DNA of 57,836 bases from Armatimonadota bacterium (GTDB lineage: Bacteria; Armatimonadota; Hebobacteria; GCA-020354555; CP070648), in contig DATLAK010000072.1 of NCBI GenBank assembly GCA_035527535.1, positions 1 to 57,836 of the forward strand, given 5' to 3'. The notes below the pieces were generated by a model. That model was not told the DNA's origin. It saw only the letters and a program-made list of their open reading frames with translations, and ran no database searches. A program made the translations under genes and the position numbers. Position 1 is the stretch's first letter; each line of letters opens with the position of its first letter. Below are positions 1 through 57,836 of the stretch, one piece after another.

Positions 1-253
1 CGACACAGGCAGGCGCTTCCTTGCTTTTGTGTGGGTTGGAATCGTTCCCATCATCGTTTCATCAGCTGTTAACCGCTTAACATCGCTGCTTCACCCGCCA
101 GGTGAAGCATTTACGCTCATTGCGCATAATCTGGGTCTAACGCTCCTGGTTACGGTTGCATGCAACGGCCTGAGGCACCGACGGCACGTTTGGCCGTCCT
201 GCGTGCTTACCCATGGCCCCATCCCTGACCGGTATGCCGATTTCTGGTGCGAC
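1..253. other. Left-edge stretch without a recognised gene
   Basis: No convincing reading frame is visible on either strand. The base composition looks clearly less GC-rich than the rest of the window. An 8-bp hairpin (GCTTCACC, loop CGCCA, GGTGAAGC) lies at about 89-109. On the minus strand this is the sequence just downstream of hslV, where hslU would often start, but no HslU N-terminus is readable here. Confidence 0.5.
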
Positions 254-787
254 CTACTGCGTGATGGTCTCGACGGTTATCTGATCGTTGGTATAGATGC
301 AGATGTCGGCGGTGATGGCCATGGCCTCGCGGGCGATGGTCTCCGCCGGCAGGTCGGTGTGGCGCGCGAGCGCGCGCGCGGCCGCCACCGCGTAGGGGGC
401 GCCGCTGCCGATGGCGGCGATGCCGTCGTCGGGCTCGATCACATCGCCGTTACCGGAGATGACGAACAGGCGCTCGGCGTCGGCGGCGATGAGCATCGCC
501 TCCAGCCGCCGCAGGAGCCGGTCGGTGCGCCAGTCCTTGGCCAGCTCCACCGCCGCCCGCGGCAGGCTGCCGCGCGTGGCTTCGAGCTTGGATTCCAACC
601 GCTCGAAAAGCGCGAAGGCGTCGGCGGCGCCGCCCGCGAACCCCGCGAGGATGGCGCCGTCGCGCAGCGTACGGAGCTTATTGGCGCTGTGCTTGAGCAC
701 GGTGTTGTTGAGCGTCACCTGGCCGTCGCCCGCGAGCGCGACCTGGTCTCCTCGCTTCACCGCCAGGATGGTGGTCGCCTGTATCAC
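254..787 (-). CDS. hslV: ATP-dependent protease proteolytic subunit HslV
   Basis: HslV is the threonine-protease peptidase of the HslUV (ClpYQ) complex, which degrades unfolded proteins in the cytoplasm with the AAA+ ATPase HslU. The 177 residues have the usual length. TTILAV at residues 5-10 matches the family's mature N-terminus, so Thr5 is the likely nucleophile after removal of a four-residue propeptide. The motifs [18 protein letters not shown] and [17 protein letters not shown] are characteristic. The GTG start overlaps the hisB TGA stop by four bases, so it is probably translationally coupled and expressed from the his transcript. The odd points are the position behind histidine genes and the lack of a visible hslU in the 253 bases downstream. 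Confidence 0.96.
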
Positions 788-1368
788 AGCACCCCCTTGG
801 TCGAGGGCACGCCGCCGCCGCGGGGGTCGGTTTCGACCGCCGCGCGCAGGGCGCGCGCGAAAGCCTTGAAGGCGGCCTCGACGACGTGGTGGGTGTTGCG
901 CCCGGCCAGTTGACGCAAGTGCAGGGTCATGCCCGCGGCGTTGACCAGCGCCCGGAAGAATTCCTCTACCAGCTCGGTGTCGAAGTCGCGCAGCTTGCGT
1001 CGTCGCACTTCCAGCTCGTAGCTGAGGTAGGGGCGGCCGCTGAGGTCCACCGCCGCCAGGATGAGGGCTTCATCCATGGGCACCGCCGCGGAGCCATAGC
1101 GGCGGAGGTCCGTCTTATCGCCCAGCGCTTCCTTGAGCGCCCGGCCGAGGCAGATGCCGACGTCCTCTACCGTGTGGTGGAAGTCCACGCCGAGGTCGCC
1201 TTTCGCCCGCACCGCCAGCGCCAGCGCCCCGTGCTTGGCGACCAGCTCGAGCATGTGATCAAGGAAGCCGATGCCGGTGGCGACCTTGACCGCGCCGGGG
1301 CCGTCGAGACCCAGGTCGAGCGTGATGTCGGTTTCCTTGGTCTTACGGTGAACGCTGGCGGTTCTCAT
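784..1368 (-). CDS. hisB: Imidazoleglycerol-phosphate dehydratase HisB
   Basis: HisB dehydrates imidazoleglycerol phosphate to imidazoleacetol phosphate in histidine synthesis. This is the stand-alone 194-residue form without the N-terminal phosphatase domain found in Escherichia coli. The Mn-binding histidine motifs are intact: [14 protein letters not shown] near residues 34-47, [14 protein letters not shown] near residues 61-74, and the C-terminal pair [19 protein letters not shown]. The ATG start lies nine bases after the HAD-family gene, and the stop overlaps hslV. The order hisD-HAD-hisB indicates one operon, with the HAD gene a candidate for the missing phosphatase activity. Confidence 0.97.
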
Positions 1369-1377
1369 GGGTACCGG

Positions 1378-2451
1378 TTACGCCGCGGGGGTCGGCAGTT
1401 CCTGTCGGCCGGCGGCCAGTTGCGCCCACCACTCCATGAAGACGTTGACATCGGGCGCGATGAGGTCGGCGCCGGCGGCGCGGATCTCCGCCTGCGGGCG
1501 TCCGCCCAGCGGCCCCGACAAGACCAGGCAATCGAGGACCTCGACCCCCGCACCGCGCTCCTCGCGGTAGCGCCGCACCGCTTCGCGGTCGTCGGGCATG
1601 TCGCCGACGAAGACCGCGGCCGTCGCCGCCATGCGCTCGACCAGCGTCGCCAGCCCGCGCGGATCGGGCTTGACCATCCCGTCGTCCACGACGATCACGC
1701 GCTCGCGGGCGAAGACATCGGCGATACCCGCCATCTCGAGCGCGGCCCTCGTCTCCTCCCACGTGCGCCCGCTGTAGATGCCGAGCTTGGTGACGGCGGG
1801 GGGGATGCTCGCGCGGCGGATGAGCGGGCGGTCGAGGGCGATGCGGCCGGGCACGTGCAGGTGCTGCGGATGATAGCCATAGAACCTGGGGCAGTAGTCC
1901 TCGCCGGCGTAGAGCTCCTGGAAGATCTGGCGAATCTTGTCGAAATCCCAGGCGCGCATTACGCGCGCGCGCGCCGCTTCGTCCAGGCGGTCGAGCAGCA
2001 GCGTCCGCACCCCGGACGGCCCGCCCCGCGAGGCGCGCACGGCGGTCGCCAGCTCGGCGACCGTGGGCGATGCCGCTCGCAGCGTGGCGGCGTCCTGCGT
2101 GTCCGCCAGCTCCGCCTTCACCAGGAAGGTCAGGGCGTTGACGCCGGCGAGCTCCCAATCGTCGTTGAAGCCGTCGGCGAGCTTGTAGAGCTCTAGCTCG
2201 CAGGTGTCGAGCAGCGGGCCGCGGTCGGGCCAGCCCACGATCTCCGTCAGGTAGGCGCGCACCGCGTCGCAGCCGACCGCGCGCATGGAGCCGGTGACGT
2301 CCATGATGACGCCGTCAATGTCGAAGATCAGGGTGTCAACCTCCGCCAGGTGCGGCAGCACCTCGGGGCGCACCAGCACCCGCCCCGAGGCGGCGTATCG
2401 CGGCTGGGGGCTTGTCCGCCGCAGCTCCGGCGCAGGCGGGTCGTTAACCAT
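1378..2451 (-). CDS. HAD-superfamily hydrolase in the his operon (candidate histidinol-phosphatase)
   Basis: A 357-residue HAD hydrolase, apparently subfamily IA (resembling the TIGR01548 group). All four catalytic motifs are visible: FDIDGVIMD (nucleophile and acid/base Asp, about residues 43-51), GIYSGRT (motif II), the lysine in VKPDP (motif III) and FVGDMPDDREA (motif IV). A large cap lies between motifs I and II. The gene overlaps the end of hisD by eight bases and ends nine bases before hisB. Histidinol-phosphate phosphatase activity is known from HAD proteins, and none is fused to this HisB. Assignment to that step is therefore a reasonable inference from position, not something the sequence proves. 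Other phosphate-monoester substrates remain possible. Confidence 0.75.
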   Translation of the reverse strand: MVNDPPAPELRRTSPQPRYAASGRVLVRPEVLPHLAEVDTLIFDIDGVIMDVTGSMRAVGCDAVRAYLTEIVGWPDRGPLLDTCELELYKLADGFNDDWELAGVNALTFLVKAELADTQDAATLRAASPTVAELATAVRASRGGPSGVRTLLLDRLDEAARARVMRAWDFDKIRQIFQELYAGEDYCPRFYGYHPQHLHVPGRIALDRPLIRRASIPPAVTKLGIYSGRTWEETRAALEMAGIADVFARERVIVVDDGMVKPDPRGLATLVERMAATAAVFVGDMPDDREAVRRYREERGAGVEVLDCLVLSGPLGGRPQAEIRAAGADLIAPDVNVFMEWWAQLAAGRQELPTPAA

Positions 2452-3748
2452 CGTCGCCCATTCTCATGCGCACGGAGCGCGCGTGCGCCTGCAAACCCTC
2501 CATTTCCGCCAGGCGCTCGACATGACGCCCGTTGTGGGCGAGCCACTCGGGTGAGACGGACACGACGCTGGAGCGCTTCATGAAATCCAACACGCCCAAA
2601 CCCGAGGAGAATCGTGCGCTGCGCCCGGTCGGTAGGATGTGACTGGGGCCGGCGAGGTAGTCGCTGACGGCGGTCGGCGTGTCTGCACCCACGAGGATGC
2701 AGCCCGCATTCCTGATCTTGGGCAGCAGCCCGCGGGGATCGGCGACCGCCAGCTCCAGGTGCTCCGGCGCCACCAGGTTGACCAGTTCGATGCCTTCCTC
2801 GAGGCTGCGAACCAGTACCATCGCACCGCGTTCATCGAGGCAGCGGCGAATCGTGTCCGCGCGGCCGAGGTTGCGTAGAAGCTCCGCCAGGCTCGCTTCC
2901 ACGCGCTCCATGAGTGCGCGCGACGGCGTCACCAATACTGCAATTGAATCCGAAGCATGCTCGGCTTGAGCCGCGAGGTCGGCGGCGATGAGGCGCGGGT
3001 CGGCTTGCTCGTCGGCGAGGATGACGACTTCGCTGGGGCCGTAGAAGCCATCTATGCCGACTACCCCCGCGACGGCGCTCTTGGCAAAGTTGACGTATAT
3101 GTTGCCGGGACCGACGATCTTGTCAACCGCGGGAATAGTCTGTGTGCCACGGGCTAGGGCGGCGATAGCCCACGGGCCGCCGACGCGGTACACCTCGGTG
3201 ATGCCCAGCAGACCCGCCGCCGCAAGGATGCCGGGATTGGCGCTCCCATCGCGAGCCGGCGGCGTGACCACCGCGATGCGCGATACCCCGGCTGCCTGCG
3301 CGGGCACCACCGCCATGATGAGCGAGCTGGGCAGCGGCGCCGTACCAGCCGGGACGTACACACCCACCGACTCGATGGGCGTGTAGCGCCAGCCCAGGAG
3401 CGCCCCGTATTCGGCCGCATCCAGGTGGTCGCCCGGCACGTGCTGTTGGTGGAACTCGCGGACGTGCTCGATGGCCGCGCGCAGGGCCGCGGCGTCCGCC
3501 GCGTCGAGAGTCTCGGCCGCGGCGCGGATTTCGGCCTCGGAGACGCGCAGTGTCGCAGCAGAGGCTTCAGTCCAGTCCTTGTCGCGCGAGTACTCAACGA
3601 CCGCCTCATCGCGCTCCTCGAACACGCGCCGAACGATCTTGATCACCTCGGCCTGCGCCGCCGGCTCCAACGCGACCGCCGGCATTGAGATCTTGTCGGC
3701 GATGACGGCAAGTTCCAGGTTCTCTTCTCTCGTGTTGATCAACCGCAT
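2444..3748 (-). CDS. hisD: Histidinol dehydrogenase HisD
   Basis: HisD carries out the last two steps of histidine synthesis, oxidising L-histidinol to L-histidine with two NAD+ and a zinc ion. I start at the ATG giving MRLINTREENLEL (434 residues), because the longer frame adds 17 residues not typical of the family. Family motifs include YVPAGTAPLPSSLIM, PAVDKIVGPGNIYV, GFYGPSEVVILAD, the AAQAEH zinc-site region and PEHLELAV. The C-terminus overlaps the HAD gene by eight bases. This is the first gene of the hisD-HAD-hisB-hslV run, separated from trpB2 upstream by about 107 bases that contain a 28-bp palindrome. Confidence 0.97.
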   Translation of the reverse strand: MRLINTREENLELAVIADKISMPAVALEPAAQAEVIKIVRRVFEERDEAVVEYSRDKDWTEASAATLRVSEAEIRAAAETLDAADAAALRAAIEHVREFHQQHVPGDHLDAAEYGALLGWRYTPIESVGVYVPAGTAPLPSSLIMAVVPAQAAGVSRIAVVTPPARDGSANPGILAAAGLLGITEVYRVGGPWAIAALARGTQTIPAVDKIVGPGNIYVNFAKSAVAGVVGIDGFYGPSEVVILADEQADPRLIAADLAAQAEHASDSIAVLVTPSRALMERVEASLAELLRNLGRADTIRRCLDERGAMVLVRSLEEGIELVNLVAPEHLELAVADPRGLLPKIRNAGCILVGADTPTAVSDYLAGPSHILPTGRSARFSSGLGVLDFMKRSSVVSVSPEWLAHNGRHVERLAEMEGLQAHARSVRMRMGDDG

Positions 3749-3789
3749 GATTGGTGTGATCCCACGCTGCACGGCTGACCGACGGACTT

Positions 3790-3817
3790 GTAGGGGCAAG
3801 GCATGCCTTGCCCCTAC
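3790..3817. repeat. Perfect 28-bp palindrome, GTA-N8-GCATGC-N8-TAC family, copy 1
   Basis: A perfect self-complementary 28-mer with arms GTAGGGGCAAG and CTTGCCCCTAC around the core GCATGC. It lies between trpB2 and hisD. The same sequence recurs at 38261-38288 and, with one mismatch, at 11176-11203. A relative with the same ends and core but different arms is at 21924-21951. Confidence 0.9.
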
Positions 3818-3855
3818 GGATCGTCGTTCACATCAGCGGATGGCGGCGGTTGCCT

Positions 3856-5208
3856 CTAGACCGTCGGCAGATCGGCCAGCGCCGCGTCAATCTTCTCCTG
3901 CGGCAGCTCGTAGTCCACGAGCTTGCCGGCGAGATAGTCGTCGTAGGCGCCGAGGTCGAAGTGGCCGTGACCACTGAGGTTGAACAGGATAACCCGCTTT
4001 TCGCCGGTCTCCTTGGCGGCCACGGCCTCGTCCATGGCGGCCTTGACCGCATGGGCGGCCTCCGGTGCGGGGATGATGCCTTCGGCGCGGGCGAAGGTGA
4101 CCGCCGCCTCGAAGCAGGGGTTCTGATGATAGGCCACCGCCTCCATCAGGCCCTCCTTGACCAGGAGGCTGATAAGAGGAGCGTCGCCGTGATAGCGCAG
4201 CCCGCCCGCGTGAATGCCCGCGGGGACGAAGGTGTGCCCCAGCGTGTACATGCGCACCAGTGGCGTCAAGCCGACGGTGTCGCCGAAATCGTAGCGGAAT
4301 TGCCCCTTGGTCAGGGTCGGGCACGCGGTCGGCTCGACCGCCAACGCACGCACCTGCTTACCCGCGAACTTGTCGGCCAAGAAGGGGAAACACAGGCCCG
4401 CAAAGTTGCTACCCCCGCCGACGCAGCCGACGACGACGTCGGGGTAGTCACCCGCCATCTCCATCTGCTTCTTCGCTTCCAGGCCCACCACCGTCTGGTG
4501 CAGCAGCACGTGATTGAGCACGCTGCCCAGGGAATAGCGCGTGTCGTCGCGCGAGACCGCGTCCTCCACCGCCTCGCTGATGGCGATGCCCAGGCTGCCC
4601 GGGCTGTCGGCGTCCTCGCTCAGAATCTGGCGCCCGGCCCGGGTGTGCTCGCTGGGGCTGGCGAAGACGTTGGCGCCCCACACCTCCATCATCACCCGCC
4701 GATAGGGCTTCTGGTTGTAGCTGACCTTGACCATGTAGACGGTGCACTCGAGGTCAAAGATGCGGCAGGCGAGGGCGAGCGCGCTGCCCCACTGCCCGGC
4801 GCCGGTTTCGGTCGCCAGCCGCTTGACGCCCTCCTGCTTGTTGTAGTAGGCCTGGGCGATGGCGGTGTTGGGCTTGTGGCTGCCTGGGGGACTCGTCCCC
4901 TCGTACTTATAGTAGATCTTGGCCGGGGTGTCGAGCACCCTCTCCAGGCGCCGGGCGCGATGGAGCGGCGTCGGCCGGTAGAGGCGATAGGCGTCGAGCA
5001 CCTGGTCGGGGATCTCGATCCAGCGCTCCGCGCTCACCTCCTGCATGATGAGGCCCATGGGGAAGATGGGGGCGAGGTCGTCCGGCCCCAGGGGCTGGTG
5101 GGTGCCCGGGTGCAGCGGGGGATCGAGGGGATGGGGCAGGTCCGCGGCGATGTTGTACCACCGCGTGGGGATGTCCTTCTCCGACAGCAGGATCTTCGTT
5201 TCCGCCAT
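3856..5208 (-). CDS. trpB: Tryptophan synthase beta chain, TrpB2 type
   Basis: A 450-residue fold-type II PLP enzyme that condenses indole and L-serine to L-tryptophan. It belongs to the longer TrpB2 class, recognised by the N-terminal extension (WYNIAADLP...[10 protein letters not shown]) and motifs such as [12 protein letters not shown]. The PLP lysine lies in GSHKPNTA (about residue 120) and the phosphate loop is VGGGSNF. TrpB2 proteins often act without TrpA, and no trpA or other trp gene is in the window. A strong ribosome site (AGGAGGT) precedes the ATG. The gene lies 57 bases after dnaE on the same strand, so it may be read through from dnaE. Other PLP beta-replacement roles cannot be excluded from sequence. 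Confidence 0.93.
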
Positions 5209-5265
5209 GTGATAATACCTCCTCGCGGCGATCGCCGCTGAATTGACGCCACCGATACTCGCGGT

Positions 5266-8910
<3,645 letters not shown>

Positions 8911-8917
8911 CTTGTAG

Positions 8918-8962
8918 GGGCGGCCCGCTGTGGCCGCCCATTCACCCCGACGAGTCGGGGTG
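8918..8962. repeat. Tandem palindromes upstream of dnaE
   Basis: Two hairpins lie side by side: GGGCGGCC/GGCCGCCC (8918-8939) and CACCCCGA-CGAG-TCGGGGTG (8943-8962). The second belongs to a family also seen at 17895-17912, 18171-18190 and 38293-38314. They lie in the 162-base space between glnS and dnaE, within the probable dnaE leader. Confidence 0.8.
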
Positions 8963-9002
8963 CCACATCCGACGTTACCGCGGCGGCCAGACTGGTGGAC
9001 AT

Positions 9003-9008
9003 ATTATA
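9003..9008 (-). promoter_or_regulatory. Probable -10 box for dnaE
   Basis: On the minus strand the hexamer TATAAT stands alone in GC-rich surroundings, 93 bases before the dnaE ATG. No good -35 hexamer is found 16-18 bases upstream, so this is a partial promoter call. Confidence 0.4.
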
Positions 9009-9072
9009 CGCCCTGCGGGGTGGGCGCACCTTCAGGAATCGCTCGCCGAGAGGCGGCGGAGGGCGGCCGCTC

Positions 9073-11025
9073 TCACGCCCGCTTCATCGCCCGCTCGATC
9101 CGCGCCCAGGTATCGCGCAGGGTGACGGTTCGGTTGAAGACCAGCCGGCCCGGAGCCGAGTGTCTCGTGTCCACGCAGAAGTACCCGACACGCTCAAACT
9201 GGAAGCGGTCGCCGGCCTGCGCGTCTCGCGCGAACGGCTCGACATAGCCGGTAACGATCTCCAGCGAGTCCGGATTCAGGTTGTCCAGGAAGCTGCCGCC
9301 CCTCGACGATGCTCGCGACGGTCCTTGCACGTCGGGCACGGGCGGCCCTGAGCCGGTCGAAGGGCCGCCCTCAGGCACGTCATCCGGGTCGGGTTTCACG
9401 AACAGATGATCGTACAGCCGCACCTCGGCGGGCGCGGCGTGTTTCGCCGACACCCAGTGCAGCGTCGCCTTCGGCTTGCGGCCGTCGGGGGCATCCCCGC
9501 CGCGGGTGGCGGGATCATAGGTGCAGCGCAGCTCGATCACCTCGCCGTTGTCGTCCTTCATCACCTGCTCGCAGCGGATGAAGTAGGCGTAGCGCAGCCG
9601 CACCTCGCGCCCCGGCGCCAGGCGGTAGAACTTCGGCGGCGGCTCTTCGCGGAAATCCTCGCGCTCGATATACAGCTCGCGCGAGAAGGGCACTTTGCGC
9701 GTGCCGGCGCTCGTATCCTCCGGGTTGTTGACCGCGCCCATCTCCTCCGTCAGCTCCTCGGGGTAGTTGGTGAGGACGACCTTCAGCGGCCGCAGCACCC
9801 CCATCACGCGCTGGGCGCGCCGGTTGAGGTCATCGCGCGCACAGTCCTCGAGCACGGCGATGTCAACGATGCTGTCGGTCTTACCCACCCCGATCCGCCG
9901 GCAGAACTCGCGGACGGCTTCGGGGGTATAGCCCCGCCGCCGCAGGCCGGCCAGGGTCGGCAGCCGCGGGTCGTCGTACCCCTCGACATGCCCGCCGTTG
10001 ACGAGCTCGATGAATCGCCGCTTGCTCATGACCGTGTACGACATGTTCAGCCGCGCGAACTCGATCTGGCGGGGGTGATGGATGCCGAGCTGATCCAGGA
10101 ACCAGTCGTACAGTGGACGGTGATTCTCGTATTCCAGCGAGCACAGGGAGTGCGTGATGCCCTCGATCGAATCCTGCAGTCCGTGCGCCCAATCGTACAT
10201 CGGGTAGATGCACCAGTCGTCGCCCTGGCGGTGGTGCGCTGCATGGCGGATGCGGTACATCACCGGGTCGCGCAGATTCAGGTTCCCCGAGGCCATGTCT
10301 ATCTTGGCGCGCAGCGTCCGCGCGCCGTCCGGGAACTCGCCCGCGCGCATGCGCCGAAACAGGTCGAGGTTCTCCTCGATGCCGCGGTCGCGGTAGGGGC
10401 TGGCGACCCCCGGCGTCGTCGGCGTGCCGCGCATCTCGATGACCTCCTCCGGCGAGAGGTCGCAGACATAGGCCTGACCTTGCTGGATGAGATCGAGGGC
10501 CCATGCGTACTGCTGCTCGAAATAATCGGAGCCGAAGAAAAGACGGTCGCCCCAGTCGGCGCCGACCCAGCGCACGTCCTCGATGATGGCGTCAACGAAC
10601 TCCTGTTCTTCGGTCACCGGATTGGTGTCATCGAAGCGCAGATTGAAGAGCCCACCGTACTCCTGGGCGATGCCATAGCTGATCCAGATCGCCTTCGCGT
10701 GGCCGATGTGGAGGTAGGCGTTGGGCTCGGGGGGGAAGCGGGTGTGCACGCGGCCGTCAAACCTGCCGGTCTGGGTGTCCCCGGCGACGATTTCGCGTAT
10801 GAAATCGAAAGGGGCTGTCCCCCCGTGGACTGTCCCCTGCCCGTCCTTCGCGGCATCGCCCGCCGGATTCGTCGGGCGCGACATGCGGGGCGCGACCTCT
10901 TCAGCGGTCGCGGATTCTCTCGCGCGTTCTGAAGAACGCGCGCCCGGTGCGTCGCGAGACACGTTCGCACGGTTGAAACCGCGCGCCCGCTTCTCGTTCT
11001 CGCCGTTCGATGTCGGATCGCTCAT
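9073..11025 (-). CDS. glnS: Glutaminyl-tRNA synthetase GlnS
   Basis: A class I aminoacyl-tRNA synthetase that charges tRNA-Gln directly. The HIGH signature is in [16 protein letters not shown] and the KMSKS equivalent is [32 protein letters not shown] and the C-terminal beta-barrel anticodon domain are typical. At 650 residues it is longer than usual. The first roughly 75 residues are low-complexity and contain two palindromic elements (10921-10942 and 10810-10839). The C-terminal half carries a 23-codon insertion from a third (around 9299-9373), between [11 protein letters not shown] and SFLDNLN, flanked by direct repeats of GGGCGGC. The core is intact, so the enzyme is probably functional. 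The ATG is preceded by GAGAG. Confidence 0.96.
9299..9373 (-). repeat. In-frame palindrome-bearing insertion in the glnS anticodon-binding domain
   Basis: A hairpin with 10-bp arms (GGGCGGCCCT/AGGGCCGCCC, 9340-9370, 11-base loop) lies inside a 69-base in-frame insertion rich in Pro, Ser and Gly. Copies of GGGCGGC border the insertion on both sides, as expected of target duplication or repeat-mediated insertion. Removing one repeat plus the insert would restore a family-like [12 protein letters not shown]. Confidence 0.75.
10810..10839 (-). repeat. Translated palindromic element in the glnS N-terminus
   Basis: Near-identical to the dnaE element at 8833-8862. It is read as [10 protein letters not shown] immediately before the conserved start of the catalytic core ([11 protein letters not shown]). 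No start codon lies between the element and the core, so it must be translated. Confidence 0.85.
10921..10942. repeat. Perfect 22-bp palindrome in the glnS N-terminal extension
   Basis: Arms CGCGCGTTCT and AGAACGCGCG around GA. It lies in frame within the non-conserved N-terminal tail of GlnS and encodes [10 protein letters not shown] downstream start (the ATG at 10884) would leave it untranslated, so its coding status depends on the true start. Confidence 0.7.
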
Positions 11026-11056
11026 CGGTCTCTCATTTCAGGGGAAGTGCTCGGTA

Positions 11057-11085
11057 ATTGTGTCACATCACCGCGACGTGGTCAA
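11057..11085 (-). promoter_or_regulatory. Probable sigma-70-type promoter of glnS
   Basis: On the minus strand TTGACC (11085-11080) and CACAAT (11062-11057) are separated by 17 bases. The -10 lies about 32 bases upstream of the glnS ATG. Confidence 0.6.
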
Positions 11086-11175
11086 TCATGTGGCGACCGC
11101 GGGGGGTGACCGGGAAAGGCGGGATGCGCGCCGCGATGTAGGGTCCGGGCTCCGCCCCGGCCCGGATTCCGGGTC

Positions 11176-11203
11176 GTAGGGGCAAGGCATGCCTTGCCCG
11201 TAC
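11176..11203. repeat. 28-bp palindrome, GTA-N8-GCATGC-N8-TAC family, copy 2 (one mismatch)
   Basis: Same as copy 1 except that one base of the right arm is changed (CCCG in place of CCCC), which breaks one pair of the palindrome. It lies between divergent genes. Confidence 0.85.
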
Positions 11204-11566
11204 AGGCCGATCCCCATGCCGGCGATGCGCGATGATCCCCCGCCGTGAAGGGTCCCACCGGGGGCGCAGCAGCGGGAGCTTCCGCGCGGCAGAGCTGACG
11301 GCTACCCACTTTGCGCTATCGCGCAGGCGAGACTCTTCGCTAACGCGGCTAGGTCGCGGAGCGACCGCCGTGTCCCTAGGTCAGAGACCGGGATGGCGGC
11401 CTTTAGGCCTAGCCAGCGGCCCTCCGGGCCTAGGCACTCACAGTGACACCGCTCTGGTGGTGTCATTCTGATCGGAGCGTGCTCGCGCGAGTCGCGCGGC
11501 CGCGCGAAGTGAAGAATCTCGCTGCGGCCTGATCGGAAACTGTGTAACTGTCAGGCGGCAGAGGGC

Positions 11567-11594
11567 TTGACACGGCGCGGCCCGGCGCTATCAT
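11567..11594 (+). promoter_or_regulatory. Sigma-70-type promoter for the methyltransferase-MFS pair
   Basis: Perfect TTGACA (11567-11572), a 16-base spacer and TATCAT (11589-11594), ending 43 bases before the methyltransferase ATG. Confidence 0.75.
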
Positions 11595-11637
11595 GTTGCA
11601 GGCGCGACTGGATCTACGGCGCGACGGATGACGGGCA

Positions 11638-12267
11638 ATGAGGTCCAACAACCCATACCACCGCGGAGCGGGGTTATACGAGCTGAACCTGGCGCTGCCC
11701 GTCATCTCCACCATTCGCCGCCAGGAGGCGGCAGCGGTCGGCAAGCTCATCGCCCGCTACGGCGACCGCCGCCACCGCGCCCTGGAGGTGGGGCCGGGCA
11801 CGGGGATGTACACCCTGGCGCTGGCGCAAGCGTTCGGCGAGGTGGTGGCGGTCGAGGACTCCGCGACCATGGCCGGGATCCTGGGGCGCCGGCTGGCCGC
11901 GGCCGGCGCGACCAACGTCACCGTCGTCAATGATGACTTCATGCGGCTGCCGGTGGACGGCGCTTTCGACGTGGCGGTGGCGATCGGGGTGCTCGACTAC
12001 GTGGCGGAGCCGGCGGCGTTCGTGGCGCGGATGTGCGCGGCGACGCGGGAGGCGCTGATCATCACGGCGCCGCAGCGGGGGCTGTTGGGCGCGTGCTTCG
12101 CCGCCGCGGCGCGATTGCGCGGCATCCGCGTTTACCGCCATCACCGCTCGGCCCCCGCCGCGTGGGCGCCGGGCTGGCGCTGCCACGTCGCCGAGGTCGG
12201 GCTCCACACCCGGCTGACGCGGGGTCTCACCCTTGTCGCCGCCCTGGAGCCGCGCTCCACCAGCTAG
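11638..12267 (+). CDS. Class I SAM-dependent methyltransferase
   Basis: A 209-residue Rossmann-fold methyltransferase. Motif I is ALEVGPGTGMYTLALA (about residues 47-62). An acidic residue after strand 2 (VVAVEDS) fits ribose binding, and VTVVNDDFMRLP resembles motif III. The strand-4 motif reads FDVAVAIGVLDYV. Nothing in the C-terminal third identifies the substrate. The gene lies 40 bases upstream of an MFS exporter gene on the same strand and shares its promoter (11567-11594), so the two may modify and export one small molecule. That is inference from adjacency only. Confidence 0.85.
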   Translation: MRSNNPYHRGAGLYELNLALPVISTIRRQEAAAVGKLIARYGDRRHRALEVGPGTGMYTLALAQAFGEVVAVEDSATMAGILGRRLAAAGATNVTVVNDDFMRLPVDGAFDVAVAIGVLDYVAEPAAFVARMCAATREALIITAPQRGLLGACFAAAARLRGIRVYRHHRSAPAAWAPGWRCHVAEVGLHTRLTRGLTLVAALEPRSTS

Positions 12268-12307
12268 CAGCGAAGGCGCCTCGGCCTTGGCTGCAAGGGC
12301 ATGGTCC

Positions 12308-13528
12308 ATGCTTCAGCACCTGGAACGCACATACATCGCCCTGTTCCGCGAGTACCCGGAGCTGCTGCGCCTGGGGGTGGTGGCCGGGGCCGGCCAGATC
12401 GCCTTTGCGCTCGTCAATGTTTACGCCCTGCCCATGTACCTGATCGAGGACCTGCACGTCTCGGGTGTCGCTCTGGGCGCGACCAGCGCGACCTTCCTGG
12501 TGTGCGAGATGGCGCTCAAGTTCCCCATGGGCCGACTGTCCGATCGTCTCGGGCGCAAGCCCTTCATCGTGCTCGGCCCGCTGCTGATTTGCCTGAGTCC
12601 GACGCTAGTCGCGCGCCTGCCCTTGCGGCTGTGGGCGCTGGTGTTCCCGCTGCGCGTGGCCGACGGCGTGGGCGCGGCGGCGCTGTGGCCGCCGCTGTTC
12701 GCCATGATCGGTGACCTCGTGCGCCCGCGCTCACGGGCGGCGGCGATGAGCGCTGTCAACACCGTGTACGTGGCGGCTATCGGCGTCGCCGCCGCGCTCG
12801 GCGCGCTTGTGGCCCACGCGGCCCACAGCAACCGTTTCCCGTTCTACGTCGCCAGCGGGCTGCTGTTGGTGGCCGCAGTTGTGGGCTACTGGGGCCTGCC
12901 GCGCTCGCGACCCGCCGCCGTGCCGACTGCGGCGACCCCGGCCGAGGCGGCGCCCGCTCCTGCGCCCTACCCCATGTTCCTGGTGCTGTTGATCAGCCTC
13001 TTGATGACCATGGGCGCGCTGACGCTGGCGAGCTTTGCGCTTCCCTACCTGAAGTTTGAGTTCGGTCTGAGCGGCCTGGGAGTCGGCGGGCTGCTGGCGG
13101 CGCTCGGCGTGCCGGTACTACTGCTAGGGTTGCCGCTGGGGCACGCCGCCGACCGCTGGGGCAGAACGCTGGCTGTGCGCCTATCGCTTGGCGCCTCCGC
13201 CGCCTTGATGTGGCTCGTTCCGTCATGTCACTCACTGGTCGCGTTCTCCGCGGTCGCCGTGCTGCTGGTGCTAAGCCAGATCCTGGGCATCCCGGCATGG
13301 CTGGCGGTGGTATCGGAATTGGCGCCGACCAACCGCCGCGGCGGCGTCATGGGCATGGTCGCCACCGCTGAGGGCGCCGGCGCCGCGCTGGGGCCGGTGC
13401 TGGGCGGCCTGCTTTGGGACCGACAACACGCCGACGTCTTCTATGGCGCCGCGGCCATACTGACACTGGCCGCGTTGGTGGCCGCCCTTGCGCTGCGCCG
13501 GGAGCCGGCACCCACAGTCGGCTGCTGA
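12308..13528 (+). CDS. Major facilitator superfamily transporter
   Basis: A 406-residue inner-membrane protein with about twelve hydrophobic segments. The MFS motif A is present in the first half (GRLSDRLGRKPFI, after the second helix) and weakly repeated in the second half (GHAADRWGRTLAV). A charged, Pro/Ala-rich loop separates the halves near residue 210. The start at 12308 (MLQHLERTY) is chosen over 12233, because the longer form overlaps the methyltransferase and adds 25 non-family residues. The drug-exporter-like layout suggests proton-driven efflux, but the substrate is unknown. Confidence 0.87.
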   Translation: MLQHLERTYIALFREYPELLRLGVVAGAGQIAFALVNVYALPMYLIEDLHVSGVALGATSATFLVCEMALKFPMGRLSDRLGRKPFIVLGPLLICLSPTLVARLPLRLWALVFPLRVADGVGAAALWPPLFAMIGDLVRPRSRAAAMSAVNTVYVAAIGVAAALGALVAHAAHSNRFPFYVASGLLLVAAVVGYWGLPRSRPAAVPTAATPAEAAPAPAPYPMFLVLLISLLMTMGALTLASFALPYLKFEFGLSGLGVGGLLAALGVPVLLLGLPLGHAADRWGRTLAVRLSLGASAALMWLVPSCHSLVAFSAVAVLLVLSQILGIPAWLAVVSELAPTNRRGGVMGMVATAEGAGAALGPVLGGLLWDRQHADVFYGAAAILTLAALVAALALRREPAPTVGC

Positions 13529-13629
13529 TCCTTCCCCCACCAGCGCCCCGCCCGCCTGCGGGCAATGAGCACCCCGGAAGAGGCCTGGCCACGGAATCCA
13601 CAGAGCGCCTGCCCCGGCGTCGGCGCCGG

Positions 13630-13658
13630 TTGAAATGGGGTAGCGGGTGTGCTATACT
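13630..13658 (+). promoter_or_regulatory. Sigma-70-type promoter for the TPR-nadK-steA operon
   Basis: TTGAAA (13630-13635), a 17-base spacer and TATACT (13653-13658). It lies 95 bases before the TPR lipoprotein ATG. Confidence 0.75.
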
Positions 13659-13752
13659 CACGCGGGATTGCCGCCAGCGGTTTGCTCCCGTGCGGCGCTT
13701 GCCCACCACCGGCGGATCCGCCTCCCAACCACGGCAAGCGCGGGGGTGTGAC

Positions 13753-15210
13753 ATGCATCTTCCATCAGCGCGAACGATCGCCGGCCTGTGCCTGGTGCTG
13801 ACGGTGGCGGCCTGTGCGCGCGCTGACGACTACCAGGAGGGCGTGGCCGCGTTCAAGGCCAACGCCTACCCCGCCGCGGTAGCCGCGTTCGAGAAGGTCA
13901 CCGCGTCGGCCCCGGATTCCTCGACCGGGTGGTCGTGGCTGGGACTGTCACAGCTTCAGGCGGGGCTGGTGAGGGAGGCGGTCACCTCCCTGTCGCGCGC
14001 GGTGGAGCTGGACCCCGGCTCCGCCGACGCGCACAACAACCTGGGCAACGCATTGTTGGCGCAGGGCGATCATGCGGCTGCGGCCGTGCACTACCGCAAG
14101 GCGTTGGCGATCGCGCCCGACATGACCGACGCGCGCTACAACTTGGGCAACGCGCGCCTGGCGGCGGGCGACCTGGCGGGGGCGATCGCCGAGTACCGCG
14201 CTGCGATCGCGGCCGATCCCAAGCACGCCGCCACCCATCACAACCTGGGGGTGGCGCTGCAGCGGAGCGAGGACTTGGCGGGCGCACTGGCGGAGTATCG
14301 CGAGGCGGTACGGCTGGCGCCGCGCAGCGGCAAGTTCCAACTTGACCTGGGCCTGGCGGCGCGCGCAGCCGGGCGCTTGCAGGAGGCCGAGTCAGCCTTC
14401 GAGACCGCGACGCAGGCGGACCCGTCGTCGCTTGCGGCGCATCTCAACTTGGGCCAGGCGCGACTGGCGGCGGGCGAAGCGGAATCCGCCGCCGCCTCCT
14501 TGCGCCGCGCGGCGGAAATCCAGCCCCGGGATTTCGCGGTTCTCTACAACCTCGGGCTCGCGCTTCTGCGCTTGCAGAAGTACGACGAGGCCGTCTCCGC
14601 CTATGAGCAGGCGCTCAAGATCAAGTCGCTGGATCCCCGCGCCCTGTCCAATCTGGGCGCGGCCTACCTGGCGCAGGACCAGGTTGACGACGCGGTAGCG
14701 GTGCTGCAGTTGGCGGTGCGCGCGGCCCCGTCATTCGCGCTCGCGCGACAGAACCTGGCGGTCGCCTACACGCGCCAGGGGGAGACGGAGAAGGCGGTCG
14801 AGCAGTGGCAGCGAATGGCGCGGGTGGCGCCCGGCTCCCCGGCGCCGCACGAGGCGCTGGCCGACTACTACTTACTCCGTGCCCAAGACTACGAGGCGGC
14901 CGAGCGCCACTACCTGGAGCTGCTCAAGCTGCGCCCGGACCACCTGGGGGCGCTCAACAACATCGGCCTCATTCACTATCGCCGCGGGGAGCTGGAGCTG
15001 GCGGCGCTGGTTTTCGGGCGCGCGCTGGAGTTGAACCCGAGCTACCCCCTGGCGCACAACAACCTGGGCATCGTGCTGGAGGCGCAGGGCAAGCGCCAGG
15101 AGGCGGTGCGGCACTACCGGCTGGCGCTGGCGGCGGACCCGGGCTACAACGATGCGCGTGACAACCTGCAGCGGCTGGAGCCGGGCGAGTCCGGCCCGGC
15201 AAGAGGCTAG
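13753..15210 (+). CDS. TPR-repeat lipoprotein
   Basis: 485 residues. The N-terminus is a lipoprotein signal (hydrophobic stretch, then a VAAC lipobox with Cys at about residue 21), so the protein is probably lipid-anchored outside the cytoplasmic membrane. The rest is about twelve consecutive TPR units of 34 residues, with repeated signatures such as DAHNNLGNALLAQGDHAAA and LGALNNIGLIHYRRGELELA. TPR arrays are protein-interaction scaffolds, so the partner is unknown. The start is the ATG after the promoter at 13630; the longer frame begins inside the MFS gene. nadK begins 26 bases downstream, which suggests an operon. Confidence 0.88.
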   Translation: MHLPSARTIAGLCLVLTVAACARADDYQEGVAAFKANAYPAAVAAFEKVTASAPDSSTGWSWLGLSQLQAGLVREAVTSLSRAVELDPGSADAHNNLGNALLAQGDHAAAAVHYRKALAIAPDMTDARYNLGNARLAAGDLAGAIAEYRAAIAADPKHAATHHNLGVALQRSEDLAGALAEYREAVRLAPRSGKFQLDLGLAARAAGRLQEAESAFETATQADPSSLAAHLNLGQARLAAGEAESAAASLRRAAEIQPRDFAVLYNLGLALLRLQKYDEAVSAYEQALKIKSLDPRALSNLGAAYLAQDQVDDAVAVLQLAVRAAPSFALARQNLAVAYTRQGETEKAVEQWQRMARVAPGSPAPHEALADYYLLRAQDYEAAERHYLELLKLRPDHLGALNNIGLIHYRRGELELAALVFGRALELNPSYPLAHNNLGIVLEAQGKRQEAVRHYRLALAADPGYNDARDNLQRLEPGESGPARG

Positions 15211-15235
15211 GGGCGCTGCGTTGGGACCGGTGGCG

Positions 15236-16102
15236 ATGGACAAGATCGCGATCGTAGCGTCGCTCAGGAGGCGGGGAGCGGCGAACGTGGTGCGCGAGGT
15301 GGCGGGCTGGCTGGAGGAACGGGGCCTCGAGGTGCGCCTACAGCCGCCGGTGGCCGAGCGCCTGCGCCGGCCGGAGCTCGGGCGCAGCGAAGAGGAGCTG
15401 ATGGAGGGCGCGTCGCTGGCGCTGGCGTTGGGCGGCGACGGCACCATGCTGGCGACGGCACGGCTGGCCGCGCCCGGCGGCGTCCCTATCCTCGGCTGCA
15501 ACCTCGGCGGCTTCGGGTTCCTGACGGAGGTGGCGGAGTCGGAGCTGATGGCGGCGCTGCCGCGGGTGCTGGAGGGGCAGTGCGAGGTGCGCGACCGGAT
15601 GATGGTCGAGGGCGAAGTGATGCGCGCAGGACGGCCCGCGTGCCGCTTCCTGGGCCTCAATGACGTGGTGGTCACCAAGGGCGCACTATCGCGCGTGCTG
15701 CGGCTGGAGATCGAGGTCGCCGGGGAGCAGCTCGGCGTGTTCTCGGCGGACGGCGTGGGGGTGGCGACCCCCGCCGGTTCGACCGCGTACTCGCTGTCGG
15801 CGGGGGGGCCGGTGGTAAGCCCGGAGGTGGAGGCGCTGCTGGTGACGCCAATCTGCGCCCACACGCTGTCGGCGCGGCCGATGGTGGTGCCCTTGCACGC
15901 CGAGGTCTCGGTCAGCGCCAACCCGCTGCAGCCAGGGCAGGACGTGACGGTTACAACTGACGGCCAGCAGGGCTTCGCCCTGGCGGCGGGGGATATCGTG
16001 CGCGTGCGCAAGGCGCCAGTGGCGGCCCACATGGTGCACGTGGCGGGGCCGAGCTTCTTCGTCAAGGTGCGCACCAAGCTGGGCTGGGCGGGCAGGAGTT
16101 GA
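15236..16102 (+). CDS. nadK: NAD kinase
   Basis: Phosphorylates NAD+ to NADP+ with ATP or polyphosphate. The 288-residue length is normal. The signature GGDGTML is near residues 65-71, followed by LGCNLGGFGFLTE. The NAD-binding segment FLGLNDVVV is present, and the glycine-rich ADGVGVATPAGSTAYSLSAGGPVV lies near residues 167-190. The ATG at 15236 gives the family start MDKIAIV. The gene precedes steA, with the end of nadK only eight bases before the preferred steA GTG, so the two are probably translated from one message. Confidence 0.97.
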   Translation: MDKIAIVASLRRRGAANVVREVAGWLEERGLEVRLQPPVAERLRRPELGRSEEELMEGASLALALGGDGTMLATARLAAPGGVPILGCNLGGFGFLTEVAESELMAALPRVLEGQCEVRDRMMVEGEVMRAGRPACRFLGLNDVVVTKGALSRVLRLEIEVAGEQLGVFSADGVGVATPAGSTAYSLSAGGPVVSPEVEALLVTPICAHTLSARPMVVPLHAEVSVSANPLQPGQDVTVTTDGQQGFALAAGDIVRVRKAPVAAHMVHVAGPSFFVKVRTKLGWAGRS

Positions 16103-16110
16103 GGGGAACC

Positions 16111-17235
16111 GTGCAGTGCATTCGCGGCCGAGCGCGGGTTGACGCCCGCACCAAGCACCTCGCGTTGCGCCTGCGGCCAGGCGAAATCGCGATCATCGCT
16201 CACCGCGATCTGGATGGTTCGTGCGCCGCCGATCTCATCGCCCGCGGCGTGGCGGCGGTCGTCAACGCCGAGCCCAGCATCACCGGCCGCTACCCCAACC
16301 TCGGCCCCCGCGCTCTGCTTAACGCCGGGGTGCCGGTGCTTGACAGCGCCGGCCCCGAGGCGCTGCAGCTCATCCACGAGGGCGACGCGCTGGAGATCGT
16401 GGGGGGCGACGTGTATCGCAAGGGCGTGCGCGTGTGCTCGGGCCGCACGCTCACCCTCGAGGCGGTGGCGGAGCGCATGGAGGCGGCCAAGTCCAACGTT
16501 GATCGTGAGCTCCGCAGCTTCGTCGAGAACACGCTCAGCTACCTCGGCGCGGAGCACGGGCTGCTGGCCGAAGCGACGCAGATGCCGGCGCTCGACACCC
16601 CCCTGTCGGGGCGCCACGTGCTGGTGGTGGTGCGCGGCCAGGGGGCGCGCGAGGACCTGCGCATCATCCGCTCCTACATCCGCGACATGAAGCCGGTGCT
16701 GATGGGGGTTGACGGCGGCGCCGACGTCTTGCTTGAATCGGGGTATGTGCCGGACCTCATCATCGGCGACATGGACAGCGTGTCCGATCGCGGGCTGCGC
16801 TGCGGGGCCGAGCTGGTGCTGCACGCCTACCCCGACGGCCGCGCCCCGGCGCTCGAACGCCTGCGGGCGCGCGGAGTCGCGCCCAAGCTCTTCCCCTGCC
16901 TCGGCACCAGCGAGGACGTCGCCATGCTGCTCGCTTACGAGAAGGGCGCCGAGCTGATCATCGCCGTCGGCGCCCACTTCAGCCTGGTGGATTTCCTCGA
17001 CAAGGCGCGCGGGGGCATGGCCAGCACCTTCCTCACCCGCCTCAAGGTGGGGTCGGTGCTGGTAGATGCCAAGGGCGTGAGCCGCCTCTACCGCGGCGCC
17101 CCTTCGCCGGGCTACCTGCTGGCGATCATGGGGGTAGCGGTTGCCACCATCGGCACGATCCTGTGGATCGCGCCCGAGGTGCGCGCATACCTGGAGGCGC
17201 TGTGGGCGAAGGCGGTGTTGGCGCTGCGGTCGTAA
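16111..17235 (+). CDS. steA: SteA-like septation protein with thiamine-pyrophosphokinase-like fold
   Basis: 374 residues matching the SteA family, described in Corynebacterium as a component of the cytokinetic ring and widespread in Firmicutes-like lineages. The central part resembles a thiamine pyrophosphokinase catalytic fold (VLMGVDGGADVLLESGYVPDLIIGDMDSVSD). The C-terminus has one membrane segment (GYLLAIMGVAVATIGTILWI), so the protein is probably membrane-anchored with the enzyme-like domain inside the cell. I prefer the GTG at 16111, after GAGGGG. A TTG at 16099 overlapping the nadK stop is the alternative. No adjacent steB-like gene was recognised. A septation role here is inferred from the family. 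Confidence 0.83.
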   Translation: MQCIRGRARVDARTKHLALRLRPGEIAIIAHRDLDGSCAADLIARGVAAVVNAEPSITGRYPNLGPRALLNAGVPVLDSAGPEALQLIHEGDALEIVGGDVYRKGVRVCSGRTLTLEAVAERMEAAKSNVDRELRSFVENTLSYLGAEHGLLAEATQMPALDTPLSGRHVLVVVRGQGAREDLRIIRSYIRDMKPVLMGVDGGADVLLESGYVPDLIIGDMDSVSDRGLRCGAELVLHAYPDGRAPALERLRARGVAPKLFPCLGTSEDVAMLLAYEKGAELIIAVGAHFSLVDFLDKARGGMASTFLTRLKVGSVLVDAKGVSRLYRGAPSPGYLLAIMGVAVATIGTILWIAPEVRAYLEALWAKAVLALRS

Positions 17236-17250
17236 GCGGTGGGAGAGTGC

Positions 17251-17781
17251 ATGGCGGACGACGGTGTGATAGACGGCATTCTGGAGGAGTTGCGGCAGGC
17301 GCTGCTGCCGGTCGGGGAGACGGAACTGGAAGCTCTGGCCGACGCGGTCGCCACCGCCGCCGAGGTCTTCGTGACCGGCCAGGGGCGTTCGGGGCTCATG
17401 GGCGCCGCGTTCGCCACGCGCCTGGCCCAACTGGGCAAGCGCGTCCACGTGGTCGGCTCGCCGACCACCACGGCCGCCGGCCGGGGCGCCGTGCTCATCG
17501 CTTGCTCAGGCTCCGGGCGCACCCGCAGCACCGTCGCCCACGCCCAGCATGCACGCGCCCTCGGCGCCCAAGTGTGGGCCGTCACCGGGGATTCCTCTTC
17601 TCCGCTCGCCGCCGCCGCGGACCGCGTCATCGCCATCCCCGCGGCGCCCTCGATTCAGCCGGGCAGATCGGTCTTCGAGCAGGCGCTGTTGATGTTGTTC
17701 GATACGGTGGTGCTGCGGCTGATGGTCAAGCTGGGGCAGACCGCGGAGCGCATGGACGCCCGCCACGCCAACCTGGAATGA
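17251..17781 (+). CDS. SIS-domain 6-phospho-3-hexuloisomerase-like protein
   Basis: 176 residues forming a single SIS domain: VFVTGQGRSGLMGAAFATRLAQLG, then LIACSGSGRTRSTV. The ending MDARHANLE is typical of HxlB, which converts 3-hexulose-6-phosphate to fructose-6-phosphate in the ribulose monophosphate pathway or in pentose supply. No HxlA (hexulose-phosphate synthase) partner is in the window, so another phosphosugar may be the substrate. The ATG at 17251 has a good ribosome site (GGGAGAG) and is preferred over the GTG at 17239. It follows steA by 15 bases and ends the operon at a GC hairpin (17782-17800). Confidence 0.85.
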   Translation: MADDGVIDGILEELRQALLPVGETELEALADAVATAAEVFVTGQGRSGLMGAAFATRLAQLGKRVHVVGSPTTTAAGRGAVLIACSGSGRTRSTVAHAQHARALGAQVWAVTGDSSSPLAAAADRVIAIPAAPSIQPGRSVFEQALLMLFDTVVLRLMVKLGQTAERMDARHANLE

Positions 17782-17800
17782 CCGCGGCGCCTCGCCGCGG
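17782..17800 (+). terminator. GC-rich hairpin after the nadK-steA operon
   Basis: CCGCGGCG and CGCCGCGG arms around a three-base loop, starting at the stop codon of the SIS gene. There is no clear run of T, so this is a weak intrinsic terminator or a message-end stabiliser. Confidence 0.45.
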
Positions 17801-17894
17801 CGCTTGTGCCGCACTGCGATGACCCCATATCCCACTCTCCCGGGCGCTCCTCACATGTGAAATCTCATGCCGAATGTGGAAAATCTAGGCTAGA

Positions 17895-17912
17895 GCCCCG
17901 AAGTGTCGGGGC
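17895..17912. repeat. CCCCGA-N4-TCGGGG hairpin upstream of the riboswitch
   Basis: GCCCCGA-AGTG-TCGGGGC. It belongs to the family seen at 8943, 18171 and 38293. It may lie in the pilin leader, upstream of the aptamer. Confidence 0.7.
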
Positions 17913-17939
17913 GCGGAACCTTCGCAACCCACGGTGATT

Positions 17940-18030
17940 CCCGAAACGGCAAACTTGGGGAAACCCAGGGGCGCAAAGCCATGGGCCTACGGCGATGATG
18001 ATCGCCACGGCTGCCAGGCTGCCGAAGACC
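17940..18030 (+). ncRNA. Cyclic-di-GMP-I (GEMM-I) riboswitch
   Basis: All hallmarks of the class I c-di-GMP aptamer are present in order: ACGGCAAAC at 17946; a stem (CUUGGG/CCCAGG) capped by a GAAA tetraloop at 17960-17963; CGCAAAGCC at 17972-17980; GGGCCUA after it; a perfect hairpin GGCGAU-GAUG-AUCGCC (17991-18006); and the closing CUGCCAGGCUGCCG, whose UGCCG (18020-18024) pairs with CGGCA (17947-17951). The aptamer lies about 200 bases upstream of prepilin genes. GEMM RNAs commonly control pili and motility genes. A terminator-like hairpin follows at 18098-18131, so regulation is probably by transcription attenuation. Whether c-di-GMP turns the genes on or off cannot be read from the sequence. 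Confidence 0.94.
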
Positions 18031-18097
18031 GTGCGTCGGCGTGCACGGAGCAGACCGCAAGCGTCTCCCGGCAGCCCTGCCGCGGAGGCCGAAGCCA

Positions 18098-18143
18098 CCC
18101 GCTGTCTGCGACGAGCGACGCCGACAGCGGGTTTTGCGTTTTG
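18098..18143 (+). terminator. Intrinsic-terminator-like expression platform of the GEMM-I riboswitch
   Basis: CCCGCTGTC (18098-18106) pairs with GACAGCGGG (18123-18131), followed at once by TTTTGCGTTTTG. It lies between the aptamer and the first prepilin gene, as expected for attenuation. A smaller hairpin, CCGTGC/GCACGG (18029-18048), lies between aptamer and terminator and could take part in switching. Confidence 0.75.
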
Positions 18144-18170
18144 CGGGACGCAGGGGCTCAGACGCAGGGA

Positions 18171-18190
18171 CACCCCGAGCGGTCGGGGTG
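18171..18190. repeat. CCCCGA-N4-TCGGGG hairpin before the prepilin gene
   Basis: CACCCCGA-GCGG-TCGGGGTG followed by GCCACAT. The same trailing GCCACAT follows the copy at 8943-8962, so the shared element is larger than the hairpin. Confidence 0.75.
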
Positions 18191-18224
18191 CCACATGGGG
18201 CGGCGCCCCGCATCGGAGGGCACG

Positions 18225-18707
18225 ATGACTGACCACAGAAGCGCAGCAGTCAGGCGCCGGCGCGCAGCCGGGTTCACCCTCATCGAAGTGCTGGTGGCGG
18301 CGATGGTCCTGGGCATCGGCCTGGTGGGGGTCTCGTCCATGGTGTACTACGGGGTGCTTTCCCACCAGAAATCGGCCAACTACACCATCGCCGGCCAGAG
18401 GGCGATGCAGGAGATGGAGCGCATCCGCGACGCCGGCTACCTGGGGGCGGTGGTGGATTACGCCCACTTCCCCTATCCCAACTACCAGATCGTTGACGCG
18501 AACACGGCGCGCTTCACCGTGCCCGAGCTCACCGGCAGCCAGGGCACCATCACCATCAACGAGGACAACGAAGCGCAGGCCGTCAACCCCAGCACCGGTG
18601 CGCCCTACCTGAACATGAAGCGGGTCAGCGTGACCGTAGCCTGGGGCGGGTCGCAGCGGTTGCGCGGGTCCTACAACCTGGCGACCCTGATCTCGAACCG
18701 GCCGTGA
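18225..18707 (+). CDS. Prepilin-like protein (PilV-type)
   Basis: 160 residues with a type III (prepilin) signal: a short basic leader ending AAG, then FTLIEVLVAAMVLGIGLVGVSSMVYYG, where Glu5 of the mature protein is present. The leader is cut by prepilin peptidase at the Gly-Phe bond. The body carries about 115 residues of minor-pilin type. The start is the ATG at 18225 after GGAGGG. Frames extending upstream would run through the riboswitch and its terminator. The next prepilin gene overlaps or closely follows. Minor pseudopilins of this sort initiate type IV pilus or type II secretion fibres. The ATPase, platform protein and peptidase are not in the window. Confidence 0.88.
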   Translation: MTDHRSAAVRRRRAAGFTLIEVLVAAMVLGIGLVGVSSMVYYGVLSHQKSANYTIAGQRAMQEMERIRDAGYLGAVVDYAHFPYPNYQIVDANTARFTVPELTGSQGTITINEDNEAQAVNPSTGAPYLNMKRVSVTVAWGGSQRLRGSYNLATLISNRP

Positions 18708-18718
18708 GGAGCAAGCTG

Positions 18719-19363
18719 ATGAAGTGGATGATCAAGCACGACCAGCGCAGACTCAGCCGCCGGAGCGGCTTCACTTTGCCGGAATTGCTGGTGGCGATGT
18801 TGGTCATGGGGATCCTGGCGTGGACGGTGTCCCTCATCTACTTCTCGGTGCTGGGGGTCTATAACAAGAACCTGTGGCGCCTGCGCCCCTACGACGAGGC
18901 GACCAAGGCGGTCGAGCGCGTCGCCAAGGAAATCAGAGAGGCGATGGTGATTGACACCTACGGCTCGCAGGCGCTGATCGTCATCATGCCGCAGAAGGAC
19001 GCCAGCCGCGACAACGTGTTGGTGGACTCCGGCAGCGGCCTGGCGCTGTCGCAGGGGGACTGGGTGGCGTTCTACCTGTCGGACCAGACGGGCGCCCTCG
19101 ACGCCAGCGGCCACTACCTGTGGAAGGCGGTCAAAGCGCAGGGCACGACCACCTGGGTGCCGCGGGTGATGATCGCCGACAGCATTCATCCCGAGCTCAA
19201 CCCGACCGATCCCGCCACCGGGCTGCCGCGGCCCATGTTCAAGTATTGGCCGGACGAGGTGCGCCTGTACGGGGTGGAGATGTGGATCACCTCCGTGTCG
19301 GAGGTAAGGGGCGAACTCAAGCCGCAGACCGCCCACACCGAGTGCTACCTGCGGAACCTGTGA
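18719..19363 (+). CDS. Prepilin-like protein (PilW-type)
   Basis: 214 residues. A basic leader ends RRSG and is followed by FTLPELLVAMLVMGILAWTVSLIYFSVLG, a prepilin cleavage/membrane segment with Glu5. The mature domain of about 180 residues shows the RPYDEATKAVERVAKEIREA helix seen in PilW/PulJ-like minor pilins. The ATG at 18719 follows GAGGAG at a good distance. A GTG at 18704 overlapping the previous stop by four bases is the alternative. It is co-transcribed with the flanking genes under the c-di-GMP riboswitch. Assignment to a pilus rather than a secretion pseudopilus is open. Confidence 0.86.
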   Translation: MKWMIKHDQRRLSRRSGFTLPELLVAMLVMGILAWTVSLIYFSVLGVYNKNLWRLRPYDEATKAVERVAKEIREAMVIDTYGSQALIVIMPQKDASRDNVLVDSGSGLALSQGDWVAFYLSDQTGALDASGHYLWKAVKAQGTTTWVPRVMIADSIHPELNPTDPATGLPRPMFKYWPDEVRLYGVEMWITSVSEVRGELKPQTAHTECYLRNL

Positions 19364-19437
19364 GGGGATGCGGTGGTGACCGCGCAACTACTCCTCTCCC
19401 TCTGAGGGAGAGGGGTGGAGCGACGAAGGAGACGACG

Positions 19438-20523
19438 ATGATGACATTACGGCGCCGTGCGCGCAGCGACGAGGGGTTTGCCCTGGTGTCGGCGATGATC
19501 TTCCTGGTGGTGCTGCTGATTGTGGGGGCGAGCCTGGTGCAGACCAGCTCGCAGGAGCTGCAGACCGCCAGCCGGGTGCGCAAGGAGTCGCGCGCCCTCA
19601 ACCTGGCGGAGGCGGGCATTGATTACGCTGCGTGGAAGCTGTACAACGCGCCCACCACCGCGCTGCCGACGACGTGGACGCGCAGCGACCTGCCGACGGG
19701 CACATTCACCGTCGCCGCCACCCAGTACGTGGGCGCGACGGGGCCGGTGCCCAACACGGTGGTGCTGCAATCCACCGGCGTATCACAGGGGTGGAACTCC
19801 CAGCTCAAGGTGGTGGGGCGCTTCCTGCAGAACCCGGGCACCAATAACCCGATCTTCGATAACGCGCTGTTCTCCGACGCCGAGCTGCGCGTCGGCGGCA
19901 CGGCGGACGTCAAGGGCAGCGTCCACGCGAATGCGAACATCAAGTTCAACGGTTCGCCAAAGGTGGACGGCGACGTGTCGGCGGTGGGATCCATCAGCGA
20001 GGGGGGCACGGTCACCGGAACTCGCACGCCGAACGCGCCGCAGATGCCGATGCCCACCATTGATCTCGCGTACTACCGCAGCATCGCCACCACCGTCATC
20101 AACGGCAATTACAACTTCAACGGCAGCGCGACCCTCGATGGCGTAACATACATTGACGGCAACTGCTCCATCAACGCCACCTTCAGCGGCACGGGCGTGA
20201 TCGTGTGCAGCGGCGAGGTCACGGTCAACGGTTCCGCCAGGCTCGAGAGCTTAGAGACGGACGAGTTGGCGATCGTCGCCGCCGGCAGCGTGCGCATCAA
20301 CGGCAACTGCCGCATCGAGGGCTACGTCTATACCCACAACCTGGACATCCCCGCCGGCTTCACCGGCAACGGCACCGCTGACATCCTGGGTGGCGTCGCC
20401 GCCGACGTCATCAATGTCAACGGCACCTTGCTCCTCGAGTACCGCGAGCCGACCTTGCCCTTGCCCGGCGATTCCTCCGCACCCCCCCAGTTTGCCTCCA
20501 TTTCCTGGCGCCGGGTGCGGTGA
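19438..20523 (+). CDS. PilX-like pilus assembly protein with repetitive beta domain
   Basis: 361 residues. The N-terminus (DEGFALVSAMIFLVVLLIVGASLVQTSSQELQTA) resembles PilX-type minor pilins rather than a classical FTLIE prepilin. After about residue 145 the chain becomes a run of short hydrophobic/Gly/Asn repeats (VGGTADVKGSVHANANIKFNG and VKVDGDVSAVGSISEG-like units; INGNYNFNGSATLDG), like the beta-helical polymer-forming fold of bactofilins or DUF7305-type domains. A good ribosome site (AAGGAGA) precedes two adjacent ATGs. It is the third gene behind the riboswitch. A role as a fibre tip or surface-polymer component is inference. Confidence 0.8.
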   Translation: MMTLRRRARSDEGFALVSAMIFLVVLLIVGASLVQTSSQELQTASRVRKESRALNLAEAGIDYAAWKLYNAPTTALPTTWTRSDLPTGTFTVAATQYVGATGPVPNTVVLQSTGVSQGWNSQLKVVGRFLQNPGTNNPIFDNALFSDAELRVGGTADVKGSVHANANIKFNGSPKVDGDVSAVGSISEGGTVTGTRTPNAPQMPMPTIDLAYYRSIATTVINGNYNFNGSATLDGVTYIDGNCSINATFSGTGVIVCSGEVTVNGSARLESLETDELAIVAAGSVRINGNCRIEGYVYTHNLDIPAGFTGNGTADILGGVAADVINVNGTLLLEYREPTLPLPGDSSAPPQFASISWRRVR

Positions 20524-20562
20524 CATAAGGGCGATCCCAGCAGGAGGTGGGGCCCGGATAAT

Positions 20563-20590
20563 CTGCGGGAGGGCGCCGGCCCTCCCGCAG
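20563..20590 (+). terminator. Hairpin terminator between convergent genes
   Basis: Perfect 11-bp stem CTGCGGGAGGG/CCCTCCCGCAG with loop CGCCGG, followed by GGCTTTGTCT. It lies between the PilX-like gene and the oppositely directed aldolase gene. Confidence 0.65.
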
Positions 20591-20705
20591 GGCTTTGTCT
20601 GGTGGAAGCGCTGGCGGTCGGTTGAATCGTCGGCGGCGCGCCTCAGCAGTTGGTCGCGGGCGGAGTCGTCCCCTGCCGGCGCTGCGGGCGCCCATGCGGA
20701 ATCGG

Positions 20706-21746
20706 CTAGGCTGCGCGGCCGAAGTCCGCGTACCCGCAGTCCAGCAGGCAGCGCTTCATCACGGCCACCATCGCCGGGACGCACACCTCGTCGCGCCGGT
20801 GGCTGTTGGCGATGTAGTCGAGACCTGGCGCCCGTTGCCCCTGACGGCTGGCGAAATCCGCGGTAAGCACGCCCTGCTCGACGAGCGCCTGCATGTCATC
20901 GGCGGAAAGGACGCCGCCCAGGTTCGCCAGCAGATCTTGGGCCATCGCCACGGCGGCGACGTGCTCCAGGCGCGTCCAGATGTTGACCTTGGCGATGCCG
21001 TCGTCGCGCAGCATGCCCAGGCTCGTGTCGCGCAGGGAGGAGGTGCCGTGCAGCACCAGCACCGGCCCCACCGCGGCGCTGATCTCGCGCGCGCGGTCGC
21101 CGTGGTAGCGGGCGGCGCCGGCGGTCACTCGGTGCTCGGTGCCGAGGTTGACGACAATCAGGTCAACCCCGGTCTCATCGAGGAAGCGGCGCGCCTGCTC
21201 CGCGGTCGTCAGCTTGCTCTTGACCGCGCCCGTGCCCGGCTCCGCGATCTCGTCTACCGCACCCTCGACCATCACCTGCGCCCCGACCTCCGCGACGAAG
21301 CGTTTGGTGCGAGCCATATTCTCGACCAGCGGCAGGGCCGAGCAGTCACACATCACGGAGGCGAAGAAGCCTCTCCCCGCGGCCAGCACATCACGGTCGG
21401 CCCCGGGTTGCGCGTGGTCGAGGTGAACCATCGCCCGCACCTGGGGATAGGGCCCGCCGGGGCGGCACAACCGCTCGAGGTCGTCGCGCAGGGCGAGCAG
21501 CCCCTCGTCGGCGGCGCCCAAAGAGGTGTAGTTGGCGAGCTGCTGGCGCTGCCCGTAGTTGGCGGTGGCGGCCAGCACCAGGGGCGGCTGGGAAAGGTTG
21601 TGCTCGCGCGCGACCTCGGCGACGGCGCGGAAGGCCGCCTCGGTGGTGTCGCGGTTTTCGGTGTTGAAGGCAGGCAGGCAGATTCGGCGCTGCTGCGCCT
21701 CGCGGTAGATGGCGCGCGCCTGACGGGCATCGGTGATCAGGGGCAT
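20706..21746 (-). CDS. Class II fructose/tagatose-bisphosphate aldolase family protein
   Basis: 346 residues of the zinc-dependent class II aldolase family, which cleaves or forms ketose bisphosphates from dihydroxyacetone phosphate and an aldehyde. The zinc and base motif is MVHLDHAQPG. The later ligand region is VLHGTSSLRD (usually HGGSG), with KVNIWTRL toward the end. LPAFNTENRDTTEAAFRAVAE is the family's N-terminal motif. The ATG at 21746 (MPLITDARQ) is chosen; the longer frame adds a non-family tail. Divergent sequence around the phosphate-binding motifs suggests a substrate other than fructose-1,6-bisphosphate. It is transcribed alone, divergent from the Dph6-like gene. Confidence 0.85.
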   Translation of the reverse strand: MPLITDARQARAIYREAQQRRICLPAFNTENRDTTEAAFRAVAEVAREHNLSQPPLVLAATANYGQRQQLANYTSLGAADEGLLALRDDLERLCRPGGPYPQVRAMVHLDHAQPGADRDVLAAGRGFFASVMCDCSALPLVENMARTKRFVAEVGAQVMVEGAVDEIAEPGTGAVKSKLTTAEQARRFLDETGVDLIVVNLGTEHRVTAGAARYHGDRAREISAAVGPVLVLHGTSSLRDTSLGMLRDDGIAKVNIWTRLEHVAAVAMAQDLLANLGGVLSADDMQALVEQGVLTADFASRQGQRAPGLDYIANSHRRDEVCVPAMVAVMKRCLLDCGYADFGRAA

Positions 21747-21904
21747 GGGCGACCTCGCGTGGGATCGTGTCCTTGCCCACGATAGCACACGTGCGCCGGT
21801 TGGCACAAGGCGCGGGAACCCGAGGGCAATGCTGCGCGCGGCCAAGGGAGGATGCCCGACGCCGCGGAATCACTGCCAGCAGCACAGCGAGAGGAACCCC
21901 CCTA

Positions 21905-22612
21905 ATGGACGATCCCTCGGGTCGTACAGGCGCAGCATGCTGCGCCTGTACCAGCCACCCGGTCTTGGCTGCGTGGAGCAGCGGCAAGGACGCGCTGTGG
22001 GCGCTGCACATCGCTCGGCAGGGGGACTTCGATGTCGCGGGCCTGCTGACGACTATCAGCGACCCCCACCGGCGTGTCTCCATGCACGGAGTGCGCGAGG
22101 AGCTGGTGCGCGCCCAAGCGCGGGCGCTCGGCCTGCCGCTGATCGAGGTGCGCATTCCCGCCCCGTGCACGGACGAGGCTTACAGCGCAGCGATGCGTGG
22201 CGCGCTCGAGCGGGCAAAGGGCGACGGCCTAACCGGCGTCGTCTTCGGCGACCTCCATCTGGCCGACGTGCGCGCTTACCGCGAGGAGCGCATGGCCCAG
22301 GTGGGGATGAGGTGTCACTTCCCCCTGTGGGGGCGCGACCCTGACGAGCTGGCGCGGGCGATGGTCGCCGGCGGAGTGCGGGCTTACATCACCTGCCTCG
22401 ATCCGCGCAAGCTGCCGCGGGAGTTCGCCGGCCGCGCGTGGGACCGCGCATTCCTGGCGGCACTGCCAGCCGACATCGATGCGTGCGGGGAAAACGGGGA
22501 ATTCCACACCTTCGCGTTCGATGGCCCCGGGTTCGAGCGGCCCATCGGCGTGCACCTGGGAGAGACGGTGGAGCGAGAGGGGTTCGTCTTCACCGACATC
22601 GTGCCGCGGTGA
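21905..22612 (+). CDS. Dph6-like ATP-binding (adenine nucleotide alpha hydrolase) protein
   Basis: 235 residues of the DUF71/Dph6-type ATP pyrophosphatase group (MJ0570-like). The PP-loop is LAAWSSGKDALWAL (about residues 22-35) and the C-terminal signature is GENGEFHTFAFDGP. In archaea and eukaryotes relatives make diphthamide; bacteria lack diphthamide, so the bacterial substrate is unknown. The ATG at 21905 has GAGAGG ten bases upstream. Codons 7-16 (RTGAACCACT) are encoded by a perfect 28-bp palindrome just before the PP-loop, so a REP-like element appears to extend the N-terminus. A TTG at 21965 would exclude it but lacks a ribosome site. Confidence 0.83.
   Translation: MDDPSGRTGAACCACTSHPVLAAWSSGKDALWALHIARQGDFDVAGLLTTISDPHRRVSMHGVREELVRAQARALGLPLIEVRIPAPCTDEAYSAAMRGALERAKGDGLTGVVFGDLHLADVRAYREERMAQVGMRCHFPLWGRDPDELARAMVAGGVRAYITCLDPRKLPREFAGRAWDRAFLAALPADIDACGENGEFHTFAFDGPGFERPIGVHLGETVEREGFVFTDIVPR
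21924..21951 (+). repeat. Perfect 28-bp palindrome, GTA-N8-GCATGC-N8-TAC family, inside a coding region
   Basis: Arms GTACAGGCGCA and TGCGCCTGTAC around GCATGC. The length, outer GTA/TAC and core equal those of copies 1-3, but the eight variable positions of each arm differ while remaining complementary. It falls in the N-terminal codons of the Dph6-like gene. Confidence 0.85.
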
Positions 22613-22636
22613 GAGGGCGTCTGCGGGCGGCGGGGG

Positions 22637-23122
22637 CTATGCCTGTTCGTCCTCGGAGGGGAAGTCGGGGGCATCGTCGGCGGGGCCGCCGGCAGCCGGC
22701 TCATCGTCCTCCACCACGACGTTGCCGGCTTCCATGACCGCGTCGCTGACCCACACCGGTGCGTCGCAGCGCAGGGCCAGAGCGATGGCGTCGCTGGGGC
22801 GCGAGTCAACGGTGACCGTGCGCCCGTTAATGGCCAGGTGAACCTTAGCATAATAGGTATCGTTGGAGACATCATCAACGACGATGCGCTCGACGCGGCC
22901 GCCCAAGCGCTGGATGACGGCGGCGCAGAGGTCATGGGTCATGGGGCGACGAAGCAGGGTGGCCGAGTGCTGCGGATCGAGTCTGATCCAGATCGCCGCC
23001 GCTTCGTAGGGGCCGATCCAGATGGGGAGGCTGCGTTGGCGTCCGTCCCGCAACAGCACCACGTCTCGGCCGCGGTGATCCTTGACCAGCCGCCAGACCT
23101 CGACCCGAACTTCGTCCACCAT
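22637..23122 (-). CDS. Bifunctional nuclease (BFN, DUF151) domain protein
   Basis: 161 residues with the BFN/DUF151 domain: VVLLRDGRQRSLPIWIGPYEAAAI, then RPMTHDL and the TVTVDSRPSDAIALALR motif, which is the family hallmark. Members in plants and Thermotoga were reported to have RNase/DNase activity, but in most bacteria the role is unknown. An acidic tail (EDDEPAAGG...SEDEQA) follows. The ATG at 23122 (MVDEVRVEV) matches the family start. The gene ends 24 bases from the convergent Dph6-like gene and lies 106 bases downstream of the histidine kinase, with which it may be co-transcribed. Confidence 0.9.
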   Translation of the reverse strand: MVDEVRVEVWRLVKDHRGRDVVLLRDGRQRSLPIWIGPYEAAAIWIRLDPQHSATLLRRPMTHDLCAAVIQRLGGRVERIVVDDVSNDTYYAKVHLAINGRTVTVDSRPSDAIALALRCDAPVWVSDAVMEAGNVVVEDDEPAAGGPADDAPDFPSEDEQA

Positions 23123-23228
23123 TCCCTCCTCCCCGGTGCGGGCCGGCAACCCAGGGGGTGGGTAACGCCCCTGCGGCCGCGCCCATGGTCGGCGCCTGCG
23201 GGCCGCCGCTTGCGTCGCGCGCGGGGGG

Positions 23229-26200
23229 CTATTTTCGGAACGCGACTCTGGCTATGGTTCCCCCGTTGCCGGCGATGGTAAACTCGCCGCCGAGGTCCTG
23301 GCTTACCAATCCCTCGACGATGCGCAGGCCCAGGTGAGCGTGATGCTGAAGGTTGAAGTCGCGGGGCAGGCCCACGCCGTCGTCGCTCACTTGCACCAGG
23401 ATCTCGCCTCCGGTCGCCTCCTGCATGCCGATAGCGATGTTCCCGTGCTCGCGGCCGGTGAAGGCGTGCACCACCGCGTTGTAGACCAGTTCGTTCAGGA
23501 CCGAAGCCAGGGAGGTCGCCTGGCGCGAGGGCAGGCGGACGCGCGCGCCGCTCACCTGGCCCGAGATCTTGAGGTGGGGATTGGGATTCTGGCGCAGGGC
23601 GTTGTCGAGCACGCGGCGACCGGCCTCCCTGACGTCAATCGAGCGCACATCTTCGTCGAGCAGCAGTTCGTGGACGACGGTGATGGCCTGGACGCGGGCG
23701 ATGATCTCGCGCAGGGCCTCCTGCACGCGAGGCTCGTCAACTTGCGCTATATGGAGTTGGACAATGCCGATGATGCTCTGGAGGTTGTTCTTGATGCGGT
23801 GGTTGACTTCCTCCATCAGCAGGCGCATGGAGCGTGTCTGCTCGCGCGCCGCGGCGTAGAGGCGGGCGTTCTCGATAGCGACGCTGGCCTGGGCCGCAAG
23901 CGTGGTCAGCAGGCGCTCCTCGGCAACCGTGAACGGCCGTGCGGCGCCGCTGTAGGCGGTGAGGACGCCGAGCCGCTTGCCCTTAACGCTCAGGGGCACG
24001 CTGATCATGGAATGGAGGCCCTCGGCACGAGCGGCGTTGCGATGCCGGAAGCGGCCGTCGCGCGGCAGATTGGTGCTGGTCATGGCGACGCCCTTGAGCG
24101 CCACCATGCCAGGTATGCTCTCGCCGGCGTGCAAGCCGGCGTGGAGTTCGTGCTCGGCGGGCAGGCCGCAGGTGGCGACGGTCGTGAGGTGTTGGCCGCT
24201 GGCGTCAAGGAGCATGATCCCGGACGCCGGTACGCCCAGCAGCGACACGGCGGCGCGCGCCACGTGATCGAGCACCGGTTGCAGCTCGATGGTCGAGGTT
24301 ACGGTCTTGGTGGCTTCGAGAATCCCCTCCAGCTCCCGTGCGTGCCCCACCACCGCCTGGTAGTGGCGCGCGTTCTGCAGCGCCAGCGCCGCCTCGTTGG
24401 CGTAGGCCGACAGCAGCGCCTCCTCGTGCTGACGGAAGATCCGCGGCACGCGGTCGGCGGCGAAGATGACGCCCAGCAGCTCCTGGCGGCCCTTGATCGG
24501 CGCGCAGATGACCGACGCCACATCGAGGCCGGCCACCAATGAATCGTGGGCGCGCCCCTCGGCCGCGACATCGCTGATGACCTTGATGCGCTGATCGGTC
24601 ATCACCGACGCCGCGATGCAGTCGGGGCCCAGCGTGAACCCGCGCACGAAGCTCGCGGGCAGGCCGCGGTGACCGCCCTCGGGCAGCCGCAGCTCGCGGT
24701 TGTCGCCCAGGAGCGCTATCGCCGCCACCGGTGTCCGCAGGGCGCGCGCCACACTCTCGACCATGATCTCGATGATGGCAGTCTGGTCTAACGTCGAGGT
24801 CACCCCGGCGCTCGCCCGCGAGAGGTCGGCCAGCTCCGCCAGGCGCTGCTGGGTCTCGCTGAACAGGATCACGTTCTCGACGCCGACCGCCGCCTGGCGG
24901 CTGAACGAGGCCAGCAGTTGCCGCTCCTGGCGGCGCAGACCGCGCCTGCGGGTCAGAATACACAGCGTGCCCGCCATCCGTCCCCGCACCGACAGTGGGA
25001 AAACGTGCACCGCGCGGACGTGCTCGCGCAGCATGACCCGGCGCACGCCCTCGGTCGCAGCCTGGCTGCGGGCCGCCACCGTCACCGCTTCGCCGCGCTC
25101 GACGGCCAGGGCGGCGACCGGTTCGTAGGCTTGAGGATCGGCGGCCGCGCCGGCGTCTTCTCCGCGCGTGGCCACCGCGCGCGCAGCCAGGCCCGTACCG
25201 TTCTCCTTCATGAAAACGATTGCCGCGTCCGCCTCCACCAGCTCGGCGCCGCGATCGGCGATCACTTGCAGGAGCTCATGCATGTCCAGCGCGGCCGCCA
25301 GCGCGTCACCCAGGGCGACGATGGAGGCGTTGAGCCGCTGACCCAGGCGTCTGCTCTCCTCGTAGAGGTGTGCGTTCTGCACGGCGGCCACGATCTGGCC
25401 GCCGAGCGCCTCCAGCATTCGCACATCCTCGTCGCGAAATGCGCCCTGGTTGCGGCGCACCACCAGCAGGCCCAGTGCGCTCGAGCCGACACGCAGGGGC
25501 GCGGCTACCGCCCAGCCCTTGCCCCACGGCATGCCACGGCTGGCTTGCGGCGACATGATCGCCGTTTCGCCGCCCAAGACGAGGCCGAGCGGCCCGTCGC
25601 CCGCGCTGAAATCGAGGGATCCCGAGGGCCGTCCGCGGCCGTATGCGGCACGGAGCATGAAGCGAGTGCTGCCGGGCGCGCGCAGCCAGAGCAGCGCCGA
25701 CGGTGCGCGCAGCAGGCGGGCGGCGCCTGCCGCAGCCACGGCGAACAGTCGCGGGGAGCTGATGTGAGACGAGAGCACGCGCTCGATCTCGTTGAGCACG
25801 GCCAGGGTTTGCGCGCGCTGCTCGGCCTCAGCCAGCAACTGAGCGTTCTCCATGGCGAGCGCGCCCTGCGATGCCAGCTCCCGCACCAGCGTGACCTCGC
25901 GCTCGCTCCAGTCCTGCCCCGCCAGCGGATCGAAAAGCTCCAGCAGCCCGAGGACGCGGTCGCCCACGCGCAGGGGCACGCTCATGGCGGCGTGCACCTG
26001 GAGTCTGGCCGCCGCGCGCCGGAGCCCGACGCTTGCGCCCTCCGCCACATCGGCGATAATGCGCGTACCGGTCGGCTCCAGCGCGCCCGACAGCGGCCGG
26101 CCGCTGCGTCGGATGTAGGCGTTGAGATCGCCGAGAGACAGCCGGTACGCGCCCCGGTAGCGCGGGGCGCCGTCATCCGGCACCGCCACCGCCGCCCGCT

Positions 26201-26777
26201 GCGCGCCGGCGAGGTGCGCCGCCGAGCGCGCGATAAGCGAGGGCAAGCGCCTGACGTTGCGTTCCGCTACCATCTCCTGGGCGAGATCGGAGACCGCCAC
26301 CTGGTCCTCCGCCAGCCGGCTCAGATGAAGCGCTCGCTCCACGGTCAGGGTGCGCGAACCACCGTCGCGCCCCATCGCATCGTAGTTGGCGACCGTGTTG
26401 ATGATCATGCCGTCGAACCACTCGGCGACCGTGCGCGTGGCCTCGTGCATGACCTCGCTGTCGAGTTCCGGCAACTCGCGCAGCGCCTGCCACAAGACGT
26501 GCTTGAAGCTGATAATGGCCTCCACCACGTCGGCGAGGGCGATCCCGCCGAGCGCGAGGCGGCGGGCGGTGAGGCGGGAAGTGCGGTGGAGCGGGCCGAC
26601 ATCGCCCGTGCGCATGGCGCGAAGGAGCAGAGCAACCCAGGTCCTGGCGTCGCGCCATAGCTGGCGCCGATTGTCCGTGGACACCAGGCCGTTGTCTCGC
26701 CGCTCGAGCTCGGCCTGCCACGCCGACGCCAGCGCGTCTCCCTCTTGCTCAATCAGGTTCGCGATTTGCCTGAACAC
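23229..26777 (-). CDS. Multi-GAF sensor histidine kinase (HisKA_2 type)
   Basis: 1182 residues, with no membrane segment, so a cytoplasmic sensor. The first 150 residues resemble the RsbRD N-terminal (globin-like) sensor domain. Five or six GAF-like domains follow, separated by helices such as ENAQLLAEAEQRAQTLAVLNEIERVLS and EDVRMLEALGGQIVAAVQNAHLYEE. The kinase core starts near 988: phospho-acceptor His993 in EEVNHRIKNN, N-box LNELVYNAVVHA, G1 box SDDGVGLP and the G2-like region HLGLRIVEGL. This is the HisKA_2/HATPase class typical of EnvZ-unlike, PAS/GAF-linked kinases. The start is GTG. No response regulator is adjacent, so it is an orphan kinase whose partner lies elsewhere. Confidence 0.92.
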   Translation of the reverse strand: MFRQIANLIEQEGDALASAWQAELERRDNGLVSTDNRRQLWRDARTWVALLLRAMRTGDVGPLHRTSRLTARRLALGGIALADVVEAIISFKHVLWQALRELPELDSEVMHEATRTVAEWFDGMIINTVANYDAMGRDGGSRTLTVERALHLSRLAEDQVAVSDLAQEMVAERNVRRLPSLIARSAAHLAGAQRAAVAVPDDGAPRYRGAYRLSLGDLNAYIRRSGRPLSGALEPTGTRIIADVAEGASVGLRRAAARLQVHAAMSVPLRVGDRVLGLLELFDPLAGQDWSEREVTLVRELASQGALAMENAQLLAEAEQRAQTLAVLNEIERVLSSHISSPRLFAVAAAGAARLLRAPSALLWLRAPGSTRFMLRAAYGRGRPSGSLDFSAGDGPLGLVLGGETAIMSPQASRGMPWGKGWAVAAPLRVGSSALGLLVVRRNQGAFRDEDVRMLEALGGQIVAAVQNAHLYEESRRLGQRLNASIVALGDALAAALDMHELLQVIADRGAELVEADAAIVFMKENGTGLAARAVATRGEDAGAAADPQAYEPVAALAVERGEAVTVAARSQAATEGVRRVMLREHVRAVHVFPLSVRGRMAGTLCILTRRRGLRRQERQLLASFSRQAAVGVENVILFSETQQRLAELADLSRASAGVTSTLDQTAIIEIMVESVARALRTPVAAIALLGDNRELRLPEGGHRGLPASFVRGFTLGPDCIAASVMTDQRIKVISDVAAEGRAHDSLVAGLDVASVICAPIKGRQELLGVIFAADRVPRIFRQHEEALLSAYANEAALALQNARHYQAVVGHARELEGILEATKTVTSTIELQPVLDHVARAAVSLLGVPASGIMLLDASGQHLTTVATCGLPAEHELHAGLHAGESIPGMVALKGVAMTSTNLPRDGRFRHRNAARAEGLHSMISVPLSVKGKRLGVLTAYSGAARPFTVAEERLLTTLAAQASVAIENARLYAAAREQTRSMRLLMEEVNHRIKNNLQSIIGIVQLHIAQVDEPRVQEALREIIARVQAITVVHELLLDEDVRSIDVREAGRRVLDNALRQNPNPHLKISGQVSGARVRLPSRQATSLASVLNELVYNAVVHAFTGREHGNIAIGMQEATGGEILVQVSDDGVGLPRDFNLQHHAHLGLRIVEGLVSQDLGGEFTIAGNGGTIARVAFRK

Positions 26778-27244
26778 TTGAATGGGCCTGCGAGTACCAC
26801 CGCCAATGCCGCGCGCCCATCGCAGCCCCGGCGGGAGGGGCTCGATGCGCGACCTCGCGCCCGACGCCCGCGCGTCGGCAGCGCGCGCTTGCGCTCAGCC
26901 CCACGGGCGGCGCGACGAGCTTCTCTTACCGCACGCGGCCTGCGGTTTCCTGTCGCCGCGCTCGAACAAGGCGGCGGCGGTCATCGGCCGGGCTCGCCCG
27001 CCGCCCGGGGATTGCCGCCCCTATCGCACTACAGTTCCCGGCGCGCGCCCGATTACTTGTGCCGCGCTTGCCCCAATACGGGGAGGCTGGCGCAGGATTA
27101 GCCGGCATTGCCGAGGGGTATGAGCTTAGCGGAATCGGTGCGGCGCGCCGCCGGCGCGACTCATCATTTTCGGTTCATGACATGGCAGCGTCGGCGGCGC
27201 CGCGGTATCATTTGTCCGTCATAGCAGCCGGAGGTCGCGTAGCG
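26778..27244. other. Intergenic stretch between divergent kinase and zinc-ribbon/TPR genes
   Basis: 467 bases without a gene I can support; short frames here lack family features and good ribosome sites. GC palindromes occur (for example GCGGCGCGCCGCCGGCGCG near 27141). A TATCAT at 27206-27211 could be the -10 of the rightward gene, with no good -35. Confidence 0.5.
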
Positions 27245-28399
27245 ATGAAGTGCCCGCACTGCGGCGGCGGGCTCGCCGATGGTGTCGATACCTGCCCGGA
27301 ATGCGGCGCTCCCTCACAGCCAGCGCGCTCGCATCACGCGCTGCAGGGTCCCGAGCCCGAGATCGCCGTGATGCTGGCGCAGGCTAATCTCCTGCGCCTG
27401 CGCCGGGAGTATGACCGCGCCACCATTCAGTGCGTGGAGGTGCTGCGCCGCTACCCCAACAACGCGTCGGCCCATTCCCTGCTGGGCGACATCTACCGCG
27501 ACCAAGGTGCAGTTGGGGAGTCGCTGGGATGGTACCGGCTCGCATCTCAGCTCGACCCCGACAGCGCAGCCGATCGCCACCAGATCGCCGAGATGGAGCG
27601 CAGGCTCGCCGCCCCCTCGCCGGCGGCCGAGGCCGGGGCTGCCTGGCGCCGCGTTTCGCGTTGGGCGCGCTCCCGGCTGCCGTTGGGACTCCTGCTGGGC
27701 ATTGCCGCAGGCTGCCTGGTGCTGGGGGCGCTGTGGACGCTGAACGTCGGAAAGGAAGCCTCTCGCGCCGCAATCGTGGAGGGGGGTGGAGCGCCGCGAG
27801 TATTGGTTCCGCCATCCGCCGACATCGAGCGCCCCCGGATCCCGGAGCCCCCAGTGCGCGAGCGCGCTGCGCGCCCCAGCCCCCCGCCGGCACCGCCGGC
27901 AACCGAGCAGCCAACGATCGCCATCGGCGGCGCGCCTTCGCCCCTGTCGCCGGTAGAGGAAACGGGCCACGCTGACCGCGAACAGCGCCTGCTGCGGTCT
28001 CTGCGCGCCGCAGCGCAGGCGGAGGAGCTGATGCTGGCGGTGGACTCGGTGGTGATTGACCCCCGCGACGGGGCGGCCACGCTGTTCGTCATGGTGCGCG
28101 ATGTGCTCGCCAGCCCCAACCAGCGTACAACGGTGCTTCAGAAGTGCCTGCGCGTCGCCGAGCTCGCGCTCGCCAGCGATAGCCGGCTCACGCGGCTGAC
28201 GCTGCGCTGCAGCGTTCCGCTCGTGGGAGCCGACGGCGTACAGAAGGAAGAGCCCGTTTTCGTGGGCGAGATCGCCGCCGCCGCGCTCAAGGATGCCGCC
28301 GCCGCCGGCCGCGACCTCACCCTCGACCAGGCGCTCAAGCTGTTCACGCCGTCGCCGTGGTGGCATCCGTGCATGTATTCTGCGGTCGCGCCCGCCTGA
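27245..28399 (+). CDS. Zinc-ribbon and TPR membrane protein
   Basis: 384 residues. It starts with a zinc ribbon, CPHCGGGLADGVDTCPECG (two CxxC pairs), then two to three TPR-like units (ALQGPEPEIAVMLAQANLLRLRREYDRATIQ to DPDSAADRH). One membrane segment (LPLGLLLGIAAGCLVLGALWTL, about residues 145-166) and a Pro/Ala-rich linker follow. The C-terminal domain of about 130 residues (AQAEELMLAVDSVVIDPRDGAATLFVMVRD) is not recognised. The TPR and ribbon lie inside the cell and the C-terminal domain outside, if the positive-inside rule holds. The ATG at 27245 follows GGAGGTCGCG. Partner and function are unknown. Confidence 0.82.
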   Translation: MKCPHCGGGLADGVDTCPECGAPSQPARSHHALQGPEPEIAVMLAQANLLRLRREYDRATIQCVEVLRRYPNNASAHSLLGDIYRDQGAVGESLGWYRLASQLDPDSAADRHQIAEMERRLAAPSPAAEAGAAWRRVSRWARSRLPLGLLLGIAAGCLVLGALWTLNVGKEASRAAIVEGGGAPRVLVPPSADIERPRIPEPPVRERAARPSPPPAPPATEQPTIAIGGAPSPLSPVEETGHADREQRLLRSLRAAAQAEELMLAVDSVVIDPRDGAATLFVMVRDVLASPNQRTTVLQKCLRVAELALASDSRLTRLTLRCSVPLVGADGVQKEEPVFVGEIAAAALKDAAAAGRDLTLDQALKLFTPSPWWHPCMYSAVAPA

Positions 28400-28402
28400 T
28401 AC

Positions 28403-28418
28403 GCCGTCCGGCGACGGC
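28403..28418 (+). terminator. Short hairpin after the zinc-ribbon/TPR gene
   Basis: GCCGTC-CGGC-GACGGC four bases after the stop codon, without a T run. It could be a weak terminator or message-end hairpin. Confidence 0.35.
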
Positions 28419-28595
28419 CGGCCCCGCTGACCCCTCATGCGAACCTGGCTGCGGACTGCGCGCCGCCGGTCCGCCGCAGTGTCGCCGCCGATGGCTCTCC
28501 CGAGCCCACAGCCCGCACCACGGCCGCGTGCAGGGTGATCACAACCTTTCGGTCACACCCCCCGCGCGCCTCCGCTGCCGATTGCGTCCGTTCTC

Positions 28596-28604
28596 TGCTA
28601 TAAT
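28596..28604 (+). promoter_or_regulatory. Extended -10 promoter of gltX
   Basis: TGCTATAAT is a perfect extended -10 element, 34 bases before the gltX ATG. The expected -35 position has no good match, which extended -10 promoters tolerate. Confidence 0.7.
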
Positions 28605-28637
28605 CTGTCCGTCCCGCCTCACGGAGGGCGGGCAAGC

Positions 28638-30128
28638 ATGAATGATAGACCCGTCCGCGTGCGCATCGCGCCCTCCCCCACCGGCGACCCCCACATCGGC
28701 ACCGCCTACATGGCGCTGTTCGATTATGCCTTCGCCAGGCACCGCGACGGCCAGTTCATCTTGCGCATCGAGGACACCGACCGCAAACGGTATAACGAGA
28801 CCTCCGCACGTGCGATTCTGGAGGCGCTGGAGTGGCTGGGCCTGACCCCGGACGAAGGCCCCACCATTGGCGGCCCGGTGGGGCCATACGTGCAGAGCGA
28901 ACGGCTGGCGATTTACCGGCAGCACGTTCAGCAGTTGGTCAACGGGGGCCACGCATATTACTGCTTCTGTACGCGGGAGCGGCTGGCCGAGATGCGCGCC
29001 GCGCAGGAAGCGGCGAAACAGGAGGTGAAGTACGACCGTCACTGCCTGCGCGCCCTATCCGCTGAGGAGCGCCGCCGACGGGCGCAGGCCGGTGAGTCAC
29101 ATGTCATCCGCATGAAGATGCCGGACGCGGGCGTGACCGCCTTCATCGACTTGATTCGCGGCGAGATCTCCTTCGACAACGCGCTGCTCGACGACCAGGT
29201 GCTGATGAAAGCGGACGGGTATCCCACTTATCACCTGGCGGTGGTGGTGGACGACCACCTGATGGGCATCACCCACGTCACCCGCGCCGAGGAGTGGATT
29301 TCCAGCACGCCCAAGCACATTGTGCTCTATCAGATGTTCGGGTGGGACATCCCGCAGTACGCGCATTTCCCGCTCTTGCGCAACCCGGACCGCAGCAAGG
29401 TGTCCAAGCGGCATGGACACACGTCGCTTTCCTGGTACCGCAGCGAGGGATTCCTGGCCGAGGCGTTGCTCAACTACCTGGCGCTACTGGGCTGGTCGCA
29501 TCCCGAGGAGAAGGACCTCTTCTCGCTGCCGGAGCTGATCGAGAAGTTCAGCTTCGAGCGGTTCAATAGGACCGGGCCGGTGTTCGACCTGGAGAGACTG
29601 CGGTGGATGAACGGGGTCTATATCCGCGAGCTGCCGACGGATGAGCTCTATGCGCGCGCCGCGCCGTTCCTGCAGCGCGCGGGAATCCTGCCCGACAACC
29701 CAGCGCCGGAGCAAGCAGCCTATGCCAGGCGCTGCCTGGCGCTGGAGCAGGGGAAAGCGCACACGCTAACGGATTTCCCTGCTCTCGTGTCATTCATGTT
29801 CGACTCGAACTTCGATTTCGAGGAGGAGGCCCTGAAGGCATGGCTGCGCCCCGCGCCGGAACACGTGCGTCCGGCTTTCCAGCGGCAAGTCGAGAGGATT
29901 GCCCCGCTCCCGAACGGCGCGTTGACCTCGGAGCAATACGAGAAGATCGCCCGCGCCGTCGCCACGGAGGTTGGCGTGGGCGCGGGCAAGGTCATCCATC
30001 CCACGCGCGTCGCCATGAGCGGCCGCACCAAGGGCCCCTCGCTGTTCCACCTGATGGAAGTGCTGGGCAAGGACGAAGTGCTGCGCCGGTTCAATCGGGC
30101 GATGGACGTGATGAGCGAGGGACAATGA
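28638..30128 (+). CDS. gltX: Glutamyl-tRNA synthetase
   Basis: A 496-residue class I synthetase that charges tRNA-Glu. The N-terminus RVRIAPSPTGDPHIGTAYMALFDYAFARH contains the HIGH-type motif HIGT, and KVSKRHGH is the KMSKS loop. RIEDTDRKRY and HITHVTRAEEW-like segments are typical, and the C-terminal helical anticodon domain is complete (GPSLFHLMEVLGKDEVLRRF). With a separate GlnRS at 9073-11025, this enzyme is expected to be the Glu-specific (discriminating) kind. The ATG follows GGAGGGCGGGC. The last four bases overlap the next gene's ATG. Confidence 0.97.
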   Translation: MNDRPVRVRIAPSPTGDPHIGTAYMALFDYAFARHRDGQFILRIEDTDRKRYNETSARAILEALEWLGLTPDEGPTIGGPVGPYVQSERLAIYRQHVQQLVNGGHAYYCFCTRERLAEMRAAQEAAKQEVKYDRHCLRALSAEERRRRAQAGESHVIRMKMPDAGVTAFIDLIRGEISFDNALLDDQVLMKADGYPTYHLAVVVDDHLMGITHVTRAEEWISSTPKHIVLYQMFGWDIPQYAHFPLLRNPDRSKVSKRHGHTSLSWYRSEGFLAEALLNYLALLGWSHPEEKDLFSLPELIEKFSFERFNRTGPVFDLERLRWMNGVYIRELPTDELYARAAPFLQRAGILPDNPAPEQAAYARRCLALEQGKAHTLTDFPALVSFMFDSNFDFEEEALKAWLRPAPEHVRPAFQRQVERIAPLPNGALTSEQYEKIARAVATEVGVGAGKVIHPTRVAMSGRTKGPSLFHLMEVLGKDEVLRRFNRAMDVMSEGQ

Positions 30129-30925
30129 GGAAAACGGGGACTGGCTCCGCATTTCTCCGGAAATCGGTGCCTGTCCCCGTCTTCCAAGCCTGGGAAGCTC
30201 GATACCGCGCTGTCTATGATGCGGGGGTGCCGTTCGCTTGTCATCGAAGTGTTAATCATGAGCGGATGGTGGAACTTCGCGGCTTTCTAGATGCGCGCCC
30301 GCGCCGCGGCCGGCTGGTGGAATTCGGATGCGGGGAAGGGTTCGTCGCTGCCATGGCGGCCGAACTGGGCTATAACGTCTTGGGGATTGACTCGTCTCGC
30401 TCGGCCATCGCGAGAGCTCAAGAGGCGCGCCAACACCCTCGCGTGACCTTCGAGCTGGCCGATGTGTGCGACCTCGATCATCTGCAGTCCGGCTCATTTG
30501 ACGTTGCCGTGGATCTCGGCTGTCTGCACATGATCGTGGAAGACGAGGAAGCGTCAAAGTATCTGGGCCATGCCTCTCGGTTGCTTGAGGGTATGGGTGC
30601 GGCCTATTTCGCGAACCTCGTGCCGGCCGACGATGCCGCGGCTTGGTGCCCAAATGAAGTGGAACGGGTGAACTGGTGGCGAGAAAACCAGCGAGGCAAA
30701 GTGACGCACCGAGTGGATACTTGCGAGGTCAACGGGCGAGATGTCGCCGTCACTCTACCGCCGGTTCGCGCGGCATTCCGGAGCCTGGAACGGCAAGTGG
30801 CGCTGGTGTCGGCAGCCGGCTTCGAAGTGCAGTCCGCCCGTGTGATCACACCGGGCTTCAACAGCCCATTCGAGGCGGTACTGCTCGCAGTCAAGCGGGC
30901 AGGCGGCCCGATCGGGGGAAAATAG
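30125..30925 (+). CDS. SAM-dependent methyltransferase within inverted palindromic elements
   Basis: Up to 266 residues. The Rossmann methyltransferase core is clear: WEARYRAVYDAGVPF near residue 23, motif I LVEFGCGEGFVAAMAAELG, then GIDSSRSAIARAQE, ELADVCDLDHL and FDVAVDLGCLHMIVE. The substrate is unknown. The first in-frame ATG overlaps the gltX stop (ATGA) and gives a leader (TGTGSAFLRKSVPVPV) encoded by a palindromic element at 30132-30182. A mirror copy follows the gene at 30925-30981. The gene looks lower in GC than its neighbours. Together these suggest a mobile or horizontally gained cassette. The true start may be a GTG inside the element. Confidence 0.8.
   Translation: MRKTGTGSAFLRKSVPVPVFQAWEARYRAVYDAGVPFACHRSVNHERMVELRGFLDARPRRGRLVEFGCGEGFVAAMAAELGYNVLGIDSSRSAIARAQEARQHPRVTFELADVCDLDHLQSGSFDVAVDLGCLHMIVEDEEASKYLGHASRLLEGMGAAYFANLVPADDAAAWCPNEVERVNWWRENQRGKVTHRVDTCEVNGRDVAVTLPPVRAAFRSLERQVALVSAAGFEVQSARVITPGFNSPFEAVLLAVKRAGGPIGGK
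30132..30182 (+). repeat. Palindromic element, left copy, overlapping the methyltransferase N-terminus
   Basis: Arms GGGGACTGGCTCCG and CGGTGCCTGTCCCC around an AT-richer centre. The asymmetry TGGCTCCG versus AGGCACCG shows orientation. The copy at 30925-30981 is inverted. Confidence 0.85.
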
Positions 30926-30981
30926 GGGAAAATAGGGACAGGCACCGATTATCGGAAGAATCGGAGCCAGTCCCTATTCTC
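30925..30981 (-). repeat. Palindromic element, right copy, inverted
   Basis: Reads GGGACAGGCACCGA ... TCGGAGCCAGTCCC on the plus strand, the reverse complement of the left copy with a few changes. The two bracket the methyltransferase gene as long terminal-inverted-repeat-like ends about 800 bases apart. Confidence 0.85.
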
Positions 30982-30988
30982 TGTGCCC

Positions 30989-32944
30989 CTACTTGCGCAC
31001 GTACTTGCGCTTGGCCTTCTTGTGGCCCTGGTCCACCTTGCGCTCGTCGAAGACCCAGTTGTCGGACCCGGCCGGGCGCGGATAGAAGCAGTGGTAGGAG
31101 CTGAGGTTGGAGGCGACCACTCGGCGCGGCGTGCGCCGCACGACGTTGACCTCGGCCCACAGCTTCATGAAATGCAGGCCCTTGGTGTGGTCGGCCATGA
31201 GGTGGCACATGATGTCGAACACCGACCACGGGCCCTCATGGGCTTGCTTGCGCATGGCCTCGAGCTGCTTGATGCGCTCGGCGTCGAGGGCCAGCAGCGG
31301 ATCCGGCTCCGGCTCGACCGCCAACCGGTAGTGGTCGGGCGTGTCCGCGCGGGTGATGGAGACGATGGCGCCGGGCATGACTTTGGCCGCCTTGTACCAC
31401 TGGTCCAGGTCGTAGACGAGGGTGCTGAACTGGTTGACCCAGGCGACGAACTCCTTGCCGCGCTCGGGGTGCATGGTGGTATAGACGAGCTGCGTCTCGG
31501 GGGGGAAGAAATCGCGGTCGGCCTCGCGGATCTTGATCGTGCCGGCCTTCCAGTGGTCGTAGGGCAGCGGATAGCGCATTTCCTCGGCCGCCGCGTGATC
31601 CGCCGATAGCTCGATTTCGTCCTCCTCGCCGAAATCCTCATAGCGCGGGTCGTGCACCCAGGTGGCCAGGCTTTCATCCAGGCCCTCGTCCTCCAGCAGG
31701 AGGTCGGCCTCGGGGTCCGCCAGGCTCTCCGCCTCGATCTCGGCGACGAGGAGGATTCCCGGGAGGTCCTGGATGTACTCGGGGGCAAACTGGGTCAAGC
31801 CCCAGGTGGCCTTGCCCATGCGCTCCAGGCCTTGGTCCTGGGCCAAGGCATCGTTGACCGTGTCCACGGCTATGGAGAAGCTGGGCGAGGTATCGGCGAT
31901 CTCGAAGATCTTGGTCACCAGCTCGGCGGTCGGCACCGGCCGCTTGCGCCCCTCGATCAGCGCGTGGATTTCCTCCAGGTCGGGGGGGCTGACGGTCAGC
32001 TCCTCGGCGGCAGCCATTTCCTCCCCCGGCAGGAGCTCGATCTCCTCCTTTTCCGCTTCCTTCGACAGCTCGCGCAGGGCTGCCATGATCCGCTCCACGA
32101 ACGGGGCCGGGATCCAGTAGGCGCCGGACAGCAAGTACAGCTTGTCGTCGCCGGCGAGGTGCTCGAAGTGGGCCACGGGGTCGAATCCCTCGCCGCGGCG
32201 CTTCCACGTGAGGTACTGCAGAATGCGATTGGGCACCGGCCCACCCGCGGCGCCAACGACGGCGAGCGCCATCGAAACGTCGGCGGCGCGAGCGCTGGGG
32301 CAGGCGGCGTCGAGCTTGTCAATCAAGCGCAGCGTGTCCTCGCTGGCGAGGAAGAAGTTGCGCGTGAGCATCTCCTGCGCCCCCTGCTCCGCGACGTCGA
32401 GCAGCCATTCCGACGACCCCCACCGGTCATTCGACAGGGGCAGGAACTGGCGGCGGGCGCTCATCATCCGCGGGACCAGGGTTCGATACTCTTCCGGGGA
32501 GATTGGCTGCCGGGCGATGACCGCCATCTCGTTGCACAGCAGCGCCAGCGGCATCGGCCGCCCGTAGGAGCGCAGGTGGTACTCCAGCGCCCCCAGCAGC
32601 GGGCGCTGCGTCATCTGTCGCATCGCCAGGTTCCAGCGCCGGTCCTGCGCCCAGAAACGCGGGCTGCCCGCCATCACTTTGCGCAGCAGCTTGGCGTTCA
32701 GTTCACCCCCCAACACGTCGCTCGCCAGCTCTCCCGCCTTGATGGCGTGCCCGCGATTGAGCAGCACCTCGACGATCGCGTCGGCCAGATAGTGATGCGC
32801 CAGCGCCTCCATTGCCTCCGACACGCGACGCCGGGGGCGCTTGGGTTGCGTGCTTGCCTGCTTGGTCTTGGTCACCGTCGAACGAGTTGCCACAGCCTGC
32901 TCCATGGGTGCGGACGCGCCTGGTGCTGCGCGCGAGTCCGCCAA
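30989..32944 (-). CDS. Unrecognised 651-residue protein with helix-turn-helix-like N-terminus
   Basis: No family recognised. After a basic Ser/Thr/Lys-rich tail (residues 15-40), HHYLADAIVEVLLNRGHAIKAGELASDVLGGELNAKLLRKVMAGSPRFWAQDRRWNLA looks like a winged helix of the HARE-HTH/RpoE-delta kind. A similar segment may occur near 335-390 (LIEGRKRPVPTAELVTKIFEIADTSPSFSI...GKATWGL). The middle is acidic (EKEEIELLPGEEMAAAEE; EADLLLEDEGLDE). The C-terminal 170 residues, rich in Trp, Tyr and His, end with a basic tail (HKKAKRKYVRK). The start is TTG at 32944; the ATG at 32905 is possible. A fair promoter precedes it (32976-33004). DNA or chromatin-like binding is a guess from charge and fold. Confidence 0.75.
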   Translation of the reverse strand: MADSRAAPGASAPMEQAVATRSTVTKTKQASTQPKRPRRRVSEAMEALAHHYLADAIVEVLLNRGHAIKAGELASDVLGGELNAKLLRKVMAGSPRFWAQDRRWNLAMRQMTQRPLLGALEYHLRSYGRPMPLALLCNEMAVIARQPISPEEYRTLVPRMMSARRQFLPLSNDRWGSSEWLLDVAEQGAQEMLTRNFFLASEDTLRLIDKLDAACPSARAADVSMALAVVGAAGGPVPNRILQYLTWKRRGEGFDPVAHFEHLAGDDKLYLLSGAYWIPAPFVERIMAALRELSKEAEKEEIELLPGEEMAAAEELTVSPPDLEEIHALIEGRKRPVPTAELVTKIFEIADTSPSFSIAVDTVNDALAQDQGLERMGKATWGLTQFAPEYIQDLPGILLVAEIEAESLADPEADLLLEDEGLDESLATWVHDPRYEDFGEEDEIELSADHAAAEEMRYPLPYDHWKAGTIKIREADRDFFPPETQLVYTTMHPERGKEFVAWVNQFSTLVYDLDQWYKAAKVMPGAIVSITRADTPDHYRLAVEPEPDPLLALDAERIKQLEAMRKQAHEGPWSVFDIMCHLMADHTKGLHFMKLWAEVNVVRRTPRRVVASNLSSYHCFYPRPAGSDNWVFDERKVDQGHKKAKRKYVRK

Positions 32945-33277
32945 GATCGGGTGGGGTCACTGTCGCGTGAACATAAGTTTAACGGCTGGCGCCCCCGCAG
33001 TCAAGATGTGCGGCCCTGCCGGGGGCGGCTGGGCCACACTCAAGTGCACGATGGCTCCATGGCCCCAGGAGTCAAACACACCCGAAGTCGTCTGCGGCTG
33101 GCGACGGAAGGTGGCGCCATCGAGCACGTCGAATCAGCCACGCATGTCAAACGCGCTGACGTGGTGGGGGCTGCGGACGCGGCGCGGTGTGCTGCCGACA
33201 GCGGCCCCCCGGGAAGCAGGTGTCACCCGCGGCCGGCCGGCGCCGGGCGGGGCAGTCCGCCCCCGAGGATCACGCCC
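32945..33277. other. Divergent intergenic region
   Basis: 333 bases between the leftward hypothetical and the rightward membrane protein. Apart from the leftward promoter I see no clear element. No rightward -35/-10 pair stands out, and frames here lack family features. Confidence 0.45.
32976..33004 (-). promoter_or_regulatory. Probable promoter of the 651-residue hypothetical gene
   Basis: On the minus strand TTGACT (33004-32999), a 17-base spacer and TAAACT (32981-32976), ending 31 bases before the TTG start. Confidence 0.55.
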
Positions 33278-35233
33278 GTGACCACCGGCAGCACTCCCCC
33301 CGCTGCCCCGCAACCGTTCACCCTTCGCGCCATCCTGGCGGGTTCCATCGGCGCGCTCATCCTCTCCCTCGGCGCCCCCTACGCAATCCATCTCATCCGT
33401 GGCTCCTACATGGCGCTGGACTTCAGCACCCCCGGGGCGGTCTTTCTCTTCTTCGTCCTCACGTTCATCGTCAACCGCGTGCTGCGCCGTCTGCGCCGAG
33501 AGTGGGCGCTCAACCCCGGGGAGCTGATCATCGCCTACATCATGATGATCGTCGCCTCCGCGATCTGCACCATGGGCCTCACCAGCCAGCTCTTGCCTAT
33601 CATCACCGCGCCGCGCTATTACGGCCCCGAGAACGCGGGGTGGACGAAGCACTTGTTGCCGTTGCTGGACCGGCGTCCGTGGCTGACGCCCACCACTGCC
33701 GAAGCGATCAGGTACTTCTACGAGGGCCTGCCCCGCGGGCGGCACATCCCGTGGGGGGCCTGGGCGGCGCCGCTGGCGGCGTGGCTGCCGTTCATGTGCG
33801 TGCTCTACCTGGTCATGATCGCGATGATGGTGATCATCCGCAAGCAGTGGGTGGAGCGCGAGCGCCTCGCGTTCCCGGTGACGCAACTGCCGCTGGAGAT
33901 GGCACGCGGGGCCGATGCGCCGGGGGGGGCGCCGTTTTTCCGCAACGCGGTGATGTGGAGCGGATTCGCGATCCCGTTCATTCTCGGCAGCCTGAAAGGC
34001 CTGCATTACTACTACCCGGTGGTGCCCGTAATCGCGCAGTCGGCGTCTTATCCGTGGTTCAGGGAACCGCTGATCTTTGTTGTCTACCTGAGCTTCCCCC
34101 TGCTGGGCTTCTTCTACCTGGTCAACACCGAGACCCTGTTCGGCCTGTGGTTCTTCAACATCGTATTCCAGGTGATTGCCGGGCTCATCGTCATGTTCGG
34201 CGCCACGTGGCAAGAGAATCTGGGGATCTACGGGAGCCCGTCGCCGTGGTTCGCGCACCTGGGCATGGGGGCCATGATCGCCCTGGTGGCGCTCGGATTG
34301 TGGAGCGCGCGCGCCCACTTGCGCGACGTCGTGCGCAAGGCCCTGCGCGGCGATCCCGCGGTGGATGACTCGGGGGAGGTGATGTCCTACCGCGCCGCGT
34401 TCTGGAGCGTGGTGGGCGGCCTGGGGTTCATGTGGGTGTGGTTGTGGTTGACCGGGCTGCCGGTGACGCTGGCGGTCATCTTCCTGGCCGGGGCCTTCGT
34501 CCTGTTCTACGGCTTGGCGCGGGTGGTGATGGAATCGGGCCTGGCGGTGGCGGTCGCTTCAACCATCTCGTCCGGGTTTGTGGTCTCCAGCTTCGGCTCC
34601 AAGGCGGTCGGCGGGCCGGGACTCGTATCCCTGGCCATCAACTACGTGTGGTCTTCCGACATCCGCACCTATGTCATGGCCTCCAGCGCCCACGCGCTGC
34701 GCATGGCCGATATGACTGCGCGCCGCAAGCGGCCGCTGTTTTGGATCATCTGGCTCGCCATCTTCATTTCCATCGCCGCCTCCATCTGGGTCACCATGGT
34801 GCTGGCGTACGCGAAGGGCGGCGTCAACCTCAACCAGTGGTTCTTCATTGACGGACCGCGGGCGCCCTACAACTGGATCGTGGACAAGCTCGCCACTCCC
34901 ACTGACCCCAACTGGCCAGGGTGGCTGGTGCGGGCCGGCGGCTTTGCGGTCATGTCGTTTCTCATGTTCATGCGCACCAGGTTCGTGTGGTGGCCCTTCC
35001 ACCCCATCGGGTTTGCGGTCGGCAGCACGTGGATCATGAACGTACTCTTCGCGACGTGCCTGGCGGCATGGGTGCTCAAGTCCCTCATCATCCGCTATGG
35101 CGGCCTGCGCGGGTACATGTTCTTGCGCCCGGCCTTTTTGGGGTTCATTCTCGGGCAGTACACCTGCAATGCGGTATGGCTCATCATTGACGCCATGACG
35201 GGCGCGACTAATAACGTCATCGGCTGGATCTAG
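33278..35233 (+). CDS. Large polytopic membrane protein, DUF6785/DUF6784-like
   Basis: 651 residues, about thirteen to fourteen hydrophobic segments. Polar motifs between them include ALNPGELIIAYIMMIVASAICTMG, WVERERLAFPVTQLPLEM and RKRPLFW. The layout and motifs recall the DUF6785 group, distantly like oligopeptide transporters and common in Planctomycetes and Armatimonadota genomes. The C-terminal part (WWPFHPIGFAVGSTWIMNVLF...RYGGLRGYMFLRPAFLGFILGQ) matches DUF6784. The GTG at 33278 follows GAGGAT and gives a short soluble N-terminus before the first helix; longer frames run antisense to the neighbour. Substrate unknown. The next gene follows after 45 bases, so the two may be co-transcribed. 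Confidence 0.82.
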   Translation: MTTGSTPPAAPQPFTLRAILAGSIGALILSLGAPYAIHLIRGSYMALDFSTPGAVFLFFVLTFIVNRVLRRLRREWALNPGELIIAYIMMIVASAICTMGLTSQLLPIITAPRYYGPENAGWTKHLLPLLDRRPWLTPTTAEAIRYFYEGLPRGRHIPWGAWAAPLAAWLPFMCVLYLVMIAMMVIIRKQWVERERLAFPVTQLPLEMARGADAPGGAPFFRNAVMWSGFAIPFILGSLKGLHYYYPVVPVIAQSASYPWFREPLIFVVYLSFPLLGFFYLVNTETLFGLWFFNIVFQVIAGLIVMFGATWQENLGIYGSPSPWFAHLGMGAMIALVALGLWSARAHLRDVVRKALRGDPAVDDSGEVMSYRAAFWSVVGGLGFMWVWLWLTGLPVTLAVIFLAGAFVLFYGLARVVMESGLAVAVASTISSGFVVSSFGSKAVGGPGLVSLAINYVWSSDIRTYVMASSAHALRMADMTARRKRPLFWIIWLAIFISIAASIWVTMVLAYAKGGVNLNQWFFIDGPRAPYNWIVDKLATPTDPNWPGWLVRAGGFAVMSFLMFMRTRFVWWPFHPIGFAVGSTWIMNVLFATCLAAWVLKSLIIRYGGLRGYMFLRPAFLGFILGQYTCNAVWLIIDAMTGATNNVIGWI

Positions 35234-35278
35234 CACCCGGCCGCGGCGGTAATTGACGACGAGGAGGAGATCTGCGCG

Positions 35279-36031
35279 ATGCTCATGGACACGGTACTCA
35301 CGGTAGCGGAATCCAAGCGCCTGATCGCCAAGGGGGTGGCAGCGCACTCGCTGGTCAAGCAGGCGCTGGAGAAGGGCACGGTGATCGTCGCCCGCGGCAG
35401 CACCAACGGCTATGTGGCGGAGGAATTGCTCGGCGAGCCGATGGACAAGTTGGCGTTCCTCACCGGCCATACCCTGCCGCGCGGATACGCCGGGCCGGCC
35501 CAACGGCCCTCGTCGCGGGGCGAAATCGTGATCCGCCGCGGGGAGGTGGTCGCGGGGCTCCCGCTTGCCCAGACGGTCGCCGATCTTCAGGCCGGGGATG
35601 TCTTCATCAAAGGGGCCAATGCGCTCAGCCCCGACCGCCGTCGGGCCGGCATCCTCGTCGGCTCCCCCACCGGCGGCACCATCGGCGCCTTCCTGCCCAC
35701 CATCACCGAGCGCAAAGCGCACTTCATCGCCCCCGTCGGGTTGGAGAAGCTGGTCGCCTCCGACCTCCCGGCGGTCAGCCAACTCATCGTCGGCGACGGC
35801 GGCGGCCGCGATGCCGTGCCCGACCTGTGGGTCATTGACACCGCCACCATCATCACCGAGATCGAGGCGCTCGAGCTTCTCACCGGCGCGGTGTGCCATC
35901 ACCTGGCGTCGGGGGGCATCGGCGGGGCGGAAGGCTCGGTGCGGCTGCTGGTCTCGGGCGACGAAAGGGCGATGGGGAAAGCTCGCCGGGTGCTTGACTC
36001 CATCGCCGGGGAACCGCCGTTTCCGATCTGA
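35279..36031 (+). CDS. Conserved hypothetical protein, function unknown
   Basis: 250 residues, not recognised. It is soluble, with alternating alpha/beta character. Notable segments are KGTVIVARGSTNGYVAEELLGEPMDK near residue 32, IVIRRGEVVAGLPLAQTVADLQAGDVFIKGANAL, a glycine loop VGSPTGGTIGAFLPTITERKAHFIAPVGLEK and the C-terminal HHLASGGIGGAEGSVRLLVSGDE. The glycine-rich loops could bind a phosphate or nucleotide, but no known fingerprint fits. A strong ribosome site (GAGGAGGAG) precedes two close ATGs (35279 and 35285). It sits between the membrane protein and the homocysteine genes, so a link to sulfur or amino-acid metabolism is possible but unproven. Confidence 0.78.
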   Translation: MLMDTVLTVAESKRLIAKGVAAHSLVKQALEKGTVIVARGSTNGYVAEELLGEPMDKLAFLTGHTLPRGYAGPAQRPSSRGEIVIRRGEVVAGLPLAQTVADLQAGDVFIKGANALSPDRRRAGILVGSPTGGTIGAFLPTITERKAHFIAPVGLEKLVASDLPAVSQLIVGDGGGRDAVPDLWVIDTATIITEIEALELLTGAVCHHLASGGIGGAEGSVRLLVSGDERAMGKARRVLDSIAGEPPFPI

Positions 36032-36531
36032 CGCTTGACAAATCCCTCGTTCATGTGGAAGACTTATGTCGTCCGGGGGGCGGGCCATCGGGTCCCGGGA
36101 GTGCGCTGACGGAAGCTCGGCTGCCGTCAGACGCGGCCCGGGGAAGCTGCACCAGTACCCGTGACCGGCTGCCCGGACCCCAAATCGCCCGCGAGGCAAC
36201 ATGGACGTCGCCCGACATAGATTCCAGCCGCCTTGCACGGTGGTCGCGTCCGGCGGTGGTGACTGCGCCGCGCCGGACGCGCGGCCGCGTACGTTGCGCC
36301 TGACGTCCATGCCCCCGGCCATGCGCATGCGCTAGCGGCTGCGTGCCCTCCACTGCGGCGGGGAGGGTAGCGCGCCGCCGGCCCGGGCGCCCCACGCAGT
36401 CGCCTAATCCCCCACCAATCAACACCAGCGTCGGCGTTTCCCAACTGCCCACCGCAGCCCTGTTTTCCGGCAGGGGGGCGGGCCCGGCAAGCTTCGCAGC
36501 CGAGGGCGGCTGCGCAACATTGGAGGTTACA
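36032..36531 (+). other. 500-base structured leader before the DUF39 homocysteine gene
   Basis: No gene is supported here. A perfect TTGACA lies at 36035-36040, three bases after the previous stop, with only a weak -10 (AAGACT at 36059). An outer inverted repeat ATGGACGTC (36201-36209)/GACGTCCAT (36302-36310) encloses an 11-bp hairpin CGCGTCCGGCG/CGCCGGACGCG (36245-36281). The pattern does not match SAM, SAH, cobalamin or other riboswitches I know. A long unexplained leader before a methionine-pathway gene is a candidate regulatory RNA. Confidence 0.5.
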
Positions 36532-37740
36532 ATGGCTAAGACCTATGATGAGATAAACGAACGCATACGCCGCGGGGAGGCGGTCGTGGTGACCGCGGAA
36601 GAGATGATAGAAGTCGTCAAGGAGAAGGGCGCCGCGGGAGCCGCCAAACACGTGGACGTGGTGACCACGGGCACCTTCGGCGCCATGTGTTCGAGCGGCG
36701 CCTTCGTCAATATCGGTCACGCCCGGCCCCGCATCAAGCTCGGCGGTGGACGCGTCACCCTCAACGGCGTCAGCGCCTATGGCGGGCTGGCGGCGGTGGA
36801 CCTGTACATCGGCGCCACCGCCCTGCAGGACGAGGACCCGCGCAACCAGATCTTCCCGGGCGAGTTCACCTACGGCGGCGGGCACGTCATCGAGGACCTG
36901 GTGGCAGGCAAGGACGTGCGCCTGGAGGCGACCGCCTACGGCACCGACTGCTATCCGCGCAAGCGCCTGCAGACGTGGCTGAATATCGCCGACGTCAACG
37001 AGGCCTTCCTGTTCAACCCGCGCAACGGGTACCAGAACTACAACGTCGCCGTCAACCTCAGCGACAAGACCATCTACACCTACATGGGCGTGCTCAAGGC
37101 GCGCGTCGGCAACGCCAACTACTGCAGCGCCGGGCAGTTGTCGCCGCTGCTCAACGACCCGACTTACCGCACCATCGGCATCGGCACCCGCATCTTCCTG
37201 GGCGGCGGCGTGGGCTACGTCGTCGGCCCCGGAACCCAGCACCACCCGGTCGCCCCGCGCACCGACAACCAGGTGCCGCGCGCCGGCGCCGGCACCATGG
37301 CGGTCACCGGCGACCTCAAGACGATGAGCGCGCAGTGGCTGCGCGGCGCCTCCTTCAAGGGCTACGGCGCCACCCTCATCGTCGGCCTTGGCCTCCCCAT
37401 CCCCATCCTCGACGAGGAGCTGGCGCTGCAGACTGCCGTCAGCGACGCCGACATCAAAGCCCAGGTCATTGACTATAGCAAGGCCTACCCGCAGATCGAG
37501 CCCGGCAGCATCGCCGAGGTCAGCTACGCGGATCTCAAGCGCGGCTCCATCGAGGTCAACGGCAAGCAGGTTGACACGGTGCCGCTGTCGAGCTACTCCG
37601 CGGCTCGCCGCGTCGCCGACGCCCTCAAGCAGTGGATCGCCGCCGGCAAGTTCTTGCTCAACCAGCCGGCGGAGACTCTGCCCGGGCCCGACTCGGGCTA
37701 TGCCTTCAAGCTGCTCAAGGAGCGAGCGGTGGAGGAATGA
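36532..37740 (+). CDS. Homocysteine biosynthesis protein (DUF39/COG1900), L-aspartate-semialdehyde sulfurtransferase
   Basis: 402 residues of the DUF39 family (MA1821 of Methanosarcina acetivorans is the studied member). It makes homocysteine from aspartate semialdehyde and a sulfur donor with help from a NIL/ferredoxin partner. Cys53 in FGAMCSSGAFVN and Cys140 in AYGTDCYPRKR are candidates for the conserved sulfur-handling cysteines. Other signatures are PRIKLGGGRVTLNGV, YGGGHVIEDLVAGKDVRLEATAYGTD, NYCSAGQLSPLLNDP and GVGYVVGPGTQH. The ATG follows GGAGG five bases away. The NIL-ferredoxin gene begins 69 bases downstream and UPF0280 after it, the same trio found in anaerobic archaea. This suggests an anaerobe or an organism using sulfide-based homocysteine synthesis. 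Confidence 0.93.
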   Translation: MAKTYDEINERIRRGEAVVVTAEEMIEVVKEKGAAGAAKHVDVVTTGTFGAMCSSGAFVNIGHARPRIKLGGGRVTLNGVSAYGGLAAVDLYIGATALQDEDPRNQIFPGEFTYGGGHVIEDLVAGKDVRLEATAYGTDCYPRKRLQTWLNIADVNEAFLFNPRNGYQNYNVAVNLSDKTIYTYMGVLKARVGNANYCSAGQLSPLLNDPTYRTIGIGTRIFLGGGVGYVVGPGTQHHPVAPRTDNQVPRAGAGTMAVTGDLKTMSAQWLRGASFKGYGATLIVGLGLPIPILDEELALQTAVSDADIKAQVIDYSKAYPQIEPGSIAEVSYADLKRGSIEVNGKQVDTVPLSSYSAARRVADALKQWIAAGKFLLNQPAETLPGPDSGYAFKLLKERAVEE

Positions 37741-37753
37741 ACCACCGCGCAGA

Positions 37754-37783
37754 TGTGGGGGCGCAAAGCGTGGCGCCCCTGCC
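37754..37783. repeat. GC palindrome between DUF39 and NIL-ferredoxin genes
   Basis: Arms GGGGGCGC and GCGCCCC around AAAGCGTG form a hairpin in the 69-base spacer, like the other intergenic REP-type elements. The internal CGCAAAGC resembles part of a GEMM RNA, but the rest of that motif is missing. Confidence 0.55.
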
Positions 37784-37809
37784 ACCATCGCAACGACAGG
37801 AGAACGTCA

Positions 37810-38235
37810 ATGGCGCAACCGACACTCGAATCCCAGGGCAAGGTGGTGATCCACTTCCCCAAGGAGAAGGTGGACCAGCCTATCATCTGCTTTCTGACGC
37901 GCGACTACGGGATCATGTTCAACATCCTCAAGGCGACGATCACGCCCGAGCAGGAAGGGTTGATGGTGCTGGAGTTGCTGGGCGCAGCCGACGCGTGCCG
38001 GCAGGGTCTGGAGTACCTGCGCAGCCTGGGGGTGCGGACTCAGCCGATCGCCCAGGACATCACTCGCGACGACGCGCGCTGCACCCACTGCGGGGCTTGC
38101 CTGGCGGTGTGCCAGGTCGGGGCGCTGAGTATCGAGCGCCCGGGCATGGAGGTCCGCTTCAACCCCGCCCAGTGCGTCGCCTGCGAGCAGTGCATCACCG
38201 CGTGCCCCCTGCACGCGATGCAGTTGCAGTATTGA
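37810..38235 (+). CDS. NIL-domain ferredoxin, partner of the DUF39 sulfurtransferase
   Basis: 141 residues. The N-terminal NIL domain (VVIHFPKEKVDQPIICFLTRDYGIMFNILKATITPEQEGLMVLELLG) is an ACT-like substrate-binding fold. The C-terminal ferredoxin carries two CxxCxxCxxxC motifs, CTHCGACLAVC and CVACEQCITAC, for two 4Fe-4S clusters. It matches MA1822, required with MA1821 for homocysteine synthesis in methanogens, where it likely supplies electrons or sulfur for persulfide reduction. The start is the ATG at 37810 (MAQPTLESQ). Oxygen-sensitive clusters point to an anaerobic or microaerobic cell. Confidence 0.93.
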   Translation: MAQPTLESQGKVVIHFPKEKVDQPIICFLTRDYGIMFNILKATITPEQEGLMVLELLGAADACRQGLEYLRSLGVRTQPIAQDITRDDARCTHCGACLAVCQVGALSIERPGMEVRFNPAQCVACEQCITACPLHAMQLQY

Positions 38236-38260
38236 CGACGACAGCCCTGGCAATTGATGC

Positions 38261-38288
38261 GTAGGGGCAAGGCATGCCTTGCCCCTAC
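38261..38288. repeat. Perfect 28-bp palindrome, GTA-N8-GCATGC-N8-TAC family, copy 3
   Basis: Identical to copy 1 (3790-3817). It lies between the NIL-ferredoxin and UPF0280 genes, four bases before another hairpin (38293-38314). Confidence 0.9.
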
Positions 38289-38292
38289 GTTC

Positions 38293-38314
38293 GCGCCCCG
38301 ACGAGTCGGGGCGC
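38293..38314. repeat. CCCCGA-N4-TCGGGG hairpin before UPF0280
   Basis: GCGCCCCGA-CGAG-TCGGGGCGC, perfect 9-bp arms. Together with the 28-bp palindrome it fills most of the 93-base spacer. Confidence 0.8.
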
Positions 38315-38328
38315 GCCCAGGTCATCAC

Positions 38329-39060
38329 ATGCCCGAGTACGTCCAGCGCACATACCGCCGCGCCGTCGCCCCCGATCTCGTCACCTTCGAGGTTCGGGTG
38401 ATGCAGACCGACCTCCTGATCGCCGCGGAGCGCGACCTGTCGGCGCCCGCTGACGAGATCGTGCGCGCCTGCCGCGCCGAGCTTGAGACCTATATCGCAC
38501 GCGATCCCGGCTTCAAGGAAGCGTTACGGCCCTACCGCCCGCGGGCGGATGCCGCGGGCCTCGTGCGCGCCATGGCCGCCGCCGCGGAGCTGGCGGGGGT
38601 GGGCCCGATGGCGGCGGTAGCGGGCGCTATCGCCGAGCGCGTGGGGCGCGGGCTGGCCGCCGACTCCCATGAGGTCATAATCGAGAACGGCGGCGACATC
38701 TGGCTCCAGGGGCGGCGCGAGCGAACCGTCGGCGTCTTCGCCGGGCGGTCACCGTTCACCGGCAAGCTGGCCGTGCGCGTGGCGGCGAACCTGCTCCCGG
38801 CGGCGGTATGTACCTCCTCGGGCACGGTCGGCCCATCGTTGAGCTTCGGCCAGGCCGACGCGGCGATCGCGTTAGCGGGCACCGGCGCCCTTGCCGACGC
38901 CGCCGCCACCGCGATCGCCAACATTGTGCAAGGCGCCGACGACCTCGCCGCGGCCATCGAACTCGCGCAGGCGATCCCCGGCCTGCTCGGCGCGGTGATC
39001 ATTGTCGGCGACCGCCTCGCCGCGTGGGGGCGGGTGGAGCTGGTGCGAACTGCCACGTGA
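38329..39060 (+). CDS. UPF0280 (COG2122) ApbE-like protein
   Basis: 243 residues of UPF0280/COG2122, a relative of ApbE flavin transferases. The N-terminus (YVQRTYRRAV...LVTFEVRVMQTDLLIAAERDL) and VGRGLAADSHEVIIENGGDIWLQG are family features, with CTSSGTVGPSLSFGQADAAIALAGTGALADAAATAIAN later. In Methanosarcina the homologue MA1715 supports sulfide-dependent homocysteine synthesis with MA1821/MA1822, so it completes the cluster here. The ATG at 38329 avoids translating the upstream palindromes. Its biochemical act, perhaps flavin attachment or sulfur relay, is not established. Confidence 0.9.
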   Translation: MPEYVQRTYRRAVAPDLVTFEVRVMQTDLLIAAERDLSAPADEIVRACRAELETYIARDPGFKEALRPYRPRADAAGLVRAMAAAAELAGVGPMAAVAGAIAERVGRGLAADSHEVIIENGGDIWLQGRRERTVGVFAGRSPFTGKLAVRVAANLLPAAVCTSSGTVGPSLSFGQADAAIALAGTGALADAAATAIANIVQGADDLAAAIELAQAIPGLLGAVIIVGDRLAAWGRVELVRTAT

Positions 39061-39097
39061 GGTGTGGGTGGCGGCGCGCGTGCGCCGGCTCCGGAAG

Positions 39098-39106
39098 TGG
39101 TACAAT
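39098..39106 (+). promoter_or_regulatory. Extended -10 promoter before the M48 protease
   Basis: TGGTACAAT, 16 bases before the ATG and following GC-rich sequence. It fits an extended -10 element, and the very short leader would leave room for little more than a ribosome site. Confidence 0.55.
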
Positions 39107-39122
39107 AAACTCGGGTGACACA

Positions 39123-41138
39123 ATGCTCCGATCTCGTTATAGCGTCGTGGGCGCCGTGCGCGCGGCCAGCATCATCGTCCTGTTCGCCCTGACCATGACC
39201 TCCGCCCAGGCGGGTCTCGACCGCAGCATCGAGAAGACGTTGGGCCGCCAGGCCCGCAGCGCGATCGAGTCCCAGTACAAGGTCGTCCAAGACGGCGCGG
39301 CGGCGGAATACGTTCAGCGCGTCGGCGCCACCGTGGTCGCAACCTCCCCCCGTCACGATATCGCCTACACCTTCAGCCTCCTCGACACCGAGCAGATCAA
39401 CGCCTTCGCGCTGCCCTGGGGATACGTCTATGTGACGACCGGGATGCTGAACTTCGTTGACTCCTCCGACCAGCTCGCCGGGGTGATGGGCCACGAGATC
39501 GGGCACGTGGCGGAGAAGCACTCCCTCGACGCCTTCAAGAAGCAGTTCTGGACCTCGATGTTCTTCGGCGTGATTGACGCGCCGGCGACGCTGGCGACCC
39601 TGGGACAGGTCGGCGCGACGCTGTACTTGCTCCGCCACAGCCGCAAGGACGAGCAGGCGGCGGACACACTGGGCGCGGGTTACGCCTATGCGGCGGGCTA
39701 CGACCCCTCACAGCTTGCCGCGTTCTTGCGCAAGCTCGACGCGGAGCACGGGCGCAAGCCGAGCACCATCGAGGTCTATCTCTCAACCCACCCCACCGGC
39801 GAGCGACGCCAGGAGCGGCTGGCGGAGGTGCCGCAGATGAAACTCGACAATCCACAGGTGGCGGTGGCCGTGGCGGAGGGATTCCTGTCGCGCCACCTGG
39901 TCAATCAGGCGGTGGTCGCCTACCGCCGCGCGGTGAGGCTGGCGCCCGACGACGCCGCGGCGCAAGCGGGGCTGGCCCGCGCGTACGCGGAGCTAGGGGA
40001 GGTGGAGCTGGCGCGGCAAGCGCAGCGACGTGTGGCTAGGCTTTCAGCCGCCATGGCGGTCGGCGGAGCCGACCTAGCCACGCAGGCGCCGGGGCCAGGC
40101 GATGCGGTCGCCGCCGCCCCTCCCTCCACCCCGTCGGCGACTACGAGTGGTGAAGCCGCGCCCCTGTCGCCAGCGGATGAGCTGGAGCTCAAGCGCGCCC
40201 GCGCCGCCGCGGGCGCGTGGGGGCAGCAGCTTCAGGAGCCCGCGCGTGCGCTGGCGGAACGCGCCAAGTCGCTGGACAACACGGTGCGCGGCCTCGCGCG
40301 GCGCATGAACATGGCGGGCGCCTTCGCGACCTCAACCCTTTCCGCCGAGCGCGTGATGGAGAAGGCGCAGTACGCCCTCTACATGATCGCCGAGACCTCG
40401 GATCGCATAGAGGCGCTGGCCGACGGGATGGAATCCAGCGCCGCCGGCGCCGCCGAGGTGGCGGAGGCAGTCGAGCGCGGTTTCGCCGCGCCGTCCGCGG
40501 TTGCGGACCGCGCGCAGTGGCGAACGCTGGCGGCTGACATCACCGACGGCATCGCCCGCACCAGCGGGCAGAGCGACCAGGCTCGCCAGCAGGCGCTGGG
40601 GGCAGCCGACCTCGCCGATAGGGCGGCAGCGCAGTTGGGCTCGGCTCTCAGCAGTCTGTCGTCGAGCACGGATGTGTTCGGCACCCTGGACCGGGGATTT
40701 GCGTTTGTGGGCCTGGCGGAGGGCGAAGTTGATGATGCGCTGGGGAATGCGCGCAACGCCCTGGGGCGGTCGGGTGAGGCGATGGCGACGCTGCACGGCT
40801 GGCGCGCAGACGAGCTGAGTTGGCGCCTGAGCGCGGCGTACCTCGAGGCCCCGCCCGGCCACCGGCCGGCGCTGCGCAGCATGGCCGTTGCCATGATCGG
40901 CGAGTCACCCCAGACCGCGGCCACAGAGGAAGACTTCGGCGCGGCGCTTCTGCGCGTGGCCAGCGGCCCCGGGGCATCACCGAGCCCGCCCTCCCCGGAC
41001 GAGAAGATCGCGCCCGCGGGGCCGGAGAAGACGCAGGCGGCCACCTACGCAGACCTGATGCTGAAGCTGGTGCTGGCCGATGTCACGCGGGAGGCGCAGG
41101 CGCGCAAGGAATGGCGCGATGCCCCCGCGCCGAAGTAG
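39123..41138 (+). CDS. Exported M48-family metalloprotease with TPR-like repeats and helical tail
   Basis: 671 residues. A Sec signal peptide ends near residue 30 (SAQA-G). The M48 zinc site is VMGHEIGHVA (His124, Glu125, His128), with the third ligand in RKDEQAADTLGAGYA. PWGYVYVTTGMLN is the usual preceding motif. This matches the BepA/YfgC-like layout: protease, then TPR-like region (FLSRHLVNQAVVAYRRAVRLAPDDAAAQAGLARAYAELGE). The last 250 residues are Ala-rich helices without a known domain. It probably acts outside the cytoplasmic membrane in envelope protein quality control. It has its own extended -10 promoter. Downstream genes lie in the same direction after 144 bases. Confidence 0.88.
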   Translation: MLRSRYSVVGAVRAASIIVLFALTMTSAQAGLDRSIEKTLGRQARSAIESQYKVVQDGAAAEYVQRVGATVVATSPRHDIAYTFSLLDTEQINAFALPWGYVYVTTGMLNFVDSSDQLAGVMGHEIGHVAEKHSLDAFKKQFWTSMFFGVIDAPATLATLGQVGATLYLLRHSRKDEQAADTLGAGYAYAAGYDPSQLAAFLRKLDAEHGRKPSTIEVYLSTHPTGERRQERLAEVPQMKLDNPQVAVAVAEGFLSRHLVNQAVVAYRRAVRLAPDDAAAQAGLARAYAELGEVELARQAQRRVARLSAAMAVGGADLATQAPGPGDAVAAAPPSTPSATTSGEAAPLSPADELELKRARAAAGAWGQQLQEPARALAERAKSLDNTVRGLARRMNMAGAFATSTLSAERVMEKAQYALYMIAETSDRIEALADGMESSAAGAAEVAEAVERGFAAPSAVADRAQWRTLAADITDGIARTSGQSDQARQQALGAADLADRAAAQLGSALSSLSSSTDVFGTLDRGFAFVGLAEGEVDDALGNARNALGRSGEAMATLHGWRADELSWRLSAAYLEAPPGHRPALRSMAVAMIGESPQTAATEEDFGAALLRVASGPGASPSPPSPDEKIAPAGPEKTQAATYADLMLKLVLADVTREAQARKEWRDAPAPK

Positions 41139-41282
41139 ATGGTGTCGCAAATGGAGCATGGGCGCCCTCGCCCGTGATGCCCCCGGCCGAGGCGGCCAGG
41201 CTCCACGAGATGCCCCCGGCGGCGGGGGAATTGAGCCGCGCGTCGGCACCAGCGACAGCCACACGTGAGGGAGTAACGCCTG

Positions 41283-43529
41283 ATGCGCTTGATTCCGACG
41301 ATGCTCCCGCTGGCCTGGGTTCTGGCGTGCGGGCTCCCCGGCATGGCGGCGCCGGCGCCGCCGCCATCCAGTCCCCGGCCCGACCCGCAGCACCGTCCCC
41401 GGGTAGTAATCATCGTCGCGGACACGGGCGCCTGGAGCGACTACACCTCTACGGCGGCGCCCTTCATCCGCGGCTGGCTGGGGGAGTGCGCGCTCGGGCT
41501 CATGAACGCACGCGTCGCAGGCGCCCAGACGGCGGCCGCCGCGTATCTGAGCCTCGGCGCCGGCAGCCGCGCCAGCGCGCGGCTGGAGCCGGAGCTGGCG
41601 GAGCTGGCGCTCAACTACGATGAGCTGTGTGACGGGGTGCCAGCGTACGAGGTCTTCCGCGCCCGCACCGGGGGCAGGCTGGCGCCGGGCGCGGTGGCGT
41701 ATCTGGGCCTGCCGTCGGTTCGCATGGAGAACGCGGACGCACCATATCCGCTGCGACTTGGGTTGCTGGGCACGGCCCTCAGCGATGCCGGCCTCCAGGC
41801 CGCGGCAATCGGCAACGCGGATCTGCCTCACCAGCTCCGGCGCCAGATCGTCACCCTGGTCATGAACGACACCGGCACGGCGGCGCTGGGGGACGTCGGA
41901 GCGCGGATGTATGTTCCCGCACCCCGTTACGAGCCGCCGCTGGTCACCGACTACGCCGCGCTGCTGGGAGCGCTGAGGCGGGCGCTGGCGACCGCGACGG
42001 TAGTGGCGGTGGAGACGGGCGACCTTTCGCGGATCGCCGCGCGCTCCGCCGTCATGACCCCGGAGCGCGCGCTGGAGGAGCGGGCGGCGGCGCTGCGGCG
42101 GCTGGACGGATTCATGCGGACGGTGGTCGAGATGGCGCGCGGCCGCCCTTGGCGGCTGTACTTGCTTGCTCCCTCTGCGCTGCCGGATCCGGAGCGCCGC
42201 TTCGACGTCCTGACGCCCATAGTCGCGTGGGGTCACGGCGTGTCACGGGGGTGGCTCACCAGCCCTTCGACGCGCCGGGGCGGCATCGTGGCCAACACCG
42301 ACCTGGCGCCGTCCGTGCTTGAGTTCCTGGGGCTCCCGACACCGCCGGAGGCGGTGGGGCGACCGATGGTCGTGCGCCCGGCCCCGGCGGGCGGCGCGGT
42401 GGAGCAGGTGGCCCGCCGGGAGCTGGAAGAGGAGCGAATGGAGGAGAGCCGGCCGTACGTGCTCAAGCGCATCACGACCTTGATCGCGGTGGCGTTGGGG
42501 TCGGTGGCGGCGGTGCTGATGCTCGGCGGGCCGGCGCCGCGAAGGCTCAGCATCGCGCTGCGCGAGGCCGCGCTGGTGATCGTCGCTCTCCCCCTCGCCG
42601 CGCTGGTAATGCCGGGCGGCGCGACCGCGTATCCAGGGGTGGCCCTCGTCGGCGTGGTCGCGATCACGGCGATGGTGTATCTCGCAGGACGAGCGCTTGG
42701 TCGGCGAGTGCCGCCATGGGCGTGGCTGATGGGGGCATTCACGGTCGTGCTGTGCGCGGACGTAGTCGCCGGCCAGCGCCTGGTGCAGCGCTCGCTGCTC
42801 GGCTACTCGGCGGTGGTCGGCGCCCGCTACTACGGGCTGGGTAACGAATTGGGCGGCGTCCTGCTGGCGGCGGCCCCCCTGGCGGCCGCGGGATGGTTGA
42901 ACCGCGATCGGCCCGGCGGCTCCCGGCGCCTCGCGGCGGTGGCGCTTCTGGGGCTCATCGTCGTCATCATCGGACACCCCGCGCTGGGAGCCAACTTCGG
43001 CATCGCGGTGCCGGCGGCGTTGGGGCTCGCGCTGGTCGCGCTCGGCCTCTACCGCCCGCGGCTCCGGCTGCGCCACCTGGTGATGGCGGCGGGCTTCGCG
43101 GTGGTCGCCGCGCTGGTGGTCGCGGGGGCCAACTGGCTGACCGAGCCGCAGTGGCGATCGCACATTGGCCAGGCCATCAGCGCGGTCGGGAAGGGGGGCG
43201 CGACGGAGGCGCTGATGATAGTGTCGCGCAAGGTCGCGTTCAACTGGCTCCTGGCGCGCCATACGGCAGCGACGTGGGTCGTGATTTCGGCGCTGGCGGT
43301 GATGGCCGCAACCACGCTCGGACGCAACCGGGCGGTCGCTGAGCAGGCGCGGCCCGGGTCGCCGCTCAGCGCCGGGCTGACGGGCGCCGGGGCGGCGGCG
43401 GCGGTGTCGTTCTTCACCAACGACTCGGGGGTGCTGGCCGCGGCGTGGGGGCTGGCAATGGTGGCCGCGACGATGGCCTACGTTGCCCTGGACTGGCGCC
43501 TGCGCCAGGGAGCGGTGCGCTTTGACTGA
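41283..43529 (+). CDS. Membrane protein with alkaline-phosphatase-superfamily-like N-terminal domain
   Basis: 748 residues. A signal peptide (cleavage near GMAA) leads to an extracytoplasmic domain of about 360 residues. That domain resembles the alkaline phosphatase/sulfatase fold: VVIIVADTGAWSDY at the start and GIVANTDLAPSVLEFLGLPTP with GRPM at the end. The metal-binding set is incomplete (no typical catalytic Ser/Thr region), so it may be inactive. About nine membrane helices follow, with the motif ARYYGLGNELGGVLL, which I have seen only in uncharacterised Firmicutes-like proteins. It lies between a protease and a LysM protein, which suggests an envelope role. Specific function unknown. 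Confidence 0.8.
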   Translation: MRLIPTMLPLAWVLACGLPGMAAPAPPPSSPRPDPQHRPRVVIIVADTGAWSDYTSTAAPFIRGWLGECALGLMNARVAGAQTAAAAYLSLGAGSRASARLEPELAELALNYDELCDGVPAYEVFRARTGGRLAPGAVAYLGLPSVRMENADAPYPLRLGLLGTALSDAGLQAAAIGNADLPHQLRRQIVTLVMNDTGTAALGDVGARMYVPAPRYEPPLVTDYAALLGALRRALATATVVAVETGDLSRIAARSAVMTPERALEERAAALRRLDGFMRTVVEMARGRPWRLYLLAPSALPDPERRFDVLTPIVAWGHGVSRGWLTSPSTRRGGIVANTDLAPSVLEFLGLPTPPEAVGRPMVVRPAPAGGAVEQVARRELEEERMEESRPYVLKRITTLIAVALGSVAAVLMLGGPAPRRLSIALREAALVIVALPLAALVMPGGATAYPGVALVGVVAITAMVYLAGRALGRRVPPWAWLMGAFTVVLCADVVAGQRLVQRSLLGYSAVVGARYYGLGNELGGVLLAAAPLAAAGWLNRDRPGGSRRLAAVALLGLIVVIIGHPALGANFGIAVPAALGLALVALGLYRPRLRLRHLVMAAGFAVVAALVVAGANWLTEPQWRSHIGQAISAVGKGGATEALMIVSRKVAFNWLLARHTAATWVVISALAVMAATTLGRNRAVAEQARPGSPLSAGLTGAGAAAAVSFFTNDSGVLAAAWGLAMVAATMAYVALDWRLRQGAVRFD

Positions 43530-43583
43530 GGGGGGAAGGACGCGGCAGGCGGATCACCGAAGAAGAGGTGGGGGTAGGTAAAG

Positions 43584-44438
43584 GTGACGGAAGAAGGGCA
43601 CAAGGATTTCTCGGAGCAGGCGGTGCAGCAGCGCTTCGAGGCCATCGGCAAGGAGCTGGCGGATGCCGGTCTCTACGCCGAGGCAGTCGAGGCGTACAAG
43701 GAGCTCCTGCGCGCCTACCCGGGCAGCCGGTGGGCGGCGAACGCCTATCTGGCGGTCGCTCACTGCTACCATGCGATGGGACAGGAAGAAGACGAACTGC
43801 AGGCGCTGGAGGACGTCATCGCCCAGTTTCCCGACCACGTCGTGGCCAAACGCGCGCAGGGAGCGATCGCGGCCCTGCGTGAGCGGCACCGCAGCGAGGG
43901 CGTGGCGGGGGCCGACTTGCATGGGGCCGTGCGCCGTCTGACCCGACAGGTGGAGCGGATGCGCCAGAGCCAGCGGCGCCGCGCGTGGATGGGCGCGCTG
44001 GCGTACCTGGCGCTCGCCGCGGTCGTGGCGTGGGTCGCGGCGCGAGGGATGCAGGGTGGCTCTTCGGCCGCGCTCGACAAGCTCGGCCAGCGTGTGACCG
44101 CGCTCGAATCCGCCGTGCAGGCGGTTCGAATCCCGATGAATCGGGACGAGAGCCCGCCGCCCACCGCCGTCGTCACCCCCGTGACGCCCGTACCTGCGCC
44201 GGCCCCGCCCCCGACTCGTGTCACGCCGCAGCCGGCTCCGCGTACCTCGCGGCCGGCACCGCCGCCCCCGCCCGCGACCCGCGTTTACACGGTCAAGGAC
44301 GGTGATTCGCTGTGGAGCATCGCGGCACGCGAGCTCGGGGACGGGCGCAGGGGTGATGAGGTCGGGCGTCTCAACGGCCTCAAGCCGCCGTACAATATCC
44401 ACGTCGGCGATAAGCTGAAACTACCACGAGGGCGATAG
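43584..44438 (+). CDS. TPR, membrane segment and LysM protein
   Basis: 284 residues. The first 100 residues form two to three TPR units (FEAIGKELADAGLYAEAVEAYKELLRAYPGSRWAANAYLAVAHCYHAMGQEEDE), inside the cell. One membrane helix (WMGALAYLALAAVVAWVAA, about 134-152) and a short coiled coil follow, then a Pro-rich linker that spans the wall. A C-terminal LysM (VYTVKDGDSLWSIAARELGDG...NIHVGDKLKLPR, 236-282) binds peptidoglycan or related glycans. The start is GTG at 43584. The protein would tie a cytoplasmic TPR scaffold to the cell wall. It follows the phosphatase-like membrane protein by 54 bases. Confidence 0.87.
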   Translation: MTEEGHKDFSEQAVQQRFEAIGKELADAGLYAEAVEAYKELLRAYPGSRWAANAYLAVAHCYHAMGQEEDELQALEDVIAQFPDHVVAKRAQGAIAALRERHRSEGVAGADLHGAVRRLTRQVERMRQSQRRRAWMGALAYLALAAVVAWVAARGMQGGSSAALDKLGQRVTALESAVQAVRIPMNRDESPPPTAVVTPVTPVPAPAPPPTRVTPQPAPRTSRPAPPPPPATRVYTVKDGDSLWSIAARELGDGRRGDEVGRLNGLKPPYNIHVGDKLKLPRGR

Positions 44439-44483
44439 CCGCGACCCCGACCAGGTTCTTCTCGCGCCACCCGGGCAAGGGCT

Positions 44484-44511
44484 ACGGCCTCCGGATTGCT
44501 CCGGAGGCCGT
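44484..44511. terminator. Bidirectional hairpin between convergent genes
   Basis: Perfect 11-bp stem ACGGCCTCCGG/CCGGAGGCCGT with loop ATTGCT, between the LysM gene and the oppositely directed TPR gene. T runs are short, so termination strength is uncertain. Confidence 0.6.
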
Positions 44512-44541
44512 TCGCTGTGGGCAGCGCATCGCGCCCTCGGG

Positions 44542-45861
44542 TCAGCGCGAGGGGGCGGTGCGGTGCAGGAAATGCAGGAACGCCCGCGCGGGCTTCCAGG
44601 CCTTGCGCTTCTCCAGCTGCTCGAGTTCGTGGGCGGCGTTCTCGTGGCCCAACTCGCGGGCGCGCTCGAGGCATTCGCGCGCCGGCTGGACGCGCCCCAT
44701 CTCCATCAGCGTCTTGCCGTAGAGGAAACGGTAGTCAGGATTGTCCGGGTCCGATTTCAGCAGCACCCGGTAGTAGCTCGTCGCTTTCTCGTGCTCGCCG
44801 GACTGGCGCAGCGCGTTCGCCTTCATCAGGTATGCGCTGATGGTCTGCGGGCTCAGCGTCGCCAGCTTGGCCACGTCCACGACGGTGTCGCGCTGGAAGC
44901 CGAAATTGCCCACGAACAGGCCGCGGAAGTCCAGCGCGGCGATCTTCGGGCCGAACTGCTCGGTCAGCGCCTCCGCCTTGGTCGCATATTTCCGCGGTAG
45001 GGCCGCGGCCGGTTCGGCGGGCACCATCTCCGCCGCCGCGACCGGCTCTTCGTGCTCGCAAGCCGCTACGGCGTCGGCCGCAACGGCTGCGGACACCGGG
45101 GCCGGCTCGTCCCGAGCGTCGTGCGCGGCCGCCACCCATTTCTCTTGCGCCTGTGCGTGGTCGCCGTCGCGCGATCCCACCTGCGGCTGGTCGGTGGACT
45201 CGCAGATATCATTCGCTTGCCGCGGCGGCAGGTCGTCGGCGCAGTGGTATTCGGCGCACACCCCCGCAGCGGCGGCGCGGACGATAGCTTCCTCGCCGGC
45301 CGTCTCCCCGGTCTCGTCCGCGCGAGCGGCGACCATCGGCTGCGCTGCCGCGGGTTCGGCCTCCGCGGCGACCGCCATCTCGTGGCGTAGGGCATCGCAC
45401 GCGCTGAGGGCGCCGACCTCGTCGCGACGCGCGCTGGAAGCGGCGGCGCCGAATGGCTCCACGGTGAGATGCAAGACGCAGAAAGAGCTCGACTGGTACT
45501 CGGGGCTGCCGTGCGCCAGCAGTGAGCGGGCGGCGACCTGTCCCGCCCGCGCCGAGTCAATCGGGTCGTCGGTGCCGCGCACGAACACGCGATAGCCCGC
45601 GTCCAGCACCGACCTGATTTTCGCTGTGGCCTCCCGCTCGCTCTCGCACTGCTGGGGGCGCTGCTCGCGCAGCAGGGCGACGATGCCCTCATCCACCGCC
45701 CCCCGCACCAGAGCCTCGACCGACAGTTCGCCGATCGCATGCGAGACGGAGCCCCAGCGGCGGATGATGCCCGCAGCCTCGGAAGACGAAATAGTGATGA
45801 GAACGTTGGCGTCGTCCGCGACGCCGGCGCTGTCGGTTTGCTGGTCGTTGACGTATGTCAC
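44542..45861 (-). CDS. TPR protein with unrecognised N-terminal domain and acidic/alanine-rich linker
   Basis: 439 residues. The N-terminal 130 residues (NVLITISSSEAAGIIRRWGS...GYRVFVRGTDDPIDSARAGQVAARSLLAHG) form an alpha/beta domain that I do not recognise. A long Ala/Glu/Asp linker with several cysteines (CAEYHCADD, VAACEHEE) follows. The C-terminal 110 residues hold about three TPR-like units (ISAYLMKANALRQSGEHEKATSYYRVLLKSDPDNPDYRFLYGKTLMEMG). The GTG at 45861 is preferred, since it has GGAGGTT five bases away. It lies 26 bases after parA on the same strand, so the two are probably co-expressed. Function unknown. Confidence 0.75.
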   Translation of the reverse strand: MTYVNDQQTDSAGVADDANVLITISSSEAAGIIRRWGSVSHAIGELSVEALVRGAVDEGIVALLREQRPQQCESEREATAKIRSVLDAGYRVFVRGTDDPIDSARAGQVAARSLLAHGSPEYQSSSFCVLHLTVEPFGAAASSARRDEVGALSACDALRHEMAVAAEAEPAAAQPMVAARADETGETAGEEAIVRAAAAGVCAEYHCADDLPPRQANDICESTDQPQVGSRDGDHAQAQEKWVAAAHDARDEPAPVSAAVAADAVAACEHEEPVAAAEMVPAEPAAALPRKYATKAEALTEQFGPKIAALDFRGLFVGNFGFQRDTVVDVAKLATLSPQTISAYLMKANALRQSGEHEKATSYYRVLLKSDPDNPDYRFLYGKTLMEMGRVQPARECLERARELGHENAAHELEQLEKRKAWKPARAFLHFLHRTAPSR

Positions 45862-45887
45862 TGTAACCTCCAACCTCCGCGGAGCGC

Positions 45888-46733
45888 TCAACTCGATCGC
45901 GCCAGTCGCTCGATGAACTCGTCGGTGACGGCCTCGTAGGCCTTGGCGGCCGATGCGCTCCGATCCAGGAGCACGATCGGCCTGGCGCTGGCTTCGGTCT
46001 CGCTAACCGCGACGTTCTTGCCGATGACGGTGTGGAAGAGGAAGTCGCCGTACTCCTGCTCGATCTTCTCTGCGAGCAGCTTGTAGATCACGCCGTCAAG
46101 GGCGGTGCTGCGGTCGAACATGGTCACCAGGATGCCCAGCGTCTTGACGCGGGGGTCGAGCTGCTCGTAGAGCGAAGCCACGGTCTCCGCCAGCAGAGAC
46201 ATCCCCTGCAGCGAGTAGAACTTGGCCTGCACCGGCACCACCATGTCGGTCGCGGCCATGAGCACGTTGACCGTGACCAGGTCGAGTGAGGGCGAGCAAT
46301 CAACCATGACGTAGTCGTAGCGCTTGGTGAACACGCTGCGGGCGTACTCGATGAGCTTGTTGCGCAGGCGCACCTCGCGGCCGACTTCGGCCACCAGCGT
46401 CTTGTTGCACATGTTGAGGTTGGAGCTGGAGGGCACGACGTCGAGGTTGGCGATGCCGCTCTCGATGATTGAGCGCTCCAGCGGGTAGCGCGGGTCCAGC
46501 AGCAGCATGTGGCTCTGCGCTTCGACCGCGTCGGGGTCGAGCCCAAAGGCGAGGGTGGCATTGGCTTGGGGATCCATGTCCATGCACAGCACCGAGTGGC
46601 CGCGCTCGGCAAGCGCGGCGGACAGGTTGACGCACGACGTGGTCTTGGCGACACCGCCCTTCTCGTTGGCGAAGGCGGTGACCCGCATGCCCCCGTAGCT
46701 GTATCCGGCCTCAGCGAGCGAGTATCCCTCCAT
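45888..46733 (-). CDS. ParA/Soj-family ATPase, orphan
   Basis: 281 residues of the deviant Walker-A partition ATPase family. The P-loop is ANEKGGVAKTTSCVNLSAAL with both signature lysines, although the usual G before K is A. Switch I/Walker A' is DMDPQANAT, Walker B is YVMVDCSPSLDLVTVN, and PVQAKFYSLQGMSLL is also typical. Such ATPases position chromosomes, plasmids or protein machines on the nucleoid. No parB or parS site is seen nearby; the partner may be the TPR protein encoded next. The ATG at 46733 has GGAGG before it. ParA orphans often place chemosensory arrays, carboxysomes or secretion machines rather than DNA. Confidence 0.92.
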   Translation of the reverse strand: MEGYSLAEAGYSYGGMRVTAFANEKGGVAKTTSCVNLSAALAERGHSVLCMDMDPQANATLAFGLDPDAVEAQSHMLLLDPRYPLERSIIESGIANLDVVPSSSNLNMCNKTLVAEVGREVRLRNKLIEYARSVFTKRYDYVMVDCSPSLDLVTVNVLMAATDMVVPVQAKFYSLQGMSLLAETVASLYEQLDPRVKTLGILVTMFDRSTALDGVIYKLLAEKIEQEYGDFLFHTVIGKNVAVSETEASARPIVLLDRSASAAKAYEAVTDEFIERLARSS

Positions 46734-46922
46734 GCAACACCTCCGTTGCGCGGCGGGCAAGCGGCCCCGTCCGTGCCTACCGTATCGGAGTGGGTGGAGC
46801 GAGGAGCGGCATCGAATCCCCCAGGGGCACCGCCGGCGCTCCCGCAAGCCGGCAACCCGGCGTCCGATAGGTCGTTCGGCCTATTTATTCCACATGCGGG
46901 CGCGCACTTCACATCACCCGCC

Positions 46923-46951
46923 TTGACCCCTCTGCATGTGGCGGCTATAAT
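46923..46951 (+). promoter_or_regulatory. Near-consensus sigma-70-type promoter
   Basis: TTGACC (46923-46928), a 17-base spacer and perfect TATAAT (46946-46951), 64 bases before the coiled-coil membrane protein. One of the strongest promoters in the window. Confidence 0.85.
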
Positions 46952-47014
46952 CGTGAGCGTGTAGGCGGGATCGGCTCGCCGAGGGGCCTCGGCGTCAGCC
47001 TTCGGGAGGATATG

Positions 47015-47440
47015 ATGAGCGAAACGACGGAAGTGCTGTTGGCCATCTACCTCGCCATGTACATCATCGTCGGCCTCGCCGCGCTGATCGCCATTCTCTA
47101 CGTAGTCCTCAAGGTCAAGGGCTTTCTGCGCCAGGTGAGCGAGCGCGTCAACCCGCTGGTCAAGCAGGTCGAGGACACCGTCTCCAAAGTCACCTCGACC
47201 GCGCAGCACGTGGCGGAGCAGGCGGAGCAGATCACCCACACCGTGCGCGAGCAGGCGGAGCATATCGCCCACACCGCCCGCAGCACCGCCGACCACGTCG
47301 CCAGCCGGGTCGAGTCCACCACCGATCTCCTGCGCGACACTATCACCGAGCCGGTGGTGAGCGTCAATTCCGTGCTGGCCGGGGTGCGCAAGGCAGCCGA
47401 CGTGCTGCGCGAGCGCTGGACGCGTCGCTCGAAGGACTGA
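47015..47440 (+). CDS. Membrane-anchored coiled-coil protein (DUF948-like)
   Basis: 141 residues. One membrane segment (AIYLAMYIIVGLAALIAILYVVL) lies near the N-terminus. The rest is a long amphipathic helix with heptad and eleven-residue periodicity (VSERVNPLVKQVEDTVSKVTSTAQHVAEQAEQITHTVREQAEHIAHTARSTADH), as in DUF948 and apolipoprotein-like bacterial proteins. The ATG at 47015 is better spaced from GGGAGGA than that at 47012. It has a strong promoter. The nucleotidyltransferase gene starts seven bases downstream, so they form an operon. A role in envelope stress or division is possible but not shown. Confidence 0.8.
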   Translation: MSETTEVLLAIYLAMYIIVGLAALIAILYVVLKVKGFLRQVSERVNPLVKQVEDTVSKVTSTAQHVAEQAEQITHTVREQAEHIAHTARSTADHVASRVESTTDLLRDTITEPVVSVNSVLAGVRKAADVLRERWTRRSKD

Positions 47441-47446
47441 TCGCCG

Positions 47447-48448
47447 GTGCCCTCCTCCCCGCGCGCCATGATCCTTGCCGCCGGCGGCGGGACGCGCCTG
47501 CATCCTCTCACCTTCGCTGCCGCCAAACCCATGGCGCCGGTGCTCAATCGCCCGGTGATGGAGCACATCCTGGCGCGCTTGCGCCGCCACGGCGTCACCG
47601 ACGTCATCGCCAATCTCCACCACTACGGCGAGCAAGTCGCCTCCTACTTCGGCGATGGCGAGCGTTTCGGCGTGTCCCTGCGGTATTCGCGCGAGCAGGA
47701 GCTGCTGGGCACCGCGGGCGGGGTCAAGCACGTCGCCGGCTTCTTCCGCGGCGAGACCTTCTTCGTCATCGGCGGCGACGACCTCGCGGATTTCGATCTG
47801 GGGGCGATGCTCGCCTTCCATCGCCGGCGCGGCGCGCTGGCGACAATCGCGGTGGTGGAAGTGGCGCCAGCCGCAGTGAGCCACTACGGCATCGTCGTCG
47901 CCGGCTCGCGCGGGCGCATCCGGTCATTCCAGGAGAAGCCCCCGCCGCGTGAGGCCCAGAGCCGTATGGCCAACACCGGCGTCTATCTCTTCGAGCGCGA
48001 GGTGCTCGATCACATCCCGCCGCGCGAGTTCTTCGACTTCGGCCGGCAGGTCTTCCCACTGCTGCTGCAGCGCGGCGCCCCCTTCTACGCGTGGCAAGCT
48101 GACGGCTACTGGAAGGACGTCGGCAGCCCGCGGGAATACCTGGAGGCGAACCTGGAGGCGCTGGCGGGCAAGGCCGGCCTGCACCTGCCGGGCGCAGAGG
48201 TCTCGCCTGGAATCCGGTGCGAAGGCAAAGTGCGGGTCGAAGGGGCTGCGATCGCGGCCCCCGCGGTGCTCGGCAGCGGCTGTCGGCTGGCGGCGGGGTG
48301 CGCGGTGCGGGGCTCGGTCATCGGCCCGCGGGCGCGCATACCCGCGGGCGCGCGCCTGGAGCGCTGCGTGGTCTGGGGCGGCGTCGAGGTCGGCGACATT
48401 GAAGCGCGTGATGCCGTCTTCGGCCCGGGGTGCGTGGTGTGGGTGTGA
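47447..48448 (+). CDS. Sugar-1-phosphate nucleotidyltransferase (mannose/glucose-1-phosphate type)
   Basis: 333 residues. The nucleotidyltransferase fingerprint is AMILAAGGGTRLHPLTFAAAKPMAPV, followed by LLGTAGGV, the metal motif FFVIGGDDL and SFQEKPPP. The C-terminal 90 residues repeat left-handed beta-helix hexapeptides (GSGCRLAAGCAVRGSVIGPRARIPAGARLERCVVWG). This fits GDP-mannose or NDP-glucose pyrophosphorylases that activate sugars for cell-surface polysaccharide. The specific sugar cannot be told. The GTG at 47447 is used; an ATG at 47468 is close to the motif and also possible. Co-transcribed with the coiled-coil membrane protein. Confidence 0.88.
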   Translation: MPSSPRAMILAAGGGTRLHPLTFAAAKPMAPVLNRPVMEHILARLRRHGVTDVIANLHHYGEQVASYFGDGERFGVSLRYSREQELLGTAGGVKHVAGFFRGETFFVIGGDDLADFDLGAMLAFHRRRGALATIAVVEVAPAAVSHYGIVVAGSRGRIRSFQEKPPPREAQSRMANTGVYLFEREVLDHIPPREFFDFGRQVFPLLLQRGAPFYAWQADGYWKDVGSPREYLEANLEALAGKAGLHLPGAEVSPGIRCEGKVRVEGAAIAAPAVLGSGCRLAAGCAVRGSVIGPRARIPAGARLERCVVWGGVEVGDIEARDAVFGPGCVVWV

Positions 48449-48530
48449 ATCCGGCGCAATGCCGCCTTGCCTGACTGCCAGCGGGCAGGCGGGGGCGGTG
48501 AAGGTCTCCCTCGGCGGCGGTCAGCGGCGC

Positions 48531-48803
48531 TCAGTGCATTACCGACGGCTCGTGCGGGAGCTCGGGGACTTCGCCGAAGGTCTTCTCGTAGTTGCGGATA
48601 TTCTCTTCGAGGGCGCGCACGAGCGACTTCGCGACCACCGGGTGCAGGACGATGCGCACCAGGGGCGGCGCGGGGTTGGGGTCGGGGTGCTCGGGGCTGC
48701 TGCGCTTGAAGTCCACCAGGAACTCCAGCGGACCGTGCGTCAGGCGCGCGAAGTTGGCGTAGATGACGGGGAAGTCTTCGGCAGCGTCGTAGTCAAATGG
48801 CAT
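48531..48803 (-). CDS. DUF3467 family protein
   Basis: 90 residues. The pattern YANFARLTHGPLEFLVDFKR ... PPLVRIVLHPVVAKSLVRALEENIRNYEKTFGEVPE matches DUF3467, a small bacterial and archaeal family of unknown function. The ATG at 48803 lies inside the end of the upstream 87-residue gene, an 11-base overlap, so the two are probably translated together. There is no membrane segment or signal peptide. Confidence 0.85.
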   Translation of the reverse strand: MPFDYDAAEDFPVIYANFARLTHGPLEFLVDFKRSSPEHPDPNPAPPLVRIVLHPVVAKSLVRALEENIRNYEKTFGEVPELPHEPSVMH

Positions 48804-49056
48804 CGTCGTTGCCCCCCGGGGATGATGCTTGCTCGGCCGCCTCCAGCTCTGCCTCGGCCTGCTGCGTAAAGCGCCGCAGATCGGCGCGAATGGCGGCCTC
48901 GGCCAGGGGCACCAGCGACTCCAGGAAGGCTCGCCGCGGCGAGTCGAGGATAATCGGGCGCGGCTCGCCTTTGTCGTCGGGCGCAAGATAGACCCCCAGA
49001 TCTCCCAGCGCCCCCAGCGACAACGGGAAATCGAGCGGGTTCTCCTCCGGCCGCAT
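48793..49056 (-). CDS. Small hypothetical protein upstream of DUF3467
   Basis: 87 residues, unrecognised. It reads MRPEENPLDFPLSLGALGD at the start, then a helix rich in Glu and Ala (RAFLESLVPLAEAAIRADLRRFTQQAEAELEAAEQ), and is soluble. The ATG at 49056 has GGAGG nine bases upstream and is preferred over the ATGs at 49077 and 49146. It overlaps the DUF3467 gene by eleven bases and is transcribed from a good promoter (49106-49134), so a small two-protein complex is plausible. Confidence 0.72.
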   Translation of the reverse strand: MRPEENPLDFPLSLGALGDLGVYLAPDDKGEPRPIILDSPRRAFLESLVPLAEAAIRADLRRFTQQAEAELEAAEQASSPGGNDDAI

Positions 49057-49105
49057 GTGCGTTGTCCTCCGCGTCATGAAGTGCCCGCTGCTGTTCGCTG
49101 TTCGC

Positions 49106-49134
49106 ATTGTATCATCCGGCCGCTCCGCTGGCAA
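49106..49134 (-). promoter_or_regulatory. Promoter of the 87-residue/DUF3467 pair
   Basis: On the minus strand TTGCCA (49134-49129), a 17-base spacer and TACAAT (49111-49106), the latter in extended form TGATACAAT. Confidence 0.75.
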
Positions 49135-49139
49135 GCGGT

Positions 49140-49169
49140 TTGACACCTCGGCTGGCTGTGGGATATACT
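49140..49169 (+). promoter_or_regulatory. Promoter of the TMTC-like membrane protein
   Basis: Perfect TTGACA (49140-49145), an 18-base spacer and TATACT (49164-49169). Its -35 lies six bases from the -35 of the divergent promoter, so the two may compete or share a regulator. Confidence 0.8.
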
Positions 49170-49203
49170 ACCGGCGTCAGCGAAGCAAGGCCAGGTGCGC
49201 GCT

Positions 49204-49258
49204 GGGGCGCGATTTCGCTGAAGTCGCGCGTATTTCGCCCCGACCGGTGGGGGCGCCC
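49204..49258 (+). repeat. Dispersed palindromic repeat, copy A
   Basis: Contains TTCGCTGAAGTCGCG, then TTTCGCCCCGACCGGTGGGGGCGCCC. An inverted copy lies at 55048-55102. It is in the leader of the TMTC-like gene. Confidence 0.75.
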
Positions 49259-49396
49259 ACGTGCTGCCTGCGATCAGCCGGGGGGATCCCACGCCTCGCC
49301 CCCGGCGACCGCTCTGGCGCGGTGCGACGCGGCCACGCAGGCCATATCCAGGCAGCCATCGAGTCACCATTCCATTCGGCTGCGCTCAGGACAAGC

Positions 49397-51169
49397 ATGA
49401 GTCATCTCGGTCGCGGGCGTAAAGACCGCCCCCCTCGCCGCCGCCCGCCCAAGGGCGTGACCCGGCCCCTGCCGCCGATTGCCCTCGACGCGGCGGCGCC
49501 GGAGCGGTGCGATCCCACCCCCCGCCCACCTGAGCCGCCTTGGCTGCCGCCGGGCGCCCCCGCATCTCGCCCTGCCGCCGATCTGTGGCTGGTGGTGGTG
49601 CTGCTGGCCCTGGCCGCGGTTCCCTTTCTGCCTGCGCTCAGCAGCAGCTTCGTGTGGGAGGACCAGGAGCTGGTGGTGGGTAACCCGCTGTTGCGCAGCC
49701 TGGGCAGCATCGCGGCGGTGTTCGCCCACCCCTTTCTGTCGGCGCGCCCCGACAGCTATCACCCGCTCGTCACCCTGACGTACCTGACCGACTTCCAGGT
49801 GTGGCGGCTTAACCCCGAGGGCTACCACAGCACCAACCTGACGCTGCACCTGGTGGCGACGCTGCTGGTGTATATGGTGGCGATGCAGTTGCTGCGACGA
49901 CGCCCCATCGCCTTCGCCGCCGGCGCGGTGTTTGCGGTCCACCCCGTGCACGTACAGTCGGTGGCCTGGATCGCCGGGCGAGCTCAGCCCCTGGCCACCT
50001 GTCTCGCCCTGTTTGCGCTGCTGGCCTTTGGCTCTTACGTCGTCGCCTTCGATGGCGGGCCGCGGTCGCCCGGCCGCGTGCGGGCGTACTACGCCGCAAG
50101 CCTGGGCGCCTTCACCCTTGCGCTGTTCGCACACGCGGCGGCGGCGGCCCTGATTATTCTCCTCCCCCTTTACGAGGTCGCCCTTGCGCGAGCGCGCCTC
50201 TCCGCACAGCCTGGATGGCGCTTCTGGCGCCCTTATGCGGGATTTGCCGCCGGGGTGGCCTTGTACCTCGCCGCGCGCTGGTCCGCGCTTGGCTATCACC
50301 TGGCAGTGGGATTCGACTTGGGGGCCTGGACGGCGCATCTGTACACGACACCGCTGTGGGCCGCGCGGGCGATTGAGCTTCTGCTGCTGCCGGTGAATTC
50401 GCAGCCCTACCACCCGATATGGTTGGCACCCAGCCCGCTGCGACCGGACGTGCTGACCGCGACCTGCGCGCTGGCGGTGGTGGTCGCGGCGGCGGTGCGC
50501 CTCAGAGCCGTCTCGCCGCCGGCAGCATTCGCCGTCTGGTGGGCGCTGTTGACGCTCGCCCCGACGCTCAACCTGCTGCCCGTGGGCGGCCCCCAGTTTG
50601 CCGAGCGCAACCTCTATCTACCGTCGGTGGGGGTAGCGATCTTCATCGGCTGGGCGGCCGTAACCGCGCACGACTTCGCCCTCGCTCGCGGACGCGCCCG
50701 GTTGCGCGCGCTGATCGCGGTCGGCTTCGCGTGCGTGATCGCCTTGGGCATGGTTGCGACTTCCGTGCGCAGCGGGTGGTATCGGGACGACACTACGCTC
50801 TTCACCCGCATGGTGCGCGGCGCGCCGCGCCTGGGGCTGGCGCACTTCAACCTCGGCAATGCCTATTTCGTACAGGGCGACCTCCCCGGCGCCGTCCGCG
50901 AGTACGAGCTCGCGATCCAATCGCGACCCTCGGCGGCGGCATACCACAACCTGGGCAACGCATACCTGGCACAAGGGCGCTGGGGGGAGGCCGCCGAGGC
51001 CTATCGCAATGCGCTGCGGCTGAATCCCGACGCCCCGGCGACGAACCGGGCTCTGGCTGAGGCCCTGCGCGCACAGCGAGAGTCAGAAGCTCCGCTCCAG
51101 GGCGCGGTGGAACCGTCGTCACCCGACGATGCCGTGTTCCCAGGCTGGCTGACGCCGAGACGGCACTGA
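49397..51169 (+). CDS. Polytopic membrane protein with C-terminal TPRs (TMTC/DUF1736-like)
   Basis: 590 residues. A Pro/Arg-rich cytoplasmic tail of about 60 residues is followed by about ten to eleven membrane helices. The first large loop carries VWEDQELVVGNPLLRSL and YHPLVTLTYLTDFQVWRLNPEGYHSTNLTLH. FAVHPVHVQSVAWIAGRAQ and FAERNLYLPSVGVAI follow. These are hallmarks of the TMTC/DUF1736 group, related to GT-C glycosyltransferases (the EDQ/ED loop holds the likely acidic catalytic residue). Two TPR units end the protein (AHFNLGNAYFVQGDLPGAVREYELAIQSRPSAAAYHNLGNAYLAQG). O-glycosylation of exported proteins is the likely type of activity, by family. The ATG at 49397 is used. Confidence 0.83.
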   Translation: MSHLGRGRKDRPPRRRPPKGVTRPLPPIALDAAAPERCDPTPRPPEPPWLPPGAPASRPAADLWLVVVLLALAAVPFLPALSSSFVWEDQELVVGNPLLRSLGSIAAVFAHPFLSARPDSYHPLVTLTYLTDFQVWRLNPEGYHSTNLTLHLVATLLVYMVAMQLLRRRPIAFAAGAVFAVHPVHVQSVAWIAGRAQPLATCLALFALLAFGSYVVAFDGGPRSPGRVRAYYAASLGAFTLALFAHAAAAALIILLPLYEVALARARLSAQPGWRFWRPYAGFAAGVALYLAARWSALGYHLAVGFDLGAWTAHLYTTPLWAARAIELLLLPVNSQPYHPIWLAPSPLRPDVLTATCALAVVVAAAVRLRAVSPPAAFAVWWALLTLAPTLNLLPVGGPQFAERNLYLPSVGVAIFIGWAAVTAHDFALARGRARLRALIAVGFACVIALGMVATSVRSGWYRDDTTLFTRMVRGAPRLGLAHFNLGNAYFVQGDLPGAVREYELAIQSRPSAAAYHNLGNAYLAQGRWGEAAEAYRNALRLNPDAPATNRALAEALRAQRESEAPLQGAVEPSSPDDAVFPGWLTPRRH

Positions 51170-51194
51170 ATCGCGCCGCGCGCGCCCTGCAGGG

Positions 51195-52634
51195 TCAGCC
51201 GGAGCTCTTCCCGGCGCCGCGCGCGCGCAACGCCTCGGCCGCGGCCCACTTGAGGTTGGGGGAACCGGAGGCCGCGACCTCGCGCAGACGGTCCGCCGCC
51301 GCGGGATCTCCGATCTTGCCGAGGGTCACGACCGCCCACTGCGCCGTGGGCGCCGACGGGCTGTGGGTCGCCTGCAGCAGCCGCTGCACCGGCGCGTTTC
51401 CCATTCGCGCGAGCCCGTCGCTGGCCAGCATGGCCTTGGCGTTGTTGTGGCCATCGAACAAGGCGATGAGCGGCTCCACCGCGACCGCCCCGACATCGCC
51501 CAGGGCCGTCGCCGCCGCGTTAGCCACGTGCCAGTCGCCATCATCGAGCGCGGCCGTTAGCGGCGGGACGCCCGCGGCGTTGCCGTTCCACCCAAGCGCG
51601 CGCGCGGCGGCAACGCGCACCTTCCAGTCTCGATCGCCGAGCGCGCCGACAAGCGCGGGCACTGCTTCGGGGGCGGCGACCCAGCGCAGCGCTTCGGCTG
51701 CGCCGCGGCGGACATAGAGGGAGTCGCTGCGCAGTCCCTGGGTGACGACGGGGCCGGCGTTACGGCCGATCCGCTGCAGCGCCCGCACCACGCGGTTGTG
51801 GAACTGGGTCTCAGGATCGCGCAGCTCGGCCAACAGGGGCGCGGCCCCCCGCGGGTCGCCGATCTGACCCAGGGACATGGCGACATCCATGCGCAGTTGG
51901 GGGTCTTTGAGGTACGGAATCAGCGGCACCGTCCCCCGCCGGTCGGCAATCAGGCCGAGCGCAACGATCGCGGTCGCCTGCAGGTCGGTGATTTGCAGCG
52001 CGTCAACAGCCGCCGGCACAGCCCGACGGTCCCGGGCTTCGCCGAGGACGCTGATGGCAGCCTTGCGCAGGTTGTGGTCCTTGCTCCACGCCTCCTGGCG
52101 CAGCGGCGCCAGCGCGGCGCCGCCGATCTTGCCCAGGGCGATCGCCGCTTGCTCCTGCTGGCCGGCGTCCTTCAGAGCCTTGGTCAACTCCGGCACCGCC
52201 GACCACCCAATGCGCACCAGCGCGCTCACCGCAGCCGCCTTGGCGCGCGCATCGCCGTCCTTGAGCACCGGCATCAGGTAGGGTATGCTCTTTGGGCCCA
52301 GGCCGGCGAGGACGTTCGCGGCCGCCTGCTGCGGGCGGTCCTCGGGATCCTTGATGAGGACCACCAGTTGGGTCATCGCCTGCTTGGTGGCGACGCGGCC
52401 CAGGGCGACGGCGGTATTGGCGCGGCGCTTCTCGGTCTGCGCCGGCAGGATGTCCGCGAGCACGCCACGCTCGAGTAGGACACCGACGGCGTGAGTCTGC
52501 GCCTCGGGATTCCGGCTGTCGAGGTCGCGCATGATTTGTTGCATGCCGGCGTAGCGTATCCACAGAAACGCTACCAGCCCAACCACCACCAGCAGGGCCA
52601 CCACGTACCACACAGCCTTGCGGTTCTCTTCCAT
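51195..52634 (-). CDS. Membrane-anchored HEAT-repeat protein
   Basis: 479 residues. One membrane segment near the N-terminus (VWYVVALLVVVGLVAFLWI) anchors about twelve HEAT/PBS-lyase-like repeats of 30 residues, such as AAVSALVRIGWSAVPELTKALKD, VALGLIADRRGTVPLIPYLKDP and AAEALRWVAAPEAVPALVGALGDRDWKVRVAAARALGWNG. Such superhelices bind proteins, and the partner is unknown. With a short N-terminal tail (MEENRK) before the helix, the repeats should lie outside the membrane if the charge rule holds. It lies downstream of ruvB on the same strand after 138 bases and has its own ribosome site (GAGGAG). Confidence 0.86.
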   Translation of the reverse strand: MEENRKAVWYVVALLVVVGLVAFLWIRYAGMQQIMRDLDSRNPEAQTHAVGVLLERGVLADILPAQTEKRRANTAVALGRVATKQAMTQLVVLIKDPEDRPQQAAANVLAGLGPKSIPYLMPVLKDGDARAKAAAVSALVRIGWSAVPELTKALKDAGQQEQAAIALGKIGGAALAPLRQEAWSKDHNLRKAAISVLGEARDRRAVPAAVDALQITDLQATAIVALGLIADRRGTVPLIPYLKDPQLRMDVAMSLGQIGDPRGAAPLLAELRDPETQFHNRVVRALQRIGRNAGPVVTQGLRSDSLYVRRGAAEALRWVAAPEAVPALVGALGDRDWKVRVAAARALGWNGNAAGVPPLTAALDDGDWHVANAAATALGDVGAVAVEPLIALFDGHNNAKAMLASDGLARMGNAPVQRLLQATHSPSAPTAQWAVVTLGKIGDPAAADRLREVAASGSPNLKWAAAEALRARGAGKSSG

Positions 52635-52772
52635 GGGACTCCTCGACTGGGATTTCGCCTGTCGTATTCGACGTTACCCGCCCGCGTCCTGCTCCGATGG
52701 GCGCGCCGCGGGACTTTCCGCCGCCCCGCCGTCGCGGGCGGGGCGCAGCCGCGTGCGCACCGGCGGCCGGGT

Positions 52773-53816
52773 TCAGAACAAGGCCTGCTGCCCGTCGCCG
52801 TGGCGCTGGTCGTCCTCGCCCAGATGTCGGTACGCGGTCTCGGTGGCCTGGCGCCCGCGCGGCGTGCGATTGAGGAACCCGATCTTCAGCAGGAAGGGCT
52901 CGACCATGTCCTCCAGGGTGTCGGTCTGCTCATTGAGCGTGGCGGCGATGGCCTCCATGCCCACGGGACCGCCGCCGTAGTTGCGGATAATTGTGAGCAG
53001 GAACTTGCGGTCGAGATTGTCGAGGCCGCACTCATCCACGCCGAGCTTGCGCAGCGCCTGGTCGGCGACCTGACGGTCAATGAGTCCATCGCCGCGCACC
53101 TGCGCATAGTCGCGCACGCGCCGCAGCAGGCGATTGGCGATGCGCGGCGTGCCGCGAGCGCGCACGGCGATCTCGCTGGTGCCTTCGGCATTCAGGGCGA
53201 CGCCCAGTATTCGCGCCGTTCGCCGCACGATGGCGGCAAGCGCCTGCTCGGGGTAGAAGCCGAGGTGATGGAAGATGCCGAAGCGTTCTCGCAGCGGCGC
53301 CGAGATGAGGCCGGTGCGAGTGGTGGCGCCGATGATGCAGCATGGCTGGATGGGGATCTTGATGCTGCGCGCGTAGGGCCCCTTGTCCTGCACGAAGTCA
53401 ACCGTGAATTCCTCCATCGCGCTATAGAGGAATTCCTCCACCACCCGCGGCAGGCGATGGATCTCATCAATGAACATCACGCCGCGCGGCTCGAGGTTAG
53501 TGAGGATGCCGATGAGGTCGCCGGGGCGCTCGAGGGCCGGCCCCGAGGTGCTCACGATGTCCGCGCCCATCTCCGCGGCGATGATGTGGGCGAGGGTGGT
53601 CTTGCCCAGGCCCGGCGGCCCGTAGAACAGGGCGTGGTCGAGCGCTTCACCCCGCTGCCGCGCGGCCTCGATGGCGATGGCGAGGTTCTCCTTGACCTGC
53701 TCCTGGTCAATGAAGTCGGCGAGGGTGGCGGGGCGCAGTTGCTCCGAGCAGGGCTCATCTTCGCCCTGTTCCTCGGGGCCGATGAGTCGCTCCCGAACCG
53801 GCTCGTCCTTCTTCAC
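52773..53816 (-). CDS. ruvB: Holliday junction branch-migration ATPase RuvB
   Basis: 347 residues, the hexameric AAA+ motor that drives branch migration of Holliday junctions bound by RuvA. Walker A is GPPGLGKTTLAHIIA and Walker B is VMFIDEIHRL. Sensor 1 (IIGATTRTGLISAPLRERFG) with the arginine finger region is intact, and the winged-helix C-terminus ends FLNRTPRGRQATETAYRHLG. The N-terminal LRPATLADFIDQEQVKENL is typical. It is the third gene of the ruvC-ruvA-ruvB order, seven bases after ruvA. Confidence 0.98.
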   Translation of the reverse strand: MKKDEPVRERLIGPEEQGEDEPCSEQLRPATLADFIDQEQVKENLAIAIEAARQRGEALDHALFYGPPGLGKTTLAHIIAAEMGADIVSTSGPALERPGDLIGILTNLEPRGVMFIDEIHRLPRVVEEFLYSAMEEFTVDFVQDKGPYARSIKIPIQPCCIIGATTRTGLISAPLRERFGIFHHLGFYPEQALAAIVRRTARILGVALNAEGTSEIAVRARGTPRIANRLLRRVRDYAQVRGDGLIDRQVADQALRKLGVDECGLDNLDRKFLLTIIRNYGGGPVGMEAIAATLNEQTDTLEDMVEPFLLKIGFLNRTPRGRQATETAYRHLGEDDQRHGDGQQALF

Positions 53817-53823
53817 GGGCGCC

Positions 53824-54435
53824 TCACTTGCCGCGCAGCTTGTAGCTCAGGTTGAGCACGTCCTCGACCGTCTGCGGGCACTGCCCCGCCGCCAGCGCGC
53901 GCTCGACCATGCTGGTGGCTTCGGCGCGCGCGTGGCCGACCCTGGTGAGCAGCTCGATCGCCTCTGCCTTGAGATCCTCGGGCGCCGGGCCGCGATCCGC
54001 CTCGTCGCGGATGAGGCAGAACCGTCCTGCCTTGCCTTGCAGCCGGGCCACGATCTCCTTGGCCTTGCGCGCGCCCACGCCGGGCAGCCCTTGCAGGGCG
54101 TGCAGATCGCCGTCCTCGATCGCCTGGGCGATGCGGCTCACCGGCGCCGCCAGGGCGCGCACCGCCAGCCGCGGCCCGATGCTCGCCACGGTGATGAACT
54201 GCTCGAAGAAGTCCCGCTCCAGCTCGTTGCGGAAGCCGATCAGCACCTGCGTCGCGCGCGAGTGCTCCAGGTGCAGGTACTCATAGGTCACCAGTTCCAG
54301 GGGCTCGCCTTCCCGCGCCGCCAGCGACTGCAGCACCCCGGCTGGGATCAGCACCTCGTAGCCGATGCCGTTGACCCCCAGGATCACTCCGTAGGGCTTG
54401 CGCTCCAGCACGCGCCCGCTCATGCGCGAGATCAC
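53824..54435 (-). CDS. ruvA: Holliday junction DNA-binding protein RuvA
   Basis: 203 residues. RuvA tetramers clamp four-way junctions and load RuvB. Domain I is VISRMSGRVLERKPYGVILGVNGIGYEVLIP. The domain II helix-hairpin-helix segments include FITVASIGPRLAVRALA and LQGLPGVGARKAKEIVARLQGK. The C-terminal domain that contacts RuvB ends LNLSYKLRGK. The GTG at 54435 overlaps the ruvC stop by four bases and has GGAGG seven bases upstream, so it is preferred to the longer frame inside ruvC. Confidence 0.97.
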   Translation of the reverse strand: MISRMSGRVLERKPYGVILGVNGIGYEVLIPAGVLQSLAAREGEPLELVTYEYLHLEHSRATQVLIGFRNELERDFFEQFITVASIGPRLAVRALAAPVSRIAQAIEDGDLHALQGLPGVGARKAKEIVARLQGKAGRFCLIRDEADRGPAPEDLKAEAIELLTRVGHARAEATSMVERALAAGQCPQTVEDVLNLSYKLRGK

Positions 54436-54944
54436 CGGGCGGCCTCCGACGTCATCAACGGGCGCGCCGCCGCTGCTCGCGCCCGGCCCGCGTGGCACAG
54501 CGCGAGGGCGAGGGCGTCGTACGCGTGGTCGTCACCGCGGTGCGAGCCGATCCCCAGTCGCCGACATACCATCTCCCGCACCTGGCGCTCGCTCGCGCGC
54601 CCGTTTCCGGTCAGCGCCCGTCGCACCTCCGACGCCCCGTAGTGCACCACTTCCCGCTCCGCGGTCCCCGCCGCCATGCAGATCACCCCGCGCGCGTGCG
54701 CCATGAGAATGGCGGTGCGGGGGTGACGATACTTGGAGTAGACTTCCTCGATCACCACCACCTCGGGCTGCCATTCCTCGAGCACCTCGGTGATCGCTTG
54801 GTGGAGGCGGCGCAGTCGCGCGCTCAACTCGCGTCCGCCCGGACGGATCACCCCCGCCTCGGTCAGCGCCTCGCGCCGGCCGTTGACGTCAACGATGCCG
54901 TAGCCGCTGGCGGTGAGACCCGGATCTATCCCCAGCACGCGCAC
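54432..54944 (-). CDS. ruvC: Holliday junction resolvase RuvC
   Basis: 170 residues, the RNase-H-fold endonuclease that cuts Holliday junctions. Catalytic residues are visible: Asp7 in GIDPGLTASGYGI, the Glu pair in VVVIEEVYSKYRHPRTAILMAHARG and the aspartates in SHRGDDHAYDALALALCH. The ATG start gives the family MRVLGIDPGLT. This is the first gene of the ruvCAB operon, with a good promoter at 55008-55036. The last four bases overlap ruvA. Confidence 0.97.
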   Translation of the reverse strand: MRVLGIDPGLTASGYGIVDVNGRREALTEAGVIRPGGRELSARLRRLHQAITEVLEEWQPEVVVIEEVYSKYRHPRTAILMAHARGVICMAAGTAEREVVHYGASEVRRALTGNGRASERQVREMVCRRLGIGSHRGDDHAYDALALALCHAGRARAAAARPLMTSEAAR

Positions 54945-55007
54945 GATTCGATACTCGCTTGCCCACGGCCGCCTTCGCAGGCCCGCATCAGGCCTGACGG
55001 CAACCGC

Positions 55008-55036
55008 ATTATAGCAGCACCCTCGGGGAGCGTAAA
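55008..55036 (-). promoter_or_regulatory. Promoter of the ruvCAB operon
   Basis: On the minus strand TTTACG (55036-55031), a 17-base spacer and perfect TATAAT (55013-55008), preceded by TG for an extended -10. It lies 63 bases before the ruvC ATG. No obvious SOS (LexA) box of a known type was recognised beside it. Confidence 0.75.
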
Positions 55037-55047
55037 GCGCGCTGCCA

Positions 55048-55102
55048 GGGGCGCCCCGACCGGTGGCGGCGAGATAGCCGCGACTTCAGCGAGGTCGCGC
55101 CC
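55048..55102 (-). repeat. Dispersed palindromic repeat, copy B (inverted relative to copy A)
   Basis: Shares CGACCGGT with flanking GC arms and a CGACTTCAGCGAGGTCGCG segment with the repeat at 49204-49258 in opposite orientation. It lies between the DapA-family gene and the ruvCAB promoter. Confidence 0.75.
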
Positions 55103-55114
55103 GTGAGTCGCGCC

Positions 55115-56131
55115 CTATGGCACATCTGTGCCGCCCTGCACGGCACCGCGATATTCGGCCACTCGGCGGTCAACGATCTCGGCGAATCGCCGCACCGCCT
55201 CCACCGGCGGCAGCTCGCGCCGGCGCTTGTCGTAGGGCTCCATCGGATACCCCTGGGCGGCGATATAGAGCTTGCCCGCGATCGCCCCGTGGATGCCAAG
55301 CGCTTCCAGCTCCTGCAGGGTGGCGTTCACCTGTCCCTGCGCGACGTGGGCGCGGTCGAGCCGCCCCGCCCGATAGTGATGCTCAACCGCGTAGATCATC
55401 TCCGGATGGGTATTACAGCCGCCGCCGATGACGCCGACCGCGCCGCGGGTCAGCGCGTTAAGGTAGAAGTGCTCCGCCCCCGCGATCATCGCGAAACCGG
55501 TGCCCGCGACGACCCGCGCGATGGGATCGAAGACGCCGTGATCGGTGGTCGAGAGCTTCATGCCGCCGATGCGGGGGAGCGTCAGCAGGCGCCGCATGAG
55601 GGACGGGGTCATGCAGTACTCCGGCGGCGTCGTCTGCGGTTGATAGGCGATGATGGGGATGCTCACCGCGTCGTTGACCGCGCGGTAGTAGGCGAAGATG
55701 GTGTCCTCCAGCGGTGTCCCCGGTGTGGGCGCCAGCGCGGAGGGCAAGACCAGCACCACCGCGTCCGCGCCGCGCTCCTGCGCGTGCTGCGACAGGGCCA
55801 CGGCTTGCGCGGTGTAGCGCGCGGGGTCGGGCCGATGCTCCGGGTCGCCGTCGAACTCGCCGACGCACCCCGCCAGCACGCCGATCTTCCCGCCCGCCTC
55901 CGCCAACACGACAGCGAACAGCGAGCGGGCCTCGTCCATGGTGAAGGCGTACATATCTCCCACCCCCGAGCGGACGAACACGGAGCGGACGCACTTGCGG
56001 CTCTGCAGCCAGCGCACGAAGCTGCGTGCGCCGTCGAGGTCGAGGCGGCCGTCGGCGTGCCGCGGCGTGAACATGGGGGCGATAACCCCGGTCAGAAACG
56101 TAGGGGCCGCCGGCTGGGAATGGGAGTGCAA
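55115..56131 (-). CDS. DapA/NanA-family lyase (dihydrodipicolinate-synthase-like)
   Basis: 338 residues of the class I aldolase family that uses a Schiff-base lysine, here in IGGMKLSTTDHG. The Tyr equivalent is IIAYQPQTTPP, and GVIAPMFTP begins the fold. The sequence departs from true DapA (for example no TTG carboxylate-binding motif of the usual kind), so it probably handles another 2-oxo acid or sugar acid, as in the many paralogues found in carbohydrate-degrading bacteria. The start is TTG at 56131 with GGAGG five bases upstream. It lies beside a DUF4091 glycosidase-like gene, which fits a sugar-acid role. Confidence 0.85.
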   Translation of the reverse strand: MHSHSQPAAPTFLTGVIAPMFTPRHADGRLDLDGARSFVRWLQSRKCVRSVFVRSGVGDMYAFTMDEARSLFAVVLAEAGGKIGVLAGCVGEFDGDPEHRPDPARYTAQAVALSQHAQERGADAVVLVLPSALAPTPGTPLEDTIFAYYRAVNDAVSIPIIAYQPQTTPPEYCMTPSLMRRLLTLPRIGGMKLSTTDHGVFDPIARVVAGTGFAMIAGAEHFYLNALTRGAVGVIGGGCNTHPEMIYAVEHHYRAGRLDRAHVAQGQVNATLQELEALGIHGAIAGKLYIAAQGYPMEPYDKRRRELPPVEAVRRFAEIVDRRVAEYRGAVQGGTDVP

Positions 56132-56340
56132 TACCGCCTCCTCTCGGGGGGAGTCCGCTGCAACAGACGCCGCGGGGTGGTGCCACCCGCCGTCACTGCT
56201 TCTGCATTTCGGCGGTCACGCCCGACGCCCCTGCAGCGGCTTGCAGGCCGGCTTGACGCCCGAGACCGGGAAGCACGGAATGACGCGCGACCGGCCTCGC
56301 TGAAGAAGATCAGCCGCTTCGACCGCAGATACCGCTGCGT

Positions 56341-56365
56341 GCGGTGGAGCTGTAGGCCCCACCGC
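56341..56365 (-). terminator. Weak hairpin after the DUF4091 gene
   Basis: GCGGTGG and CCACCGC arms about eleven bases apart, some 30 bases beyond the DUF4091 stop. No T run follows, so it is only a possible terminator. The rest of the 262-base gap shows nothing I can identify. Confidence 0.3.
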
Positions 56366-56393
56366 GGCCACCGCCTGACAGGCCGCGGGTCCG

Positions 56394-57836
56394 CTACCGC
56401 CCCCGCAGCCTGGTAATCTGCTCAGCGATCTTGGCGCGATAGTCCATGAACAGATTGAAATCTACCTCGTAATCGCGAGTCCACCGGGTGATTTCATCGA
56501 TGTATTTCAGGCTATATCCGACGATGGCCTCCACGGCTTCGTCACTCAGGGCCTGGGCCGCGTCAGCCTCAGCAGTACGGCCGGAGGCGCGTGCCTTCTC
56601 GATTTCCTCGCGCAGGACGTACAGCGCTCGCCAGTCCTCGACCCCGTCGCGCACGGCCTCCCAGCGCCGCGACGTGACGACCTCCTTGTCAGTCTGGTAC
56701 ACCGCTCCGTAGCCCTCGCTGTCCAGCGCCCACCACATATCGAGGTCCTTATAGACCCAGAACCCGGACCCCGTCGCCCCGAAGCGCCACGCAAGCCACG
56801 GGCGTATTCGGTAATGACCCAGGGGCAGCAGGTCTTTCGCCGGTCCGGCGGCTTCATAGAACCAAAACGTCTTTGCGTTCTCCCGGAACCATTTCACCAG
56901 CTCCCGGTCATGTTGCAGGACGTCAACCTGCGGCTGCCAGATGTCAATGAGGTCTTTGAACTCCTCTATATACTCAATGCGCACCAGGTTCGCCGGATCA
57001 GCATAGTTGCGCACGCGCGGGTCGGCCCGCTTGGTCAGCGTGCAGAACCGCCGCAATGGCGGAATGTTGGTGAAGCCCGTGAGCCACGGCTCGTCGATAG
57101 GATAGAACCCCCACCGGTCGTAGCCGATGCCCATTGACTGCAGATGCTTCACCATCTCCCCGATCGCGGTCTTGACGCCGTTGAAGTAGAGCTCGCTCTC
57201 GGCGGGCGCATTGATGCCCTTGGGGAAGATGGGGGTCGGATACGATCCCCACAGGAACTGCCAGTGCTTGGGAACGCGCGCCATCTGCCGGTCGAACCTC
57301 GTCCAGTCAACCTCGCCGGCGAGGTTCCCTCGCTCATCAAGCGGCACCCGCGGCAGTGACGAGCCGTAAATCACCGACATCCCGTGGTCAATCATGTTCT
57401 GCAAGGCCTGGTCCGAGGCCGCGTCCAGGCTCGCCCAGTTCATCAACTGGTACTTGTCCGTGGGCAGACTCACCGGCCACACCTGGATCTCGATGGGCAC
57501 CTCGCGGAAGGTCAGATCATCCTTCTCCGCCATTGTCCCCAGGTACAGCGTGAGCCGGTGGGCGCCCGGCTCCAGCCCGTAGGTCTTCACCGTCAGCCAC
57601 AGTTGGGCGACCTCACGCGGGGCCAGCTCGATCACTCCCGAGCGGTCGAGCTCCGGCAGCACGTCATACACTATATCGCTAAATGCGCCGGCCACCGGCA
57701 AGAGGCGGTGCAAGGTCGCCTGTTTGGCCAGCTCCGGTGATTGGTTGGGCGTCGAGCCGCCTGCGCGCGCGGGTCGTTGAAAGGTGCATCTGACGCGGAG
57801 GGTCTTCGCCGTCGTGTTCAAGAGGTTGAGCGCGAC
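56394..57836 (-). CDS. DUF4091 glycosidase-like protein, N-terminus cut by the window edge
   Basis: 480 codons are visible and the frame stays open to the right edge (VALNLLN before the apparent TTG start at 57821), so this is a partial gene. The first part looks like a beta-sandwich (FREVPIEIQVWPVSLPTDKYQLMNWA), followed by a TIM-barrel-like region with WGFYPIDEPWLTGF and WFYEAAGP. The C-terminal DUF4091 signature is LAWRFGATGSGFWVYKDLDMWW ... RRWEAVRDGVEDWRALYVLRE. DUF4091 proteins are glycoside-hydrolase-like and abundant in Planctomycetes- and Armatimonadota-type polysaccharide degraders. Substrate unknown. The ATP-independent hydrolytic role is inferred from family. Confidence 0.86.
   Translation of the reverse strand, partial: VALNLLNTTAKTLRVRCTFQRPARAGGSTPNQSPELAKQATLHRLLPVAGAFSDIVYDVLPELDRSGVIELAPREVAQLWLTVKTYGLEPGAHRLTLYLGTMAEKDDLTFREVPIEIQVWPVSLPTDKYQLMNWASLDAASDQALQNMIDHGMSVIYGSSLPRVPLDERGNLAGEVDWTRFDRQMARVPKHWQFLWGSYPTPIFPKGINAPAESELYFNGVKTAIGEMVKHLQSMGIGYDRWGFYPIDEPWLTGFTNIPPLRRFCTLTKRADPRVRNYADPANLVRIEYIEEFKDLIDIWQPQVDVLQHDRELVKWFRENAKTFWFYEAAGPAKDLLPLGHYRIRPWLAWRFGATGSGFWVYKDLDMWWALDSEGYGAVYQTDKEVVTSRRWEAVRDGVEDWRALYVLREEIEKARASGRTAEADAAQALSDEAVEAIVGYSLKYIDEITRWTRDYEVDFNLFMDYRAKIAEQITRLRGR

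Follow-up and report, generated by a model that had tools for sequence, protein, structure and literature searches.

The window analyzed here is a stretch of 57,836 nucleotides, contig C72 of the source genome (an assembly of 3.24 Mb in 192 contigs), and contains a three-gene pilus cassette together with its leader, all on the forward strand. The cassette encodes a PilV-like minor prepilin of 160 residues (18225–18707; N_methyl 32 bits, cutoff 21.2), a second minor prepilin of 214 residues (18719–19363; N_methyl 29.7 bits, same cutoff), and a 361-residue protein (19438–20523) in which PilX_N (PF14341, 39.0 bits) and Bactofilin (PF04519, 33.7 bits) both exceed their cutoffs, in agreement with the original prediction of two minor prepilins and a PilX-like protein with a bactofilin-like domain. 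The first protein scores 38.6 bits with the PilV model TIGR02523, below its cutoff of 52.2, and is assigned to the general N_methyl class only. In a structure model of the PilX-bactofilin protein (mean pLDDT 61) a long N-terminal helix is followed by a beta-solenoid, suggesting a probable beta-solenoid pilus-tip or surface protein; the best PDB matches to the model are beta-solenoid ice-binding proteins, which show the class of fold and not the function, and the match to bactofilin is weak. The nearest named relatives of this protein are from Candidatus Hebobacteria, a class of Armatimonadota, and we sampled 14 genomes of the class, nine of which carry a total of 29 c-di-GMP-I aptamers, as well as 15 comparison leaders from other Armatimonadota classes. 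A Shine-Dalgarno sequence precedes the first cassette gene, and a terminator-like hairpin with a 13-bp stem lies 3' of the operon (20562–20591), although one such hairpin was found where 1.4 are expected by chance. The gene upstream of the leader (17239–17781) scores as a 6-phospho-3-hexuloisomerase (HxlB, 174.8 bits, cutoff 160) and adjoins SteA.

The leader contains a c-di-GMP-I (GEMM-I) aptamer at 17938–18026. The original prediction had placed such an aptamer and its terminator at 17940–18143 and proposed a search with the RF01051 covariance model, which scores the site at 79.7 bits (gathering score 35, E 4.4e-14); the match is full length (model positions 1–87) and, the related RF03167 score given below aside, is the sole Rfam match in the window. 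The closing helix P1 is formed by CACGGT (17930–17935) and ACCGTG (18028–18033). The aptamer had been described as showing every GEMM-I hallmark, and this is correct for the aptamer and its closing helix, although the conserved A of GGACGC is a G here (GGGGCGC). The residues contacting the ligand in the Vibrio Vc2 structure are G20, A47, and C92 (Vc2 numbering), and in the RF01051 alignment their equivalents are present in the window within CGGC (G20), CGCAAA (A47), and GCTGCC (C92). They are intact in all four c-di-GMP-I aptamers of the source genome, the window copy included, and CGCAAA and a G at position 20 are found in 29/29 aptamers of the class. The genome encodes eight GGDEF domains, and c-di-GMP is therefore the expected ligand.

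It is very improbable that the aptamer binds another cyclic dinucleotide such as cGAMP, or that it represents the GGC variant distinguished by Rfam. The RF03167 model (c-di-GMP-I-GGC) does score above its cutoff in the window (65.7 bits against 59) and is the top-ranked family in cmscan for the three aptamers elsewhere in the genome, but its consensus has a G at the A47 position (CGCGAA) where the window has an A, and none of the 29 class aptamers departs from CGCAAA. Riboswitches for cGAMP (GEMM-Ib) have an A at position 20, which is a G in the window. Intact G20, A47, and C92 thus argue against both the GGC variant and the cGAMP type. We considered whether the G in GGGGCGC is the A47G change of the GGC variant and rejected this, as the RF03167 alignment places A47 at the next A (CGCAAA). 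Filing the aptamers of this genome under RF03167 would be a model artefact, the matches reflecting other features that the models share. We also note that RF03167 outranks RF01051 for class aptamers with an intact A47 (L002–L004, L041–L064), which automatic annotation would misname.

An intrinsic terminator at 18098–18142 separates the aptamer from the first gene, with a perfect 9-bp stem (CCCGCTGTC at 18098–18106 pairing with GACAGCGGG at 18123–18131), a 16-nt loop, and the tail TTTTGCGTTTT. When the 200 nt 3' of the aptamer are shuffled 1000 times with dinucleotides preserved, no comparable hairpin arises, and a hairpin is present at this place in 5/5 orthologs, so that the terminator is both beyond chance and conserved. 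A hairpin-plus-T-run terminator had been predicted ahead of the first prepilin gene, of which the hairpin is confirmed; the U-tract is interrupted. A simple hairpin scan missed the terminator because its loop limit was 8. Two further elements may belong to the platform. A candidate antiterminator strand, GTCGGCGT (18035–18042), is an inverted repeat (8/8) of ACGCCGAC at 18118–18125, which comprises terminator loop and the start of the 3' arm, and this partner is the one predicted by folding. A candidate anti-aptamer strand, CGGCAGCC (18069–18076), is complementary to the 3' strand of the aptamer (GGCTGCCG, 18017–18024), and partners of the CGGYAGCC type are also present in three relatives (G001, G003, and G010). 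Taken by itself, this match does not reach significance when compared with shuffles in GC-rich DNA (p 0.03–0.2 for most orthologs), and we have dropped it as proof of a switch.

Upstream of the aptamer the leader has a promoter-like element, CATGTGA and TGGAA with a 16-nt spacer (17854–17883), which resembles a class consensus of CATCTCA-N17-TGGAAYA; the -35-like first block of the window copy has diverged (CATGTGA, N16). Every class aptamer (29/29) has a TGGAA-type box 26–105 nt upstream, which reads CGGAA in two cases, whereas TGGAAHA occurs in 0.7% of random 120-nt windows. The strict pattern TCTCA-N17-TGGAAYA has 30 matches in 11 class genomes against none for a reversed-pattern control; 11 of the 30 are at aptamer leaders, and the others include the major pilin operon (five), shorter sigma-GGDEF genes (three), flagellar flgB (two), and signalling genes. 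Per genome the class has about 3 matches against 0 in the control, whereas elsewhere the figures are about 0.6 and 0.2, near chance. We looked for a sigma-70 consensus promoter and found none, and transcription would start at a promoter type common to the main pilin operon. In other classes, a different arrangement is seen in which a sigma-28-like promoter, CTAAAG-N15-CCGATAAT, lies upstream of the aptamers (L066, L070, L074–L080), followed in many cases by a small, FlgM-like first gene.

The promoter-like element is followed by a leader hairpin, CCCCGAAGTGTCGGGG (17896–17911), in a boxB-like position between the promoter and the boxA-like site discussed below. The z value is -1.97 for the window leader, and about 12 leaders of the class reach values between -3 and -5.4 at the same position. 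The aptamer had been described as bracketed by dispersed hairpins, and this applies to the downstream side only: 17896–17911 is not repeated, was rejected as a dispersed element, and occupies the conserved leader-hairpin position, whereas the palindrome CACCCCGA-N4-TCGGGGTGCCACAT at 18171–18196, between the terminator and the Shine-Dalgarno sequence, has further copies at 8943–8968 (88%) and, more weakly, at 38294–38319 (77%). The looser palindrome pattern is no commoner in the window than chance (12 against 10 expected), and the 18171–18196 palindrome is probably unrelated to the riboswitch. A separate, near-identical 29-bp palindromic repeat, GTAGGGGCAAGGCATGCCTTGCCCCTACG, is present at 3790–3818, 11176–11204, and 38261–38289.

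Between the leader hairpin and P1 is a boxA-like site, GAACCTTCGCAAC (17916–17928). The rRNA leaders of the class carry boxA (ACCTTGAAAAC, TCCTTGAAAAC, and ACCTTGACAAC), that of the source genome's own family being GCACCTTGACAAC, and a narrow matrix built from those three sequences only matches the window copy with p 0.017. This matrix finds a boxA match 15–31 nt 5' of the aptamer in 17/29 class leaders (p<=0.05 each), with all five orthologous leaders occupied at this position, but in 0/15 leaders from other classes of the phylum. The combined p is about 2e-17, a value inflated by the relatedness of the sequences. With a broader matrix that includes the boxA sequences of E. coli, B. subtilis, and M. 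tuberculosis, about 19/29 class leaders match and the window copy has p 0.10; control windows 150–450 nt upstream are not significant. The G010 genome has three copies of the exact core KTTCTTTGANRAC, and G003 and G011 have one each, all of them within aptamer leaders. In several leaders the copy is identical to the general boxA core GTTCTTTGAAAAC and follows a strong hairpin; a hairpin of this kind is present 5' of boxA in about 12 leaders. A site matching the rRNA boxA of the class is thus present at a fixed position in most class leaders, and the window copy matches less well with the broader matrix. A boxA situated before the aptamer, as in most leaders, would load NusB/S10, and this complex would protect the long leader, which is not translated.

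There is a real possibility, a little short of probable, that the block is instead a conserved single-stranded spacer, or an entry to the aptamer in the P1 region, and not a NusB/S10 site. Such a role would fit the differences at several positions between leader copies and the rRNA boxA of the same genome, and the absence of the block from about a third of class leaders. It accounts less well for the placing of the block at a near-fixed position by a matrix derived from rRNA alone, with the small if inflated combined p and no match outside the class, or for those copies that equal GTTCTTTGAAAAC and come after a strong hairpin.

The order of aptamer, terminator, PilV, prepilin, and PilX genes recurs in five relatives, which supports the original prediction of a riboswitch and terminator ahead of a two-prepilin/PilX-bactofilin operon. 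One of these (G001) is from the same family as the source genome, with cassette proteins 74–77% identical, and the other four (G003, G010, G007, and G012) are from another family in which identities are 23–29%. A hairpin and T-run precede the first gene in all five, and the stems differ between the families yet still pair. None of the three sampled genomes of family f2, also in this class, has an RF01051-type aptamer, and one Hebobacteria contig without an aptamer (L134) nonetheless has the cassette and a TGTGGAATGAG box, indicating that riboswitch control has been gained or lost and is not obligate.

We think it likely that the leader is a c-di-GMP-I riboswitch that sets terminator read-through into the three-gene pilus cassette and acts as an ON switch. 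In the ligand-free state, the downstream CGGCAGCC would pair with the aptamer 3' strand GGCUGCCG, and the terminator would form. With c-di-GMP bound, the aptamer would keep its own 3' strand, and a freed or upstream strand would pair with the terminator loop and 3' arm before the hairpin closes. High c-di-GMP would then yield more minor pilins and solenoid tip protein, jointly with a pilus machine headed by a separate riboswitch. The direction is suggested by folding, which makes ON reasonably probable but leaves it unsettled for the window copy. When folding is modeled at the point of terminator-loop emergence, the loop is paired upstream over 12.1 of 19 nt in the bound state against 1.6 in the free state in G001, and over 8.6 of 15 nt against 0 in G007, and in free-state models the aptamer strand is captured downstream in 5/6 orthologs. 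In the window copy, however, folding gives the antiterminator with and without ligand alike. Full-length equilibrium folding of the orthologs forms the terminator in both states, so that any effect would have to be kinetic.

It is c-di-GMP that usually raises pili and surface proteins, which fits poorly with the same riboswitch working as an OFF switch, the ligand stabilizing the aptamer and favoring the terminator so that the cassette is made at low c-di-GMP. The bound-state pairing at loop emergence in G001 and G007 and the downstream capture in five of six free-state models also speak against this direction, and we regard it as unlikely, even though the terminator forms in the bound state at equilibrium. 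Both ON and OFF switches are known in class I, and in C. difficile each of the seven functional members of that class is OFF (PMC6366702). More improbable still is a relic, decayed or constitutive, that hardly controls the cassette. The ligand-independent antiterminator in the window model would fit such a relic, and non-responsive class I switches such as Bc1 exist (PMC11218506), but the covariance score is strong, the pocket is intact, and the aptamer, terminator, and gene order have been kept across a large divergence.

The cassette had been described as lacking a major pilin and an ATPase, which is true locally but not of the genome as a whole. A second aptamer (C97:25096–25170) heads a same-strand series of genes encoding DUF4388, PilM, PilN, PilO, PilP, PilQ, PilB, PilT, and PilC, with a largest gap of a few hundred bases at most; the names from PilN to PilC come from sequence and position, those of PilB and PilT backed by a further search. 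Next to PilC is a sigma factor whose C-terminal domain is of the GGDEF type, and then comes the major pilin. Of the remaining two aptamers of the genome, one precedes a gene for a surface protein with DUF11 and the other a gene for a secreted protein with a PKD domain.

The sigma-GGDEF gene (C97:13596–15230, L235 in G000, with orthologs L236–L244) has the same neighbors in the class genomes that we read, where PilC is followed by a sigma factor of about 440–560 residues, and often then by a promoter and the major pilin. Its sigma part is nearest to the SigB/F/G group, below the cutoff for that group. Pfam recognizes GGDEF in the C-terminal domain of 12/12 members tested (58.1 bits for the source-genome domain), and by profile the domain matches solved cyclases in the PDB with E 3e-29. 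The catalytic GG(D/E)EF motif is replaced by YERTSF, MGRTRF, and others, and by its sequence the domain is not an active cyclase, whereas the R and D of RxxD, at the spacing of an I-site, are two of the 12 columns that are invariant across the phylum. We sampled 81 Armatimonadota genomes, of which most contain full-length relatives, and we found no description of such a sigma-GGDEF fusion in the literature searched.

The sigma factor may bind c-di-GMP, or may read the promoters described above, as its motif and position suggest. An attempt to tie the promoter box to the sigma factor by distribution was rejected, as the sigma factor is phylum-wide and the motif is enriched in this class only, and the link between them consequently rests on gene position. 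A scheme that we consider rather unlikely, and offer tentatively, is that c-di-GMP is read twice: the I-site sigma-GGDEF factor would direct RNA polymerase to CATCTCA-N17-TGGAAYA promoters, the leaders would load a boxA complex, and the c-di-GMP-I riboswitch would then act, so that a sigma factor sensing c-di-GMP would work in series with riboswitches for the same ligand. A second, shorter sigma-GGDEF protein (L181, L182, and L200, in G007, G011, and G012) is encoded by a gene that has a TCTCA-N17-TGGAAYA promoter, and autoregulation is possible.

There are several known systems with which the leader can be compared. One is Cdi-2-4 of C. difficile, before pilA1, in which c-di-GMP acts on type IV pilus genes through leader termination, as predicted for the window, and which is ON with ligand (PMC6366702); it is a class II switch before the major pilin, whereas the window has a class I aptamer before minor prepilins and PilX-bactofilin. 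The RF01051 switches Vc2, Cd1, and Bc2 are similar to the window in aptamer sequence, structure, and pocket residues, and its terminator platform resembles those of Bc1, Bc2, and Cd1, but unlike Vc2, Cd1, and Bc2 its leader adds the class-specific promoter box, hairpin, and boxA-like site. No report of a c-di-GMP-I aptamer paired with these three elements was found in the literature searched. The Geobacter GEMM-Ib cGAMP switches and RF03167 share the scaffold, and have pilus and surface genes among their targets, although by alignment the pocket in the window is of the c-di-GMP type (G20, A47). The boxA of rRNA leaders (NusB-S10) has counterparts in mRNA leaders, those of suhB and a Citrobacter toxin gene (PMC5725501), and the class leaders are similar in having a core near the class's own rRNA boxA and often a hairpin 5' of it, but differ in that the putative boxA is directly 5' of a riboswitch aptamer; we found no report of boxA in a riboswitch leader in the literature searched, the coverage of which was incomplete. 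We also note tandem c-di-GMP-I aptamers about 20–30 nt apart elsewhere (L072 and L073 in G023; G032:C49; G045:C3), and a GEMM-I aptamer directly 3' of a PilX-like gene on a Ca. Aerophobetes contig (L159:5398–5482).

We regard the riboswitch as a true addition to a known class, one that probably controls a pilus cassette, and c-di-GMP riboswitches before pilus genes are already known. In this case a poorly known class of bacteria conserves the leader as a whole, from the promoter box and hairpin, in many leaders also a boxA of the rRNA type, to the aptamer and terminator, and this combination is unusual. If the boxA is functional, these leaders would be a natural example of rRNA-type antitermination set before a riboswitch makes its choice, and one would have to ask how a polymerase modified in this way can respond to the riboswitch terminator. 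The GGDEF sigma factor, with its degenerate catalytic motif and its I-site motif, is present in much of the Armatimonadota and is a candidate c-di-GMP-binding sigma factor that can be tested directly.
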